This document shows, one piece after another, positions 1 to 64,000 of a stretch of 64,000 nt of DNA (the stretch's first letter is position 1; each line of letters begins with the position of its first letter). The stretch spans positions 186,001-250,000 of the forward strand of contig JAAEAF010000236.1 in assembly GCA_011037195.1 (NCBI GenBank), written 5' to 3'. A program made the position numbers and the translations under genes. The notes beneath the pieces were generated by a model that did no database searches, had not been told where the DNA came from, and saw nothing but the letters and a program-made list of their open reading frames with translations. Source of the stretch: Triatoma infestans. Taxonomy: Eukaryota > Arthropoda > Insecta > Hemiptera > Reduviidae.

Positions 1-61
1 CTACACGTTTCCCTCCCTTCCCTGCACACACACAAAAAAAACATGTTTTTAAATATTTTCA

Positions 62-290
62 ATTCGAAACAAATGTATTTTAGCAAATGATCTGTGTGTT
101 ATATGTGTGGAGTGACTGAGTGTTGTGAAAAAAATATCTCAAAAACGAAAAAAATCGAAAGCTTAAATTAGGTATTACATTTAGGTAATTCGCATCTGAC
201 ACGAACGTTTCATGTGAAATTCATCAACCGCTAGTGGAACTTTACTGAATAATTTTTATTTTTTATTTTTTGCGATTTTTTACATTAATA
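62..290 (+). repeat. Dispersed repeat family A, partial copy 1
   Basis: This stretch contains the family A signature: a GT-rich run, then 'atatctcaaaaacgaaaa', a block resembling 'ttcatcaaccgctagtg', a T-rich run and 'tgcgatttttt'. The same order recurs near 3.8, 21.1, 33.2 and 49.3 kb. No coding potential was recognised, and the class of the repeat is unknown. Confidence 0.5.
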
Positions 291-365
291 AACCTACAGA
301 ACTACGAGCAAATGGATTACGCCATTATTTGTTTTCTCTCATGTACACATCCTTTTCTGATAAAC

Positions 366-388
366 ACACTCACACACACACACACCCA
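366..388. repeat. (CA)n microsatellite
   Basis: A short run of CA dinucleotides with one interruption. The open frame running through it is a by-product of the repeat, not a gene. Confidence 0.9.
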
Positions 389-389
389 C

Positions 390-1590
390 CCATACGCCAC
401 AATCATACATCTCTGTCCCTATATCTTTCTCTCAATTGGAGTTTCTGCCTCCACTGACTGCAACTATTCCACATCCAGCTGCAAAGGTAAGTCTCTTATT
501 TTCCATTGATACTATAGTTATTTGAACATTGGCTTTTCCTATTTCTTGTGCCTGCTCAATTAATCCACTTCCGTTTCAGCTCTTTCTCTTCTTTGCATGT
601 CCTGCCTTGGGTGTTCGAGCAGAGAGACGCTCAATCAGAACTAAGACATGATTTATGAAGAAGATCTATAATTAAGAACCCTTAATTATATTTAAAAAAA
701 TGATGAATAAATGTTCAAAGTAAATTAATTTTGAATTATAAAAAATTCAGAGTCGATTGAAAACAAACAATTCGTGAAAACACATCAGTCTTTTTTTTAA
801 ACAATTAAACAGAATAAAGTTATTTTTATTAATGATGATGTAAAATAAACACACAGCTTTTACGACCTTCAAGAAATCATTATTTTTGAAAACGTATTAC
901 TATATTTTGTTTTTGTTTTTTCTTTTTATTAAAATATACACTGTTGCAGTTCGCTTGATGACTTGGCTTTATAAAAATGATACTGAAACAAACAATAAGT
1001 CATTTGTTATCGTTGCAAGGCTAACAAAACAATGATTGTACGTACCTTGTTTTCTTTTTTATTGTATTATTTTAATTGAACAGTCTATAAATAGTACGCT
1101 CGCACATTACATGTTGTTAACTATTGAAATAATATAATAATATTAATAATGGTGCTTGTTTACTGCACGATCAACAATCTTTAAAAAAAATAAAAAACAG
1201 TAGCAGACTTCGTCTGCTGCCGAACTGGTTGTACTAATACTGCTAATACAAAGATTAATTCTTAATATATACTAAAAATGAAATAAAATAAAACTTGAAA
1301 ACAATTTATTCTGTTAATTATATGCCACACTTACTTTGTAAAGAACACAGCCTGCAGCCATGGATTGCATTTAAATTTATCACTTTGCCACACATTGGAA
1401 TAAAATATAAGTTACTGTAGAGGAGCCTTTCTCCCTATCAGTTAGTGTTTACTTTCTCTTACTCCTAGTAAAAGAAAAATATTGAACAAAATATCTCATA
1501 AATGGAAGTTTAAACATGAAGGTTTCAGTCAAAAACCATCAATCTGAAGCGATGATTTTCTTTAAACTTCCTGTACATAGATAAATACCT
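390..1590. other. AT-rich intergenic or intronic DNA, no gene seen
   Basis: I see no coding region, RNA gene or transposon in this stretch apart from a 30-bp imperfect palindrome at 1450-1479, listed separately. Poly-A and poly-T runs are frequent. Confidence 0.5.
1450..1479. repeat. Palindromic AGTAAGAGAAAGT motif, copy 1
   Basis: An imperfect palindrome of the form ACTTTCTCTTACT followed by AGTAAaAGAAAaa. Related palindromes occur at 8156-8186, 37965-37994 and 48771-48799, and the two at 8 and 48 kb share flanking sequence, so it appears to be a component of repeat family A. Confidence 0.5.
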
Positions 1591-1594
1591 AGCC

Positions 1595-2036
1595 GCCAAG
1601 GGGTATCTGTTGCATGCAGTTACTTAGGGAGTAACGACACCACGGGTTTCCACAACTCAGTACTCCATGCACTTCATCAGAACAGTACACAATACACTTA
1701 AACTAATACACTCTACACTTTACAGACAAGAACAAACACAGTACACAAACTAGGGTCTCCGTCCCTAGTTAAATGGCGAAAGCCAAGGAAGAAGGAAGGG
1801 ATTAGCCTCAGTGGTAGTGTGCTGGACTAGCAACGCGGAGGCGCCGGGTTCGAATCCAGCAGTGCTACCCTTAGATTTTTTCTTCCTAGGAAAAACTCAT
1901 TGTCCTGTGATGGGCAGTATTGTCTGTAGCTAGAGAATACAACGCTGCTTGGAGGGCGGTTGTGGATTGGAGAAGGCTCTGAGGGCTCAATAGATCTTTC
2001 AGGTCGCAGTGCTAATCCCCTACAACAATCTACATA
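1595..2036 (+). mobile_element. Composite tRNA-derived SINE (SINE1) with 200-bp leader
   Basis: Positions 1796-1860 look like a tRNA head: an A box in 'ttagcctcagtggtagtg' and a B box 'ggttcgaatcc' at 1847-1857. A body beginning 'cttcctaggaaaaac' and a tail 'agatctttcaggtcgcagtg' follow; the tail is shared with the fragment at 40463-40612. Upstream, 1595-1795 carries a leader that recurs, in the same arrangement with the tRNA head, on the minus strand at 41341-41580. The head is a Pol III promoter relic rather than a functional tRNA gene, because the cloverleaf is not maintained. Related copies are at 10377-10590 (minus) and 35788-36012 (plus). Confidence 0.75.
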
Positions 2037-2039
2037 AAT

Positions 2040-2960
2040 ACCTATCATAATCATGTACACATAAATGCCTTTCAGTTTTATCTGGAAAATTTTTATTTGG
2101 AACAAAGAAATTTATTTTGAAAAATGTACTAAGAAATTTTTGACGTTATACATTTCAAATGTTAAAAATTTGAGTTTGTTCAGTGTTGTGGCGCTAACAT
2201 TTAGATTACATTTGTAAACACCCAACAAAAATTTCCAATTTAATTGTATTAATTATTGCAATCAAAGAAAAGCCCAGTGATTGTTTTAAATGTGATTTTT
2301 TCTTTTTTTATTTTTCTTAAACTGTTTTACATTGATATGTTTAATATTCAGCTTGAATCATGATTATTAAATTGAATTCTTTTTCTTTCGTTTGATTGTG
2401 AAATCGTTTTTACATCATATATTATGATGTATAATTGTTTTAAAAATAATTACTAAAAAATCTAATAATATATAATATGGAAATAAAACATGGTTTTTAA
2501 TAATAAAGAAAAAAAAACTGAATTAATAAATAAAAAGAGTTTTTTATATTGTTTTCTAAATATAATTTTTATTCACTTCACATCATATTGCAATTTGTTT
2601 GAGATTTGTGTGCGTGCGTGTGTGTGTATATTCACTTTAATTGGAATTGTATTGACGTAAGCTTTTAAAATAAAATGAGGATTTGGAAAATTGTCCCTGG
2701 TCAATTTAGGAGAGGAGACAGCTCGAGCTTAAAGGGGATTGTGGGGGTTTATAAAGCTCTACCCACCAATCGCAATTATTTTGTTTGGAAAAACTTTTTT
2801 ATTTGTTTATTCTCTTTTTTAATTTTTTTATTTTATTTTTTATTGAAAAACATTTGGGAAATCATTTTTAGTTAATTAAATAGTTTGATTTGTAAACACT
2901 TTAATATATTGATTCTGTAAATGTGTTTTTTTTATATTATCTCCTACTGTTTATTAGTAA
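2040..2960. other. AT-rich DNA, no gene seen
   Basis: Nothing was recognised here beyond poly-A/T runs and a short GT-rich run near 2608-2632. Confidence 0.5.
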
Positions 2961-2984
2961 GAGCAAGTATTGTGACAGTGCCAG

Positions 2985-3284
2985 ATTTTCTAAATGGCGA
3001 GGAGAAAAGTGAATGGGATGTTCAGTAGCCGCTGGATCGAGAGACAGGGACCGGTAAGCTGGCCTTCCAGTTCGCCAGATTTAACCTCTCTTGAATTTTT
3101 TCTTTGGGGATATCGCAAAGAAAAAATTTATATCAGGGAACCAACAATTCCAGAAGCACTTAGAGAAGACTTAATCCAAACCTGCCTAGCAATAATTCTG
3201 GCAGACATGATACGGTTAGCAACTTCATCTGTTGGGCAGCGACTGCGCTTGTGCCGGTTAAGCAGAGGAGGTCATTTTGAATAA
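2985..3284 (+). pseudogene. Tc1/mariner-superfamily transposase, C-terminal relic
   Basis: The frame ending at 3284 reads 'SSRWIERQGPVSWP', then 'SPDLTSLEFFLWGY', and ends in 'GGHFE'. That order is typical of the C-terminal third of a widespread insect Tc1/mariner-like transposase family, including the third catalytic acidic region (SPDLTxLxFFLWG, where E stands in for the usual D). The N-terminal helix-turn-helix and first two catalytic residues are absent. About 450 bp downstream, 3733-3771 has a terminus-like end ('aaattagacaccctg') consistent with the transposon's 3' terminal repeat. I could not find the matching 5' terminus. It is a dead fragment; a same-family N-terminal piece lies at 7600-7846. 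Confidence 0.7.
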
Positions 3285-3299
3285 ATAGGAAATATTATT

Positions 3300-3771
3300 G
3301 TTATAGATTTTTTGAAAATAAACTGGTATATTGTTTTGTTTTAATGATGTTTTACCTGATTTTTAAGTCCCTAAAGGTCCTAAAGTAGGTTTTAAGTGCT
3401 GACAGCATTTGAACTCTCTTATTTATTAGAAATTAATAAAAAAATCCGCTTTGAATTTTAGTTTACGAAACAAAGAAGTAGGAAAAAAAAAAGAAAATCT
3501 TTTTGATTGAATATCTCGGCAACGGTTTGAAATATTGAAGTGAAATTAATAGCATTTTTCTTCAATTTTTTAGTAGTTTTCAATACAGTAGTAAAAAGTG
3601 GGGGTCAAAATAAAATCGCAGCTTTCAATCACCGATTTCAGGTGTAAGGCGGCAATAAAATCAAATAACATTAACACCATCGTAAACTTCAACAAACGTT
3701 ATGTTCACTTTTTTGATCTTTCTTCGTTTAAGAGTTATTTCAAAAGTGGCCTATTTAAATTAGACACCCTG
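3300..3771 (+). mobile_element. Probable 3' non-coding end of the Tc1/mariner-like relic
   Basis: This follows directly on the transposase relic and ends in 'ggcctatttaaattagacac' then 'cctg', which looks like the outer terminal inverted repeat of the element. The partner repeat at the 5' side was not found, so the assignment is tentative. Confidence 0.4.
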
Positions 3772-3777
3772 TGAACA

Positions 3778-3787
3778 CATATATATC

Positions 3788-3821
<34 letters not shown>

Positions 3822-4560
3822 CAGAATATCTCAAAAACAAAAAGTAGCAGGAAGCTGCTGAAACTTGGTATTCCGTTTAGATACTACCACCGCATCAGCC
3901 ATGAAGATTTCGGGCAAAATTCATCAACCAATGCCATTTACTGAGTGCTTTTTTTTTTTCAATTTTTTATGATTTTCTCGAAAATGGCTCCAACATTTTC
4001 TTTAAACTTGGTATATCAATTACACATATAAAGAGCTGTAATTTTTATTTGCAAATTTTCTCGGGTGATAATTCATTTAAGGGTACTTTTGGAGAAGGGA
4101 TGGGGGTTAGATTTTCCTCTGAAGTGTTATTTCAGTTTATTACATAATGCTATCATCTAAATAATACTAATTAGAATAAAATATGTTGTCGAAATTTCCA
4201 GTTTTTTATTTGAAACATATCTCTGGGTAAAGTTATTTAATGGGGCTTTTAGGAAAGAGGTGGGGTTGTGTTTTCCTCTTAAGTGGTATTTCAATTTATT
4301 ACACTATTGTGTCATCCAAATAGAATTAAATATGATGCCTAAATTTTGAGTTTCATGAAAATGAGTAAACCGGAGATGCGTTTTTACTGAACAGTTTTTT
4401 TTCAGTTTACGCGGTTTTCTCCCTTAAAAAACACTAATAAATTTCATTAAATTTGAGAACACTAACTGTGAATACAAAGATCGCTTTTGTTTGAAACTTT
4501 TTTCCCAGAAATTCATTTAAAGAAGTATTATGGGGGGTGGGGTGCGGAAGGAGGTTATAC
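3778..4560 (+). repeat. Dispersed repeat family A, copy 2 (left part)
   Basis: It starts with a (GT)n run at 3791-3818. 'Gaacagaatatctcaaaaac' follows, then 'cttggtattccgtttagata', the T-rich block, and later 'tgaaacatatctctgggtaa'. The same blocks in the same order make up 21110-22165. The repeat stops near 4560 where a hAT relic begins, and family A-like sequence resumes near 5780, so I infer that the hAT element interrupted it. Confidence 0.6.
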
Positions 4561-4639
4561 TTAGGCTTGCTACCTCTCCGGGTTTGACGCGGGGATACCG
4601 GGTTTCAGTGGGTTATCTCCGGCCTCAGGTTTTAATTAT

Positions 4640-5525
4640 TATTTCTCCGGGTTGTGTAAGTAAAATTGAATATATACAAAATTATATGCAGAATGTCGCG
4701 TGTATCTCGTGTACCGTGTATAAAATAGCTGGCGCGGTAGTCGGTGACGGAGACGATAAAGATGGTTTATCTTTAGCGGAATGTTATATTCACTTTGTGC
4801 ACCATGTTGTGGGATTTATGAATCAGCATATTTTACAGCTTGAAAATCAAACGGTAAGAAGTTCCGAATTGCATGACATAAAGTTGTCTTAGCTGGAGAA
4901 TAGATTAGATCAATTTTTCAGTAGTAAAGTCAATACAAGTTTAGATTTCCTAAACCTATGAAAAACGAAAATTTGTGACTGAGCGAAAACGGTGTACATA
5001 AAGGCTATTAATAACTTGGTGAAATTTTATAATTTTGAAAACAGCCCATTCAAATAGTTTTCAATAATTAATCTTTAGAACGACAATTTCAAATACCAAG
5101 ATTTTTTAGATGCTGCAAAATACGTAGATGTAAAATTAGATGCCGATAAATTGTATGACGATATTTGCCTTCTTAAAAATATCATTCCTTCCACCAAATC
5201 GCTCGATTTGCTAACTGATAAAAAAATGGATAAAAATATTTTCCTCTGATGTTTTCACTGAACTACCAAAACTTGTTGGTAAGATTCTATCGATACCTAT
5301 CGATACGTAGCATATTGCATACGTGGAACGAATTTTTTCGATTATGGGAAATACTTGGACAGACAACCGTAACCGGATGCGGGTTGAGCTGGTGAAAGCA
5401 GAATTATGCATAAAACTTAATTTTGACATGAGCTGTCAAGAATTTTAGGAATTCATAAAAAAAACAAAAAAAAAACAGAAAATGCCGATCTTGTAAAGGC
5501 TGCGATGTTAAACAGGAAATATTCA
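4640..5525 (+). pseudogene. hAT-superfamily transposase relic, C-terminal part
   Basis: Several short frames on the plus strand together resemble the C-terminal half of a hAT transposase. The clearest part is 5320-5450, which reads 'VERIFSIMGNTWTDNRNRMR' and then 'VELVKAELCIKLNFDMSCQEF'-like sequence. This is the hallmark of the hAT C-terminal dimerisation domain, where the pattern ERIFS...W...RN.M...L...L is expected. Upstream, 5100-5215 ('DAAKYVDVKLDADKLYDDI') fits the preceding helical region. Stop codons and frameshifts (for example near 5245 and 5446) show it is dead. Neither terminal repeats nor the 8-bp target duplication were identified. It lies within a family A repeat copy. Confidence 0.65.
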
Positions 5526-5774
5526 TGAAAAAATCTACATACGAGTAAATAAGTAAATAAGTAATTTATTATATTATACTTATATTTATTTTGCATATTA
5601 CTTATTTTTCTTCTTATTTTCTTGTTTTTATTTTATACGTAAATTGTTGAGTTTGTTCTTTATTAGTGGTATGCATAGTAACTACTCTGTGATCATTAGA
5701 ATTGTATTTATTTTGTAGGAATGTGAGTTTTTAATTTGTTAATTTATATAAATAAAAATTTTCATATGTATGCA

Positions 5775-6300
5775 TTTGTGTTTATGGGGGGGGGAGAGGA
5801 TTAGTCATCGTCTCCGGGCGGATGCTCCTTCAAGATAGTCATTTTATTAAGTTTAGATTCTCCCATTGATGTATTGTTTAAAACCTTTTCAGAGATAATT
5901 CATTCAGAGAGGGAGATTATGCTTTCTTCAAAAAAAGTCGGTTTTATAAACAAGTTTAGATTCTCCCATTGATGTATTGTTTAAAACCTTTTCAGAGATA
6001 ATTCATTTAGAGAGGGAGATTATACTTTCTCCAAAAAAGTCGGTTTTATAAACAAGTTTAGATTCTCCCATTGATGTATTGTTTAAAACCTTTTCAGAGA
6101 TAATTCATTCAGAGAGGGAGATTATGCTTTCTTCAAAAAAGTCGGTTTTATAAACAATTTAGATTCCTCAATTCATGTATCTTGAAGTCAATTAGCTTCT
6201 ACTAAAAATTATATGTTAGAACAGAATTAGTTCAACTAGTTCAACTATGTAAATTGTATTAAGAGAACTCGTGAGTGTTTCACAACAGAATTTTTTTATT
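5775..6300 (+). repeat. Dispersed repeat family A, copy 2 (right part)
   Basis: After the hAT relic, family A sequence resumes with 'agtcattttattaagtttag' and 'ttctcccattgatg'. The same text occurs near the end of the uninterrupted copy at 22036-22065. It contains the local tandem triplication annotated separately. Confidence 0.5.
5851..6157. repeat. Tandem triplication of a 102-103 bp unit
   Basis: Three consecutive units begin 'gtttagattctcccattgat' at 5851, 5954 and 6056, with nearly identical internal sequence. A partial fourth start ('aatttagattcctcaa') is near 6157. The near-identity of the units indicates a recent local amplification within family A; the copy at 22 kb has only one unit. 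Confidence 0.9.
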
Positions 6301-6420
6301 GCATGAATATTGAGGGGGGGTGCGATACAACCTTCTGTTGCTTGTATTGTTAGATAGGATGTGAAATTTCCCTGAAGAAGTAGCCAGTTCACTTCCCCTA
6401 GGGAGGGTATTAAGTGTCCG

Positions 6421-6536
6421 ATATTTTCGTGGCAGCCTGCTTCTTTCCGTGCTCATCAAAAAGAAGGAAAGAAGCAGGCCATCACGGAAAAAATGCTCTA
6501 ATGGTTTCCAGCTCTGCCGACCCAACCACAACAACG
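6421..6536. mobile_element. Degenerate foldback (Penelope-like) element, ribozyme deleted
   Basis: The outer parts of the foldback family are present. The left arm has 'cgtggcagcctgcttc'; the right arm has 'gaagcaggccatcacggaaa' followed by the one-sided tail 'ggtttccagctctgccga' and 'cccaaccacaacaa'. The hammerhead-like core found in the other copies is missing between the arms, so this looks like an internally deleted old insertion. No target duplication could be defined. Confidence 0.6.
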
Positions 6537-6539
6537 AGG

Positions 6540-7595
6540 GTATTTAATGTTATAGTTTGCAAAATATCGATTTAAATCTTCAATTATCCTAAAACCTGAA
6601 AACTTAATTTTTTGTCAACATGAAATGAATGATACAATATTACGCACTACGGAAACAATTGGGAATAAATTTTGTTATTTACAAGGTACTTAAACAAACA
6701 TCTTAACAATTTCCGAACTTAATGTTTGTAGATCTTCTCAGCTTTGGTTTTTGGCCAAAAAGCTTCTGGTTGGATTAGTAAGTGTGTAGATAGCTGTTAT
6801 CTACTCTTGAGAAAAGGGTACAGCAGGCTGGAGATTAGTAAGCCCAACTGTCTATAAGAGAGTGAGGGGGAGATAATATGAAGTTTTGTCTTTGTTCAAA
6901 CAAGATTTGTCACCCCTCCCGGTAGAGAGACCGTCGCCACTTGCACTCTACCTTCTCTGCTCGTTCATTGCTTGACTTTAATATTGAACGCTGATGTTTA
7001 CTTGCTGAGATTACTAAGTTCTGCCTCTGCTCTTACTTCGTTCGCTCGCACATTTCTCTCTCGTACACAGCCAGAATCTCTTTCTTAACTTTACAACACA
7101 TCTCCAATGATACAAGTTAAGGTGAATTTTCATTGGAAGTGCTCCGGCTTGCAGACACAAGTAATAATCAACACCTTTTTAGAAACTTGTTAAATTATTT
7201 ACTTATTGAAGTTTTCTTTATCAACTGCTACATTTGCATAAAACGTTTCTTTTGTTTTCTTATGCTTAATCATCATTATTTATCCTTTTATCTTGTGTAA
7301 CAATTTTTTTTAATCCAGTAAACTAAGCCTGGTTTCATTTCATCACTTGCTGCGTAGTTTACGTATATAAACTTTCATTTTGAAGCGCTTCTTTTGAAAA
7401 ACTGTACTCAGATTTCCACATGGCGTTGCAGATTTATTGAAGATATACCATAAGTACTGATACAAAAGTTCAATGAAGGATTATAAAGATTATATTGTAT
7501 ATACCGTTATCTTGTGAGTTGCACTTTGTACCTTATAGTAATGGTTTAAGGGCTAGTCATTTTTGAATTTTTTACTCTTTTCATTAATATAGATT
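6540..7595. other. No gene or element recognised
   Basis: Mixed-composition non-coding DNA. I see no coding exon, RNA gene or repeat that I can name. Confidence 0.4.
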
Positions 7596-7599
7596 AATG

Positions 7600-7846
7600 T
7601 ACTGCTGTAATAGCTCTTCACATTGTGGGCAAATCAGCTTCCCAGATTATTGAAACACTTCAGGCTCTGGTTATCAGCCGTGTGGTTTTGTTTATCGTAC
7701 CATCTCCTGGCGTCCAACTACAGATTAAAGCTGTGGCAGCCCGGATCAGAAAAGAAAACCCTCTTAGGAAACAAATTTATTTAAAAGCTCTTGTATGTGT
7801 GTGGCTGATGAAGAATTTAAAGAAAATTGTTGAAGTCATTTGTTGA
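7600..7846 (+). pseudogene. Tc1/mariner-superfamily transposase, N-terminal HTH relic
   Basis: Across two frames the plus strand reads 'GKSASQIIETLQAL.ISR', then after a frame change a 'YRT'-type segment, then 'AVAARIRKENPLRKQ'. This matches the order of the N-terminal helix-turn-helix and linker of the insect Tc1/mariner-like family whose C-terminal relic is at 2985-3284 (G.S...I...L..SR.FVYRT, then R.R.NPLRK). It is a short, frameshifted fragment without catalytic residues. It is followed directly by an inverted family A fragment. Confidence 0.55.
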
Positions 7847-8008
7847 GGAAATCGCAAAAAAAAAACCATTCAGTATATTGGTACTTCCGGTTGAGGAATT
7901 TTGCCAGACAACTTACTGCCGGGTCACAGGGCCACACCTAAACGGAATATCAAGTTTGTACTTTCTGTGATTTTTGTTTTTGTTTTTGAGCCATGCTGTT
8001 CTCATACA

Positions 8009-8009
8009 T

Positions 8010-8046
<37 letters not shown>
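8009..8046. repeat. (CA)n microsatellite
   Basis: About 18 uninterrupted CA units. Open frames on both strands through it are repeat artefacts. Confidence 0.95.
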
Positions 8047-8047
<1 letters not shown>

Positions 8048-8155
8048 CCAGATCAATTTCTAAAAAAAAAAAAAAACACTCTTTTGGCCGCAGGGCGACC
8101 TCAAAACGTGTATTTCCGGTGATGACTCGATATCGAAAATTTGACACGATTACAA

Positions 8156-8186
8156 TACTTCCACTTATTAGAAGTAAGAGAAAGTA
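8156..8186. repeat. Palindromic AGTAAGAGAAAGT motif, copy 2
   Basis: TACTTcCaCTTAtT followed by AGTAAGAGAAAGTA. It is preceded by 'atttccggtgatgact', which is matched before the 48771 copy. Confidence 0.5.
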
Positions 8187-8199
8187 AAAATACAATACT

Positions 8200-9480
8200 G
8201 CTGGAGACTATATTTTATTTATTATAACAATATTTTTATTATTATTAAAACCCGGACTTTCTTGCCAAACAGATCTACACTAATAGAGGGCGCCATAACC
8301 TCCACATTTCAATCCCTTATATGCCCGAACAACACCCCTGTATAGAGGACCATTTCAACCAGACACGCCTGTAAACTACCCCTAGGGCGAAATTGAAAGA
8401 AAATAATATACGATCCTGGTTTTGTTGTCCTACCCATCCGACACTTCCCTCTATACTGAATACCATACTACTTCAAGCTGGATAGTCCGAGATGGGGAAC
8501 CGTCCTCATGGTTGGTTGCTGTTTTTTGCATATATAGAAGTCCTGCGGTTTTAATCCCATGGGTTCTTACTGCCTTTTCTCTCACACTCCCTTTCTCCAC
8601 TTGCGTTCAAACCAGTAGGAACTCCTCTATACTGTTTTTCATCGTACCAACGAGACCACACCTTGGCCACCCTTATACTGGCTATGTTTTCTAACCCTCT
8701 GGAAATATGTACTCTCTCCCCCCCGCATTGTTTATACTCCCTGGAGTGTTCTTTAAAACAAACAAACAAAAAATAAAGTTACAATATTATCAAAATATCG
8801 GAAGTTAGATCGTACTTCCTTTATTAAATTGAAACATTTTATTTATATTATTTCAGCAACGGGGGAATATATTTTATTGGGCAGCATTGGTGTCACACCA
8901 GTTCACTAGTAAGAGGCGTGGTTCCACTTTGCTATTAGCGCGGAATTGGATTTTATTTTTGGTTAAATTGTTTCTAAATTGTTTAAATTGGTTCTAAATC
9001 CATCAGAAAGATGGATCTAAAACTCCACAAAATATGGAAAATAAATACATTTTTGTCCCTTATTTTATTGCTGAGTGTTTCAAACACTGTTGTTAAATCA
9101 ATAAAAATTGGGAGATTAAAGTAATGAATGCCATTTTGGAGAAACATGAATAAATAGCATAAATTCGATTCCCATAACTTGTTTCCCCTTTCTGACCCTG
9201 AACTTCTATCGGCATATCACTATAAAGAAAATGTTTTAATTACATATATCAATAATATCTTCACAGTATTCAAAATTCCCTCTAATCTCGAAACTTTTAC
9301 TAGCCATTGTTTCAGCGGTACTTCTGCATCATATTTGCCAATGAAGAGGTGATTCGTACCAACGTGGCAACATGAGAATTGGAAAAGTTTTCACTTTGCT
9401 GGACATTGTGTATCTATCTCTCACATAACTTCAGTACTGCCAACTGAAATGAATTCTGCAGAGACATCATCAGTTGCAAT
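8200..9480. other. No gene recognised
   Basis: Nothing was recognised. Positions 8290-8750 are less AT-rich than the surroundings and contain 'gcatatatagaag', but nothing supports a promoter call. Confidence 0.4.
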
Positions 9481-9489
9481 CTGCATATA

Positions 9490-10055
9490 ATGTGTACTAC
9501 GAGAGGTTTCACAATAATTAGTTGATAAATTGGATAAAAGTGTCATTTAATGTGCTCCTCTATATAATGGATTCACAGATATTCAGATGTTCACCTGCAG
9601 GCTACCTAAGAAGTCACACGAAGGGTAGCAGTATTCCTACTTCTGCTTCCCTAACAGTACACTCTAGAGAAGTCAAGACCCGCCTACTTTCTCCTACCAG
9701 AACCAAACAAGGGCAATTCGGAGGTAGCTCGACCGGCATAAAAACGAGAGGGTTTTCTACTGAAAGGTATAGTAAGTATGTTCAACCTTCAAGAAGACAA
9801 CTACCACTTGGTTTGTCAGGCCGCTCCGCTCTATTAGCCTTCACTTACGCTACTCTTTCTCTTGTGTAACTGCAAAGTCCTGACAGTATCTTATATCTCA
9901 ATATAATATAATCTCAATATAAAATATAATCTCTAATATATCTATAAATCGAGTTCAGTTCTCTAACACATAACCCCGAATAAATCCCACTACATCTACT
10001 TAAGCTCTGATCTTCTTTTTACGAGCACAACAGGTTCGATTATCGTCCAAGCTCG
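9490..10055 (+). other. LTR-like unit (possible solo LTR)
   Basis: A moderately GC-richer block contains 'ggcataaaaacgagaggg' (TATA-like) near 9737, an AATAAA at about 9978-9983, and an end reading 'acgagcacaaca'. This promoter plus poly(A) signal order is LTR-like. No target duplication, internal coding region or second copy was found, so this is only a suggestion. Confidence 0.2.
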
Positions 10056-10376
10056 GACGATGTTGCAGTATATAAGCAAAACAGGAACTATATTTTGTAG
10101 CGATCTTTGTTGTGATCGCAGTGATGTGCTGATAACTGTATCCCATTATCATCTCCATTTAGCAGGTCTGGGCCTTATTAAGCCCTGCTTCACGGATTTA
10201 GCTTATTTAGTATTATTCAGGTATTCAATTAAATAACAAGGCCACAAATAAAAATTGTCTTTTATTACAGGGAAAACTTGAACTCCTCGAAATACAATTA
10301 CTGAACTTGTAAAATGCTTTATAGCTTGAAATGTAGTGAATCTATTGCATTCAGAATTTTTTTTTTTTTAATTTAA

Positions 10377-10590
10377 GGTGCGTCAGCATCTAAGGTCATT
10401 GGCGCCCGGTGCCTACTCAGTGCACTGCCGGCGAACAGTGTTCTCTCGTTACAGACCACACTGTCCATCACCAGTCAGTGAGCTGTAGAGACTCCTAGGA
10501 AGAAAAAATCTAAGTCAGCAAAGCTGGACTCGGTTCCCCGGGTCCTCCGCGTGGGAGTCCAGTATACTAACCACTTAGCCTTTAAGGAAT
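10377..10590 (-). mobile_element. SINE1 copy, minus strand, tail type II
   Basis: The reverse complement reads 'ggctaagtggttagtat' (A-box region), a decayed B box ('gggaaccgagtccagc'), then 'ttcttcctaggagtctctac' and a tail ending 'gctgacgcacctt'. Head and body match SINE1 at 1796 and 35788. The tail matches the copy at 35788-36012 rather than that at 1796, suggesting two SINE1 subfamilies. Confidence 0.7.
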
Positions 10591-10599
10591 TTAATTTTA

Positions 10600-12145
10600 A
10601 AACAGTAAAAATAGATAAAGTCCAAAGAAATTTAAGCTTAGATAAATAATAATTGGAAATATACATTATGAAATTGCACAACGTTAATAAATTGTATATT
10701 TTTTTTATGACATACAAAAAATAAAAACGGGACACATCTGTCTACTAAAAATAGTCGTAAATACATATTTATTTATATTACCTCACGATCAAAGTAAACA
10801 TTGTTAATATAATCATTTATCTTGTCAGAGTTATTTTGATTTTTTTCTATTTACTGTTTTTTTTTTCTTTCCTTTTAGATATTTCATCACGTTTTTCACA
10901 TTTTCAATTTGTTTAAATCATTCTTCGTAACTATCAATTATTGTAGATTCTACAAAATAAATAACTAAAATTAAGGAAGTAATGGGTTTTAAATTATATC
11001 ATTCAATTAATGAAATTTATATAGAAAGTGCTAAGAGAATCGACTTTAGAAATTAAGTGGAAGAAAGGTGAGAAATGTTACAATAATAAAATTAATAGTT
11101 TTTTTAACAATCAATTTTAATTGTAATTAATGATTACAAAATTACAAAACATTTACATATTAACATTAAATATTACAAATCAGAACAATATTTGTTATTA
11201 TAGGCTTTACAATTTATTTATACATCTTTCTATAGTATTTTATAATTCATTCATTGAAAACATATTAATCATTATGTTGTCTGAAATTTGGGGGCGTTTA
11301 GACATCCGAAGTGTCATTAATACATTTTAAACTATATTCAAACAATGGGAAAAATTAAAGAAATGGGGAAAAATTCATGATGATGAGTTCAGCTAACTGG
11401 AAAATTGAAATTATAAAAAAGTAAGCAAATAAATAGTTTAAAAAAAGAAGATAATATCAAAGCTTGATGTTATCAATAGATTATCTGAAGATGATAGGAT
11501 GCGTTTTGAAGTGCAGTAATTGCAGCCAGCAGTTGGGTTATGAAAATATTTATGCCTTGTGGTTCTTATGGTGAATGAGATGTGTGAAGAAGAAGTGTAA
11601 AGTAAGAAGTGTTAATGGTGTATCACAGGCTGGTTGAAGGTCCAGAAGGGAATTTGGCGTTTATCGGAAATTGGTAATGAGCAAAAGATGGAAATTTTAG
11701 GTAGAGGAAGAAACCATACAATGCAACTGACCAAAAGACAATTGTGATAGCGGTGGAGTTGAAAAATAAAACAGGGAAGGCAAGGATAAGACCGCTCCAT
11801 CTATGAATGGCCAATAGAACTAGATTTACTTAATTCACCTGTACATTTTTTGTTGTAAGAATTACACAGTTCACAGTGAAATACAGTTCACTCATTCATC
11901 AGCGTTTTTCACAGTCTATTTTCGTTAACTAAATCAATTCCACTTCGTCCGACGTGACACTTCTAAAATTTATTTTGCTTTTGTCTATCTTTGAAGTAGA
12001 CAGGCGTAAATCTCTTTTAGAAATCTCTCTTCTGCTTGTTCTCACTTTCCTAGCCGGACGGACAGTTTCTTCCCCTTTCCTGTTTCCTTTTCATCACTAC
12101 AGCATTCCAGTGCCCTCATTGAAAAGGGTTGGGTAAATAAACAGG
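10600..12145. other. AT-rich DNA, no gene seen
   Basis: Nothing was recognised. Short open frames here have the composition expected by chance in AT-rich DNA. Confidence 0.5.
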
Positions 12146-12150
12146 AGCGG

Positions 12151-12330
12151 GTGTTGGTATAGAGGTACGAGCATGGACTTGTGTCTGGGAAGTCCTCGCC
12201 GCGAATTTATATTCATTTTGAAAATGTTAATAGTAAAGTAGGTGTTACGCCCCCGTCCACGACACCCAATTCGACAGCTGGACGTTACGCCTGCCTGAAA
12301 AAAGAGGCACTACTTTACTTTGCTAGAAGA
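12151..12330 (+). mobile_element. SINE2-type short repeat, copy 1
   Basis: It shares with 32645-32850 the order 'ctgggaagtcctcg', 'gcgaatttatattcattttg', a block ending 'cgtccacgacacccaa', 'gctggacgttacgcc' and a tail rich in 'tactttactt'. The other copy preserves a Pol III B-box-like 'cagttcgagtcccgcg', which points to a tRNA-derived SINE. In this copy the B box is decayed. Confidence 0.5.
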
Positions 12331-12389
12331 GTATATTTCTCATCTAGCAAAAATCGTTATATATTTCCTTTGTAGTCCCTACAGGGACT

Positions 12390-12870
12390 TACGCCCTGAG
12401 AATATTCCGCTCTTTGCGATCGCTTGTCTTTCTTCTCCAGTGTTTAACCACCAAATCTCAACCATGGCCTTCCTTGCGGTTTCCGTCTATCTGGATGGCC
12501 TTCCCAATCCCGACTCGCTCTTCATCCATAATGTGGAGATGCCCTAGCCATCATAATCTGGAGCTTTTCATATTTTCTGATTCGGTACTCGCCTTTCTCT
12601 GCCATAGGGCCGAAGATGCTATCGAAGAAATTTCATTTCCGAGCAAATTCAGATGGAATTCACTGCTACTGTGAGGGTCCAAGTTTCAGCACCGTGCATA
12701 TCTACAAGCCTAATCACTGTTCTGTAAATAGTGATTTTTGCCTTTCTAGACAAATTTCTACTCTTCAGCAATGGCCGCAAAACTGCAAAATATCTATTTC
12801 CTGCCGCAAGGCTATTCTGAATGATTGTTACCTTCTGAATCGATATTCTTTCGAAACATATCTATATTAA
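12390..12870 (-). pseudogene. RTE-like LINE, decayed 3' end of the RT ORF
   Basis: Read on the minus strand, broken frames include 'HGAETWTLT', a short 'EMKFLR' block, and 'RRVPNQKI' or, in another frame, 'EYRIRKYEKLQ'. This is the order found in the C-terminal part of RTE/LINE reverse transcriptases common in insects (YGxETWTL, then the LRxIFGP and YRIRxNxEL blocks). A better-preserved relative is at 35208-35687. Multiple stop codons show it is dead. Confidence 0.5.
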
Positions 12871-12899
12871 ATACACTTCTTCTTCTTCTGCTTCTTTAC

Positions 12900-13555
12900 C
12901 TATCTCCTTTGAGCCGTGAGGCATGGAGAAAATTAAATACACAAATAACTTAGAATAACTTTTTCTTAGTCCAAAAAAATTTTTGCATTAAATAATATTT
13001 TTTAAGTTTGAGCGCTATTAACGTATTATTATCATATGAAATGTATAACATATAAAATGATATATCTGTCATTCTCAGATAAATAATAAAAATTGACGTA
13101 CAATCTAAGTTTCTTCCTCATTCTAAACTTGAAAGAGTGTGCACATATTTGAGTGAGTGTATATATAGGAGCGTGCTAGCGTGTGAAAAAAACGAGAGCT
13201 AAAACGAATGTTTTGTGTGTGTGTGTCATATGTGGTGCACACAGGTTGGTGTGATATCACAAGGGATTTAGTAGAGATCCCATCTAGAGGCTGCACTGAT
13301 CCCTAACCGCTACCTTCTATTACTCAACTTTTCATATTCCCTTCCCATCTACGTGGATAACAGGCTTACCACAGCCACAATATATATTTCTTTTTTTTCA
13401 CAACATAAATACTACCTGACACATTTCAACCTTCCCAGATACGTATATAATTTTTTTTTTTTTTTTGGACACCAATTTTTTTTTGTTTTCTTTCTCTCAA
13501 TGTTGTAAGAGAAATTATTGGAGCGTAATTGTTTGGGTGTCACCACCTAATGTGT
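12900..13555. other. No gene recognised
   Basis: AT-rich DNA with a short GT run near 13214-13225 and T-rich runs. Nothing else is supportable. Confidence 0.4.
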
Positions 13556-13559
13556 TAAT

Positions 13560-14115
13560 ATTTCGATCAAAAATCCATGAACCGGAAGTGCAATTATACT
13601 GAAGTTTTTTTTTCAGTTCTATGCGTTTCTCAAAAATAAATGTAGGAGGCGCGACGTTAGTTGAACAGTCAGAGTCGTGGACCGCCAAGTGTAGCTGTAT
13701 TTTATGGTACTGGGTTCGATTCCTGTCTTAAAAGTGATAAATCTGTGTATTCATAGTTAGTGTATTCATAGTTATCGATAAAATTGTACAAAAACTGAAA
13801 TAACTTCAGTAAAAAAAAAAAAAAACGCACTTCCCATCAACTGATTTCCTTCAAACTCAGAATTTGGACAACATATTTAATTCTGATTAATCTTATTTTA
13901 GATGATAGAATTTATTGTATAATAAACCATTTCTGGAGAAAACTTTCAATAAAAAAGTTGTATATATCTAGACGATCTGCAAGCTTTAAAGCAAATTGTT
14001 GAAACCGTTTTTGAGAAAATCTTAGAACACTGGAAAAAAAAAAAACTGTTCAGCAAAAACGCACTTCCGGTCATCTGATTTTCTTAAAACTCAAAATATT
14101 GGCAACATACGAGTA
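13560..14115. repeat. Family A-like debris, two partial blocks
   Basis: Two partly repeated blocks carry 'aaaacgcacttcc', a 'ctgatttccttcaaactcag' or 'ctgattttcttaaaactcaa' segment, and 'ggacaacata' or 'ggcaacata' (starting near 13824 and 14056). A related segment lies next to the family A copy at 33107-33145. No coding sequence was recognised. Confidence 0.4.
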
Positions 14116-14119
14116 TTTA

Positions 14120-15140
14120 AAGTAAAAATATTTGGTACAATTTTTGAAATATCAAAGTTTGTTTCGAAATCACTCTTATTTCTGCAGATTAAATAAAATA
14201 ATTTATCGTACATTATTTGGAATCCTTGAAAATATTAATTATGACAAAAATTTGGAATATTTTATTTCTGTCTGGTATATTATCCAAGACAAATGGATGG
14301 TGCATATAAACTGTGACACAGTGTATATAATATACGTACATAATACAGAGTATGTGGCTAATACAAAATACAACTAAAAATTTTAGAATAATTTTGCGCC
14401 ATTTCTTTGTTGTAAAAGTTATGTTCACAGATACTGGTGCAATGAAAGAATAAAAACCATGCTTATTTTCTTTTCTTGCATTTTCATTCTAGACTACGGA
14501 ATATTGTAGTGGCGAGGGGGAGGAGTGGCAGTGGGATAAAAAAGGCAAGCATATATCAAAAAAATCGCTTTATGACCCGTGAAGAAAAACCAACAAAAAG
14601 AAAGAAAGAAAGTGAAAAATAGAAAGAGCTAGAAAATGCGAGCGAGCAGACAAGGGTGGAGGTAGGGGTACACTTCATTTCATTGCAATTCCTGCAGCGT
14701 ACTGAGATGTTCATTTCCTCCTTCTGCGCTGGTGTGTAACCAAGTCCCTCCGGCAGCTCCCCTCTATTGGGACTTTTTCATACAAACATACACACACACA
14801 TACATAAACATACCATCTACATCCGAATAGGCGCCTCTCGGTTCTATTGTAATGCTTGATGAAGTCTTGGAGAAATTTCGCCTTTTTTTTACTTCTTTTT
14901 TTTTTAAGTTATGTGAAAGTGTAAAATAATTTCACATGACTTGTATTTCCATTTTCATTTGTTACTGATAAATCTTTTTTAAATTTTAAAATCAACAAGT
15001 CAAGAAAAACGAAAATTCATTTGTCTTCTATTTCTGTAAATGGATTTTTCGTCAGAAATAACAACTTTCGTCCTGCCAATTACACAGGAGATGCATACAC
15101 ATGCTTTTCCTGCCAATTACACCTTACGACCAAAGAAATA
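14120..15140. other. No gene recognised
   Basis: AT-rich sequence with short chance open frames on both strands. Nothing can be named. Confidence 0.4.
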
Positions 15141-15143
15141 CAT

Positions 15144-15169
15144 CTCGAACTGGCGGAGGCCAGTTCGAG
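15144..15169. repeat. Perfect 10-bp inverted repeat, 6-nt loop
   Basis: CTCGAACTGG and CCAGTTCGAG are separated by CGGAGG. This would form a stable hairpin. The surroundings are AT-rich and give no hint of function. Confidence 0.8.
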
Positions 15170-15174
15170 CAAGA

Positions 15175-16345
15175 TCTGTAATTAATGAGGAGTAAAATTT
15201 ATAATAAAATAGTACTTTTCTTCTTATTCAATCAAAAAACCGTTATAATAATATTTTGAAATTTCTTATACGAATCATGTTTTCATTCATAACTTGTAAA
15301 ATATCGCTCAAAGAAAAAAACCGTTCAAGTAAATTTTTCTTACAAAAAATAGAGGAATCTATTTCTTAAATAAAAACCACACCTCCCTATTTGAAAAAAT
15401 GAAGTTGGTGCCTGTATCTCGCTTCTCGAAGCACCAAAACAAATTTGCAAATTAAATTTGGATTTCTAACAAAAAACTACGGGGGACACGTATTTTTTTA
15501 GTTTTTTCTAGCTATCTTAGTTTCCGAGAAAAAGTCGTTATCCATATACCTTGCGACATCCTATATATATATCACAGCATTTTTCTTTCTGTTTACAAAT
15601 ATAACATCGTGCCAAATTTCCAAAATTGTGTTTTCATCGGAAATATAAGCTTTGACGATTCCTGAATACGACAAGAAAGTAAAGGTGACACTTCGGATTT
15701 ACCAATATGAGCAGCAAACGCTTATTGCAACTGGATTTATTCCCACATCAAATATTATATTTGTTCTACAACAGTTAAAACTATTGAAAACATAATATAA
15801 AAAGGTGGTAAAACATGTACTTAGAGAACATAGTCCATAGAAATGGGAAAGGTTAACTTCAGAAAGATTGTAGTACACTATGTTAAAGTTAATCAAAATT
15901 ATAATAGGTTTTTTGATATTTAATTTCATGTTAAATTGATTTTTATAATGTTGAAACAATTCTTAACATTGTAAAACAATATATATTTCAGAATTTCATC
16001 AATAATTTACAAGGTGGCGACATTTTTTTTTTTTAATCTCTAGAGATTAAAAGTACAACTTCGGCCATTATTTTTTAAGCAATAGTTTCCCGCATTAATC
16101 AGAAGAACAATGTAAAAAAAAAGAATGACCTTATTTATATAAAACTAGCTGTACCCGGTCCGCTTTGCTGGCCCCTAATACATATTTGAAAGTAAAAACG
16201 TTAATTTATTTTATTAAAAATATTTATTGAAATGGAAAATAATAAGAGTGAATTGAAAAACAATTTTTTTTTTAATAAAAAATTTTAATGAAATATAAAT
16301 TACAAAAAAAATGCAAATATTTTGATTGTAATGCTTTTCGAATGA
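15175..16345. other. AT-rich DNA, no gene seen
   Basis: Nothing was recognised except 'caaggtggcgacattttttt' and similar low-complexity sequence. Confidence 0.4.
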
Positions 16346-16402
16346 AAAAATTACTTGTACTATCAGAGACAATTTCCGTGGTAGCCTGCTTCATTTTGTG
16401 GT

Positions 16403-16440
16403 CATCAACCGGTTTCGCGCGTTCGCCCATCTTTAGGATG
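16403..16440 (-). ncRNA. Hammerhead-like motif, inactive-looking (16.4 kb, left arm)
   Basis: Same 38-nt layout as the intact copies, but the core CTGAAGA reads CTAAAGA, stem II has a mismatch (GGGC against GCGC) and the cleavage triplet reads GTT. The core G change would be expected to abolish cleavage. Confidence 0.5.
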
Positions 16441-16544
16441 CGTTTGTTAGACAGTATGATAACACAGACTTGCACAGAGCAAATTCAGTATATAAATTGA
16501 ATTTGCTCTGTTGAAGTCTGTGTTATCACACTGTCTGACAAACG

Positions 16545-16582
16545 CATCCTGAAGATGGGCGAACGCCCGAAACCGGGCGATG
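16545..16582 (+). ncRNA. Hammerhead-like motif, inactive-looking (16.5 kb, right arm)
   Basis: CATC, CTGAAGA, GGGC-GAAC-GCCC and GAAA are intact, but the GGTC before the predicted cleavage point reads GGGC. This removes the U of the NUH triplet. Confidence 0.5.
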
Positions 16583-16974
16583 ACCACAAAATGAAGCAGG
16601 CTGCCACGGAAAATGTCTCTGATGCTTTCCAGCACTGCGGAACCAACCACCACAACAACATTATCCATACTAGAAACTTTCAAGTCACGGTGGTTTTGGC
16701 TTTTTATCTATTTCCCCCTACAAATATTCAACAGCATTCATTCATTTCTTTTCTGCTTTTAGTGTTTTCCTCCACAGGAAAATAGTATTATTTTTTGACA
16801 GTAATTTCCAACAGCTTTTCAGTGCATCGTAAGCTGGCTTAAAATATCAGACAGCCGCTGCTGTATGCCGGATGCTTTCATTTTAAATAACGTGACTATA
16901 TCTCAAAAAGATTGTGGTAAAGCATAAAAGTAACCATATTCTAAGCAAAAACCTTATCGCAAACGCAGAAGATA

Positions 16975-17120
16975 TACAAAAACTTTAGGCATGCCTTGAG
17001 TTCGTCAGCAGATATTGAACATGGAATAACTGGTAATGTTTGGCGGAAATCACCAGATAATAAAATAAGTAAACCGCCAAAAGGCTGAGTAGATGCTCTC
17101 TCGCCTTGTAATGTTCGATG
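16975..17120 (-). pseudogene. Helitron Pif1-like helicase relic
   Basis: On the minus strand a frame reads 'PFGGLLILLSGDFRQTLPVI' followed by 'SADELKACLK'. This is the Walker B region and following block of the Helitron Rep/helicase protein, where FGG...GGDFRQ.LPV is diagnostic of Pif1-family helicases in Helitrons. The upstream 'HRTLQGERASTQ' fits the usual D.TLRD...... segment, but nothing convincing continues on either side. No Rep domain, 5'-TC or CTRR hairpin end could be identified. It is a short fossil fragment. Confidence 0.65.
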
Positions 17121-17129
17121 GAGTGGGCA

Positions 17130-18165
17130 GTTGAGAACTAAACACGTACATGGAATATTAGAAACTGAAATGTCAATAAAAACTATATACATACGAACAG
17201 TATTGGAAATATATGCGAAAAACCGATTTTTCCTATCTTTTGAAAAGCGCCACCTATCGAAAATTTTGTGTACTAAAAACAATCTATATCTCAGCCTCAA
17301 CAACTTATATAAATTTCACAACATTTGAATCATTATTTCTCGAGATTTGCCATTACGTACAATGGACATGCATTTTTATATATATAGATGTAATAGCCCT
17401 TTTGAGATCACAAAAGAGTCCGTCGAATAGTTTCGGTCTTCACAATTGCAATTTCATGGAATGTTTTTAAGTTTTGCACAATTTTCTCGAATGATTATTT
17501 ATAAATTTAAAATGGCAATGGTACATTTATAAACCTACCGATTTTATTTAAAAATTTTGTCGGAAATGTTTTTTTTTATGGACAATCTGGTGAATGTAAG
17601 ACGTTAGATTTGACTCTTGAACTGCCACAAAATGTTTTGTTCGAAATTGACAGAGATGCTACCTAGCGGTCTACAAAGCAGTCGCATAAAAATTAACATA
17701 TTTAATGAAAGTGCCCCACCTCCCACAACAATCTATATTTATTCATAATATTAAGGCCAACAATACGTTTCGGAAAAATTCAAGTTTTGAAGAATTGTTA
17801 GATACAAAATTGCAACCATTAAACAGAGGAATAAAGTAATAAAGGCGCCATTTCAAGAAGCAATAGAGGCATCAAGGAACTGCTGGTTGACAAATCTGTT
17901 TAACAAGCAAAAATCTGAGTTTGCTGTGGTAGCTGATTGCCAGGAATACAGGCGGTAATAAACTAGCCGAACGGGTCTTTTATATGAAATAAATCTTTCT
18001 GCGGACAGTAAAAAAAAAGTCTCAGATTTCGAACTACTTCGTATCACGCAATGTTCCCCATCTTTGTCGAATAATCCTTTTACGGTTCTGCAACAGTGTC
18101 ACTGATTCCTATAAGATTCACAGGAGTCAAGAAGATGTAGTTGTTGTGGGGAACTATTTGAGTAT
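17130..18165. other. No gene recognised
   Basis: Non-coding to the eye. A plus-strand stretch near 17843-17960 is open for about 40 codons ('APFQEAIEASRNCWLTNLFN') but was not recognised. Confidence 0.35.
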
Positions 18166-18170
18166 ACGTA

Positions 18171-18295
18171 TAGCTCGGCAACTTAGTTGTGTAACCTGTG
18201 GGCGGAGTTAAATGACGTCCCAGCTACTAGAAAACTTTGACAATGGGTGAAGCTTAACAGTCGTTTAGATGTGTAAGAACTAAGTCGCCGAGCTA
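18171..18295. mobile_element. MITE-like element, 18-bp TIRs and TA duplication
   Basis: The left end reads TAGCTCGGCAACTTAGTT and the right end is its reverse complement with one mismatch (AACTAAGTcGCCGAGCTA). A 125-bp unit bounded by TA on both sides suggests a non-autonomous Tc1/mariner-type MITE. It has no coding capacity. Confidence 0.55.
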
Positions 18296-18299
18296 TAAT

Positions 18300-20300
18300 G
18301 GCCAAACACATATCGGTAACTTCAATATGGAACCATTCACGAAGTAAAGATACGGATTTTTTTTAGTTATAATGTGGCGTGTTAAATACTCGTACTCTAA
18401 TACATTTATACACTGATCCTATCTTTCTACTAGTTCTTTATGCTAGCTCTAGAAAAATTCTCTATCTTGAAGTGTGAGCCACTTTCCCACATTTGTTTCT
18501 ATTACTGCGTTGCCATGAAACTTGACGTAGTGAGTCCTTGAGGAGACCAAACGAAAATAAACACCTGAATCAAAGGTCAAAGCATGCTGTGGAAGTATCC
18601 TTTGTCTTCAATGAGGAAAAAACATTCACGACCTAACCATCAGCAGGAGCAGTATTTGGGAAGTGAAAGGTGATATTTACTATTGAAGCACTACTTTGAC
18701 ACTGCAACCTCAGATTTGTTGTATAGTTCTTCACGTCTTAGGAAAATTAAATTTTTATTAAAAATACAAATCGTCTTTGAACATGATTTATTTACTGTTG
18801 TGGGTCAAACTGGGGTAAAACTAAGTTTGGAAGATAGTTTGGCAGGAGATTTTTCATTTTGATAAAGAACTGTTTACGTTATAAGAAATAATATGTTTAT
18901 ATTTTATGTTCATGATGTTATAACTGTAAGAACGATTAATAAGTATATGATTGTGCGTGTGTGTAAATGTGTATTTTGTAATGTTAGGATATGGTTAGCA
19001 TTAGAGGGTTAGATATCAACACAACTACTCATCCCTTCTCAGTCCACCCAGTAGCTAGCTGAGAGTGAACATTGCTTAGTGCAAAGTGGTCGGAGAGTTT
19101 GGGATGTTTTGCTCTGGATATGAGTCACATCATTCATCCAAAGCTGCCTTCGGCCGGCCTGCCAACGTTGCCTGCTATACGCTCTCTACTATCATCCTTC
19201 TCTTTCACAGTCAACAGCCTCTGTTTGTATGGTGGAGGGGCGGATAATGGACAACCAACAAATAACAACAGCAGCAGTAGATCAGACAGAGAGAGACAGA
19301 CATAGTTTCACTGTACTGATTTAACGTCCTGTACACGCCTTCTTTTCTATTCCAAGGGCTAATGTAATATTTATATATATTTGTCGCTCCGACACTGACA
19401 ACAATAGAATCTATAACCAATTGTGGTAAACTTATCTCTTCTCTGAATTGTTTACTATCGTCATTAAAGTTTCCTATAAAATTTATACATTATAAAGAAT
19501 TGACGCTTATAAATAGATGCATTCGAGCTTGCATAAAGTGGAAAGTGCATGCGGGAAATATTAATCTGCATAATAGTGTTATATTCTACACTGTAGCTCA
19601 AATGGGATTCCCATCATGTTTGCAAAATATAAGCTCGTAATTGTTAGAATCGGAAGTGATATACCAAAAATGCAAGCTGAAGTAGACATAAATTGAGTTA
19701 CTTGGTGTGACCATTGTAATGGATTGGTATGTCTCTCTACCAGTAGCTCTCGCAGGGGCAATCTAGGAAGCATATCTGAGCATTGGAAGAAGGTGTTAAA
19801 AAGAATAGGGGCTAGTCTAGCCGGATCGCTATTCATTCTCATTAAACGTTTTTCGAAAAACCATCAACGTTCAACGACCATCGTTCTCATAGCGTCACTC
19901 TTTCAGTCAGTCTGTCACTCTCTTCTCATGCTACCATCCACTCCCTCTAAATTATACAGTGTAAAGTCATTGCAGTGCTTATAGTTTCTTACAATATAAA
20001 CAGTGTACAATAAGTCTAAGTCATCTCATATTGAGTTTTTCTTTTCTGTCCACACCCTAAAAACACCCACTACACCATTAACCATTCCTAATGCTTCAAA
20101 AATATTTAAACCATTTGAAGTTTTATCACTCTTTGCAAGCTTTACAACCAGTGAAGTCTGTTAGTCAGAATAAATTTTACTTAGTGTTTCAGACTTTTAC
20201 CTTGTTTACGTAAAAGTCAAATTTTCACATTTCTGAGATCTCCTTAAATATCACCATGGCATTCGAAACCAAAATTTAGTTAGAATCCGATAACTGGTAT
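18300..20300. other. No gene recognised
   Basis: AT-rich, with short chance frames. The 87-codon open frame at 19579-19842 (minus) resembles nothing I know and lacks supporting signals. Confidence 0.4.
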
Positions 20301-20309
20301 GAAACTTAC

Positions 20310-20495
20310 CTTAATATTATATTTTGTTTTCCAATTTTTACGGAATTTTCCAAAGAAATTGATTTTAGATACATCTGAAGCATACAAGCCGATACTTCTG
20401 AACTGCAAGAGAGCCAGTTTTTTTCGAGACTTGTTAGGAGCGCTGCTATCTACATAGTCTGCAATGTAGTCACATTCAGTATCACGTATCACCCA
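20310..20495 (-). other. Candidate coding exon, unrecognised
   Basis: An open minus-strand frame of about 60 codons, containing 'DTECDYIADYVDSSAPNKSR' and then 'KLALLQFRSIGLY', ends at AAG followed by GTAAGT, an ideal splice donor. No family is recognised. The left boundary is only the first in-frame codon after a stop, and no convincing acceptor was chosen. It could be a chance frame or part of an old transposon. Confidence 0.25.
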
Positions 20496-20519
20496 CTAAC
20501 CGATATTTATATATGATTT

Positions 20520-21105
20520 TATGGGTAATTATAGGTTAAGTAAAAATTCCTGGTTTGTAAAAAATTTGTTAATTATAATTTTACTCATTCATGTAATATA
20601 AGAAAATCGTGAGAATGTTACGCACCATTTTGTTTTTTTCATTTTCTTCGCCGAGAATTATTTTCTCTTCAAATGTTTAGATTTTTTTTTGAAACCAGGA
20701 GTGTTTAAAGTGAATTAATCTTTCAACAACTGTTTTACAGTAAAATAATAAAAGCATTATCTTGTCTAGTTCGGTCAAAAATTAAAGAAAATTTCAGTGC
20801 TTTATTGATTTAGCTTACCATTAAGAGCAGTATAATACTGCAAGCGTTTCATAAGTCAGCCAATGTTAACGTTTCTTTTATTGAAAAGTTAAATCTCTAA
20901 GCGTATTACAATGTAAACCTGCAATTGACAGGTGGTACACAATGAAAAAGAAAAAAAAATATGATAAAATAAGAAGAAGGAAAAATGAATATAAACGTCA
21001 AACGATAAAAATAAACCAGTTTATTCGTATAACAAGCACACGGTTTGTTTTTTTATCGGATTTAATGCGACTATGAAATCTACTTTGGTTAGATCGGCTT
21101 TGTTT
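20520..21105. other. No gene recognised
   Basis: AT-rich sequence; nothing nameable. Confidence 0.4.
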
Positions 21106-21109
21106 TTTA

Positions 21110-22165
21110 GAAATTAGTTTGTGTGTGTGTATTTGACTGTATGTATGTGAACAGTATAGCTCAAAAACGAAAGATCGCAAAAAATTCAAACTTGATATTT
21201 CCTTTAAGTATCACCATGGGATTCGACAGTAAATTATCTGTCAAAATTCTCTTAACCCTAAGTTTCACTTTACTGAATGTTTTTTTTCCACTTTTTTGCG
21301 ATTTTCTCGAAAATGGCTTGAATGAGTTTCTTTAAAGTTGGAATTTCAATTATACATATAATAATGGATGTGTTGGATGGAGAGAATTGGTTTTGTTTTA
21401 TGAGTTAAGAATAAAACTTGGTTAACCACTGGTTAACTGTTATATTAATAAATAGACACAGACTGCCTGGACTTTACAATGGATAAATGTTTAAGGTTGA
21501 GTGGTATGAGAATGACACGTAGCGATTGGATGTACTGAACTGATTTCAACTGCGTTTAACTGTTTAACTGTCCGTCTCAGTCTGTTTATACAGCTTCTCT
21601 CAGTCTCCCACTCCAGTCCGAAAGAGTGGTTGAGCTTCTCTTGCTCTCTGTGGTTGCTGAGCTTCTCTTGCTGTTAGACATACTAAGGAGCTACAATTTC
21701 ATTTGAAATATTTCTCTGGGAAGGCAGCTTTTAGTCGTGAGGTGGGGTCATGTTTTCTCATTAAGTGCTGTTTGCATCTACTATACAATTCTATCATATA
21801 AATAATACTATTTAGAATTATTTAAATATATTGTCAAAATTCCGATTCAAAAACCGATTTTTTTTTTTCAGTTTTCAGCGTTTTTCTCCACAAAAACACC
21901 GACGGATTTCTTTAAATTTTATACATTAACTATGAAAACGAGGGAAACTTTATTTGAAACCTTTTTCCGAGAAAGTTCATTTAATAAAAGTTTATGGTGA
22001 GAGGGGGGAAATTATGATCTCTTTAAACAAGTCATTTTATTAAATTCAAATTCTCCCATTGATATAAAATTGTAGACAAGTAAAATTTAGTAAAAATTAT
22101 ATTTATCAATTACAATTCTGTAAACTCCAGTAAGAGAAAGTCGTGTGAGCGTTTTTTGAAACCAG
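21110..22165 (+). repeat. Dispersed repeat family A, longest uninterrupted copy
   Basis: Order: GT run; 'gaacagtatagctcaaaaac'; 'cttgatatttcctttaagta'; 'tttgcgattttctcgaaaat'; and later 'gaaatatttctctgggaagg', 'caaaaaccgatttttt', 'cttttttccgagaaagttca', and an end near 'ctccagtaagagaaagtcgt'. About 290 bp in the middle (about 21360-21650) is not shared with the 3.8 kb copy and may be an insertion. It has no coding capacity, and the mechanism of spread is unknown. Confidence 0.55.
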
Positions 22166-22169
22166 ATTT

Positions 22170-22612
22170 TTATCTAAGTCGTAAATATCTCTATGTAATT
22201 TTATTTAATTTGTTTATATTAAGATTTTTATATTAAAAGCAACTTGTATGAATTTCTTATAAAGAGGGGCATTTTGTTTTAAAAGGAAGTCAATAAATCT
22301 TTATACTATATTAATTCATTCTATTAAAATTAACTAAATTAATTCTATTAATATAGAAAATTGGCCACAAGTTTTCCTAAATCCTTATGCGGTGTAAGCA
22401 GTTAAAATCCTTACATAACTATATTATAAAAATCCGTCAAATTTCTAGTAAACTGATTTATTAAATTTGTTTAATTTACATCGCATGGATAAGTATTTAT
22501 ATTCAAAAATATTTTATTGAATTTTGTTTTAATAGAAATATAACTATTTGTCTTTGTTTTCTTCTTCTAGTTTTTTTTTTGTGACTTTTGTAAGAAGTAG
22601 AAGTATTGTTAA
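22170..22612. other. AT-rich flank, no gene seen
   Basis: Nothing was recognised before the foldback element. Confidence 0.4.
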
Positions 22613-22616
22613 GAGT

Positions 22617-22628
22617 GATTGTATTTTC
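22617..22628. repeat. 12-bp target-site duplication of the foldback element, left
   Basis: GATTGTATTTTC here is repeated exactly at 28716-28727, on the far side of the foldback element. Confidence 0.85.
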
Positions 22629-22669
22629 ATCAGAGACATTTTCCGTGGAAGCCTGCTTCATTTTGTGGT

Positions 22670-22707
22670 CATCGACCGGTTTCGGGCGTTCGCCCATCTT
22701 CAGGATG
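22670..22707 (-). ncRNA. Hammerhead ribozyme-like motif (22.7 kb)
   Basis: On the minus strand: CATC, CTGAAGA, one extra T, GGGC-GAAC-GCCC, GAAA, CCGGTC, GATG. CATC and GATG would form stem I, the GGGC/GCCC hairpin stem II, and ACCGGT a minimal, self-complementary stem III. Cleavage would fall after GTC. The T between CTGAAGA and stem II departs from the standard core. Confidence 0.6.
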
Positions 22708-22751
22708 CGCTTTTCAGACAGTGTGCCAACACAGACTCGTACAGAGACTTA

Positions 22752-22762
22752 GTTTCACACTA
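22752..22762. repeat. 11-bp target-site duplication of the LINE, 3' side
   Basis: GTTTCACACTA, matched exactly at 28505-28515. It belongs to the palindromic centre of the foldback element. Confidence 0.8.
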
Positions 22763-22932
22763 GATAAGATAGCGATTCTACCGGGGGAATGGCTACTCAG
22801 CCTACGCCACCGCGACACCCCAAGGATCTATTGTGGCACCCCCCTAGTTGGAGACCCTCCCCCTATCCTGTCCTTAACCGAACTGTGGAATTGGGGGGGG
22901 GGCTCCCAGGTGGTCAATCAGAGCACCCGCCA

Positions 22933-24060
22933 TCAGAGCACCCTCTCGAGTCCTGCTTGCCTTAGAAGACTTAATAGGTCCGAGAGAGGGCCCTGGCTGA
23001 GGCTTGTTGGCACCAGCTTCTCTTTACCAAAGAGGCGGTACCTTAGCCAGACCAGCCCCTCGCACTGACATACCACATGCAGTGCCGTCTCCTCTTCTTC
23101 CTGACAAAACCTGCACAGGCTATCCGTTGCCAGGCCCATGCGATGCATGTGCTTGTTTAATCTACAATGGCCAGTGAGAATGCCAACTGCTATCCTTATG
23201 GCCACCCGGCCTAGTTGGAGTAATTCTGCAGTTAGCTTGGGCGAGTAGCTATAGATAAACTTTTTCGCCTGTCTCTGGCCTGGAGTTTTGACCCACCATT
23301 CCCTTGATCGGTCCTGCATCCATAGCTTAATGGATGCACTCCTGAGGCATCTTGAGACACCGCAGAACGGCTCCGGCCCGATAAGCGCTCTCATTGAACC
23401 CTCCCGGGCCAGGCGGTCCGCCGCCTCATTGCCTCTGTGACCCGAGTGCCCAGGTACCCAAACCAGGAAGACCTTATTATGGCTACTAATTTCCCTTAGT
23501 GCACCTAGGCAGTCCCACACCAGCCTTGAGCTGATCTCCCACGAGTCAATTGCCCGCAGAGCAGCCTGGCTATCCGAATAAATGACGACTCTGGAGTTAT
23601 GCACTCCCCGTCTTCTTATTTCGGCGGCGCAGATAATAATCGCGACTAGCTCCGCCTGAAAGACCGTAGCTAGCCTTCCCAGGCTCACCGAGATATTACA
23701 TCTCGGGTGAGCCCCGTACACGCCGGCTCCCACTCCGTCGCCCATCTTGGACCCGTCCGTGTACCACATAGATTCGCCTGTAATTGGCGGCCCATTCTTC
23801 CATGCCCCTCTGTCTAATATCAAGACTTTGAAGGGTTTTTGGAAGTCATACCTAGGAGTCATCATATCCGTAGGCAGGCCCAAAATCGGGTCCGCCTCCA
23901 GCTCCTCCCATAGGTCTTGATGCTTCCCAGTGTGCCTGGGATAAATGGGTGCTTGTCCCTGTTGTAGTCGTGCCACAACTGCTCTTGCAACGCCTTGGAC
24001 GTAGATGTGGAGTGGTGGAAGGTTTAACAGGACCTCCAAGGCCGCAGTGGGGTAGTCATC
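22933..24060 (-). CDS. LINE ORF2 segment 3: RNase H and zinc-finger C-terminus
   Basis: This frame supplies the end of ORF2. The RNase H domain carries the four acidic positions: D in 'WYTDGSKMG' (near 23750), E in 'FQAELVAI', D in 'IYSDSQAALRAI', and D in 'GNEAADRLARE', after 'WVPGHSGHRG'. It is followed by 'KLTAELLQLGRVAIRIAVG' and a cysteine-histidine cluster 'CRFCQEEEETALHVVCQC' (CX2CX8HX3C), typical for the C-terminus of I-superfamily ORF2. The frame is open as far up as 24225, but sequence above about 24060 is out of phase with the real protein. RNase H would remove RNA from the RNA:DNA hybrid during second-strand synthesis. It is separated from segment 2 by a frameshift, so the copy is not autonomous unless the frameshifts are assembly errors. 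Confidence 0.85.
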   Translation of the reverse strand, partial: DDYPTAALEVLLNLPPLHIYVQGVARAVVARLQQGQAPIYPRHTGKHQDLWEELEADPILGLPTDMMTPRYDFQKPFKVLILDRGAWKNGPPITGESMWYTDGSKMGDGVGAGVYGAHPRCNISVSLGRLATVFQAELVAIIICAAEIRRRGVHNSRVVIYSDSQAALRAIDSWEISSRLVWDCLGALREISSHNKVFLVWVPGHSGHRGNEAADRLAREGSMRALIGPEPFCGVSRCLRSASIKLWMQDRSREWWVKTPGQRQAKKFIYSYSPKLTAELLQLGRVAIRIAVGILTGHCRLNKHMHRMGLATDSLCRFCQEEEETALHVVCQCEGLVWLRYRLFGKEKLVPTSLSQGPLSDLLSLLRQAGLERVL

Positions 24061-24500
24061 ATGGCACCCGTCGTACTCAAACAGGCCAGCCTTTGAATAC
24101 TTCCGAGCGCTCCCGGCCCCCCCATCTGCAAGGTCTTTGTCCACCACGCCACCGCCCCGTGGGTTACCATCGGTCTCACGACACAGGTATAAATCCACAG
24201 AGCCATCTTCGGACTTAATCCCCAACTTTTACCGCATAGCCTCCTGCACCTACCCATGGCGATTTTGGCTTTGTGTGCGGTGATATTAATATGGGAATTC
24301 CATGTCAGCCTTCGGTCAAAAGTGACCCCCAAATATTTGGCTTCCATGGCAAAGGGGATCGCGACCCCTCCGAGCATTGGCTGTTGTAAGCCTTGTAAAT
24401 TTCTCTTCCTTGTAAAAGGAACCACTTGAGTTTTGTGGGGATTGATGGAGAGACCCCCCGCTCTACACCATTTGTTCACAATATTGAGCGCCCCTGAGTG
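24050..24500 (-). CDS. LINE ORF2 segment 2: RT thumb and connection
   Basis: The frame reads 'ALNIVNKWCRAGGLSINPHK', then 'KYLGVTFDRRLTWNSHI' and 'WIYTCVVRPMVTHGAVAWW'. This is the usual stretch after the RT catalytic box in I/R1/jockey-group LINEs (the LGV.LD..L.W..H motif). The phase changes at both ends: near 24495 in a CAGGGGCGC stretch relative to segment 1, and near 24050-24060 at a short C run relative to segment 3. The two breaks lie in short homopolymers, where either true mutation or a consensus error is possible. Confidence 0.8.
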
Positions 24501-26551
24501 CGCTCCGAGACGGTTACCGCGAACCGCCCCCTCACCACGATCGCCAGATCGTCCGCGAACCCTAGGCAATGAAAGCCTTCCGCGGTTAATTTGGTCAGGA
24601 TGTCATCGGCTAACAACGTCCACAGCAATGGCGACAAAACGCCTCCCTGCGGACAGCCTCTACTCACCCTGGCCACAAGAGATGAATTGTCGATGGTGGC
24701 TATATTAGTCCTTCCCAAAAGACTAGTCCTTATCCACTGACTAATTGTAGGGGGCGTGCCCCTTCTTGTCAGTGCACCAACAAGAGACTCTGAGGACACG
24801 TTATTAAAAGCGCCCTCTATATCCAAAAAGGTGACTACCGCAATTTCCTTGTCGTCAAGCGACTTCTGGAGTAGCCTATTTAGGTCGTCCAGAGCCAAAT
24901 CTACGGACTTCCCTGCCTGATAGGCATATTGGCGATTATTGAGAGGATTAATCCTCAAGATCTCGTCCCTTATAAACCTGTCAACCATCCTCTCCATCAC
25001 CTTCAACAGAAAGGAGGACAGGCTTATTGGCCTAAACGACTTTGGCGTTTGATCTACCGATCTCCCTACTTTCGGGAGGAACACGACCTTCACCTGTTGC
25101 CATTCTATCGGTATGAATCTCCAGGCCAAACAGCCTCTAAAGATCCTACATAGGTGTGGTGTCAACACCTCCACCGCCTTCTGCAGGAAGACGGGGTAAA
25201 TTCCATCCAGGCCTGGTGCTTTATAGGGCTTGAATCTTCCAATCGCCCATCTTAGCCTATTCGGCTGTATGACGTGATTCGCGATTTTCCAATCCGCCCG
25301 ACCAGGCCTTCTCAGCCCCTCAACCTCTGAAGGGGCCTCTCCATAAGAGGACCCTGGGAAATGTGTGCTCATGAGCAGCTCCAGCGACTCCTCTATCGAG
25401 TTAGTGTAGGTTCCGTCATCTTTCCTCAGGAACCCTACCCTGTCCGCAGTACCTTCTCTTGCTAAGATTCTGTGGATTCTTGCGCACTCCGAAGTGTCTG
25501 CTACGTCCTCACAGAATCTTCGCCAAGCTTTACGCTTGGCCTTCCTTATTTCGACATTATACTGCATCAGTACCCTTCTATACGATGCCCAGTCTTGGTT
25601 GATTTTGGCTTTGTTAAACAGCCTCCTCACCTCTCTCCTCCTTCTCTCGAGGTGATCATTCCACCAGACCGTCTTCGACCTATTAGGCCTTTCCTTCTCC
25701 GGACAGTTTTCCCTGTAGGCGTCCAAAATCGCCTCGGTTACTTGTGCCACTGCCCGTCCCAGACTTCCTATTGTCCGTACATCCACTTTAAGGTCACCGA
25801 GAGACTCACTGAGACTCCCTACAAATCCCTCCCAGTGGGTCTCCCTCGGGCTTCGAAGCCTGGTAATGACCAATGGTGGAGTGCATATATCAAACCTTAT
25901 GTGCCTATGGTCCGAGCACGATGGCTCACTTGATACATGCCAGTGAGCAATTTTACTCAACATACAGCGCGAGGCTAGCGTCACATCCAGCACCTCCCTC
26001 CTAGCTGCAGTCACGAAAGTTGGTTCCAAGCCTACATTGGCTACATGCAACCCTTCACCAGTAATGAATTCATAAAGGTACTTACCCCTTTGGTTGATAT
26101 CGGTGCTCCCCCAGGCAGTGTTGTGCGCGTTGGCGTCGCATCCCAGCACCAGCTGCAAGTTCCCACCTCTGCAGTAGTCCATTACTCTTCTCAGTAGACA
26201 GAGGGGGAAATCCTCATCACCGGGGAAGTACGCAGAGCTAATAACCAGCCTTTCCACTCCCTCTTCGGTGTTGATAGTTAGGAGAGCTGTAACAAAATCG
26301 GCGGAGCACAGCTCCGGTATTAATCCACAGCTCACCTTGTTACTATGCACTATACACGCTCGGGGTCTACTTACAGACTTGTTGTACAGCACCTTCCCAA
26401 ATTTCGGATGCAGTCCTCGGACGATCCCCCCATGGCACCACGGCTCCTGCAGTAGGGCTACATGTAGCCCCTCCCTGTCGAACCTCCTACTAAGCACGGC
26501 CGAAGCGGCCCTTGCATGGTGGAGGTTCGCCTGCACCATCTTGATCGCCAT
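24497..26551 (-). CDS. LINE ORF2 segment 1: AP-like endonuclease and reverse transcriptase
   Basis: I place the start at ATG 26551 ('MAIKMVQANLHHARAAS'), one nucleotide after the ORF1 stop, because the endonuclease begins there (QANLHHARAAS; then 'VALLQEPW', 'VLGCDANAHNTAWGS', and 'PSCSDHRHIRF', matching the E, D.N and SDH catalytic positions of the exonuclease-endonuclease-phosphatase fold). The reverse transcriptase follows: 'KAPGLDGIYPVFLQ', 'FRPISLSSFLLKVMERMVDR', 'FLDIEGAFNNVS', 'RGCPQGGVLSPLLW' and the catalytic 'FADDL' at 24545-24559. The protein nicks the target and primes cDNA synthesis from the nick. The frame breaks shortly after FADDL at about 24495. The open frame continues upstream of 26551 only because it overlaps ORF1. 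Confidence 0.88.
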
Positions 26552-26552
26552 G

Positions 26553-27986
26553 TTAGGTCTCCGAGGGGGGCGGAACGTCGGCCCCGGGTCCCAAGGGTCG
26601 CCCCCCGGCTTCCGCAACCTCCGGCAACCGCTCCTGGCCTTGAGACCTGTGGAGCAAGCCGGCATCGCTTCCGCCAGGAGACGCACCCACCGGGACCCCC
26701 GCCTTGACGTCCGCCCCCTCCTCTATCCGCCCCTCTCCTACGGGTAGTACGGCCAGGGCAGCCTGCAACGCCGCCATCTCTCCTTCCAGGCCCCCCTGAC
26801 CCCCCTTTGGCAAGTCCACCCTCACCAAGCTCTCGGCCTGTGGCTGATCTCCTTCCACTTCCATCGCCTTGGCCTCCTCCGAGCTTTTGCTTTTCGGAAG
26901 CTTGTGACGAAAAGTCACTCGCCCCCAACCAAAATAGGGGGACATGTTCAGCCTTTTGAGCTCCGCCAATGACCCCCTGTCCATTGAGAATGTCCAGAGA
27001 CACCCACCCTCAACGGGTAAGCATCCCCAGACCCTCCACATTTCGGTTTTCAGCCCCTGGTTGCTCACCTCTAAACGATGGAGCACCCTCTCAGCCTCAA
27101 CCTGCTTGCCCCCCTCGTTGGGGATGAAGACCTTACAGGTCTCTGGGCCCGGTATGTCCCTCCCCTCGAGTGTCTGGAGGCTTGCACCTTCCCAGGGTTT
27201 AAGCTTTGGGATAATCTCCCTCAGCCACCCCAGACTATCGTCCCCTACGCAGGTAATGACAAGGAACCCTGGTTTATGGGCACATTTGGCCAACCTGACC
27301 TGCGGCCCGCCTCTTGGGATCTTGTCGTATTCCCCCAAAATGGCATTTTGGATGGCCTGTAGTTCATCCATGCCTAACTGGTAATCGGGGAAGCCCTTCT
27401 GCACCACGGCAATTTTCGCCGATGAGGAAGCCTCACTGTAGGATTTCTCCACAGTCTTGGCTTTAACCCTCTTGGGCGGCCGCTGCTGCTGTGGGGATTC
27501 CCCCTCCGACCTTGGCCTCTTAGTCGCCTGTGTCGTACGTTCTACCCATTGAAGGTAGTTTTCCTTTATTAACTGGCGTTTGGCCTGAAGATACTCCTGG
27601 CCCGCCTCAACGCGAGCTTTGAGCTCCTTCCTGGAGAGCCCTGACAGCCTGGCGGCTTGAACGTCCTTGTCTGTCATATTCTCGATCGCTTCTAGCGACC
27701 CCGCTTTAAAGTTTCCGGCCTTTGCCTTGGCCTTCTGGACAGAGGAGCCCCCAGGCCCGCAGGCCCGGCCTTTGGCAGTCCCTGGCATAACGCCAGTTTC
27801 CACCGTGGCCATAGTGGCTGCGGGACCGGGAACCCCACCATCTGTGCCTTGGGCAGTCACCGTGAATCTACTAACTGGTGCTTTGGCTGTGCTGGTTGTG
27901 GGGTTTCTCCCCTCCCCATGGCCTGTCGCACCAGTTCTCGATGGCATCCATGCCTGAAGTTTTAATTTTTTCTTCTTCTTACCCAT
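26553..27986 (-). CDS. LINE ORF1 protein, DUF4780-like
   Basis: An intact 477-residue frame from ATG 27986 to TAA 26553. The N-terminus is strongly basic (MGKKKKKLKLQ), as in nucleic-acid-binding ORF1 proteins. A low-complexity linker follows, then a helical segment around 115-160 ('AARLSGLSRKELKARVEAGQ'). A globular region at about 195-370 ('YQLGMDELQAIQNAILGEYD' to 'GWGRVTFRHKLP') resembles the DUF4780 domain found in ORF1 of Loa-like LINEs. No CCHC knuckles are visible, unlike R1/jockey ORF1. The C-terminus is acidic then Gly/Pro-rich. It is presumably the RNA-packaging protein of the LINE ribonucleoprotein. The stop is one base before the ORF2 ATG (TAA-C-ATG), suggesting coupled termination and reinitiation. 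The DUF assignment is from memory of the motif pattern and needs a profile search. Confidence 0.75.
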   Translation of the reverse strand: MGKKKKKLKLQAWMPSRTGATGHGEGRNPTTSTAKAPVSRFTVTAQGTDGGVPGPAATMATVETGVMPGTAKGRACGPGGSSVQKAKAKAGNFKAGSLEAIENMTDKDVQAARLSGLSRKELKARVEAGQEYLQAKRQLIKENYLQWVERTTQATKRPRSEGESPQQQRPPKRVKAKTVEKSYSEASSSAKIAVVQKGFPDYQLGMDELQAIQNAILGEYDKIPRGGPQVRLAKCAHKPGFLVITCVGDDSLGWLREIIPKLKPWEGASLQTLEGRDIPGPETCKVFIPNEGGKQVEAERVLHRLEVSNQGLKTEMWRVWGCLPVEGGCLWTFSMDRGSLAELKRLNMSPYFGWGRVTFRHKLPKSKSSEEAKAMEVEGDQPQAESLVRVDLPKGGQGGLEGEMAALQAALAVLPVGEGRIEEGADVKAGVPVGASPGGSDAGLLHRSQGQERLPEVAEAGGRPLGPGADVPPPSET

Positions 27987-28504
27987 GTGATTCCCACGAG
28001 TAGCTAGGGATAGGGTCGTCCACCCGACCAGAGCCCCGCATTAGCCGGGCAAGGCTAAATACTCCGGGGTTTCGCCCGGTACCCCGGAGGCTCCGTTATC
28101 GACACAGTACCCCTGTGCCATCCATCCCTCGGCACGGAACGCGTAACACCTTAGATTGGGCCCTACTAACAAGTCTGTACTATGTGCGTGTACGTGTTGT
28201 TGTGTGTGTGTTCGTAATTGTGTATGTTCCCCGTGTAAGATGTTGGGCTGGGATGTTCGCAGGGTCGCCCTTACCTGAGGGGGCAGCTAATCCACCCCCC
28301 ATCCCACGATAGAGGAAGTGAGGGATCGGGTTGGACGGGAAAGCAGGATGGGGTACACTAAAAAGGTGGCCCGCGGTGGGTTGCCGCCAGGCCCGCCATT
28401 GCCCTGTTGGCCGCACTCAAAGAGCGCGTTGCCCGGTCCTCACGGCGTGGACGTAGGGTTGGCTAGCCCCTCAATTCAAGATCGAGGAGACCTTTGAGGA
28501 CCTC
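27987..28504 (-). other. 5' UTR of the LINE
   Basis: GC-rich leader between the 11-bp target duplication and ORF1. In other non-LTR elements this region carries an internal promoter; no specific motif was identified here. Confidence 0.5.
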
Positions 28505-28515
28505 GTTTCACACTA
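28505..28515. repeat. 11-bp target-site duplication of the LINE, 5' side
   Basis: GTTTCACACTA, identical to 22752-22762. Confidence 0.8.
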
Positions 28516-28600
28516 ACTCCTTAGTTACTTTCACAGATACTTAGTTAGTGTGAAACTAAGTATCTGTACGAGTCTGTGTTGGCACACTGTCTGAAAAGCG

Positions 28601-28638
28601 CATCCTGAAGATGGGCGAACGCCCGAAACCGGTCGATG
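28601..28638 (+). ncRNA. Hammerhead ribozyme-like motif (28.6 kb)
   Basis: CATC (28601-28604) pairs with GATG (28635-28638) as stem I. CTGAAGA is 28605-28611. Stem II is GGGC/GCCC (28613-28624) with loop GAAC. GAAA is 28625-28628. ACCGGT (28628-28633) forms a minimal stem III. The predicted cleavage point is after C28634 (GTC). One unpaired T at 28612 departs from the textbook core. Confidence 0.62.
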
Positions 28639-28715
28639 ACCACAAAAGGAAGCAGGCTTCCACGGAAAATGTCTCTGATGCTTTCCAGCTCTGCGGAACC
28701 AACCACCACAACAAA

Positions 28716-28727
28716 GATTGTATTTTC
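28716..28727. repeat. 12-bp target-site duplication of the foldback element, right
   Basis: GATTGTATTTTC, identical to 22617-22628. Confidence 0.85.
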
Positions 28728-28729
28728 TA

Positions 28730-31140
28730 TTGTCCAAATTAGAATTATTTAATGAACCATATTCATTGTACGGGGACACATCCCAACACAAATTAAATAA
28801 ATAAATAAATTCGTACAGAGAATAATGACTGTAACTTTTATGTGGATAAAAGTTAAGAAACTGTTATAATACGGTTTCATAATTTTTGCATTAAGTCAAT
28901 CCAATTAAAAATAATTCGGAAAGTCTACAATAACAAATTTAAGTAATTATTTGATTTACTTCCAGATTTTTGACGTACATAAATGCGTTCTATTTTAGTT
29001 TAGGCAAATATGTTTAGAAGAAAGATTAGTAATGAAGTATCTAGAATGGCATTAGGCGTGGGTGGGGGGAACTGTTTGGAAAACTGAAACGTATACAGCA
29101 AAATGGAAAGCGGCGTGCTTGATGGAGTGTTTACCATTGGAAGTGAAGTCGCCCCATTTCTGTGGAGCCGTCAAACACAAGGATTATAGTAACTGTTGTG
29201 AAAAGCAAGGATTTCGCTTCTCCCTACCAACTCTTCTTGTTGAACTTAATGCACACTTGAAGTTGCTAACGTTACCAAACTCCTAGCTATAGTCCTCACC
29301 AGCACTTAATATCCCTATATAGTCTCCAGATATCCCCTGCGTGATGTGGGGGGGGGGAGTGAAGAGATATTTCATCTCTCACTCGCTCGCTTTCTCTCTG
29401 TCAGTACTGTAAATATAATTAAGTCAGTACTATTGTATTTGTTTGTGTGTGGAAACATTTCTGTCGATTATTATTCTCTGTCTATGAAAATAGATAATGG
29501 ACCACTGACGCTCAACTCTCACCCCTTCAGCTATACATTACGATTTTATCAAGTCTCAGATCGTAAATTTGGAAACGGAGCCTTACATTTATCATTTTCG
29601 GTAACAGATGAATCCTACATTAGATCTAATTTCCACGGTAGCCCAATGGAGACATGCGTGACCCATTGCCTAACCATAGTGGTAATGGATCTTCGATTCC
29701 CGATAGAGGTCATGAATTTTTAAATGGACAAAAATATTATTATTCATCAGTTTGGGATATAGTGGCTGGCCCCTGTTTCGCCCAAGACAAATGATCGACA
29801 GTTGGATTTAAAGCGCTTACTGCTTTTATTGATTTTTTTTTTCTTTTAAAGCGAAGAACTGTAGAAAATTATGAAAAACTTTAATTAGTGAAAAAGCGGA
29901 TAAATTATTTAAATCAAAATTTCCGAGATAATTTATTTCAATAAAAATATGAGGTTGTAAATTGTGAAGAAGCGTCTGGCTAGAAGCCAAAACCACGGCG
30001 ATTGGATTATCTATTGTGATTGCCATGCAAGTTTTTGGAACATCGAGTTGTCGTCTGTGAAATTAGACAAATTGAGGTTAAAGGAAATTTGGCATTTTAC
30101 GTAAAATGATATTAACAGAAGTAAGAAGAGAAAGTCTTAAAAGTGTATCAAACCAGCTGTTTTTAAATCTATGCTAAAGTTTACCTCCATTTGAACAAAT
30201 ATTAAAAGCTGGAACAATCTTAACAAACACGGAAAGTAAGAAAACGGTGGGTAAAAGCTCTTTTAGAAACCTGTAAGTTCTTATTGTGAGAATGAGCTTT
30301 CTAGCACTCTCCCACCCTCTCTCCTCTCTCTAGAGACTTGACTATACTGTATAGAAGCAGACGACGAAGAGTTTGTGAAACACACACAACTAGTTAGACT
30401 TAAGTGGGTGTTGTAGCGTTAAAATAGGTAGTTGTACTACTGTAAACTGCATACACAGTCTGGGTAGTGGCGGCTGAATTTGCATTGTAAAGCAGTTTTA
30501 CATTATACTATCGTTGTGCGCATACTAAACTGCCATTATTATAAACTCTCTGCAAGTCAGTATGTACGCAACATACATTCTCAATGTTGTTTCTTCTTTA
30601 CCTTAGGAAATCTTTATCAAAGAAAATATGGATATTCAAAAAGATAATTAGTGGAACAAACAAACAAAAATCTGCTATGAAATACTCAGACGATGTTCTA
30701 TTATTGCTGTAAATACAGTTATATAGTAAATAAATGACAATCTCTTTAAACTTCAAATTTTAATAAACCCAACGCAAAAATAGAGTTGGTGGAGAGACAA
30801 AGAAATCTACAAATAATTTCTACTACCAGGCGGGCCTTAGAAGTTATTTACTTTGCAGTCCAGAAGTGAGCGCTAATAACATCGAACCAAATTCATATAA
30901 CACTTTCTATTTAACGTCACAAATTCAGCAGAACACCTAAGATAGATTTTTACAAATAAAAGTGATGATAAGTTTTCCCAGTTCAAAGGCAGAACTTATT
31001 CTATAAAATCGCGCCTCTGTTTGACCGAATTTTTTTCAAATTGGAATACTATCAATACTTTAACATATTACATTATATAGGTGGTTGAACCATACATTCT
31101 GAAGAGATACTTTAGATGGAAGTTTAGCGCTACTGTTCCC
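28730..31140. other. No gene recognised
   Basis: AT-rich sequence. The open frames at 29062-29286 and 29346-29723 (plus) show no recognisable domain or splice context. An (AAAT)n-like run lies at about 28793-28812. Confidence 0.4.
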
Positions 31141-31157
31141 CCAGAACCTCCTAGAAA

Positions 31158-32389
31158 TCCAAGTGATGTATCTGTAATATATAGTCTACCTTATGAGTCT
31201 CTGGATGTTGAACAAGCGCGCTACAGGATATTTACAGATGGTAGCAAGAGTGGTGAAGGTGTAGGCAGTGCTATTGTAGTCTATAAGAATAAGGATAAAA
31301 TTTATTCGAATAAATATCCGTAGCAATAATCAAGCTGAAGAATTCGCAATCCTTAAGGCACTCGAGTGGTTTAAAGAGAACCGCATCCATTGCCAAGATA
31401 GCTTCAAGAAAGTAGCAGCTATGACTGACAGTAGAGTGCAATTGATTCTATTAAAAATTACGACAATCATAACAGGATCTGCGAGGAAGCAAGGAAAGAA
31501 ATAAGTAGTTTGAAGGGTACAGGGAAGGAAGTGATTCTGGTATGGATTAAAGCCCACGTGGGCCTGGAGGGCAATGAGGAAGCGGATCGATTAGCAAAGG
31601 AGGCTGCTAAGGATAATGATAGCCTTTAAAGGATTTTGCTATCCTTTATTCCCGGTATCCTAAATCCGAAATCGCTCGTATCTTGCTTGAAAAAAGTGTA
31701 GCAGAATGGGATCAACAGAATGGCAGAGTACTCTTAATGGAGCAGAAACAAAACTATTTTTTCCACATGTGCAAAGCAGAATAAAGTTGACTGCCACTCA
31801 CTCATACCTTAACACAAATTTTCTCTGGGCATGGTCCCAATATGAAATATTTACATAGGTTTCACCTGGCTCTAGCACCCTATTGTCCTTGCCCAGGACA
31901 CTGTTATCCAGGATGTACATCATCTTATATTTGACTGTCCATTACTGGAGAGAAGTAGAGCCCAATTAGTCCGGCATATTACGCTACAAGGGGAAAGTTG
32001 GCCGATACCGAGAAGCAAATTTATAGAAGAGCATAACATTGAAATATTTAGTAAATTTGTAAATAACATCAATTTAGTACAATTAAATAATCTTTAAACT
32101 TTCCATCTTATCTGTACATATTGCCATTGTTAAATTCTTCATATTGTTTATAAAATCATTACTCACATATTTATAACTGTTTTACTCACATACTCACATA
32201 CTATTACTGTTTTTAGTTGAAATTTGTCATCTGAAATTATTTAATTTTCTTTTGTATCTGTGTACATATTTATTTGAGTTAAAGTTTATATTAATGTACT
32301 TTATTACATGCAGTACCGAAGGTATGGTGCATGTAGAAAATAAACTCCCCAATGGTAGGGTTATTACCAAAGGGAACCAAAAAAAAAAA
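31158..32389 (+). pseudogene. 5'-truncated LINE: RNase H relic with poly(A) and TSD
   Basis: In two or three frames the sequence encodes an RNase H: 'FTDGSKSGEGVGSA' (first D, near 31230), 'NNQAEEFAILKALEW' (E), 'AAMTDSR' (D), and 'WIKAHVGLEGNEEADRLAKE' (last D, near 31590). A decayed C-terminal region with 'CPCPGHCYPGC' follows, then a short 3' UTR and a poly(A) run (32379-32391). AACCTCCTAGAAA occurs at 31145-31157 and again at 32390-32402 directly after the poly(A), giving a convincing 13-bp target duplication. The insertion therefore starts at 31158, and the open sequence before it is host flank. Stops and frameshifts show it is dead. It belongs to the jockey/I group by domain. Confidence 0.75.
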
Positions 32390-32644
32390 AACCTCCTAGA
32401 AAATCAATTTTCCTAGGAAAATGTTTTAAATGGAAGTGAAAGGCATTTTTCTGTGTTGACAGTAAACGAAATTTAAAGAAAATTGCTATAAACTGAAAAA
32501 AAAGAAGAAGAAAACAACCAGTAAAGACGCACTTCTGGTACGCCGCACACTTGATACGATTTTGCGCGATATCTTCGTGTCCAGACAGGTGGTCATTACC
32601 TAAACAGAATATTAAGTTTAAGCTTCCTGGGATTTTTCGTTTTT

Positions 32645-32850
32645 GACATGTTTATGAGCGTTGGCTTGTATCTGGAAGGTCCTCAGTTCGAGTCCCGCGT
32701 ATAACTGCTAAATTTTTATTCGTTTGAAAAATAATCATGGTAAAGAAGGTGCTTCCGCCTCCGTCTACGACACCTAACTTGGTCCAAATGGAGTTGGACG
32801 TTAAGCCCGTCTGAAAAAAATTGGTATTACTTACTACTTTACTTTACTAA
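32645..32850 (+). mobile_element. SINE2-type short repeat, copy 2
   Basis: 'Ttgtatctggaaggtcctca' is followed by a B-box-like 'gttcgagtcccgcg', then 'tttttattcgtttgaaaaat', 'ccgtctacgacacctaac', 'gttggacgttaagccc' and a tail of 'tactactttactttact'. It matches 12151-12330 in the same order. A tRNA-like Pol III head is likely. Confidence 0.55.
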
Positions 32851-32869
32851 TAGATACCTTCAATATTAT

Positions 32870-33480
32870 ATTGAACCTACAATATAATAAAGGGACACTA
32901 ATATTTTATATTGCACTTACAGTATAATAAAAGGACACTTCAGAGGGAAGCGTGACGTCATAACCCCAAAACAGTTTTCTTGAAAAATATTTCAAGCGCA
33001 AATGTTAGTTCTTAAGATGTCAGGTAACTCTTGTAAACCCAGAAAAAACTTCTTCATTACTTAGAAATCTTTATCGAAGAAAATATTGGTTTCAAAAAGA
33101 GCATTTGCACTTCCGTTCAACCTATTTTCTTCAAACTTTGTTAGTTTAGCACCAAATTTAATTCATATTATACCAGAATTACAAAGATATTCAAAAAAAA
33201 TTTTAGCGAATGGTCTGTATGTATATGTGTTTGTGTGGGAGAGAGTGTATGTGGTATGTGTGTGAAGAAAATATCTCAAAAACGAAAGTTCGCAGAATTC
33301 GTATTCCGTTACTATCACCGCATCTGACATGATGATTGCAGACAAAATCCAGCATCCGGAAATAAAACTTTACTGAATAATTATTTCAGTTTGTGCGATT
33401 TTCCAAAGATTTTCATTATACTTTTATACTACCTACACACATAAATATTTATATCATTTTTATTTGAAATATTTTCTAAA
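32870..33480 (+). repeat. Dispersed repeat family A, partial copy
   Basis: It contains 'gcgtgacgtcataa', 'gcacttccgttcaacctatt', 'agcgaatggtctgtatgtat', a GT-rich run, 'gaaaatatctcaaaaacgaa', 'accgcatctgacatgatgat' and 'ggaaataaaactttactgaa'. These blocks are also found in the copies at 62, 3778 and 21110. The foldback element at 33493 inserted just beyond it. Confidence 0.5.
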
Positions 33481-33492
33481 AATGAAAATTAA
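33481..33492. repeat. 12-bp TSD of foldback element, left
   Basis: AATGAAAATTAA, repeated exactly at 33770-33781. Confidence 0.88.
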
Positions 33493-33568
33493 TTGTTGTG
33501 GTGGTTGGTTCCGCAGAGCTGGAAAGCATCAGAGACATTTTCCGCGGTAGCCTGCTTCATTTTGTGGT

Positions 33569-33606
33569 CATCGACCGGTTTCGGGCGTTCGCCCATCTTC
33601 AGGATG
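33569..33606 (-). ncRNA. Hammerhead ribozyme-like motif (33.6 kb, left arm)
   Basis: Identical to the 22670 and 28601 copies over all 38 positions: CATC, CTGAAGA, T, GGGC-GAAC-GCCC, GAAA, CCGGTC, GATG on the minus strand. Confidence 0.6.
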
Positions 33607-33693
33607 CGTTTTTCAGACAGTGTGACAACACAGACTTGCACAGAGCAAACTTAGTTTTCACACTCACTGTGTTGTCACACTGTCTGGAAAACG

Positions 33694-33731
33694 CATCCTG
33701 AAGATGGGCGAACGCCCGAAACCGGTCAATG
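33694..33731 (+). ncRNA. Hammerhead ribozyme-like motif, stem I variant (33.7 kb, right arm)
   Basis: The core is intact, but the base after the predicted cleavage point is A rather than G (AATG for GATG). This weakens stem I by one pair. Confidence 0.5.
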
Positions 33732-33769
33732 ACCACAAAATGAAGCAGGCTACTACGGAGAATGTCTCC

Positions 33770-33781
33770 AATGAAAATTAA
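33770..33781. repeat. 12-bp TSD of foldback element, right
   Basis: AATGAAAATTAA, identical to 33481-33492. Confidence 0.88.
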
Positions 33782-33784
33782 GTT

Positions 33785-35195
33785 TTTGGGGAGTTCTGGG
33801 GGACAGTAGTGTTAAGCTTCCTCTAAGTATTACTTCAATAAAATATATGTTCTATCTCTTATATAATAATATATATATCAGAAGTATTGCTACAATTCCA
33901 AATTTGATGAAATTCAGTTAACCGGATGTGCAACTTAAAAGTATGAAATTTCTCGAAAAAATCATAACTATTTCCTTTAAACTTGGGATTGACACAAATC
34001 CAACGAAACGAATTGTTAATTGTTTTTATGACTGCCTCACCAATATTCTGTTCTTTCGCTGATTTAATGGATGTCATCTTGATTGATCAGTACGCTGGGT
34101 CATTGCAACTCAATTTAGATGAGCAACACCGCCGTTCGAGCTGGATAGTGTATCTCTCACAGATTGGTATAATCCTAGCACTTTTATTGGTAACATTTTC
34201 AATGTAGCATTTTCATAATCTTTTCAATGTTTTCTTAAAACATCTTCTTTTTCTGTTTTTTTTTTCTCATTTAGAGAGAGTTTTTCATTTTCCCTTCCTT
34301 CTCGCTTTCTTCCTCGGCCAACAAAAGTAGAAAAAAACTTAACAATAAAAAGTTTTCTCCTAGTGAAACGGGAGTGTCTTAGTGGGAGGTTGTTTTCCTT
34401 ACTGTTTCCCAACAACTTGATAGAGACCACCAGCTCCCACAACAAGTCAAACCAATGGATAGCTGGTGAGGCAAGGGCTATCTGGTGAGGTAGATATACA
34501 CTGGTTAGAAGAATGAGAGACACTAGTATTTCCCATGTTTTTTCCATATGTTTCCAGCTGGCTTGTTTCCAGATTGACAGACCCTTGCCTACTATATTTT
34601 TTTCTTAGTTTGTGAAAAGGCAATGGAGCAGGCGACAGAGTATTGTCAGAGAGTTTGAGAGAAAACTGCTGGAAAGCATTGGGGATTTTCTAAGCTCTCT
34701 TACTTGTGTTCTAGTGAGAGAGAATTTTTGTTTTTGGGTTGAGATATTTTTGGGATGTTGTAATATTGTTTTCTAACTATAGAGGGAGTTTACCCTAGAT
34801 TTTTTTTTTTTTTTGAAAGAGAATAATAGATAGGAAATGAAAGGGGGGATTTATGTTTTTGACTGTCTAAACTTTTGGTTTTTTGTTTCCTTTTTTAATG
34901 AATTGAAGACGACATAACAACAATGAAAGTCAAGGCGATTTCCCTTCATGATATTTGGTTGGGAGAGCAGCAAAAGTTTTTAATTGTGGATATAGATATA
35001 GAATAGACAATACTCACTTCCCGTTTCTTTTTTTGTTATATATATGTGAAGAACATTTTAAAGCGGATACTTCATCGTGAATTATCATAAAGTAAGGAAA
35101 GACGCTACAAAAGATTTCTAGTATCTAACTGCCTAGATTTACTAACGTGCAAAAACGACGTAAGCCAGATATTAGGAGTAGATAAGAGTAGATGT
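33785..35195. other. No gene recognised
   Basis: AT- and T-rich sequence. The open frame at 33983-34207 (plus) ends in a hydrophobic run, but neither homology nor splice signals support it. Confidence 0.4.
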
Positions 35196-35207
35196 TATAC
35201 AGCCTTC

Positions 35208-35715
35208 TTGCCGACACTCCGAAATAAATGCATATCAAGACAGGCAAAAGTCACCATATATAGCGCGATCCTCAGACCAATAGTTTTGTATTGTTCCGAA
35301 GCCTGGACCCTAAGGAAGGCGGATGAAAGAAAGTTAAATACCTGGGAATATATGGAACGATATATGGAAAATGGTGTATACCGAATAAGGAAGAATAAGG
35401 AACTAAGAGAGCTTTACAGGGAGGTTGATCTTGTGGCACAGCAAAGACAGGCAGACTGCGCTGGTTGGGGCATCTGCACCGAATGGATGCCAGTCGGGGG
35501 GCAAAGAGGCTCTATGAAGGGCATCCCGAGGAAAAGACCACGAGGAAGGCCCCGTTTAAAATGGCTACAGGATGTAGAAGAGGATCTGGGGAAGATGGAA
35601 GTAAGGCAATGGAAAAGGAAAGTGAATGATAGAGACGCCAGGCAGAAAATTCTTCTGGCGAAGGCCAAGGTTCTTCAAGGACCGTAGAGCTAATGGAAGA
35701 AGAAGAAGGGAAGAC
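35208..35715 (+). pseudogene. RTE-like LINE, C-terminal fragment with (GAA)n tail
   Basis: One open frame to 35687 reads 'QAKVTIYSAILRPIVLYCSE' with 'AWTL', then 'NGVYRIRKNKELRELYREVD', and later 'KRPRGRPRLKWLQDVEEDLG'. These are the conserved blocks after the RT palm in insect RTE-type LINEs (RPxxxYGxETWTL; YRIRxNxEL..LY; RPRGRPRxRWxDxVEEDL). The frame is open but the endonuclease and RT catalytic parts are missing, so this is a 5'-truncated insertion. 'Agctaatggaagaagaagaa' follows the stop, a GAA-type tail as expected for this clade. C replaces the usual G in YGxE and A the usual T in ETWTL. No target duplication was identified. Confidence 0.75.
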
Positions 35716-35787
35716 GAGTTGGAGTTAATATATACTTTAAAAATGTAATTTTCAATATAAAAATAATTTTAATTATATTACTAGGTA

Positions 35788-36012
35788 AGGGATTAGCTCA
35801 GGGGTAGCGCGTTGGACTATCACGTGGAGGTCCCGGATTTGAGTCCAGTGCTACCCTTAGACTTTTTCTTCCTAGGAGCCTCTACAACTCACTGTTCGGT
35901 GATGGACAATGTTGTTGGTAACGAGAGAATAGTGTCCAGAGGCGGCCAGTCCTTTAAGAAAGCTTCGGGCACCAACTACCAGAGATGTTGACGCGCCTTA
36001 AATAAAAAAAAA
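35788..36012 (+). mobile_element. SINE1 copy, plus strand, tail type II
   Basis: The A-box region 'gattagctcaggggtagcg' and a mutated B box 'ggatttgagtcc' (35835-35846) are followed by 'ttcttcctaggagcctctac', 'actcactgttcggtgatgga', and a tail 'gttgacgcgccttaaat' running into poly(A). It matches the copy at 10377-10590 (minus). Unlike the copy at 1595 it lacks the 200-bp leader. Confidence 0.75.
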
Positions 36013-36039
36013 AAATAATGAATGTTGTACGGCAAGGCC

Positions 36040-36480
36040 AGAGGAATTTTTTTTTTAAAGAAAAAATATTCGTCGTTGCTCGTCCTCCTTTGACTCGTCT
36101 TCCCATCTCCGTGCCGGCCAGTCTTCTTCCTTTCTTTCTTCTTCCTGGAGGATATCAATGCCTTATTCTATCTGGCATGAGGACTATGCCACCTAACTTT
36201 CTGTTCCATAACTCTCTCACCAATGGCTTCCTTAATCCCCATTTCTTTCCGAATATGGAGGCTCCTTATTTTATAGAGCCTCTTCTTCTGGACACATCTC
36301 CACCAGAAGTCCATTTCGATGTCTGGATTTTTTCTAGGACTTTACTGGATATCGATCTGGTCTCTGCTTTATATGTGAGGATCCCTTCCACAATGGAATA
36401 AAAAATCTTTCTTTTAATAAACTTTTGTACCACAGAAATGGATGGAATGTTTTCACCGCTTTCCTCTTCACATCCTCCCT
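36040..36480 (-). pseudogene. RTE/CR1-like LINE C-terminus, decayed
   Basis: The minus strand reads in changing frames 'KIQTSKWTSGG' or 'MDFWWRCVRRRGSIKIRSLH', 'RKEMGIKEAIGERVMEQKVR', and 'YPPGRRKKGR'. This is the order of the C-terminal region of another insect LINE family (MDFxRRxxRxSRxDRIRNxxIRxxMG...; then PPGRRKRGRP). It is distinct from the family at 35208. Frameshifts and stops show it is dead. Confidence 0.55.
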
Positions 36481-36489
36481 ATAGCATCC

Positions 36490-37055
36490 TAGGTATTTGA
36501 AAGTTTTAATCTTATTACAAGTTCTCCATCAATGATTAAATTTCCTTCATTTAATTAATAGTTTACATTGGCAGGAATCATAAATTTTGGATGGAGACAT
36601 AATATTTTATGTAAAATAGAAAGTAAACACTTGACTTTTAAACGTAGCAATATTTGTTAATTGCTCCAGAATAATAAAGTTCATTGTATAACACATAATA
36701 GCTATAAGCAGCCAAAACCCCAATAAAATATATTTATTTTCGATGTGATAAAAATGAAATTACTCTAAAATTCTTGATATCAGATTAGCTCGTCCCAAGC
36801 ATAACAAAAACTAATCAGTGAAACACCTGCAAACTAAAATTTCTTGTTTTTTTGTTGAAGCTGACCAAAAAGTGGTATTTTGAATTGCGATATCTCTTTC
36901 CCCAGCAAACACAGTAGAACATAAGAATATTTCGGGAAAAAAAATAATCTTAAACGATGTAATATTCTTTCCATTCTTCTATATGAAAATAATTATTATT
37001 AATTAAGAAATATTTATAAGAATGTCATAGACTAATGATTATAGTATTAAAAAAA
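36490..37055. other. AT-rich DNA, no gene seen
   Basis: Nothing was recognised. Confidence 0.4.
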
Positions 37056-37061
37056 AAGAAA

Positions 37062-37432
37062 GTGTCTTAACTGTAATACTTGTTGTGCCTTCTAAAACAG
37101 ACAATACTTGAGTCTTAACTGTTACAGGCAATAGTCTTACTGTAACATGCAATACTTGTTGTGTCTTAACTGTAACATGCAATTGTGTCTTAACTGTAAC
37201 ATGCAATTCTTGTGTCTTAACTACAACATGCAATACTTGTTTGCCCATACAGGCAGTATTTGTTGCGACTTAAATGTAATAGGCAATACTTATTGAGACT
37301 TAACTGCAACAGGCAGTACTTGTGTCTTAACTGTAACAGGCAATACTTGTTGTGTCCCAAACAGACAATACTTGTTGAGTCATAATTGCAACAGGCAATA
37401 CTTGTTGTGTATTAACTGTAACAGGTAATACT
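37062..37432. repeat. Minisatellite, unit about 30 bp, about 12 copies
   Basis: Imperfect tandem units with consensus near 'cttaactgtaacaggcaata' plus 'cttgttgtgt'. Several units are shortened by 6-10 bp and a few have lost the middle. The short open frame on the minus strand, with repeated 'HVTVKTQ', is a by-product of the array. Spacers and repeat identity do not resemble CRISPR. Confidence 0.92.
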
Positions 37433-37439
37433 TTTTTTT

Positions 37440-39905
37440 TACCTATGATTTATGGTTTACATAAAATTTTTCATATTTTTTAAAACATGAAAACATTTTC
37501 TTACTTTTTAATTAATAAATTGAAATTGATATTAAATTGGTGAAATATTCTGAAGCGGGACAAACCATGTTCATTGTAATTATTAATCTTTTTTGTCAAT
37601 TTCTTGTCCACTTCCTTATTTTATTAGTTGGGGCGTGGGGCCTTATGCTGTTGGGTCTCTGGTGCATGCCTTGAGCCGGGCGCTGTTAATTACTAAAGAA
37701 CATTAAATTAAATGGAATTTGAAAAATTAAATATAATAATATTAAGCACAAAGAGAACCAAACTGTGAGATAAAGAAGGCAAAAAACAAATTAACAATAA
37801 TACTTACTAATTTTACGGAAACAAAACAAAAAACTTGGAGAATTAATTAAATTTAAAATGCGTTTTCTTTGTATTTGAAAAACACATTTCTTACTTTTTC
37901 CTTTTTCTATTCCTTGAGTGTAATACTAACAAAATATTTTTTCCTAAATTATCCAAAATTACAATACTTTCTCTTACTAGAGTGAGAGAAAGTAAAGTGG
38001 GTATATTGCCGTAAAATGAACATGTTCTGTTTCTTATATAATGAACAAAAGCGCTTACAAATGATACTAATAAAATCTAGTTAATTACCAGTCTCTAATA
38101 TGTATATCTATATTTTTATGGTAAGAAATTCGTGGCATTCACATGTTTACGCTTTAGCATTCTTTTACATCTATTTCATTAATATTTTTGCATTGTCGTT
38201 AAATTGATTTTTCCACCTTTCTACAGAGATAAAAATTATCTCTAATCTTGGTATAATTTCCTGTTTCTGAGGAGATTCAAGCCAAGCTAAATCCAAGTAG
38301 TTGAGCAGTGAAGACCTTTTCTGTCTTCGAAAGGATTTGCTGATTTATGTAAGTGTTGTCATATAGTTAGGCTAGGATATCCGCAGGGATACTGAGAACC
38401 TGAAGAAGATGCCATGTTACTTTAGTAAAATCTTAGTATTCAGGAATAATTTTAATTAAAAATAGCAAACTTTAAATTTTGTCATACTCCATTTTTTTAT
38501 GCCCACATCTTCCAATAAAATAAAATATATATTAAAAAAAAAACTTGTCAACTTGGTATCCAAGTTGTGACCGTCCGTTGAAACTAAGTAGCAACAGTGA
38601 AAGCTCCAAAAGACGACCGGGTAGCGGAGTTTTTCAAATCATCAATCTCTTTGTGTCTTTTTTGCATTTAATTAAAATTAGACTATGGTCTTCATCAATC
38701 ACTTTTTCCTCCTCAGTCGGTTCGCTCCACTCTAACTCTTATTTTTCCTTAGAATTTTTCTCATCATGTTTTTCATACAGCCCGTCTCCTTCTACTCTTC
38801 GCGCTTTCTATATTCATACTTCTTCGTCTACTACTACTAATATATTTTTAACATTAGATTCTTACCCATCATTCGCGCTTCAGAAAACTCTGTTTCGTTA
38901 CTTCCTGCCGCAAAATTAATCTCCTCCTGTCCCCTCCTCTTTTTTTACCACCTCTATTACCTTCTGTTTTGTACTTCACTCTCTCTCTGCTAGCACACAC
39001 CTAGCCCGTTCACAAGGAGATTTATTAAGAGTTTTCTGTCATATCGTCCTGTTTTTTCTTTACTCCATCATTACTGGCTATGTTCCCTTCATCCTACTTG
39101 GTTTTTTCCTCAGCTTTTCACTACTTTTCTTCGTGTCGTTCTCACTTCAATAAAATCCCTCACACCTTATAAAATCTTGCTTTCATCGTTAAAGGCAAGG
39201 CTTTAATCTTATCTGTTACCTTCTTCATTAATCCTCCTTTTCTTTTTATCATAATACTTCTGCGACTCAAATTATGGGGGAAAAAAACTGTTAATGATAA
39301 ATAATTAGCCTTTAAAAAAAATTTATTCCTAGCTATTAAAAAACAAAAAAGTAAAGAAAAGCTTTGAAAAATGGTTGTCCTTAATTCGACTATAATTACG
39401 ACGGTAGCCCTTATTATTGTCAGGGTTTCTTTTCGGGGAGGGACTTGCAAGGGATTAAACCTTTACGGTGACAATATTGTACCAGACTTATCTTCTTTTT
39501 TTTTAATAGCTTTCATTAATATCATAACCAAGGTGGTATCTTGGTTAATTGCGTAATCATAATCGTTTAATTATTCAGCAAAAGATACTTCGGGATTTTT
39601 TTTAATGACATCTTACGCTAATTCTGTGGAAAAATGTAGATTCATGTTTTCTCCTACTGATCAATTATTGCTCCTTTAGAAAGTCACTTTATGGAAAAAT
39701 CATAATCCTTTATTTTTCACTGGTCTGACATTGTCCCAAAAATAAAAACCACTGCTGGTTTGCGCTGTTGGTGGATTTGCAACACTGATTTGCAAACATT
39801 TTAGCTTTCAGAGAAGATTCATGTATTCAGTAAATTAGTTTAAAAATACACAGGTAAACTTTAGATTCATCACCAGACACATAAACTGAAAATGTATAAA
39901 AGGTA
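37440..39905. other. Mostly no gene recognised; one palindrome
   Basis: AT-rich, with a pyrimidine-rich belt at about 38700-39140. The palindromic motif at 37965-37994 is listed separately. Open frames in the belt (38545-38919 plus, 39160-39450 minus) look like chance. Confidence 0.4.
37965..37994. repeat. Palindromic AGTAAGAGAAAGT motif, copy 3
   Basis: TACTTTCTCTTACT and AGTGAGAGAAAGTA are separated by AG, a 14-bp arm with one G/T mismatch. It is the best-preserved copy of the motif. Confidence 0.6.
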
Positions 39906-39921
39906 AAAATCATTAGACTCC

Positions 39922-40056
39922 ATCAGAGACATTTTTCGAGGTAGCCTGCTTCATTTTGTGGTCATCGACCGGTTTCGGGCGTTCGCCCATCTTCAGGATG
40001 CGTTTTTCAGACAGTGTGACAACACAGACTTGCACAGAGCAAATTTAGTTTACACA
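39922..40056 (-). mobile_element. Single arm of the foldback (Penelope-like) family
   Basis: One arm only, from 'atcagagacatttttcgagg' to 'gcaaatttagtttacacact', with no inverted partner within the next several kb. A solitary pseudo-LTR or truncated insertion fits. No target duplication was found. Confidence 0.7.
39963..40000 (-). ncRNA. Hammerhead ribozyme-like motif (40.0 kb)
   Basis: All 38 positions are identical to the intact copies at 22670 and 33569 on the minus strand, despite changes elsewhere in the arm. Confidence 0.6.
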
Positions 40057-40266
40057 CTGACTGGTGTTTTTAACCCTTGAGATTTTCTAGGACTCTCTGG
40101 AGTTCAGTTTAACGAGAAAACACTGCCAGAGATCATGGGCAGTGAGATGGCAACGGGCATCAATGACTGACTATATGGACACGTGGTTCAAAAAAAAAAA
40201 GTCTCTTCTTGTTGGGGAATAGATTTATTCTACGGATTATATTAAAGTCATTATAACTCCATAAAC

Positions 40267-40418
40267 CTTAAAGATTGCTATATCTTGAGGTTTCCAGGTT
40301 AGCACAACAATACTGTACTGAAACTCCTCCCCTTGTTCATATTCTAGACAGAGAACCTGCTGCGGAAGGTCTGCAACAATAGGTTTGTATATCCATTGCC
40401 AAATTCTGGCTAATACTA
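40267..40418 (-). other. Candidate coding exon, unrecognised
   Basis: A minus-strand open stretch reads 'VLARIWQWIYKPIVADLPQQ' and 'VLCLEYEQGEEFQYSIVVLT'. It is preceded by 'tatattacag' (acceptor-like, ending at 40419) and followed by AAG/GTTTAT (donor-like). The amino-acid composition looks protein-like rather than AT-driven, but I recognise no family. The neighbours are SINE pieces. It could be a host exon or chance. Confidence 0.3.
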
Positions 40419-40462
40419 CTGTAATATACATCCTACAGATTTACTGACTCCAGCATGCTGCC

Positions 40463-40612
40463 CTTCCTAGGAGCCTCTACAACTCACTGTTTGGTGATGA
40501 GTCACTGCTCAGTGTTATCTGTATCTAGAGAACACTGCTCGTAGAAGGCTCCGGGGGGCACAATAGATCTTTCAGGTCGCAGTGGAATAATCCCCTACAT
40601 CAGTCTACAATA
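40463..40612 (+). mobile_element. SINE1 3' fragment, tail type I
   Basis: It starts at 'cttcctaggagcctctacaa' in the SINE body and ends with 'agatctttcaggtcgcagtg' and 'cccctacatcagtctac', matching the end of the copy at 1595-2036. The tRNA head is missing. Confidence 0.7.
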
Positions 40613-40619
40613 TAAAAAT

Positions 40620-41335
40620 TGAAACTTAGCACTTTCTTCCATAGAAGTATTTTTTTTTTTAACGAAACTTACTGCCATATGAATAAAATTTTTGAATTAT
40701 ATATTAAAAGTATAAAGAGAAAAAGATATAAAGGATCTGGATTGTTAATGTAGATATCTAGTAGAATGATAAAAGTAAACCATTTTAAGTACGAGTAAAT
40801 GATAATATTTACTCCTAATGGTAATGGTAATATTCCTCGAGAAATAATAGCTATAGAGACAGATAGAGAGGGTACATTGAGACCTGAGAAAGTCTTGAGT
40901 CGCAAAGCGAAAACACCTTTGTTGGCGACCCTAAACAGAACGGATACATATAAAAACAAAAGGAAAACGTTTTTAGTAAACACTTACAGAGAAAAAGAGA
41001 TCCAGAGAAGGGAAGGTAACATAAGACTGTGGGAAAATTTTGGCAGTAAGAACCACCAAAATAGACTATTTCGTAGTCATGGTAACGACCGAACAATTTG
41101 CGTCAACTTAGCAAAATCTAAGCAAATGATTATGTTTTGTTGATTAAAGCCTTACTTAGTTTTTCTGGCATTATTTTTTGGTATTGTTTCTACATTCCTT
41201 TACTTCTTTCGATTACTGATTATAAAAAAAAGATTCTTTGTAAAGTTCGTTTCCCAATTGGGCACTTTTCCTCTTTCTGTTTATTCCGTGCAATTACATT
41301 AAAAGAATGACTTCAAAGCGCAATTAGAAGCCTTC
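40620..41335. other. No gene recognised
   Basis: The plus-strand frame 40799-41143 is open for 114 codons but is lysine- and asparagine-rich, as AT-rich chance frames are, and was not recognised. Confidence 0.35.
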
Positions 41336-41340
41336 TTTCT

Positions 41341-41580
41341 ATTTGGCGTAGTCCAGCGCGCTACCACTGAGCTAATGCCTTCCTTCTCCATTGGCTTACG
41401 CTAATTAACTAGGGACGGAAACCCTACTTTGTGTACTTTGTTTGTCCTTTTTCATAAAAGGTAGAGTATGTAGTTTAAGTGTATTGTGTACTGTTCTGAC
41501 GAAGTGCATGCAGTTCTAAGCAGTGGTAACCCCCAAGTAACTGCATGTAACAGATCCCCCTTGCTGCATCTGTGAATAGA
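41341..41580 (-). mobile_element. SINE1 leader plus tRNA head, minus strand
   Basis: The reverse complement reads leader sequence ('gcatgcacttcgtcagaaca', 'gtacacaatacacttaaac', 'tccgtccctagttaat'), then the head 'gcattagctcagtggtagcg' and 'cgctggactac', and stops before the B box. The leader-to-head junction is the same as at 1595-1860, showing that the two parts move together. Confidence 0.65.
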
Positions 41581-41622
41581 TAGTGTTTCTAGAGATGTCA
41601 AAATGTATTTTTAAAATTTATT

Positions 41623-41637
41623 ATGTTATAAAATTTT
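41623..41637. repeat. 15-bp target-site duplication, 5' side of LINE
   Basis: ATGTTATAAAATTTT, repeated exactly at 43363-43377 after the poly(A). Confidence 0.92.
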
Positions 41638-43362
41638 TGAATCAACCCCTGGTGTATCAGCTCTATTATACGCTGATGACCTCATTATCTGGGCTACAAG
41701 CAGCAATGTAGAGGCACTAGAATCCTGTTTGAATGAAGCTCTAAGTAGGCTTAAAATTTGGTCAGACGCCAACGAAATGTTGGTTAACCCAGGAAAAACT
41801 GAGTTTCAGCTTTTTACCCTCTCGACAAAAGCATACAACATTGGCCTGTTTTACAATGATGACGAAATAACTCGCACGGAGAAAGCCACTTTTGGAGTAA
41901 GGCTGGATACAAAGCTGAACTGGAACAAGCATATTGACAAACAAATACAGCAAGCAACAAAGCGGATAGGGCTTTTGAAGAGGCTAGCGGGAACAAGATG
42001 GGGCGCGACCCAAGACGTCCTCTCCCTGGCGTACAAGTCATACGTGCGACCAGTAATGGAATACGGAGGTGAAGTTACTATCACGGCGTCGCAAGCCTCA
42101 CTCAGAAAGCTGAATATTATCCAGAATAACGCTTTACGCCTAATAACTGGAGGGTCAAAATCAACTCCGATTCCCGCCATGGAGATGCAGGCGGAAGTAG
42201 AGCCCCTTCATATGCGAAGAGAAGCGTTGGCAGTGATCATGTATGAGAGACTAAAAAGAACAAACAATACGTACTGGAAGATATACCATCCAGCAACTAG
42301 TAGGCTGAAAACTCAAACTAACTTTGTGTCGAAGGTTGAAGACATATTAGGGAAGAGGGGCTTAACTGGTCTTAGCAGAGAAGAATTCCCCTTACCCTCA
42401 TACCATCACTCGGTAACGTCTGTAACCTCCAGCCTGGATCTGATACAACCTGTTTCCAAGGAGCATACTTTACCCGAGGAGCTTAAAGCAATCACGATGG
42501 AGACCATTTCTCATCGATACCCAGAGGAAGTATGGACACATGTGTATACGGATGGCTCGGCGGAAGGCGCCGTTCAAAATGCTGGAGCAGGTGTTTATTG
42601 CAAGCACTTCCAGTTGTCTGCACCCGCGGGGCTGAGAGGGACTAACCACGGAGGGGAAATAAGGGCCATAGAGATGGCCCTTGAGCAACTGCAAGATAGA
42701 AATGATAAAAGAGCAGTTCTCTTGGTCGACTCCCAGGCAGCTATTTTATCGGTGACGGGTCGGAATATAACCGACTGTTCAGCGGTGGTTCGGTGTCGCT
42801 CGCTTGTGGCAAACCTACAGAATCGTGGCACCGAGGTTGTTTTTCAGTGGGTCCCAGGGCATTGCGGAATCTATGGCAATGAACAAGCGGATAGGCTTGC
42901 CAAGCAAGGGACAAAGGAAGTACAACCAGATAACCCCCTTCCCTTAAGTGACATTAAAAGAATTATTAAGACCTTAGTTCACAGGGACCGGATAAGGGAA
43001 CAAAGAATGGTAGCGGAGGGCAAACATTGGGAAGTCCTCAGGGAGCCGCAAGGAGCGATTCCAGCAGATCTGCCTAGGGCCAGGTTTGTGGCCTGCTTCC
43101 GCCTCCTTACAGGCCACGATTTTCTCCAAAAGCACCTCCACAGGATAGGGGTAGCGCAGAGCCCTGAGTGTACTCTGTGTGAAACAGGAGACGAGATGAC
43201 CTCTAACCACCTAGACTCATGTCCTGCACTAGAGGACCTACGTATATTTTTAACTGACAAAGTGACAAAGACGCCTACATTAGAAGGGCGTGTCTTTATT
43301 GGGCTGCTAGGACGCGTATGGCCGAAGCTGCCGACGTGCCAGCGTAAAAAAAAAAAAAAAAA
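41638..43362 (+). mobile_element. 5'-truncated non-LTR retrotransposon (I/jockey group)
   Basis: It is bounded by an exact 15-bp target duplication and ends in an uninterrupted poly(A) of 18 bases. Only the end of the RT ORF is present, starting just before the catalytic YADD. The open frame, perfect duplication and clean poly(A) make it the youngest-looking LINE insertion in the window. Confidence 0.92.
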
Positions 43363-43387
43363 ATGTTATAAAATTTTATTTATTTAG
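41639..43387 (+). CDS. LINE ORF2 fragment: end of RT, RNase H, zinc motif
   Basis: The open frame starts at the truncation point and has no true start codon. RT motif: 'YADDLIIW' (YADD at 41669-41680), then 'KLNWNKHIDKQI' and 'LAYKSYVRPVMEYGGEV'. RNase H (about 42537-42930): 'VYTDGSAEG' (D), 'NHGGEIRAIEMAL' (E), 'VDSQAAILSV' (D) and 'GHCGIYGNEQADRLAKQG' (last D). The C-terminal C-C-H-C cluster is 'CTLCETGDEMTSNHLDSC'. All four RNase H acidic residues are kept. The frame reads through the poly(A) into the host flank and ends at 43387, adding a lysine run and a few flank residues, so the natural stop is absent or was created by the tail. It cannot be autonomous without the endonuclease and most of the RT. 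Confidence 0.88.
   Translation, partial: ESTPGVSALLYADDLIIWATSSNVEALESCLNEALSRLKIWSDANEMLVNPGKTEFQLFTLSTKAYNIGLFYNDDEITRTEKATFGVRLDTKLNWNKHIDKQIQQATKRIGLLKRLAGTRWGATQDVLSLAYKSYVRPVMEYGGEVTITASQASLRKLNIIQNNALRLITGGSKSTPIPAMEMQAEVEPLHMRREALAVIMYERLKRTNNTYWKIYHPATSRLKTQTNFVSKVEDILGKRGLTGLSREEFPLPSYHHSVTSVTSSLDLIQPVSKEHTLPEELKAITMETISHRYPEEVWTHVYTDGSAEGAVQNAGAGVYCKHFQLSAPAGLRGTNHGGEIRAIEMALEQLQDRNDKRAVLLVDSQAAILSVTGRNITDCSAVVRCRSLVANLQNRGTEVVFQWVPGHCGIYGNEQADRLAKQGTKEVQPDNPLPLSDIKRIIKTLVHRDRIREQRMVAEGKHWEVLREPQGAIPADLPRARFVACFRLLTGHDFLQKHLHRIGVAQSPECTLCETGDEMTSNHLDSCPALEDLRIFLTDKVTKTPTLEGRVFIGLLGRVWPKLPTCQRKKKKKKCYKILFI
43363..43377. repeat. 15-bp target-site duplication, 3' side of LINE
   Basis: ATGTTATAAAATTTT, identical to 41623-41637. 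Confidence 0.92.
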
Positions 43388-43389
43388 TT

Positions 43390-45540
43390 ATAAAATGTTA
43401 TTTCTGAAATTTAAAATAACGATTATGGTTATTCTTCCACATCGAAAATCATGGCTCGTTTAATTCCAGAAATTCCAGGGAAAGATTTAGGAAAAAATTT
43501 ATATCGCTAGAATAAGCAGAGACTGCAAGAAAAGATAAAGATTCCAACGAATATTTCAAGCTCAGAAAGAAAAGAATAGACCGGAAGCAACGTCAGCACA
43601 AAAGGAAGTGGAAATAGAAAGAAAGAAAAATTCAATTAACTTAGATTTATATAAATGCTTCTAGAAGGTACTTTTGTGTGTGTGTGTGTGTGTATGGTGG
43701 ACGGACGGAGGAGAATGGCCATGACTGAAATGAACGAATCTTTCAAACACAAGTAGGAGGGGGAAGTTAGATTTGAAGTTGTACATAGCAGGCAAGTAGA
43801 AAGGGAGTGGGTGCCGGCCTGACTTTAGGCTATAATTGCTTTGGGTATCATTGTTTGGGTTTGGGTAGTAAGGCTAGTACCGTTAGTTTGGGTCTTTGTT
43901 GTAGTAATACAATAGGGTCATTCATCATTAGGGTGGAAGAGATCGTCTCGTTCGCCAAGCTATAGAGACAGAAGCTGTTGTGTATGTATAGAGAGGTACG
44001 AGTACATACAACCAACCATAGCAGTCCTGGTAAGCAGCAAATAGCAACCACGCATAAGGCCAGACAGACAGTAATAGTCAACAGAGTGTGAGAAAGGGAG
44101 AGAGAATGACCGGTATTGTCGAGGATAATCTCATGGGACTTCTATTGTCACTCCCCCCTCTGGATAAGGTGGATGTGTCGGCCCTGCAACAAGTCTTCTT
44201 CCTATATACAGCAGACAGTTGAAAGCAATCTACCTGAACAAGCCACGTGCCTAACAACGGCCTTGGGTTCTTTCATTGATCTGTTTTGTCAAAAGTTAAC
44301 TGTACGGAACTTAACTAGAGTAAATCAGGTTTACGTCTATGGACTAAAAATTTCTTTTTAATAGTAAGGAAACTAGCTTAACCACTTTCTACTGGGATCT
44401 TGGCAACTCACTGGATATCCCAATTGAACGAAAATGATATTGACACCATCAAAATTCTCAAGATATACAAAAAAACCTGCAGAGGTAATTGTTGGGTACA
44501 ATTTCTTGGATTTAGCATATTCATGTGCAATCTTTAGCTCACCACCGTACACATTTACCTACTTTTACATATTTCACACTTCGCAGACATCCTTATTCTA
44601 TTTAAAAACACTGAGACACAAAGGAAGCCAGATTGGTCATTAATGTTGCAGTATATTTAACATTGTAGCCAATTCCTCTACACATTTAACTACTAGTTCT
44701 CTCTAGTCATGATGTGAGCGATCTGAACTCGATTCTTAAGGTAGTTAAAACATGTATAAATAAATAAATACATTCAATAAGAATATAAACAATATGTGGA
44801 TGAAATCTGTACTATACAAACTAAAATCTATACTAATACAAAAGGATATATCTAGTGTTCGAAACCTACCGGATCTAATTGATCGATTAGTCTTAATTTT
44901 TCTATAAGGTATTACAATACTGAACACATAATTTTCTTTCAATAATCCGAGATAACTAGCATGTCTGCAATTTAGATTAAATATAGTGTTTTATCATTGC
45001 AGTTTACAAAGAGTTTAATTATTAAGATTCTGAAAACATTTTATCATATTATTATTAGAATAAAAACAGAAATTGCAATTTGGTCATTATACGTCATATC
45101 CAATATTTATTAAATAAAATTTTAATTCTGAAAACCAATTATAAGGCACCGATGTTAACTCTTAAGGCTAAACATACAACTTTATTCCCTTCATTTTGGG
45201 AAATAGTGTCAGATTAATACATAGTTGAAGAAAAATAAAAAGAAAGATTTCTGACTGTTCAATTATGGCCAGAAATAAATTCTGTAATTATTTTTATAAC
45301 TTAAAAATAAAAAGAGAACCAATGATAAATAAAAGAGAATTGGTGGGAGAAGTTGAGAGAGGATGAGAATCTCTTGGAAAAAAAAGAAGAAATCTCAGTT
45401 AACTGTCTAGAGATAAAAGATTTAACAAGAAATATGCGCATGTTGATGATGACGGGAATGTGTGGGTGGCACAAGGCTATTATAGTTGATAGTAGAAAAT
45501 ATAGGAAGTTTTACCGGCGGAGGACACCAGGCCGTGGATG
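43390..45540. other. No gene recognised; (GT)n at 43675-43693
   Basis: A GT microsatellite and AT-rich sequence. A 38-codon ATG frame at 44106-44222 ('MTGIVEDNLMGLLLSLPPLD') looks protein-like but is too short to judge. Confidence 0.35.
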
Positions 45541-45548
45541 GGTTGTGG

Positions 45549-45725
45549 AAGAGAGAGAGAGGGAGCGAGAGAGAGATTGGGTAGAAGGAAAAACGGCACC
45601 ATCTTAAAGATTGAGGCTGGCAAGTTAGTACGGTAATGGTTTGGTGGGGGTGAAGTGTGGTGGGATACAGGATGACTGGGATACGTGGGGGAGAAGTAAG
45701 AAGTGTTGAGAGAGAGAGAGAGAGT
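45549..45725. repeat. Purine-rich (GA)n tracts
   Basis: Interrupted GA runs at about 45549-45577 and 45708-45724. Both strands carry open frames as an artefact. Confidence 0.8.
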
Positions 45726-45959
45726 GACAGTCAAACAGAGAGAAAGACGAAGATACAGAGAGAGCATGGTAAGAAGAGTAGATTTGGAAAAGAGGAAGTA
45801 TAAGTCACATTCTTCATCCGTATGTATGAGACGTTGCATGAATATTGATGAATTCTTGAAGTTTATGTTTGTAGAAGAAGCGCCTGTTTTCTTTCTGCAA
45901 ACTGCAGGAGTGTCTCTTTCTCTTCACCATCTCCTCCTGCTTCGAGGATAATCCGATTT

Positions 45960-48585
45960 ATCTTGTCTGGCTGCCTGTTGCAGACATAACCAACAGCTAC
46001 ACCATTCCCATTCCTCCGCTTGTGGCGGCGGTAAGGAAGAGGTTGGAAGTTTAGTAGCCACGTACAAATTCAAAACAATCTTTTTTTTCCATTTTTCTTT
46101 TTTTTTTCTCTCTCTCTCTCTCTCTCTCTCACTAATGTCACTTGCAATTAACTGAGCAAATAAACTTTAATCGTTGACTTCTTGTAGATCTGCAAATATA
46201 GTAGGTGCCAAATCTCAGGCATCTAGAGATTTGGTTTTTATTAACTGACATTGCGATGTTATACGTTTCTCTCCTCCTTTTATTTCCACAATTTAGGGGA
46301 GGTCTTTTGAAGTCTTATCTCCTTCGGATGAATGGGTTGAGGCCTTCAATTTTTTTTTTTGGTAAATCTAACAAATACATTTGAAGCTCTACGAAAGTGT
46401 TTTGAGCAGCAATTTCCTGTAATAGGCAACCATTTTCTCATGATAACGAAAATATCTGAGTGATCCTTGCAATAGAATGACAAAGAAGTAAAATTTTATT
46501 TAATGATAAGACTATATTTAATGTCAACCAATGCTTGAAATATTAAGAAAAAAATGTAGAATTTCTTTTGTTGAGCTTAGCTGTGAGCAGACCAATTTAG
46601 CAGGGCGGAGAATGTTGAACTCAAGCTCTCCAAAGAGAAATATGTTATAATATTGCAGTTATTTTTTTCTGCTTTATTTCAATAATAGATCTTTTTCTTA
46701 GTTCTACTTAAAAATAAAATAAGAGAAAATAAGAATAAATAAATAAAAAACATGAGCTGTGAAAAAGTCTGGTAGGAAGCGAATGTCGACCCAGCGGGAA
46801 AACTTTGCAGATAATATTTTATTAAAATGTTTTATAATATTTATAATCCTCTCTGGGCATTCTAGTTTAATGATATCTGCAACAACAACTCTTTGCTGCT
46901 ATGACTAGAGAAAACTCTCTTCACATCACTTGCCGCAGTGTATAAAGAGGTTGTAGAATGAGTCCTCCATGTTTTTTATACTATTTACGATGGGGGAGTA
47001 GCGTTAGTAAGCTCAGGCAGAATTCTGCCGTTACTGGTCGTCCATAGGAACTCGGTTCGCCTTCAATTACGATCTAGAAACATGTTCTCTGGAGGATTAG
47101 TCACTAACATCTGTTAGTATAAAAAAAAAAGAAAAAAAAGCTTCACTGTAATCATATACGTACAAACATAGACACACAAAAACTGCACACAACATACCTG
47201 ATTGTGTCAGAGCAGACTTTCTATCGTAGTATCAAACTACGTTTCTCAGCTCTTTACTGTTTAACATTCTTTCCACAAATATTGTAGTGTAGCATACTCC
47301 CTAGAGGTTTCTATTTCTCCTTCTTTTTTTCTCACCCCTTCTTCTCGCCCTTCTGACAAGACTTTCTTCTTTCTCAATATCTTCTTCTAGGATGGTTTCA
47401 TACAGTCTAGGTAGCACGCTAAAAGCATTGATTATTTTCAATCAATAATGCTCATGTATTATTTATATAGTTTGACTGGAACACGTTCCATCATGGTATT
47501 GCCTGTAGGGCCTTGGATTTAGTGAAGTGTTAGCAAATTTTTGTTTGACTTAATTTAGTGTGTTCGGAGTTTATATGAACCTCTACTGAGCATATAAAAA
47601 TCCCACTTCAGAATGGTAAACTACGAGAATTTAAAAAAAAAATTCGAACAGAAGTAAAGATAAAATGAAAATGATATGTCTACTTTAATCAAATACCCTT
47701 TGGGGGAGGAGGGGGCATTGTAATTATTTTGGTTTTCACAATTGCTGGTATTTGCCTTTCCATACGAGGGCAAGAAAAACTGATATTTATTTGGTCTGTC
47801 GCAATGTGCCTTTTTCTTGTTTTGAGCGAGTTCAGAAATTCATCCACTTCATTGGTTTGATTACTTACATAAATTTTCATAGCAAGGACCATGTTTTACA
47901 TGTACAATTAACGTTGAAAAGCAAAGAGTAAAAAATTACATAAATCACTGACATAATAAATTCTTTTATTAATCACAGAATAATGATAAACTATATTCAA
48001 TTTTAGGAAAAATAAAATAAAAAATCAACGAGACTGCAAATAATGAAAATTAATAGTTTATAAGTGGAATAATTTGATATCAAAAGAATAGAACATGCGC
48101 TGTCAGATATTTTCGCGTGTTGCATTACAGTAGAGAACAAAGTGCATAAATATGAGTGGGCTATTAATTAATATAAAGACCTGGGTAGGACAGATTTATT
48201 ACAACATATTTAACATATTTATTTATTATCTATTGGTCTCATGAATACAACCTGTAAATATTATCTTATTGGTTTAATAAGACTAACGACCAGCGTTAAG
48301 TTTCTACATGTCCTATTAAGAAAATCAAGATCTGAAATCGATGAGAATAAAAAATAAATAAAAAATTTATCCCGTGAGTTTCTTTTATTGCTGTTAATAT
48401 AATGAAATGACATTTATTTAAATTTCAAAATTTACTCATTTATCCTAACAAAAAAATATTAAGGTTAAGGGGGCACGGACAAGTATCGCCCCAGGCGGTT
48501 AGTAGGAGAGTACTGAATACTTTGTAGCCCAAAAGAAAGCGTCTAATAACATCCAACCTGCCCTAAAATAACATTTGAAATTTAA
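45960..48585. other. No gene recognised; (TC)n at 46107-46131
   Basis: AT-rich DNA and a TC microsatellite. Nothing else can be supported. Confidence 0.4.
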
Positions 48586-48589
48586 CACC

Positions 48590-48830
48590 TTCAATTCTGC
48601 AGGACCCCATAAATTCAATTTGAAGTAGAACTTTCTGGGATTTTTCGTTTTTGCGACATTTTGTCACACGCATTCACACATACAGAACGTTTGCTAAAAA
48701 CATTTTATCTTATTCATGGGGTCTCTACATAATTTCCGGTGAAAACTGAAAATTTATCATGCTCACAATATTTCCTCTTACTAGGAGTGAGAGAAAGTGA
48801 AAAAGCAGCATACTATGACGTCATAAATTT
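48590..48830 (-). repeat. Family A, inverted partial copy
   Basis: 'Actttctgggatttttcgtt' (reverse of the 'ctcaaaaacgaaa' block), 'cattcacacatacagaacgt', 'tttgctaaaaa', 'atttccggtgaaaact', then the palindrome at 48771-48799 and 'tatgacgtcataaat'. The order parallels 7860-8190. Confidence 0.5.
48771..48799. repeat. Palindromic AGTAAGAGAAAGT motif, copy 4
   Basis: TTTCcTCTTACT, AGG, AGTGAGAGAAAGTG. One extra C lies in the left arm. Confidence 0.5.
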
Positions 48831-49254
48831 AAACATATTTTACAGCATTGCGGACGAAATTATTCTACGCTTTTGATATAATTAAGTCATTAATTCCTTC
48901 AGGCAAAGAAAATTTTGTTCGCCTGAAGTTCTGTAAAATTACCTGTAGAATCGTAGCGTTGACATCTTGAAAGTTTTTTTTTATATAACCTGTTTCTTTA
49001 TGGCATTGACTACATGATCGTCAAAGTTGTTTTGATAAACAACGTGAGAGAGTCGACTAACCAAAATAGTCTACTAAGAACGGTTAGTCCAAGGTCCAGA
49101 GGATATGATGGCATAAACGATTTATAGAAAGCAAACAAAAAACCTACCAGAACATATTTTTACAAACTTTTACTTTCTGGTAACATAGAGGGCTATTGCG
49201 AACGTGTATATTTTTTGAAAATGAGTTTTCACAGAAAGTACATATTTTCACGTT

Positions 49255-49450
49255 CTCTGAGCACGTTAAAAACGTATATCTGTATGTGAACCAAATATCT
49301 TAACAATGAAAAATCGCAGGAAGCTTAAACTGGATATTTCGTTTAGATACAGTTTAGATTTCGGTCAAAAATCGCCTACCAGATAGTGCCTTACTGGATA
49401 GTTTGTTTCCCGAAAATATTTCCAAAGATTTCTCTCAAACATGATTGCTA
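49255..49450 (+). repeat. Family A, partial copy
   Basis: 'Aaatatcttaacaatgaaaa', 'atcgcaggaagcttaaactg', 'gatatttcgtttagatac' and 'cttactggatagtttgtttc' follow the family A order without the GT run. Confidence 0.45.
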
Positions 49451-49459
49451 AGAATTGAT

Positions 49460-50525
49460 TAATGAAGGTTTATGCATCCCTCTATAAACAAAACTACAAT
49501 CGACCAACCTAGTCGGAGTTCAGCATTTAGTAAACATTGATTACAAATATAGACTTTTAAGTAAATTTATCAATCAGCGCTGGGAGATACGAGAATATTT
49601 GCGTAGAGATCGACCAAAATTTCTCGAACCTCGGCAATTGAAAGTACCACAACCGATTTTAGTCGAAAGAATACGAAAGTTATCGAGTACTTAAAGGTAT
49701 AAAATATTATATACCTACTGCTGGGAGGTTGCATGAAAGGTTATTTAGAATATACATGAGGTTGCTGGGAGTTATTTGGAAAAAGTGCAATGGTTACAAA
49801 AGGAATTTCTTTCTTATAAACTTTAGAGAAGAGAAAAACACATTATGCCACAAGAAATTGTGCGAAATGTGTGGCTGCCCAATTATATTGAGTTGCTCAA
49901 CAAACACAGCATACCAATCAATTCCATGAACATATTTTACCATTGTTCGAGTTAAAGTTTAACATATATTTATAAAGATTATTAGAAATAATCAAAACAC
50001 AGTCTGCATTCGTAAAAAATACAAGTCATAAAAATAATACTGACAAGATGTAAATCTCAAGTCTAAAAACAAGAAAGCAATAGAACATTAACAATAAGTA
50101 TTAAATATAGGAAATAACTAAAAACAAAATACAAGAAATTAAACTAAGCAGCAATAAACGTTTAACCATGCTCTAAAATAATAAGTAAACGAGCAACCTT
50201 ATCTCGTATAATGTCATTGCTTTTAGCACATTCATTTGGATGTTCAAGACATTTTGGTCGAACTATAAGAGAAAGTTGTATGTGTGTGTACTATAGCAGA
50301 TTTTTTTTAGGATAGAAAATAAATTATAGTTTCCCGCGAAAACGCACTTTCCTGACTTCAACTATCGGCCATTCAAGTCCCAAATTCTCAAAATAATGTC
50401 GAAGCTTCCGAAGGTTTCCTAGTTACACATTCTAAACAAGTCTTTCTTTAATTTTTAGCTGTCAATCAGTTACAAGATATTGACAATGTTCAATCAGAAA
50501 TAAAATTGTAATATAATTAATAAAA
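49460..50525. other. AT-rich DNA, no gene seen
   Basis: Nothing was recognised before the LTR retrotransposon. Confidence 0.4.
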
Positions 50526-50529
50526 TTAT

Positions 50530-50533
50530 GTTA
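50530..50533. repeat. 4-bp target-site duplication, left of LTR element
   Basis: GTTA, matched at 56407-56410. Confidence 0.6.
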
Positions 50534-51143
50534 TGTAACAACAGTTCTCCGCCCGGCCACCAGGTTTGCACCAGTGGAACCTTGCACTAGGAGGCCACCC
50601 CATACACTAGGACTCTCTACTCACTACAAGGAGAACTTTCACCGCTAGACCCGCCTACTGGACCCCATCCCTACCCCTCAGAATCGATATACAGGCCATC
50701 CACTACAATAATAATCGGATAGAGAAAGTACTCAGCGATTCGCAACTCTTCACTAGTTTTTGCGCTAGCTAGACAGGCCCCTTAACCTAACCTCTCAGAG
50801 CATCTGCACTAGGCAAGAGCCCAGCCGTTTGCTCATCCAGCGATCACCGTTTCAGACTCTGCGCTAGGCAGGAGGCCAGGCCGTTTGTTCGTCAACGATT
50901 ACCGTAAGTAGTGTGCGCTAGGGAAGGGCCAGGCCACTCCTACTCGACAGCGACGATTGACAATCTGTGTCCACCCCTTGAGCCGACAGATTGGTCTAGC
51001 AAAACCATTTACTGTATATGTTTTTTCAGAATATATGTACATTACTAAGTGTGCTTTGACATTTACTGGGTGTATTTTATTTTGCAGAATCACGAATCCT
51101 AGTTCCCCACACCCCCGGGATTTTATTCTGGGAGTGTGTTATA
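50534..51143 (+). repeat. 5' LTR of Ty3/Gypsy element (610 bp)
   Basis: It begins TGTAACAACAGTTCTCCGCC and ends GTGTGTTATA, matching the 632-bp 3' LTR. The two LTRs differ mainly by many one- or two-base indels, nearly all losses in this copy. The TATA box of the 3' LTR (TATATAAGG) reads GATATACAGG here, at about 50686-50693, so the promoter that would drive the genomic RNA looks damaged. Confidence 0.9.
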
Positions 51144-51149
51144 AAAGAA

Positions 51150-54100
51150 ATGGCGCCCAAACGTGCAGCACGAGCTCTAGAACGACCATCGACGGAGCGA
51201 CAGCCCAGCCCCGAATTAGGAGACATAAGCATGCAGCTCACCCCAGAGATGTTGCAGCAGCTGATACGAGGCATCACTCAAGACAGGCAGACCCAGCAGT
51301 CTGGCCTAATGATTGGGTGTACCGCACGCTACGGAGGAAAACCAGGAGAGGACCTGGATGTCTTCATCTCCGCAGCAGAGACGTACAAGGAAGCAGCCCG
51401 AGTGAGTGACAACCACGCATTAGCCGCACTGCCCATGCTACTCCCAGACGTTGCAGGAACTTGGTGGCTCGGAGAGAAGGAAACCACCACAACATGGCCT
51501 GACGCCATACAGCAGCTGAGGCGAACTTTTGGACCTAGGAAGTCCAACGATCAGCTGTACCGAGAGTTTTTCAACACGCCGCAGGACAACAAGACCAGCA
51601 CGGACCAGTTTGTCTGCAGCAAGCGAGCAATACTTGCTCAAATCACCCCGGCTCTGGACATCCATGTTCAGCTGGACATGACCTATGCGGTACTCCATCC
51701 CAGGTTAAGGACCCGCATCAGGAGGGAAACTGTCGATACCTTCTGGGCACTCGTGCAAGAGGCCAGACGGATCGAGCAGTATGAGGACCCAGCACCAGCA
51801 GCAAAGAAGCCAAACGAGAGGACAGGTGGCACTACCAGGTGTGACTACTGTGGCATCAGAGGCCACTATCAGAAGGACTGCAGGAAGGCAAAGGCAGCCC
51901 ACCCGCACAAGCAGCAGCCTACAGCACAGGCGGCCTACAGTTGTTTTGGTTGCAACAGACCGGGAGTATACAGGAGCAACTGCCCGGACTGCAACCAAAC
52001 GAAGACGCAGCAAGAAAGAACAGGCTCTTTCTGTGCTGCCCACATACAGATCCGCACCCGGCAGAGGCCAGCACTCAGCTTTGCCGTATGGAACCTAGAG
52101 GGCACTGGCTTTGTAGACACAGGAGCCAAGACCAGTATAGGCAGCCACCAGCTGCAGACCCTGCTAGAAGAACGAGGACATCCCCTCACCCTAACAACGG
52201 CTACAGTGACGCTAGCAGACGGAGAAGAAACAACGCAGCAGGTTGCACAGACGCAACTGCCAGTCAAACTGAAGGGAAGGACAATCCCGACCAGTTTCAC
52301 ATTCTTCCCGGGAGCCCGGAACACCCAGACGTTGCTCGGAATAGACTTCATTGAGGGCGCTGGACTTATATTGGATTTTGGAGAACACAGGTGGAGGTTT
52401 CATGACAACCCCACACTCTACCCATTCACCAGAAAGGACAAGCCAGCACCACCACAGTTACAGATGGACACTGTGACTATGACACCGCAGCCAGCACTAC
52501 TCAGCCCACTGCCGCTGACTCCATTGAAAGGAGACACACGAGTTTATAGAGAAACTCAGAACACGGTTGTGAAGGTACCACAACCCACATCAGAAAGGAT
52601 CAGCCCACCGCCGCTGACTCCAGGAGCAGAAGACACACGAGTTTATGGAACAACTCAGGAAGCGATTGTGCAGACGCCACATTTCAGGACAACCATGGTC
52701 AGCCCGCTACCACCCACACCAACAAGAACGCTAGGAGAGATGGAAGCTACCGAAGAGGCCATACTCGGAGGCTATGGACCCTCACCACCGGTACAACAGG
52801 ACACCACCAGGGGTAGGTGGATAATACACCGTTGCGAGTCCACCGAAAGGACTCACCACACGCCCACCAGGCATAGCCATCTAGACTTCCATAGGGTATG
52901 GGCGGATGAAACCCTATGGCCATCGGAGGAGCAACTACAGCTTTTCACCATAGACGTGGAGCTTAGAAAAGACGAAGGCACCCGGCTCACCCGAGCACAA
53001 CAGGAGCAGGCTAATGAGATACTTGCTGCTCACGAGGACGTGTTTGGAATTCCTACAGAGCCTACGCCACACGCAGAACACAGGATAGACACCGGAGAGG
53101 CATCACCTATAGCAGCACCGCCATACCGGCTATCACCTAGCAGACGTCACATCTTGGAACAGGAGATTTCCCAGATGCTGGACGGACGGATCATCGCGCC
53201 CTGCGACAGTGAATGGACCTCACCTGTCGTCATGGTGCCCAAGAAGGACAACACGTACAGGCTATGCATTGACTACAGGAAGTTGAATGCAGTCACTAAA
53301 GCAGATCATTATCCACTGCCACGGATAGATGACATCTTGCACACTGCTAAAGGGACGCAGTATATGAGCACGCTAGACCTCAGAGCAGGGTACTGGCAGA
53401 TCAAGGTAAAACTAGAGGATCGAGATAAAACCTGTTTCATCACACCTTTTGGAACCTACCGGTTTAACAGAATGCCATTCGGCTTACGCAACGCACCAGC
53501 CACCTTTCAGAGACTTATGGACAAGTTTCGAACTGGACTCAGCCACATTACACTGCTAGTCTACCTAGACGACCTAATAGTGCTCTCACCAGGCTACGAG
53601 GAGCATCTATCAGACCTACAAGAGGTATTTCAGCATCTAGAGAAGTACAAGCTGAAGGCCAACCGGCCCAAATGCCACTTCTGCTGCGAACGAATCAAGT
53701 ACCTAGGCCACGTGATTACGCCTAGAGGATTCACCCCCGATCCAGAGAAGATCGAAGCTATACTCAAGAGACCCGCACCGAGGAACGTAAAGGAACTTAA
53801 GAGTTTCCTTCAGACCTGCTCGTGGTACCGACGGTTCATCCCAGACTTTGCCAAGATCGCTCGACCGATGACCTTGCTCACCAGGAAAGCCACCACATGG
53901 ACATGGACCACCGACCAAGCAGATGGATTTGACCAGCTAAAGAAACTACTGACGTCAGCACCCATCCTCCAGCCAGCCGATGAGACTCGCCCCTTCACTA
54001 TCAAAACCGACGCTAGTGCTTATGCTATTGGAGCAGTCTTAGTCCAGGGGGAGAAAGAAGAAGAACATCCCGTGGAGTACGCCAGCCGCCTGCTTACAGC

Positions 54101-54197
54101 GCCTGAGAGAAACTACACGACGACCGAACGAGAAGCACTCGCCTTAGTATGGGCAGTCTTCAAGTTCAGAGGATATATCGAGGCCACCCCACGTTGA
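51150..54197 (+). CDS. Gypsy Gag-Pol polyprotein, first part (Gag, protease, RT, RNase H start)
   Basis: One open frame of 1015 codons from ATG 51150. Gag capsid-like region: about residues 50-220. Zinc knuckles: 'CDYCGIRGHYQKDC' at residues 231-244 is a complete CX2CX4HX4C; a second, 'CFGCNRPGVYRSNC' near 265-278, has Y where H is expected. Protease: 'FVDTGAKTSIG' with DTGA at about 323-326. RT: 'MVPKKDNTYRLCIDYRKLN', 'MSTLDLRAGYWQIKV', 'MPFGLRNAPATFQRLMD' and catalytic 'YLDD' at about 805-808. RNase H begins with 'TIKTDASAYAIGAVL' and includes 'TTTEREALALVWAV'. Translation leaves the protein phase near 54180, shortly before the third RNase H acidic residue; the last few codons are out-of-frame residues. 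Gag and Pol need no ribosomal frameshift here, unlike many Gypsy elements. Confidence 0.92.
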   Translation: MAPKRAARALERPSTERQPSPELGDISMQLTPEMLQQLIRGITQDRQTQQSGLMIGCTARYGGKPGEDLDVFISAAETYKEAARVSDNHALAALPMLLPDVAGTWWLGEKETTTTWPDAIQQLRRTFGPRKSNDQLYREFFNTPQDNKTSTDQFVCSKRAILAQITPALDIHVQLDMTYAVLHPRLRTRIRRETVDTFWALVQEARRIEQYEDPAPAAKKPNERTGGTTRCDYCGIRGHYQKDCRKAKAAHPHKQQPTAQAAYSCFGCNRPGVYRSNCPDCNQTKTQQERTGSFCAAHIQIRTRQRPALSFAVWNLEGTGFVDTGAKTSIGSHQLQTLLEERGHPLTLTTATVTLADGEETTQQVAQTQLPVKLKGRTIPTSFTFFPGARNTQTLLGIDFIEGAGLILDFGEHRWRFHDNPTLYPFTRKDKPAPPQLQMDTVTMTPQPALLSPLPLTPLKGDTRVYRETQNTVVKVPQPTSERISPPPLTPGAEDTRVYGTTQEAIVQTPHFRTTMVSPLPPTPTRTLGEMEATEEAILGGYGPSPPVQQDTTRGRWIIHRCESTERTHHTPTRHSHLDFHRVWADETLWPSEEQLQLFTIDVELRKDEGTRLTRAQQEQANEILAAHEDVFGIPTEPTPHAEHRIDTGEASPIAAPPYRLSPSRRHILEQEISQMLDGRIIAPCDSEWTSPVVMVPKKDNTYRLCIDYRKLNAVTKADHYPLPRIDDILHTAKGTQYMSTLDLRAGYWQIKVKLEDRDKTCFITPFGTYRFNRMPFGLRNAPATFQRLMDKFRTGLSHITLLVYLDDLIVLSPGYEEHLSDLQEVFQHLEKYKLKANRPKCHFCCERIKYLGHVITPRGFTPDPEKIEAILKRPAPRNVKELKSFLQTCSWYRRFIPDFAKIARPMTLLTRKATTWTWTTDQADGFDQLKKLLTSAPILQPADETRPFTIKTDASAYAIGAVLVQGEKEEEHPVEYASRLLTAPERNYTTTEREALALVWAVFKFRGYIEATPR
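51151..51168 (+). promoter_or_regulatory. Primer-binding site overlapping the gag start
   Basis: TGGCGCCCAAACGTGCAG begins 7 nt after the 5' LTR. The opening TGGCGCCC is the complement expected of a tRNA 3' end ending in CCA (lysine- or serine-type), which would prime minus-strand cDNA. The ATG of gag (51150) provides its first bases, so the site is also translated. Confidence 0.65.
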
Positions 54198-55345
54198 TAG
54201 TCACAGACCACCAACCACTACAGTGGCTGATGACCCTGAAATCACCTACAGGCCGACTCGCCCGTTGGGCCCTGCAATTACAACCCTACGTATTTCAGAT
54301 CAAATACACACCCGGAAGGAGCAACGCAGTGGCCGACACGTTATCAAGGCCCCCTGAAGAAGAGAATTACGCAGTCTGTACCCTCACTATAGACATGCCG
54401 AGGAGAAGCGCTACGGAGATCCGGGAAGAACAGTCCAAGGATCCCGAGCTGAAGAAAATACTAGACGCCTTCACCGATCCAGAGCAAGATGGTGAAGCAG
54501 CTAGATGGTCCGCCAGAGGTTATCTAATAGCGAATGGTTGCCTTTACAGATACGCCACCGACGAGGAGGTGGACAACGCACAGCTAGCTGTTCCAGTACA
54601 CGAACGAGTAGCTATACTAAAGGAGTACCACGATGCGCCCACAGCAGGACATAACGGTATTCACAAGACCTACCAGAGGATAATTCAGCATTATGACTGG
54701 CCAGGAATGCGACACAGCATTGAAGAGTATATACGAGCTTGCACGACATGCCAGAGGTACAAGGCATCCAACTTGAAGCCCGCAGGACTACTCAGGACCC
54801 CACCAATGAACCAGCGATTCGAAGTCATCGCCGTAGACTTATTCGGTCCCTTACCCGAATCAGTCGAAAGGTACAAGTGGATATTAGTCATCGAGGACAC
54901 GGCATCCCGATGGATGGAGCTTTTTCCCTTACAAGAAGCTACGGCACAGCGCTGCGGAGAACTACTACTAAACGAGTTCTTCTTACGATACGGAATACCA
55001 AGGAAGATGATCAGCGACAATGGAACGCAGTTCATCAGTCACGTGATGCAGTACATCACCTTCTGTTTAGGCATTACACAAGCCTTTACACCAGTCTACC
55101 ACCCGGCAGCGAACCCCGTGGAGAGACGAAACCGAGAACTGAAGACGCAGTTAGCTATCCTCGTAGGAGAAGACCACAGCGATTGGCCAAGGAGACCGCC
55201 CGCTATCAGATTCGCTCTCAACACCGCTGAATGCCAGGCTACCAAGATGACGCCTGCATACTTAACGTTTGGAAGAGAATTACGGACCCCCGCAGAGATC
55301 CAACATGACTTAAGAGAAGTCATCTCTTCAGAGAATTCATCGCCG
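54180..55345 (+). CDS. Gypsy Pol, second part: RNase H end and integrase
   Basis: Phase-shifted continuation. RNase H end: 'LIVTDHQPLQWLM' and 'SNAVADTLSR'. Integrase zinc domain: two H ('HDAPTAGHNGIHKTYQRI' region) and 'CTTCQRYK'. Integrase catalytic core: D in 'VIAVDLFGPLP', D in 'MISDNGTQFISHVM', and E in 'NPVERRNRELK', the DDE triad with its usual spacing. 'FALNTAECQATKMTPAYLTF' follows, as in other Gypsy integrases. The frame stays open to 55603, but beyond about 55340 it no longer matches the protein. Confidence 0.88.
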
Positions 55346-55728
55346 AAATCACGCCAGCCCTCTCGCGCATGGCAGACACCTACTATAGAGCCCGAGACAA
55401 CCCCGAAACGGCTCAGGACCGGCAGAAGAAATACGCAGACCAACGAGCACGTCCAGGACCCCAGTACGCGCCCGGAGACCGCGTGTGGATCACTACCCAC
55501 ACACAGAGCAGTAAGACGAAGGGACGAACAGCCAAGTTCGCTCCACGAAGGGACGGACCCTACGTCATTCTACACGCACAGGGACCCGTCAGCTATGAAG
55601 TAGCAGCCGAAGACAACCCGACGATACCACTGGGCAAATACCACGTGTCAATCCTGACGCCCTGCACCGCAGACGCCCAGAAGAAGCCAATCCGAAGGTT
55701 AAGGAAGAGAGGCCGACCACGCCATTGA
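55340..55728 (+). CDS. Gypsy Pol, third part: integrase C-terminal GPY/F module
   Basis: Third phase of the same polyprotein, ending at 55728. 'PGDRVWITTHTQSS' and 'GPYVILHAQGPVSYEV' form the GPY/F module that ends Gypsy integrases, followed by 'KYHVSILTPC' and a basic tail. No chromodomain follows. An internal ATG at 55369 exists, but it would not be the natural start. Confidence 0.82.
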
Positions 55729-55763
55729 TGTGAGCTCAGCCATTGCAAGCAACACCTGAGCTC

Positions 55764-55774
55764 AAGGGGGAGGA
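55764..55774 (+). promoter_or_regulatory. Polypurine tract
   Basis: AAGGGGGAGGA lies directly before the 3' LTR. It is the expected primer site for plus-strand cDNA synthesis. Confidence 0.9.
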
Positions 55775-56406
55775 TGTAACAACAGTTCTCCGCCCGGCCA
55801 CCAGGTTTGCACCAAGTGAACCTTTCACTAGGGAGGCACACCCCCACTACACTAGGACTCTCCTACTCCACTACAGAGAGGAGAACTTTCACCGGCTAGA
55901 CCCGCCTACTGGACACCATCCCTACCACCTCAGAATCGTATATAAGGGGCCATCCACGACCAGAATAATCGGAGAGAGAGAAGTACTCAGCGATTAGAAA
56001 CTCTTCTAATAGTTTTGGCGCTAGCTAGGCAGGCCCTTAACTAACCTCTCAGAGCATCTGCGCTAGGCAAGAGAGCCAGGCCGTTTGCTCATCCAGCGAT
56101 CACCGTTTCAAGACATCTGCGCTAGGCAGGAGAGCCAGGCCGTTTGTTCGTACAACGATCACCGATAAGTAGTGTGCGCTAGGGAAGAGGGCCAGGCCAC
56201 TCTACTCGACGAGCGACGATTGACAATCTGTGTCACTCCCTGAGCGAACAGATTGGTCATAGCAACCATTTACTGTATATGTTTTTCAGAATATATGTAA
56301 CATTTTACTAAGTGTGCTTTGACATTTACTGGGTGTATTTTATTTGCAGAATCACGAATCCTAGTTCCCCACACCCCCGGGATATTTATTCTGGGAGTGT
56401 GTTATA
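55775..56406 (+). repeat. 3' LTR of Ty3/Gypsy element (632 bp)
   Basis: TGTAACAAC... to ...GTGTGTTATA. It contains an intact TATATAAGG at 55939-55947 and three internal direct repeats (56056-56230). It is better preserved than the 5' LTR. Confidence 0.92.
56056..56230 (+). repeat. Three internal direct repeats in the LTR (57-59 bp)
   Basis: Units sharing 'tgcgctaggcaagagagcca' then 'ggccgttt' begin near 56059, 56118 and 56175. The third is more diverged. The 5' LTR has the equivalent set around 50806-50960. They may be enhancer-like repeats, as in some retroviral and Gypsy LTRs; function is not shown. Confidence 0.8.
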
Positions 56407-56410
56407 GTTA
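56407..56410. repeat. 4-bp target-site duplication, right of LTR element
   Basis: GTTA, identical to 50530-50533. Confidence 0.6.
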
Positions 56411-56414
56411 TAAT

Positions 56415-58640
56415 TAAAGAGGCACGTTTTATATTTACTTTAAGCATCTATTCTCCATGTATCTCATACTGAGGGCAGGTCACAAACACAGGTTCCAGAT
56501 CCTCCCAAACTTCACATTTTGGATATAATGGGGTATTAATTTCATTGATCTTACTAAATAAACCCTGGATTCTTTCTGCACACGGTGATTTTTTTTTTTT
56601 ATTAATTTACTCAATGCAACTTGAGCAAACCAGTGTACCAATGTAGGGAATAGCATTTTGTAAATTGTGCCTTTCTTATTAATCTTATATTGCTTTTAGC
56701 CATTAAATGGCTAATCTTTAAAATGAATTTTTATTGATAAGAAGTGGCCACTGATAGCCGCATCTATCAAACACTTGGGATTATTCAAATTGTCCATTAT
56801 ACTAATAATATATATTTAGTAAAAATTATTTTACGGTCACACTTAATATGGTGAACAGTTAATGAACTCCATCAATTGTTAATATATTAATATATGTTGT
56901 AAAGCCACTAATTCGGCTGTATTACATTGTTATATAGTTTATATTTGTTTAAGTTAGTGAAGGAATGTAAAAACCGCAGCGCCGAACACAGCCACTATAT
57001 TTGGATCCTTCTGAAGCGAACCATGTGTATGGCCCATTCTATGATTTGAATCTTGCTACAGAATAATGCATTTCTCACTGCTATAAGGATGTCTGATAGA
57101 AGCTCTAATATAGCGGTATTGTTTGCTGTAGGACTTAATAATCCGTTAGAAACACGGACAGTTTTACTAAAAAAAAAAAAATTGTATGGTTAGTTTAGTG
57201 CAAGTAATAAAACTATCAATACCACACAGTCAAATCACATTTGAAAGTGAAATTGTATGTTATCAGAAATTCTATAAAACCCGTTTTCTCTCTAACTAAT
57301 TCTTGAACTGACTACTTATTTTCTTCCCACACACTATCGGATAATTCTTCCCAAAGACTTCAACCCCAATGATTTCATGATCTATCATTCTGGATGACAT
57401 TCAATGAATATATTCTGCCCACTTGTATTTGTTTAATTTTGTTTGCTTATAATATCTAAGAGTCATTGCATTTTACTAGTGTAATATAAATTAAAATAAA
57501 CTCAAAAAAACTTTAAAAAAAATATTTTGATACATTATTTATAATGCACTGCGTTACTTCCATATTTATTTCTTTATCAAAATAAAGTGAAGGAAAAAAT
57601 AAATACATTCAGTCATAAAAATTTATTTACAATAATACAATTGATTTCTCTTAGATTTTAAAAACATATCCAAGACTAGAACTAAAAAAAAAAAAATCAA
57701 TAAAAATTCTTGCTTCAATTTAATATTTTGGAAAAATTAGCACAGAATTTAATTTTTCGAATTTAATCATATTCTGATTAAATAATTATATTAAAAATGA
57801 AAGACGTTGGTATTTGTTTACAGTTTTTTTTTATTACTTTTTTCTACTCAAGTACAAAATAATAAATTGTCAAATTTCAATTGGAAGCAGAACAATAAAA
57901 CTGAAGTATCACAGAAGAAGAAACTTTTAAAACTGAGATAAAACTTCGAAAAAAAAAAGTAAATAATTAGAAAAAAATAAGCATCGATTTAGGACTAAAA
58001 AAACATCAAAGTAATGATTAAAACAGGATTTTAAAAATAAGTATAAATGGTAAGTTTAAGAAATAGGAAAAATTTAAAATTGGAATTCTACTTTAAGCTA
58101 GACACCTAATGATGAGAATTTAAATACGCACTCATTGATGGCCAGGTAAAAATACATATTACTGGATTCAAGGGTGTTTTAACGATCGAAGCTTTCAACC
58201 TGGATCAAAAGAGAGCTTCTGTTTACATTAATGGTGAAAGACCTTTGATTGGTACTCGGTCAGATATTGTATATCTTTCCGCCTTTGCTTTTTATCCGAA
58301 AGCATAGATTCAAGTAATCAGCATCTCCGGTTATAATGTATAACCAGTTAGAAAGAATGCACGGATAGCATAGAGAGTATGTTTATCAAACCGTGAACTA
58401 ATAGCCATCTTTTAATAGAAACAACAATATAAAAAAGCACTAACTTAGTTATCTGTCATTCAAGTTGATCTCAAGAGCTCTGGCCTCTGCAATATTGCTG
58501 TTGGGAGACTTTCACAACGATGGAAATAATTCTTACAAGTATCTCTTTAGCAACTATAGAACTAGATTCCCAAACAGAGCAAAGAGGCTGGCATTGAATT
58601 TCATGGCATTCGAAGATGGGTGCAGACCAAAAAAAAAAAG
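56415..58640. other. AT-rich DNA, no gene seen
   Basis: Nothing was recognised; poly-A/T runs are common. Confidence 0.45.
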
Positions 58641-58653
58641 AAAAGAGAAAAAC

Positions 58654-58787
58654 CTGCTTGTTTCCCGTAAAGCTGCCGTGGAAATGTTTCTCGAATGACC
58701 TATCAATTTTAACTCCTCATGGACAAACATAGTGTGATCATGATCAGGCTGGTTGATGGCTTTCAAATATTTAAAACCAAAGATAAC
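58654..58787 (-). other. Candidate coding exon next to the acetyltransferase exon
   Basis: On the minus strand a long T-rich tract and CAG (58790-58788) precede an open stretch 'VIFGFKYLKAINQPDHDHTM' then 'FVHEELKLIGHSRNIST'. A GT after AAGCAG at 58654 could be a donor. It lies 130 bp downstream of the acetyltransferase stop, so it would have to be an alternative 3' exon of that gene or part of another gene. No family was recognised. Confidence 0.3.
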
Positions 58788-58916
58788 CTGAAAAAAAATA
58801 AATAAATAAATAAATATTTCAATTTCTTAACAATGCAATTTGTTTAAATGAGTCAAAAGAAGAAGAAGAAGAAAAAAAATTAAATAAATATTGTATATAC
58901 CTTAAATAAAGCACAG

Positions 58917-59252
58917 TTATGCAACTTTTTTAACATAAAGATTACAATGTGTATGTGGCTTGGTCGGTGGCCTAATGTTTGATTCAACATTATTTATATA
59001 TTCTTCGTAAGATAACGAATACAGTAATTTCCATCCCAATTTCAACATTAATTTATTCGAATAATGACTGGTACAATAGATTTTTAACCAGTTGAAACCA
59101 GACAATTTAGCCGTTTGTTCAGTAGTTTTCAGTAAACCTGTAGCCACACCTTTTTGTCTCCATTCAGGATCTACGGCCATTATACGAACTTCTAAAGCGT
59201 CTGGCGCTAGCTCCATCACACCGGATCTTTCTTCCATGTAGAGGAATAATTT
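58917..59252 (-). CDS. GNAT N-acetyltransferase, terminal exon (arylalkylamine/dopamine NAT-like)
   Basis: Terminal coding exon on the minus strand: the acceptor TTTCAG ends at 59253, the reading frame is open from 59252 and stops at 58917. Visible GNAT features: 'IMAVDPEWRQKGVATGLL', where RQKGVA fits the acetyl-CoA-binding (R/Q)xxGx(G/A) motif A, then 'CTSHYSNKLMLKLGW' (motif B-like, typical of insect arylalkylamine N-acetyltransferases), 'SYEEYI', and a C-terminal 'PPTKPHTHCNLYVKKV', where P-PH....VKK is characteristic of insect aaNATs. These enzymes acetylate dopamine, octopamine or related amines in the cytosol, for cuticle sclerotisation and amine inactivation. The N-terminal part of the protein (about half) must be encoded in upstream exons at higher coordinates; none was found up to 64000. 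Substrate cannot be told. No AATAAA was noted close downstream. Confidence 0.75.
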   Translation of the reverse strand, partial: KLFLYMEERSGVMELAPDALEVRIMAVDPEWRQKGVATGLLKTTEQTAKLSGFNWLKIYCTSHYSNKLMLKLGWKLLYSLSYEEYINNVESNIRPPTKPHTHCNLYVKKVA

Positions 59253-59259
59253 CTGAAAC

Positions 59260-60985
59260 TATTTAAAAGAAGAAAACAAACAAACAACCAAAAAAAATTG
59301 AGATAAATAAACTATGCAGTCCACCTTGAACTACAGCTTACTGTTACCATACTAATAAAAACACACACACACACACACACAAAACAGACAAAAAGAGAGT
59401 ACCAAACAACTCGTTATGACCTTGGTACACATCATGTCAACTACACCAAACTGGCGGCCAGTATTTGACCCTGCTTTGAAATTCTTCTAGTTTATATGTT
59501 TAATACATTTATTTCTTCTCTTTAACTTTCTTCTGTTGTAAGAAGAAGTTTTGACATTGTGCAGATTTTCGAATTTGAGATTTCACTGGAAATATATGTT
59601 GTAGGAGCTTTGAAAAGGAAAATCACCTGTCCAGATCAATTAATTTCATTTAGGTACTGATTTAATAGTCGATTTAATGGTGATTTATAAAACACTTATG
59701 TCTTCGGGTCGCGACTAAGTCAATGGTTTGTTGAAAAACCCATGTTTCACCCATATTACAATAGGCTTCTTCAGGGTGGTGTTAATGCTGAAACAACACT
59801 GGTAAAAAAAAAGGGTGGGGGTAGTTAAGACACGTAGAGGCAGTAGAAATTGTAAAAAAGGAAAACTGTCTAAATAGAGAAAATTGTCTCTTGTCAAGAA
59901 CACAACATGACCTCGGTTTAGGAAAATGAGAGAAAAAGCAAAGGAAAAACTAATTTAACTGTTTGTCCGAAAATAAAAGAAGCCAGTAAGATCTCGTCAC
60001 CCAACAGCCAATCATACACATGGGGAAAAAAATTAAGCCACGTCCGCCACTGCCAAGAGCTCCATACAAACTGGAGAGGAGGACTAAGCCGTACCCCCTC
60101 TACTGAATGCAATTGCACTACCCACCCTGTTTCTTGCCAGTGTTAATGTTGGCAGGCAACATTACACTAAAGAAGCCTGTTGTAATATGGTTTATAACAA
60201 ACAACTCGAAGACCTTAGTATTTTACATGGCAATGGCCGCGGAAGCCTGAAAGATTACATTAATGATTTTTTCTTTTTGTGCAATTATTCCGAAATTACC
60301 AACAATTTTTATTTTTATAAGAAGTATGAGAATGGCGACTAGACTATATGCATAATTCCTATGTAATTTACAAGGCAACGAGGCTACAGCCAAAAGTCTT
60401 GCCAAAAGTGGGTGCTATTATAGGATTAGCCCAACACGCTCCACTGCCCATTTTCACAGTTTACTGATTTATTACTGCTGATCTTTTGAATTAAAATTTT
60501 CAATTCCTATAGAGACTCTTAGGAAGAAGAGTTGGGAACGACTTTTGAAATTTGCAGTTATGTTCTTGACAATTTGAAAGGAAAGTAGGTTGTAGGGTGC
60601 ACCAACAAAAATTACTTATAGATACATCCGCACCGTATCAGTTAGCAGAACATTTTTGTGTTCTTGGTGGTGCATATATATTCTCTGTATGTATATGTAG
60701 TATAAATATAGAGTTTCGTGTTTTATTTTTCGTTGGAGAATTAGTGACGTGAATACGGTTCACTTTTTTTTTATAAATTAAGTGTTATGAAGTAATATTT
60801 AATTTATAAAAAACTGTTATTATTAAAAACCATATTTATCTTATTGATGACATTCTCCTCAGGCAAAAAAAAAAACAAAACTTAAAAGTAAGAAGTGAGC
60901 AGTTTTCATAATCACTAATCTTCAAATAACGGTTCAATTCAATATTCACTTCTCATAAGTGTACCAAACCAGCGTAATGAAAGTA
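59260..60985. other. No gene recognised; (AC)n at 59361-59380
   Basis: Probably intron or upstream sequence of the acetyltransferase gene if it continues on the minus strand. It includes an AC microsatellite. No exon was recognised. Confidence 0.4.
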
Positions 60986-60989
60986 TAAT

Positions 60990-61943
60990 TACGAGGCATG
61001 TCCAGTAAGTGTACTGAATTTTTGTAGGTTACAAAAATTTTTATTTGAAGAAAAAAATTACCTGGTTACATTAGTACATATGTAAGCTATTTTTCGACAT
61101 GTCACCATTCCTCTCAATGCAGGTGGTGAACCGGGGTATTAATTTTTTGATGCCTTCCTCGAAGTAGTTTCCCGCCAACCCCTTCGTCCACTTCTCCACC
61201 TCCCCTTCACCTCCTCGTCGGTTGAAAACCTTTTTCCACCCATGTGCAGCTTCAGGGAGGTAAAGAGATAGTAATCTGAAGGTGCTAGGTCAGGGAATGC
61301 GCGAATGGTTCAGGACATCCCATTAAACGAGGCAAGCAGTTCCTTCGTGGCGTTGGCCGTGTGTGGTCTGGCATTGTCGTGCAGCAGGCAGACTCCCTTT
61401 GTCAGCATGCCTCTCCTTTTGTTCTGAATCGCCCTCCGCAATTTTTTTAGGGTCTCACAGTATCTTGCAGAGTTGATGGTCTCCCCTTGAGGCATATATT
61501 CAATTAAAATTATGCCTTGACAGTCCCAAAACACGGATGCCATGATTTTCTTGGCTGAAATTGTGGTTTTGAACTTTTTGGCGGAAGGTGAAGAGGTGTG
61601 ACGCCACTGTTGAGACTGCCTTTTGGTTTCAGGTGTGTAGTGTGCAACCCAAGTTTCATTTCTAGTAATGATGGAGCGGAGAAATTCATCTCCATGGAGT
61701 TTGTAGCGTCTCAAAAACTCTTGCTCGGCCTCCACTCGATTCAACTTGGCGGGAGATTGGATTGACATTTTTCACGAAACGTATTGTCGCGTCGACAGTT
61801 CTCAACGTACTGACCTCGAACCGGTCTCATTGCGGAGGGGAGGAATCAGGCTACACGACAGTCGAAAATCAGCCAACATGTCGAAAACAAAATCCCTCCG
61901 GCCGTGAGAGCCTCAGTACATTACTTACTGGACATGCCTCGTA
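60990..61943 (-). mobile_element. Internally deleted mariner transposon
   Basis: TA at 60990-60991 and 61942-61943 flank terminal inverted repeats CGAGGCATGTCCAGTAAGT (left) and its reverse complement (right), with similarity continuing a few bases inside. The element is about 950 bp, shorter than the usual roughly 1.3 kb, and contains a partial transposase on the minus strand. Confidence 0.9.
61000..61768 (-). pseudogene. Mariner transposase, truncated and frameshifted
   Basis: From 61768 the minus strand reads 'KLHGDEFLRSIITRNETWVA', 'HYTPETKRQSQQW', then 'SVFWDCQGIILIEY' (second D) and 'LLHDNARPHTA' (third acidic position). This is the mariner catalytic domain in the D,D34D pattern. The first catalytic D of the usual DETW reads N (NETWVAH), so catalysis would be lost even if the protein were whole. 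The N-terminal helix-turn-helix region is missing, an internal deletion. After 61310 the phase changes and the C-terminal blocks 'FPDLAPSDYYLFTSLK' and 'GGKRFSTDEEV' continue in other frames with stops. Confidence 0.88.
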
Positions 61944-61949
61944 GAATAA

Positions 61950-64000
61950 ATAAAAAAATCAATAAATATTATTTTCTATAAAGTTACGCCTCAACATAAA
62001 CACAGTTTTATTTTCTAACGCACGGGAGGATTTCTACACTAAAGTGTCATTCTTCAGCCTGTATTTACATTATAAATGCTTTTAGTTGACCAGGTTATAA
62101 ATGTTATAATGGAGGTGAGAAGGAGAGAATTAGAAAGAACTGAATTTAGGAATGAGATAGAAATAAACTAGACGAAATGTTGAACACTGTATAATAAATA
62201 GAACACTCAAACAGAAAGGACTTTACAGTTAAACAGAAGAGGTAGCGAGAGAATAATAAAGAGACAGACTGGCTGAGTAATTAGAAAGTAAGTAGTAGGT
62301 GGCTGACTGGATGTAATGTTGTAAAAGCTGTGTTGACTATTCTGCTGTCACTCTCTCTCTCTCTCTATATATATATATATGAATCGAATTCTCCCTCTCT
62401 AGTCTGGCCTATGTGGGGAGTAACTAACGTTTCATTCATTTATGGTCTGCTTCTTCGCTCTTCGGGTCCTAATAATCTTTAATGAAACCGGATCCCATTA
62501 CAATGTAAATACAGGCTGATGTTGGCAATTTACTATTGAAACCGTCCCTGTGAGACACAAAATAAAACTTGTGTTACGGTGTCAGTCACAAGTATTACAT
62601 AACTTTTCTATAATGCATATTTTTTTTTTTTTAAATTCTCATAATGTGTGCTCTACTATTTTCTTTGTAGAATCATTCCCCATAAAAACATTGTAAACAA
62701 AAGAACAATAGAAGAAAACCGAAATATTATGATAAATTGAAGTAAACAAGTGATTTCACTAAGTAAACAGGAACATACAATTCAGGAACTTATGTAAACA
62801 AATTTTTATAAAAATATCTGTACACTTGATTTATTTACATCTTTATGTATATAGTTATATATATCTTCTTTTTTTCTTTTTTTTTCAACGACCTTTAGCT
62901 AATTATAAACCAGTTATTCATATATATTTATTTATAGTTTCGCTTACGTGTTAAAAGTTTTATCATTTATTACACAAGTTACATATAAACTAATTACTTT
63001 ACAAATAAAATTCAGAGGTTTTTTCCGCAGATCACTTCCAAATAACATCAGCAATTAACTTTTAATAATTCTGTAGAAGAATTATTTTTCTATAAAGCAA
63101 ACAAATAAACAGAAAGTTTAGATTTGCAACTACTTTCCGAATGGAAATTTTGTTATTTAAATTAAATCATTTGTAAACAGGTAGCTCTATGATTTTTGCT
63201 AGATGATTTAGCGACATTTAATTGTGATCTGTTTATGAATAATAGGTGATAATTAGCTTGAAGGTCGCTTAGAAAAAAAAAAAGAGAAATGATAATAATG
63301 CAGATGAATAATAAAGTAGTTTACATATTTTCATATAGAGTACGTTCCAGATCATTAGTAACTTATGTATTTATTTAATTTATTGCAAAAATTTTAAATT
63401 TCTTGTTTGCTACTTTTGATTGCAATATATTTCTGGGGAGAATGCACATTTTTAAATATCCGTGCCCTCTTTTGCGACAATTATTTTCCAGTAAGTGGCT
63501 TCATCTGGAAATTAAGCTTCATTAAATTGCTTGTCACAAGATCGGAGAAGTCCCATTTATTCAAGTTGTAAAGTGGATTCAACCAAATCTTATGGTTTAC
63601 ATGCATGTAGATTATCACCATTTCCAATGATTAGGAAGTATCCGTGAAAACGATCGCAAAAGATTGTCCTGATAATGGCAAAAAAAAAAAAAAAAATTGC
63701 CCAACCTTTAATCGGTTAATTCCCTTCTCGTTTATATAATAATATAATCTATGAATAATCCTAAACATTCCAAATACGTATTTTAAACAGACAAATATTC
63801 TGAAATTTAAATAAATTTGTATTTTTAATATTGTGTCACAAATGATTCTAAAACATTTGAAATATTAAGCTGGAGTTTGTAAGGCCTTTTTTTTTTGGAG
63901 CGCGAATATCGCTGCCGGAATAAACCGCAGAGATAAATGGAGATATTCCACACGCTGCTGCAAACACAAAAAGCTAGCCCCATAACATGTTCGAAAAGCA
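61950..64000. other. No gene recognised; (CT)n(AT)n at 62350-62381
   Basis: AT-rich DNA with a compound microsatellite. Nothing else can be supported up to the window end. Confidence 0.4.

Follow-up and report, generated by a model that had tools for sequence, protein, structure and literature searches.

Repeated hammerhead-type cores

The stretch of 64,000 nucleotides analysed here (the window) contains a short block that recurs in seven arms and raises the question whether this block is a ribozyme, which kind of element carries it and how its copies came to lie in foldbacks. The initial annotation had located the seven arms and read in them the parts of a hammerhead. A 24-nt core (CTGAAGATGGGCGAACGCCCGAAA) was recovered at all seven of these places, in six perfectly and in one with two mismatches; the largest number in 100 shuffles was 0. 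In copy d (28601-28638, + strand) the parts follow each other as CATC, CTGAAGA, T, GGGC-GAAC-GCCC, GAAA, CCGG, TC and GATG. CATC and GATG pair as stem I, GGGC and GCCC as stem II with a GAAC loop, and CCGG is palindromic. CUGANGA, GAAA and the UH cleavage site of a type I hammerhead are thus present, and cleavage is predicted after C28634, the same position as proposed before. The complete 38-nt layout is found in four of the seven copies (22670, 28601, 33569 and 39963), which are identical over these 38 nt, as had been claimed. The remaining three are altered: the copy at 16403 reads CTAAAGA and GTT and has a mismatch in stem II, the copy at 16545 has GGC in place of the GTC cleavage triplet, and the copy at 33694 has one stem I mismatch (CAATG). 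The extra T before stem II, listed previously as the one departure from the hammerhead order, does exist, but is explained as the T of an ATG that overlaps the motif, and it occurs in a second family of the element as well.

A descriptor (stem I of 4 bp, CTGANGA, one optional base, stem II, GAAA, a closable stem III and TH), drafted post hoc with the motif already known, matches four of the seven window copies versus none in a set of 100 simulated windows, each of 64 kb and with the dinucleotide composition kept. The order of parts is real. Since the repeats share descent, their mutual likeness carries no independent weight, in contrast to the layout and to the comparison between families. Pattern scans for relatives hit 18 loci, in viral contigs (2 and 2) and genome contigs (14); inspection by eye of each match with its 12 flanking bases led to their rejection as chance.

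The host genome (941,445,613 bases in 13,959 contigs) contains at least 34,042 cores (17,070 + 16,972) at up to two mismatches, where two arms may belong to one insertion; the control with the reversed pattern gave 0. For the analyses below a sample of 102 records (313,266 bases after removal of duplicates) was used, composed of the window, 81 stretches among the first 100 core matches listed and 20 arbitrary 5-kb stretches. Because stretches picked via the core list had to contain the core, they are biased against cut templates; this core-selection bias does not affect partner arms, the window or the 100 kb of arbitrary stretches.

Foldbacks and insertion ends

Six of the seven arms lie in inverted pairs that read outward (inverted repeats 16362-16492/16493-16623, 22628-22768/28540-28680 and 33527-33633/33667-33773), and the arm at 39963 is single, with no partner arm. 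The first pair consists of arm a (16360-16498, - strand, core 16413-16436), with the altered core described above and tailless, and arm b (16485-16657, + strand, core 16549-16572), with the GGC triplet and tailed. Arm c (22628-22763, - strand, core 22680-22703) and arm d (28541-28714, + strand, core 28605-28628) both have an intact core. They form a single foldback interrupted by a LINE (22763-28504, - strand), whose ORFs encode DUF4780, endonuclease-RT and RNase H and which has an 11-bp duplication of its own (GTTTCACACTA, 22752-22762 and 28505-28515, read by eye). Arm d is tailed, by approximately 34 nt (28681-28714) that are missing in its tailless partner c. The target-site duplication of foldback c/d, GATTGTATTTTC, is found at 22617-22628 on the left and 28716-28727 on the right. 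Arm e (33494-33668, - strand, core 33579-33602) is intact and tailed, arm f (33643-33775, + strand, core 33698-33721) has the stem I mismatch and is tailless, and the e/f foldback is flanked by AATGAAAATTAA (33481-33492 and 33770-33781). The single arm g (39915-40063, - strand, core 39973-39996) is intact and tailless.

Two further structures were absent from the initial annotation. A truncated foldback of the same family as arms a to g (family 1), from which the motif is absent, occupies 6413-6536 between duplications of GAGGGTATT (6403-6411 and 6536-6544). A degraded head-to-head relic of the second family (family 2) is located at 48776-48855; its right arm matches at E 0.0006 and its left arm was judged only by eye. 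Other elements of the window are an LTR-type retrotransposon with two overlapping ORFs carrying RT, RNase H and integrase domains (51150-55603, + strand) and, at 41729-43387 (+ strand), an RNase H-encoding ORF that probably represents the 3' portion of a further LINE.

The sample contains 61 head-to-head pairs, ten of which were dropped for a partial or odd outer end. In all 51 pairs with complete outer ends (46/46 of family 1 and 5/5 of family 2) one arm carries the tail of approximately 34 nt and the other is tailless, with the tail on the left in 27 and on the right in 24. This final count uses each right arm once and requires both outer ends; in L019 the shorter arm lies half a position below the tail threshold and was scored tailless. 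Earlier counts gave 22 of 24 one-tailed pairs (the others being one "mid" and one degraded), 26 of 28 (the exceptions being L019 and one wrong pairing) and 55 of 64, the other nine being wrong pairings, partial arms or L019. At diagnostic sites compared in 31 pairs to see if both arms stem from a single RNA, the arms of L042 differ at both and those of a few others at one. Target-site duplications (score of 9 or more) accompany 35 of the 51 pairs, versus 30 of 2,550 mismatched flank pairs, and 16 pairs lack a clear one. They measure 12 bp in 19 of the 35, range from 9 to 17 bp and consist of 78.5% A+T, versus 62.1% in the window.

In five pairs (L092, L100, L108, L121 and L122) one arm is reduced to 35-70 nt of the unit's 5' end, and the second end may have been closed in another way.

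Inverted arms, small size and very high copy number are also what a MITE-like foldback DNA transposon would display, with the block as a chance transposase binding site within its terminal inverted repeats. The outer ends, however, are not mirror images, given that every complete pair has a single tail; the duplications vary in length; arms are truncated from the 5' side at many middle positions; single arms occur; and two families have a reading frame and RNA stems in common (see below). Such a transposon is therefore a very improbable source of the foldbacks.

A presumed Penelope-like reading frame within the motif

The motif contains the start of an ORF. Its ATG (28611 in arm d, + strand) lies inside CTGAAGATG and opens a presumed Penelope-like element (PLE) frame (MGERPKPVDDHKRKQASTENVSDAFQLCGTNHHN...; 28611-28714), which remains open to the AC-rich end of the element, 104 nt from the ATG. 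The predicted cut lies 24 nt past the ATG. Insertions have two end points, approximately 70 and 104 nt from the ATG, and the longer insertions stop within AACCAACCACCACAACAA.

Family 2 was met in the flanks. In this family, too, the hammerhead overlaps the ORF start, and the beginning of the frame is common to both: family 1 reads MGERPKPVDDHKMKQATTENVSDAFQLCGTNHHN (MGERPKPV...) and one family 2 copy MDENPKPVRKEINMHAMTDKIPDVIQHCGSIH (MDENPKPV...). A search with the N-terminus gave no candidate for the full frame with RT and GIY-YIG, the foldbacks holding the first 34 codons only.

Overlap of motif and ORF, an AC-rich internal end, inverted pLTRs and AT-rich target-site duplications are features of PLEs, and all of them were found. 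Judged from these sequence features, the repeated blocks are almost certainly the start regions of a PLE. The PLE home suggested by the initial annotation is supported by the ATG in the motif, the short conserved frame, the ends that differ in their tail, the AC-rich end, the duplications and the head-to-head order. PLEs with a hammerhead are a kind already known, and the present element is a further member.

Covariation and folding of the motif

Family 2 is diverged from family 1; stems I and II have changed with compensation and its consensus keeps CUGANGA, GAAA and CCGG. The two families were compared in a hand-chosen alignment of 19 distinct rows (ten of family 1 and ten of family 2, with one identical row merged). 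The family 2 rows are those ten of the 17 listed matches with a readable core, and the family 1 rows include three older arms picked for CTGATGA. Paired stem cells amount to 87.5% over the 19 rows, versus 24.7-44.1% in slid controls. The number of cells changed on both sides (38) and the covariation score (0.553) were each reached by none of 500 shuffles, and both-side changes affect every one of the four pairs in stem I and two of the four in stem II. Two of the five covariation measures are not above shuffles and do not favour the structure: the number of both-side-changed pairs (6, reached in 137 of 500 shuffles) and the number of further pair types (10, reached in 500 of 500). The stem I pair 6-41 is unpaired in seven of the 19 rows. 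The covariation mainly reflects one split between the two families, with few independent events.

Family 2 copies at L037:6148-6475, L044:2595-2878, L046:428-634 and L067:2705-3475 represent a PLE with its own covarying motif (GGAU/AUCC stem II). This second PLE family is apparently older than family 1.

The initial annotation had named the Rfam hammerhead models as a check, and here its reading found no support: no hammerhead family reached gathering score in the window or in 20 loci, and with the limit relaxed to E 10 none appeared for 28551-28700 or for five loci. The sole Rfam match for 28551-28700, Zeta-pan (E 5.2), is under the family cut-off and was rejected, as were 15 matches in the five loci, mostly microRNA families on foldback hairpins and likewise under their cut-offs. 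Stems I and II form in the bare 38 nt RNA, with a z of only -1.44. A 61 nt RNA gives z -0.68, the RNA of 28571-28713 gives z 0.12 with a fold that is not the hammerhead, and larger stretches give nothing above shuffles. In one molecule the closure of stem III fails, as only CCGG stands between A15.1 and U16.1 and leaves no loop possible. A CCGG stem III requires a second sense copy as partner, and cleavage would accordingly need tandem or paired RNAs. As the arms lie head to head, one foldback transcript contains one sense and one antisense copy and cannot form the stem III dimer alone. The predicted cleavage may perhaps proceed via tandem or paired RNAs with the help of protein.

These results bear on a further explanation, in which the block is the end of a PLE but no ribozyme, conserved as coding sequence and with an incidental hairpin. 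The overlap with the ORF, the missing Rfam hammerhead match, the weak folding in context and the fact that templates were mostly copied uncut (see below) agree with it. Coding alone, however, does not account for the 5' strand of stem I, which lies upstream of the ATG and covaries with the 3' strand in three of the four pairs, nor for the stem II changes (GGC to GAT and CGC to AAT), which alter two amino acids and keep the pairing, nor for the retention of CUGANGA, GAAA and the CCGG palindrome in the consensus of both families. We regard conservation as coding sequence alone as unlikely. The hammerhead reading is supported as right in kind, the motif being a putative ribozyme.

Arm starts and the predicted cleavage site

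Among 141 arms detected with a longer model, a count restricted to strong matches (cut-off 1e-15) that disfavours short arms, 71 begin at -98 to -92 relative to the predicted cleavage site, 35 further upstream, 27 at -91 to -60 and eight nearer. The shared 5' start approximately 95 nt upstream of the cleavage site is perhaps the transcription start. In some longer copies TATTTAAAA stands upstream of TCAGT, as read by eye. At L029:255-1492 a family 1 palindrome exceeds the usual extent by approximately 450 nt of upstream sequence on either side, and looks as if read-through RNA from the flanking DNA had served as template.

A head-to-head junction at the predicted cleavage site would read GTGGTCATC, 0-12 nt, GATGACCAC. 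None of the 141 arms of the longer-model search (cut-off 1e-15) starts within -1 to +1 of this site. In family 1, 149 of 158 matches (E below 0.001, in a core-based sample that favours intact copies) begin upstream of the motif and nine of 158 stop before the cleavage site, so that approximately 140 of 158 span the predicted site uncut. The 5' ends of family 1 downstream of -56 fall at -41, -26, -12, -11, -6, -2, 3, 5, 11 and 13, the end at -2 being the window arm at 6459, which reads TT-GATG. Family 2 (16 matches) has one 5' end at 0, the relic in the window, and one at -2. Three ends within -2 to 0 are a mild excess at best, and no peak is claimed. In the truncated foldback at 6413-6536 the left arm (- strand) begins at GATG, the base following the predicted cleavage site, and the right arm begins approximately 11 nt further in. 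In the relic at 48776-48855 the right arm begins at AGG, with the first base past the predicted cleavage site of family 2. These two copies are old and suggestive of cut templates. The sample contains no genomic sign that cleavage preceded insertion, and cut templates are rare at most in it.

The same starts, together with the order of the arms, bear on the possibility that the repeats are retrozymes, non-autonomous circular-RNA elements with tandem type I hammerheads. Motif type, short unit and huge copy number would suit such an element. Metazoan retrozymes are characterised by direct tandem repeats bounded by hammerheads, which were not found here: short tandem repeats of 150-450 bp are described in PMC7229834, whereas the present arms lie head to head. 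The ATG in the motif and the PLE-type ends likewise speak against a retrozyme, and most arms begin upstream of the predicted cleavage site, not at it. A retrozyme origin is accordingly rated as highly unlikely.

Comparison with known elements

The closest likeness is with PAc of Anolis carolinensis, a Poseidon-type PLE described in PMC11167929. There the ORF starts at stem II of the hammerhead and the cut lies 26 nt past the start codon. Reverse transcription starts 111-118 nt into the ORF, within an AC-rich stem-loop, a 30-40-nt tail lies between two start sites, and both DNA strands are extended (PMC11167929). Shared with PAc are thus the hammerhead over the ORF start with a predicted cut 24-26 nt past the ATG, internal AC-rich priming approximately 0.1 kb into the ORF (104 nt here), the tail and AT-rich targets. 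In PAc, by contrast, tandem repeats occur, whereas the present insertions are mostly short head-to-head pairs or single arms and the protein was not seen; and in vitro the PAc start site is the same for both strands, whereas here one of each is found per complete pair. The ribozyme of PAc cleaves only with its protein, and cleavage is dispensable for insertion in vitro (PMC11167929), with which the mostly uncut family 1 copies agree.

In Penelope of Adineta vaga, according to PMC3846280, inverted pLTRs lie head to head, one of the two bearing a 31-bp tail, a TATA box is located 20 bp from an Inr-like site, and the duplication is 9 bp long. Its element Pen2a_Av shares with the present one a pLTR with the first ORF codons, inverted pLTRs, one tail, short duplications and a TATA approximately 20 bp upstream of an Inr-like site; it differs in its low copy number, versus at least 34,042 cores here. 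The main text of PMC3846280 does not contain the word hammerhead. A strict one-tail rule, as observed in 51 of 51 pairs, is stated nowhere in the literature searched, a set without the primary papers on hammerheads in PLEs. The tail is described as optional on one of the inverted pLTRs (PMC3846280) and as present in only a fraction of copies (PMC11167929).

PLE hammerheads are also described as lacking helix III. The present motif, compared by description, has in common with dimer-type PLE hammerheads the type I order, a reduced stem III and a proposed action as dimer. Luense et al. in 2017 and Cervera and de la Pena in 2014 reportedly described minimal type I PLE hammerheads that cleave as dimers.

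Proposed mechanism

We consider it highly probable that the arms are 5' fragments of a PLE that arose by internal priming at two sites and head-to-head joining. This account starts from what the DNA shows directly, namely a covarying motif, insertions that stop at two fixed points, an asymmetric tail, duplications, a shared 5' start and the number of copies. Each arm would comprise the pLTR promoter region, a type I hammerhead motif of minimal size and the ORF up to codon 23 or 34, with the ATG inside the motif, and transcription of the element would be driven from the pLTR. By analogy with the Anolis and Adineta PLE papers, the PLE protein would cut AT-rich target DNA with a stagger of approximately 12 bp, and reverse transcription would begin at an internal position of the RNA instead of the 3' end, with a choice of two sites approximately 34 nt apart. 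The cDNAs, primed from both ends of the target, would reach the 5' end of the RNA approximately 200 nt away as a short "strong-stop" product. Head-to-head joining of the two, for which the same papers serve as models, would yield foldbacks of approximately 300 bp with one end tailed and one tailless; that this would be the reason for the single tail per insertion is what we infer. The hammerhead would be carried along because the RNA starts on one side of it and the priming sites lie on the other.

Priming at both ends fits PAc, because PAc extends both strands. The Adineta authors favour self-priming on an antisense template (PMC3846280). Both routes are compatible with the present data, which do not decide between them. 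A narrower version, in which two unlike primings, one at the AC-rich tail site and one approximately 34 nt upstream, are coupled by a fixed rule, the cDNAs are joined and the hammerhead normally stays uncut, is advanced tentatively, as somewhat likelier to fail than to hold.

Significance for Penelope-like elements

The mechanism of PLE transposition is called little known in PMC11167929, and the role of PLE hammerheads a mystery in PMC7761336. With more than 34,000 cores, the genome itself documents where insertions end and templates start and if the RNA had been cut beforehand, and its many copies show a very regular insertion pattern of such elements. The one-tail rule and the rarity of cut templates can both be checked genome-wide by simple counting. 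The narrower, coupled version of the mechanism, if true, would mean that PLEs integrate by a fixed rule involving two sites and that the hammerhead lies in the shared template.
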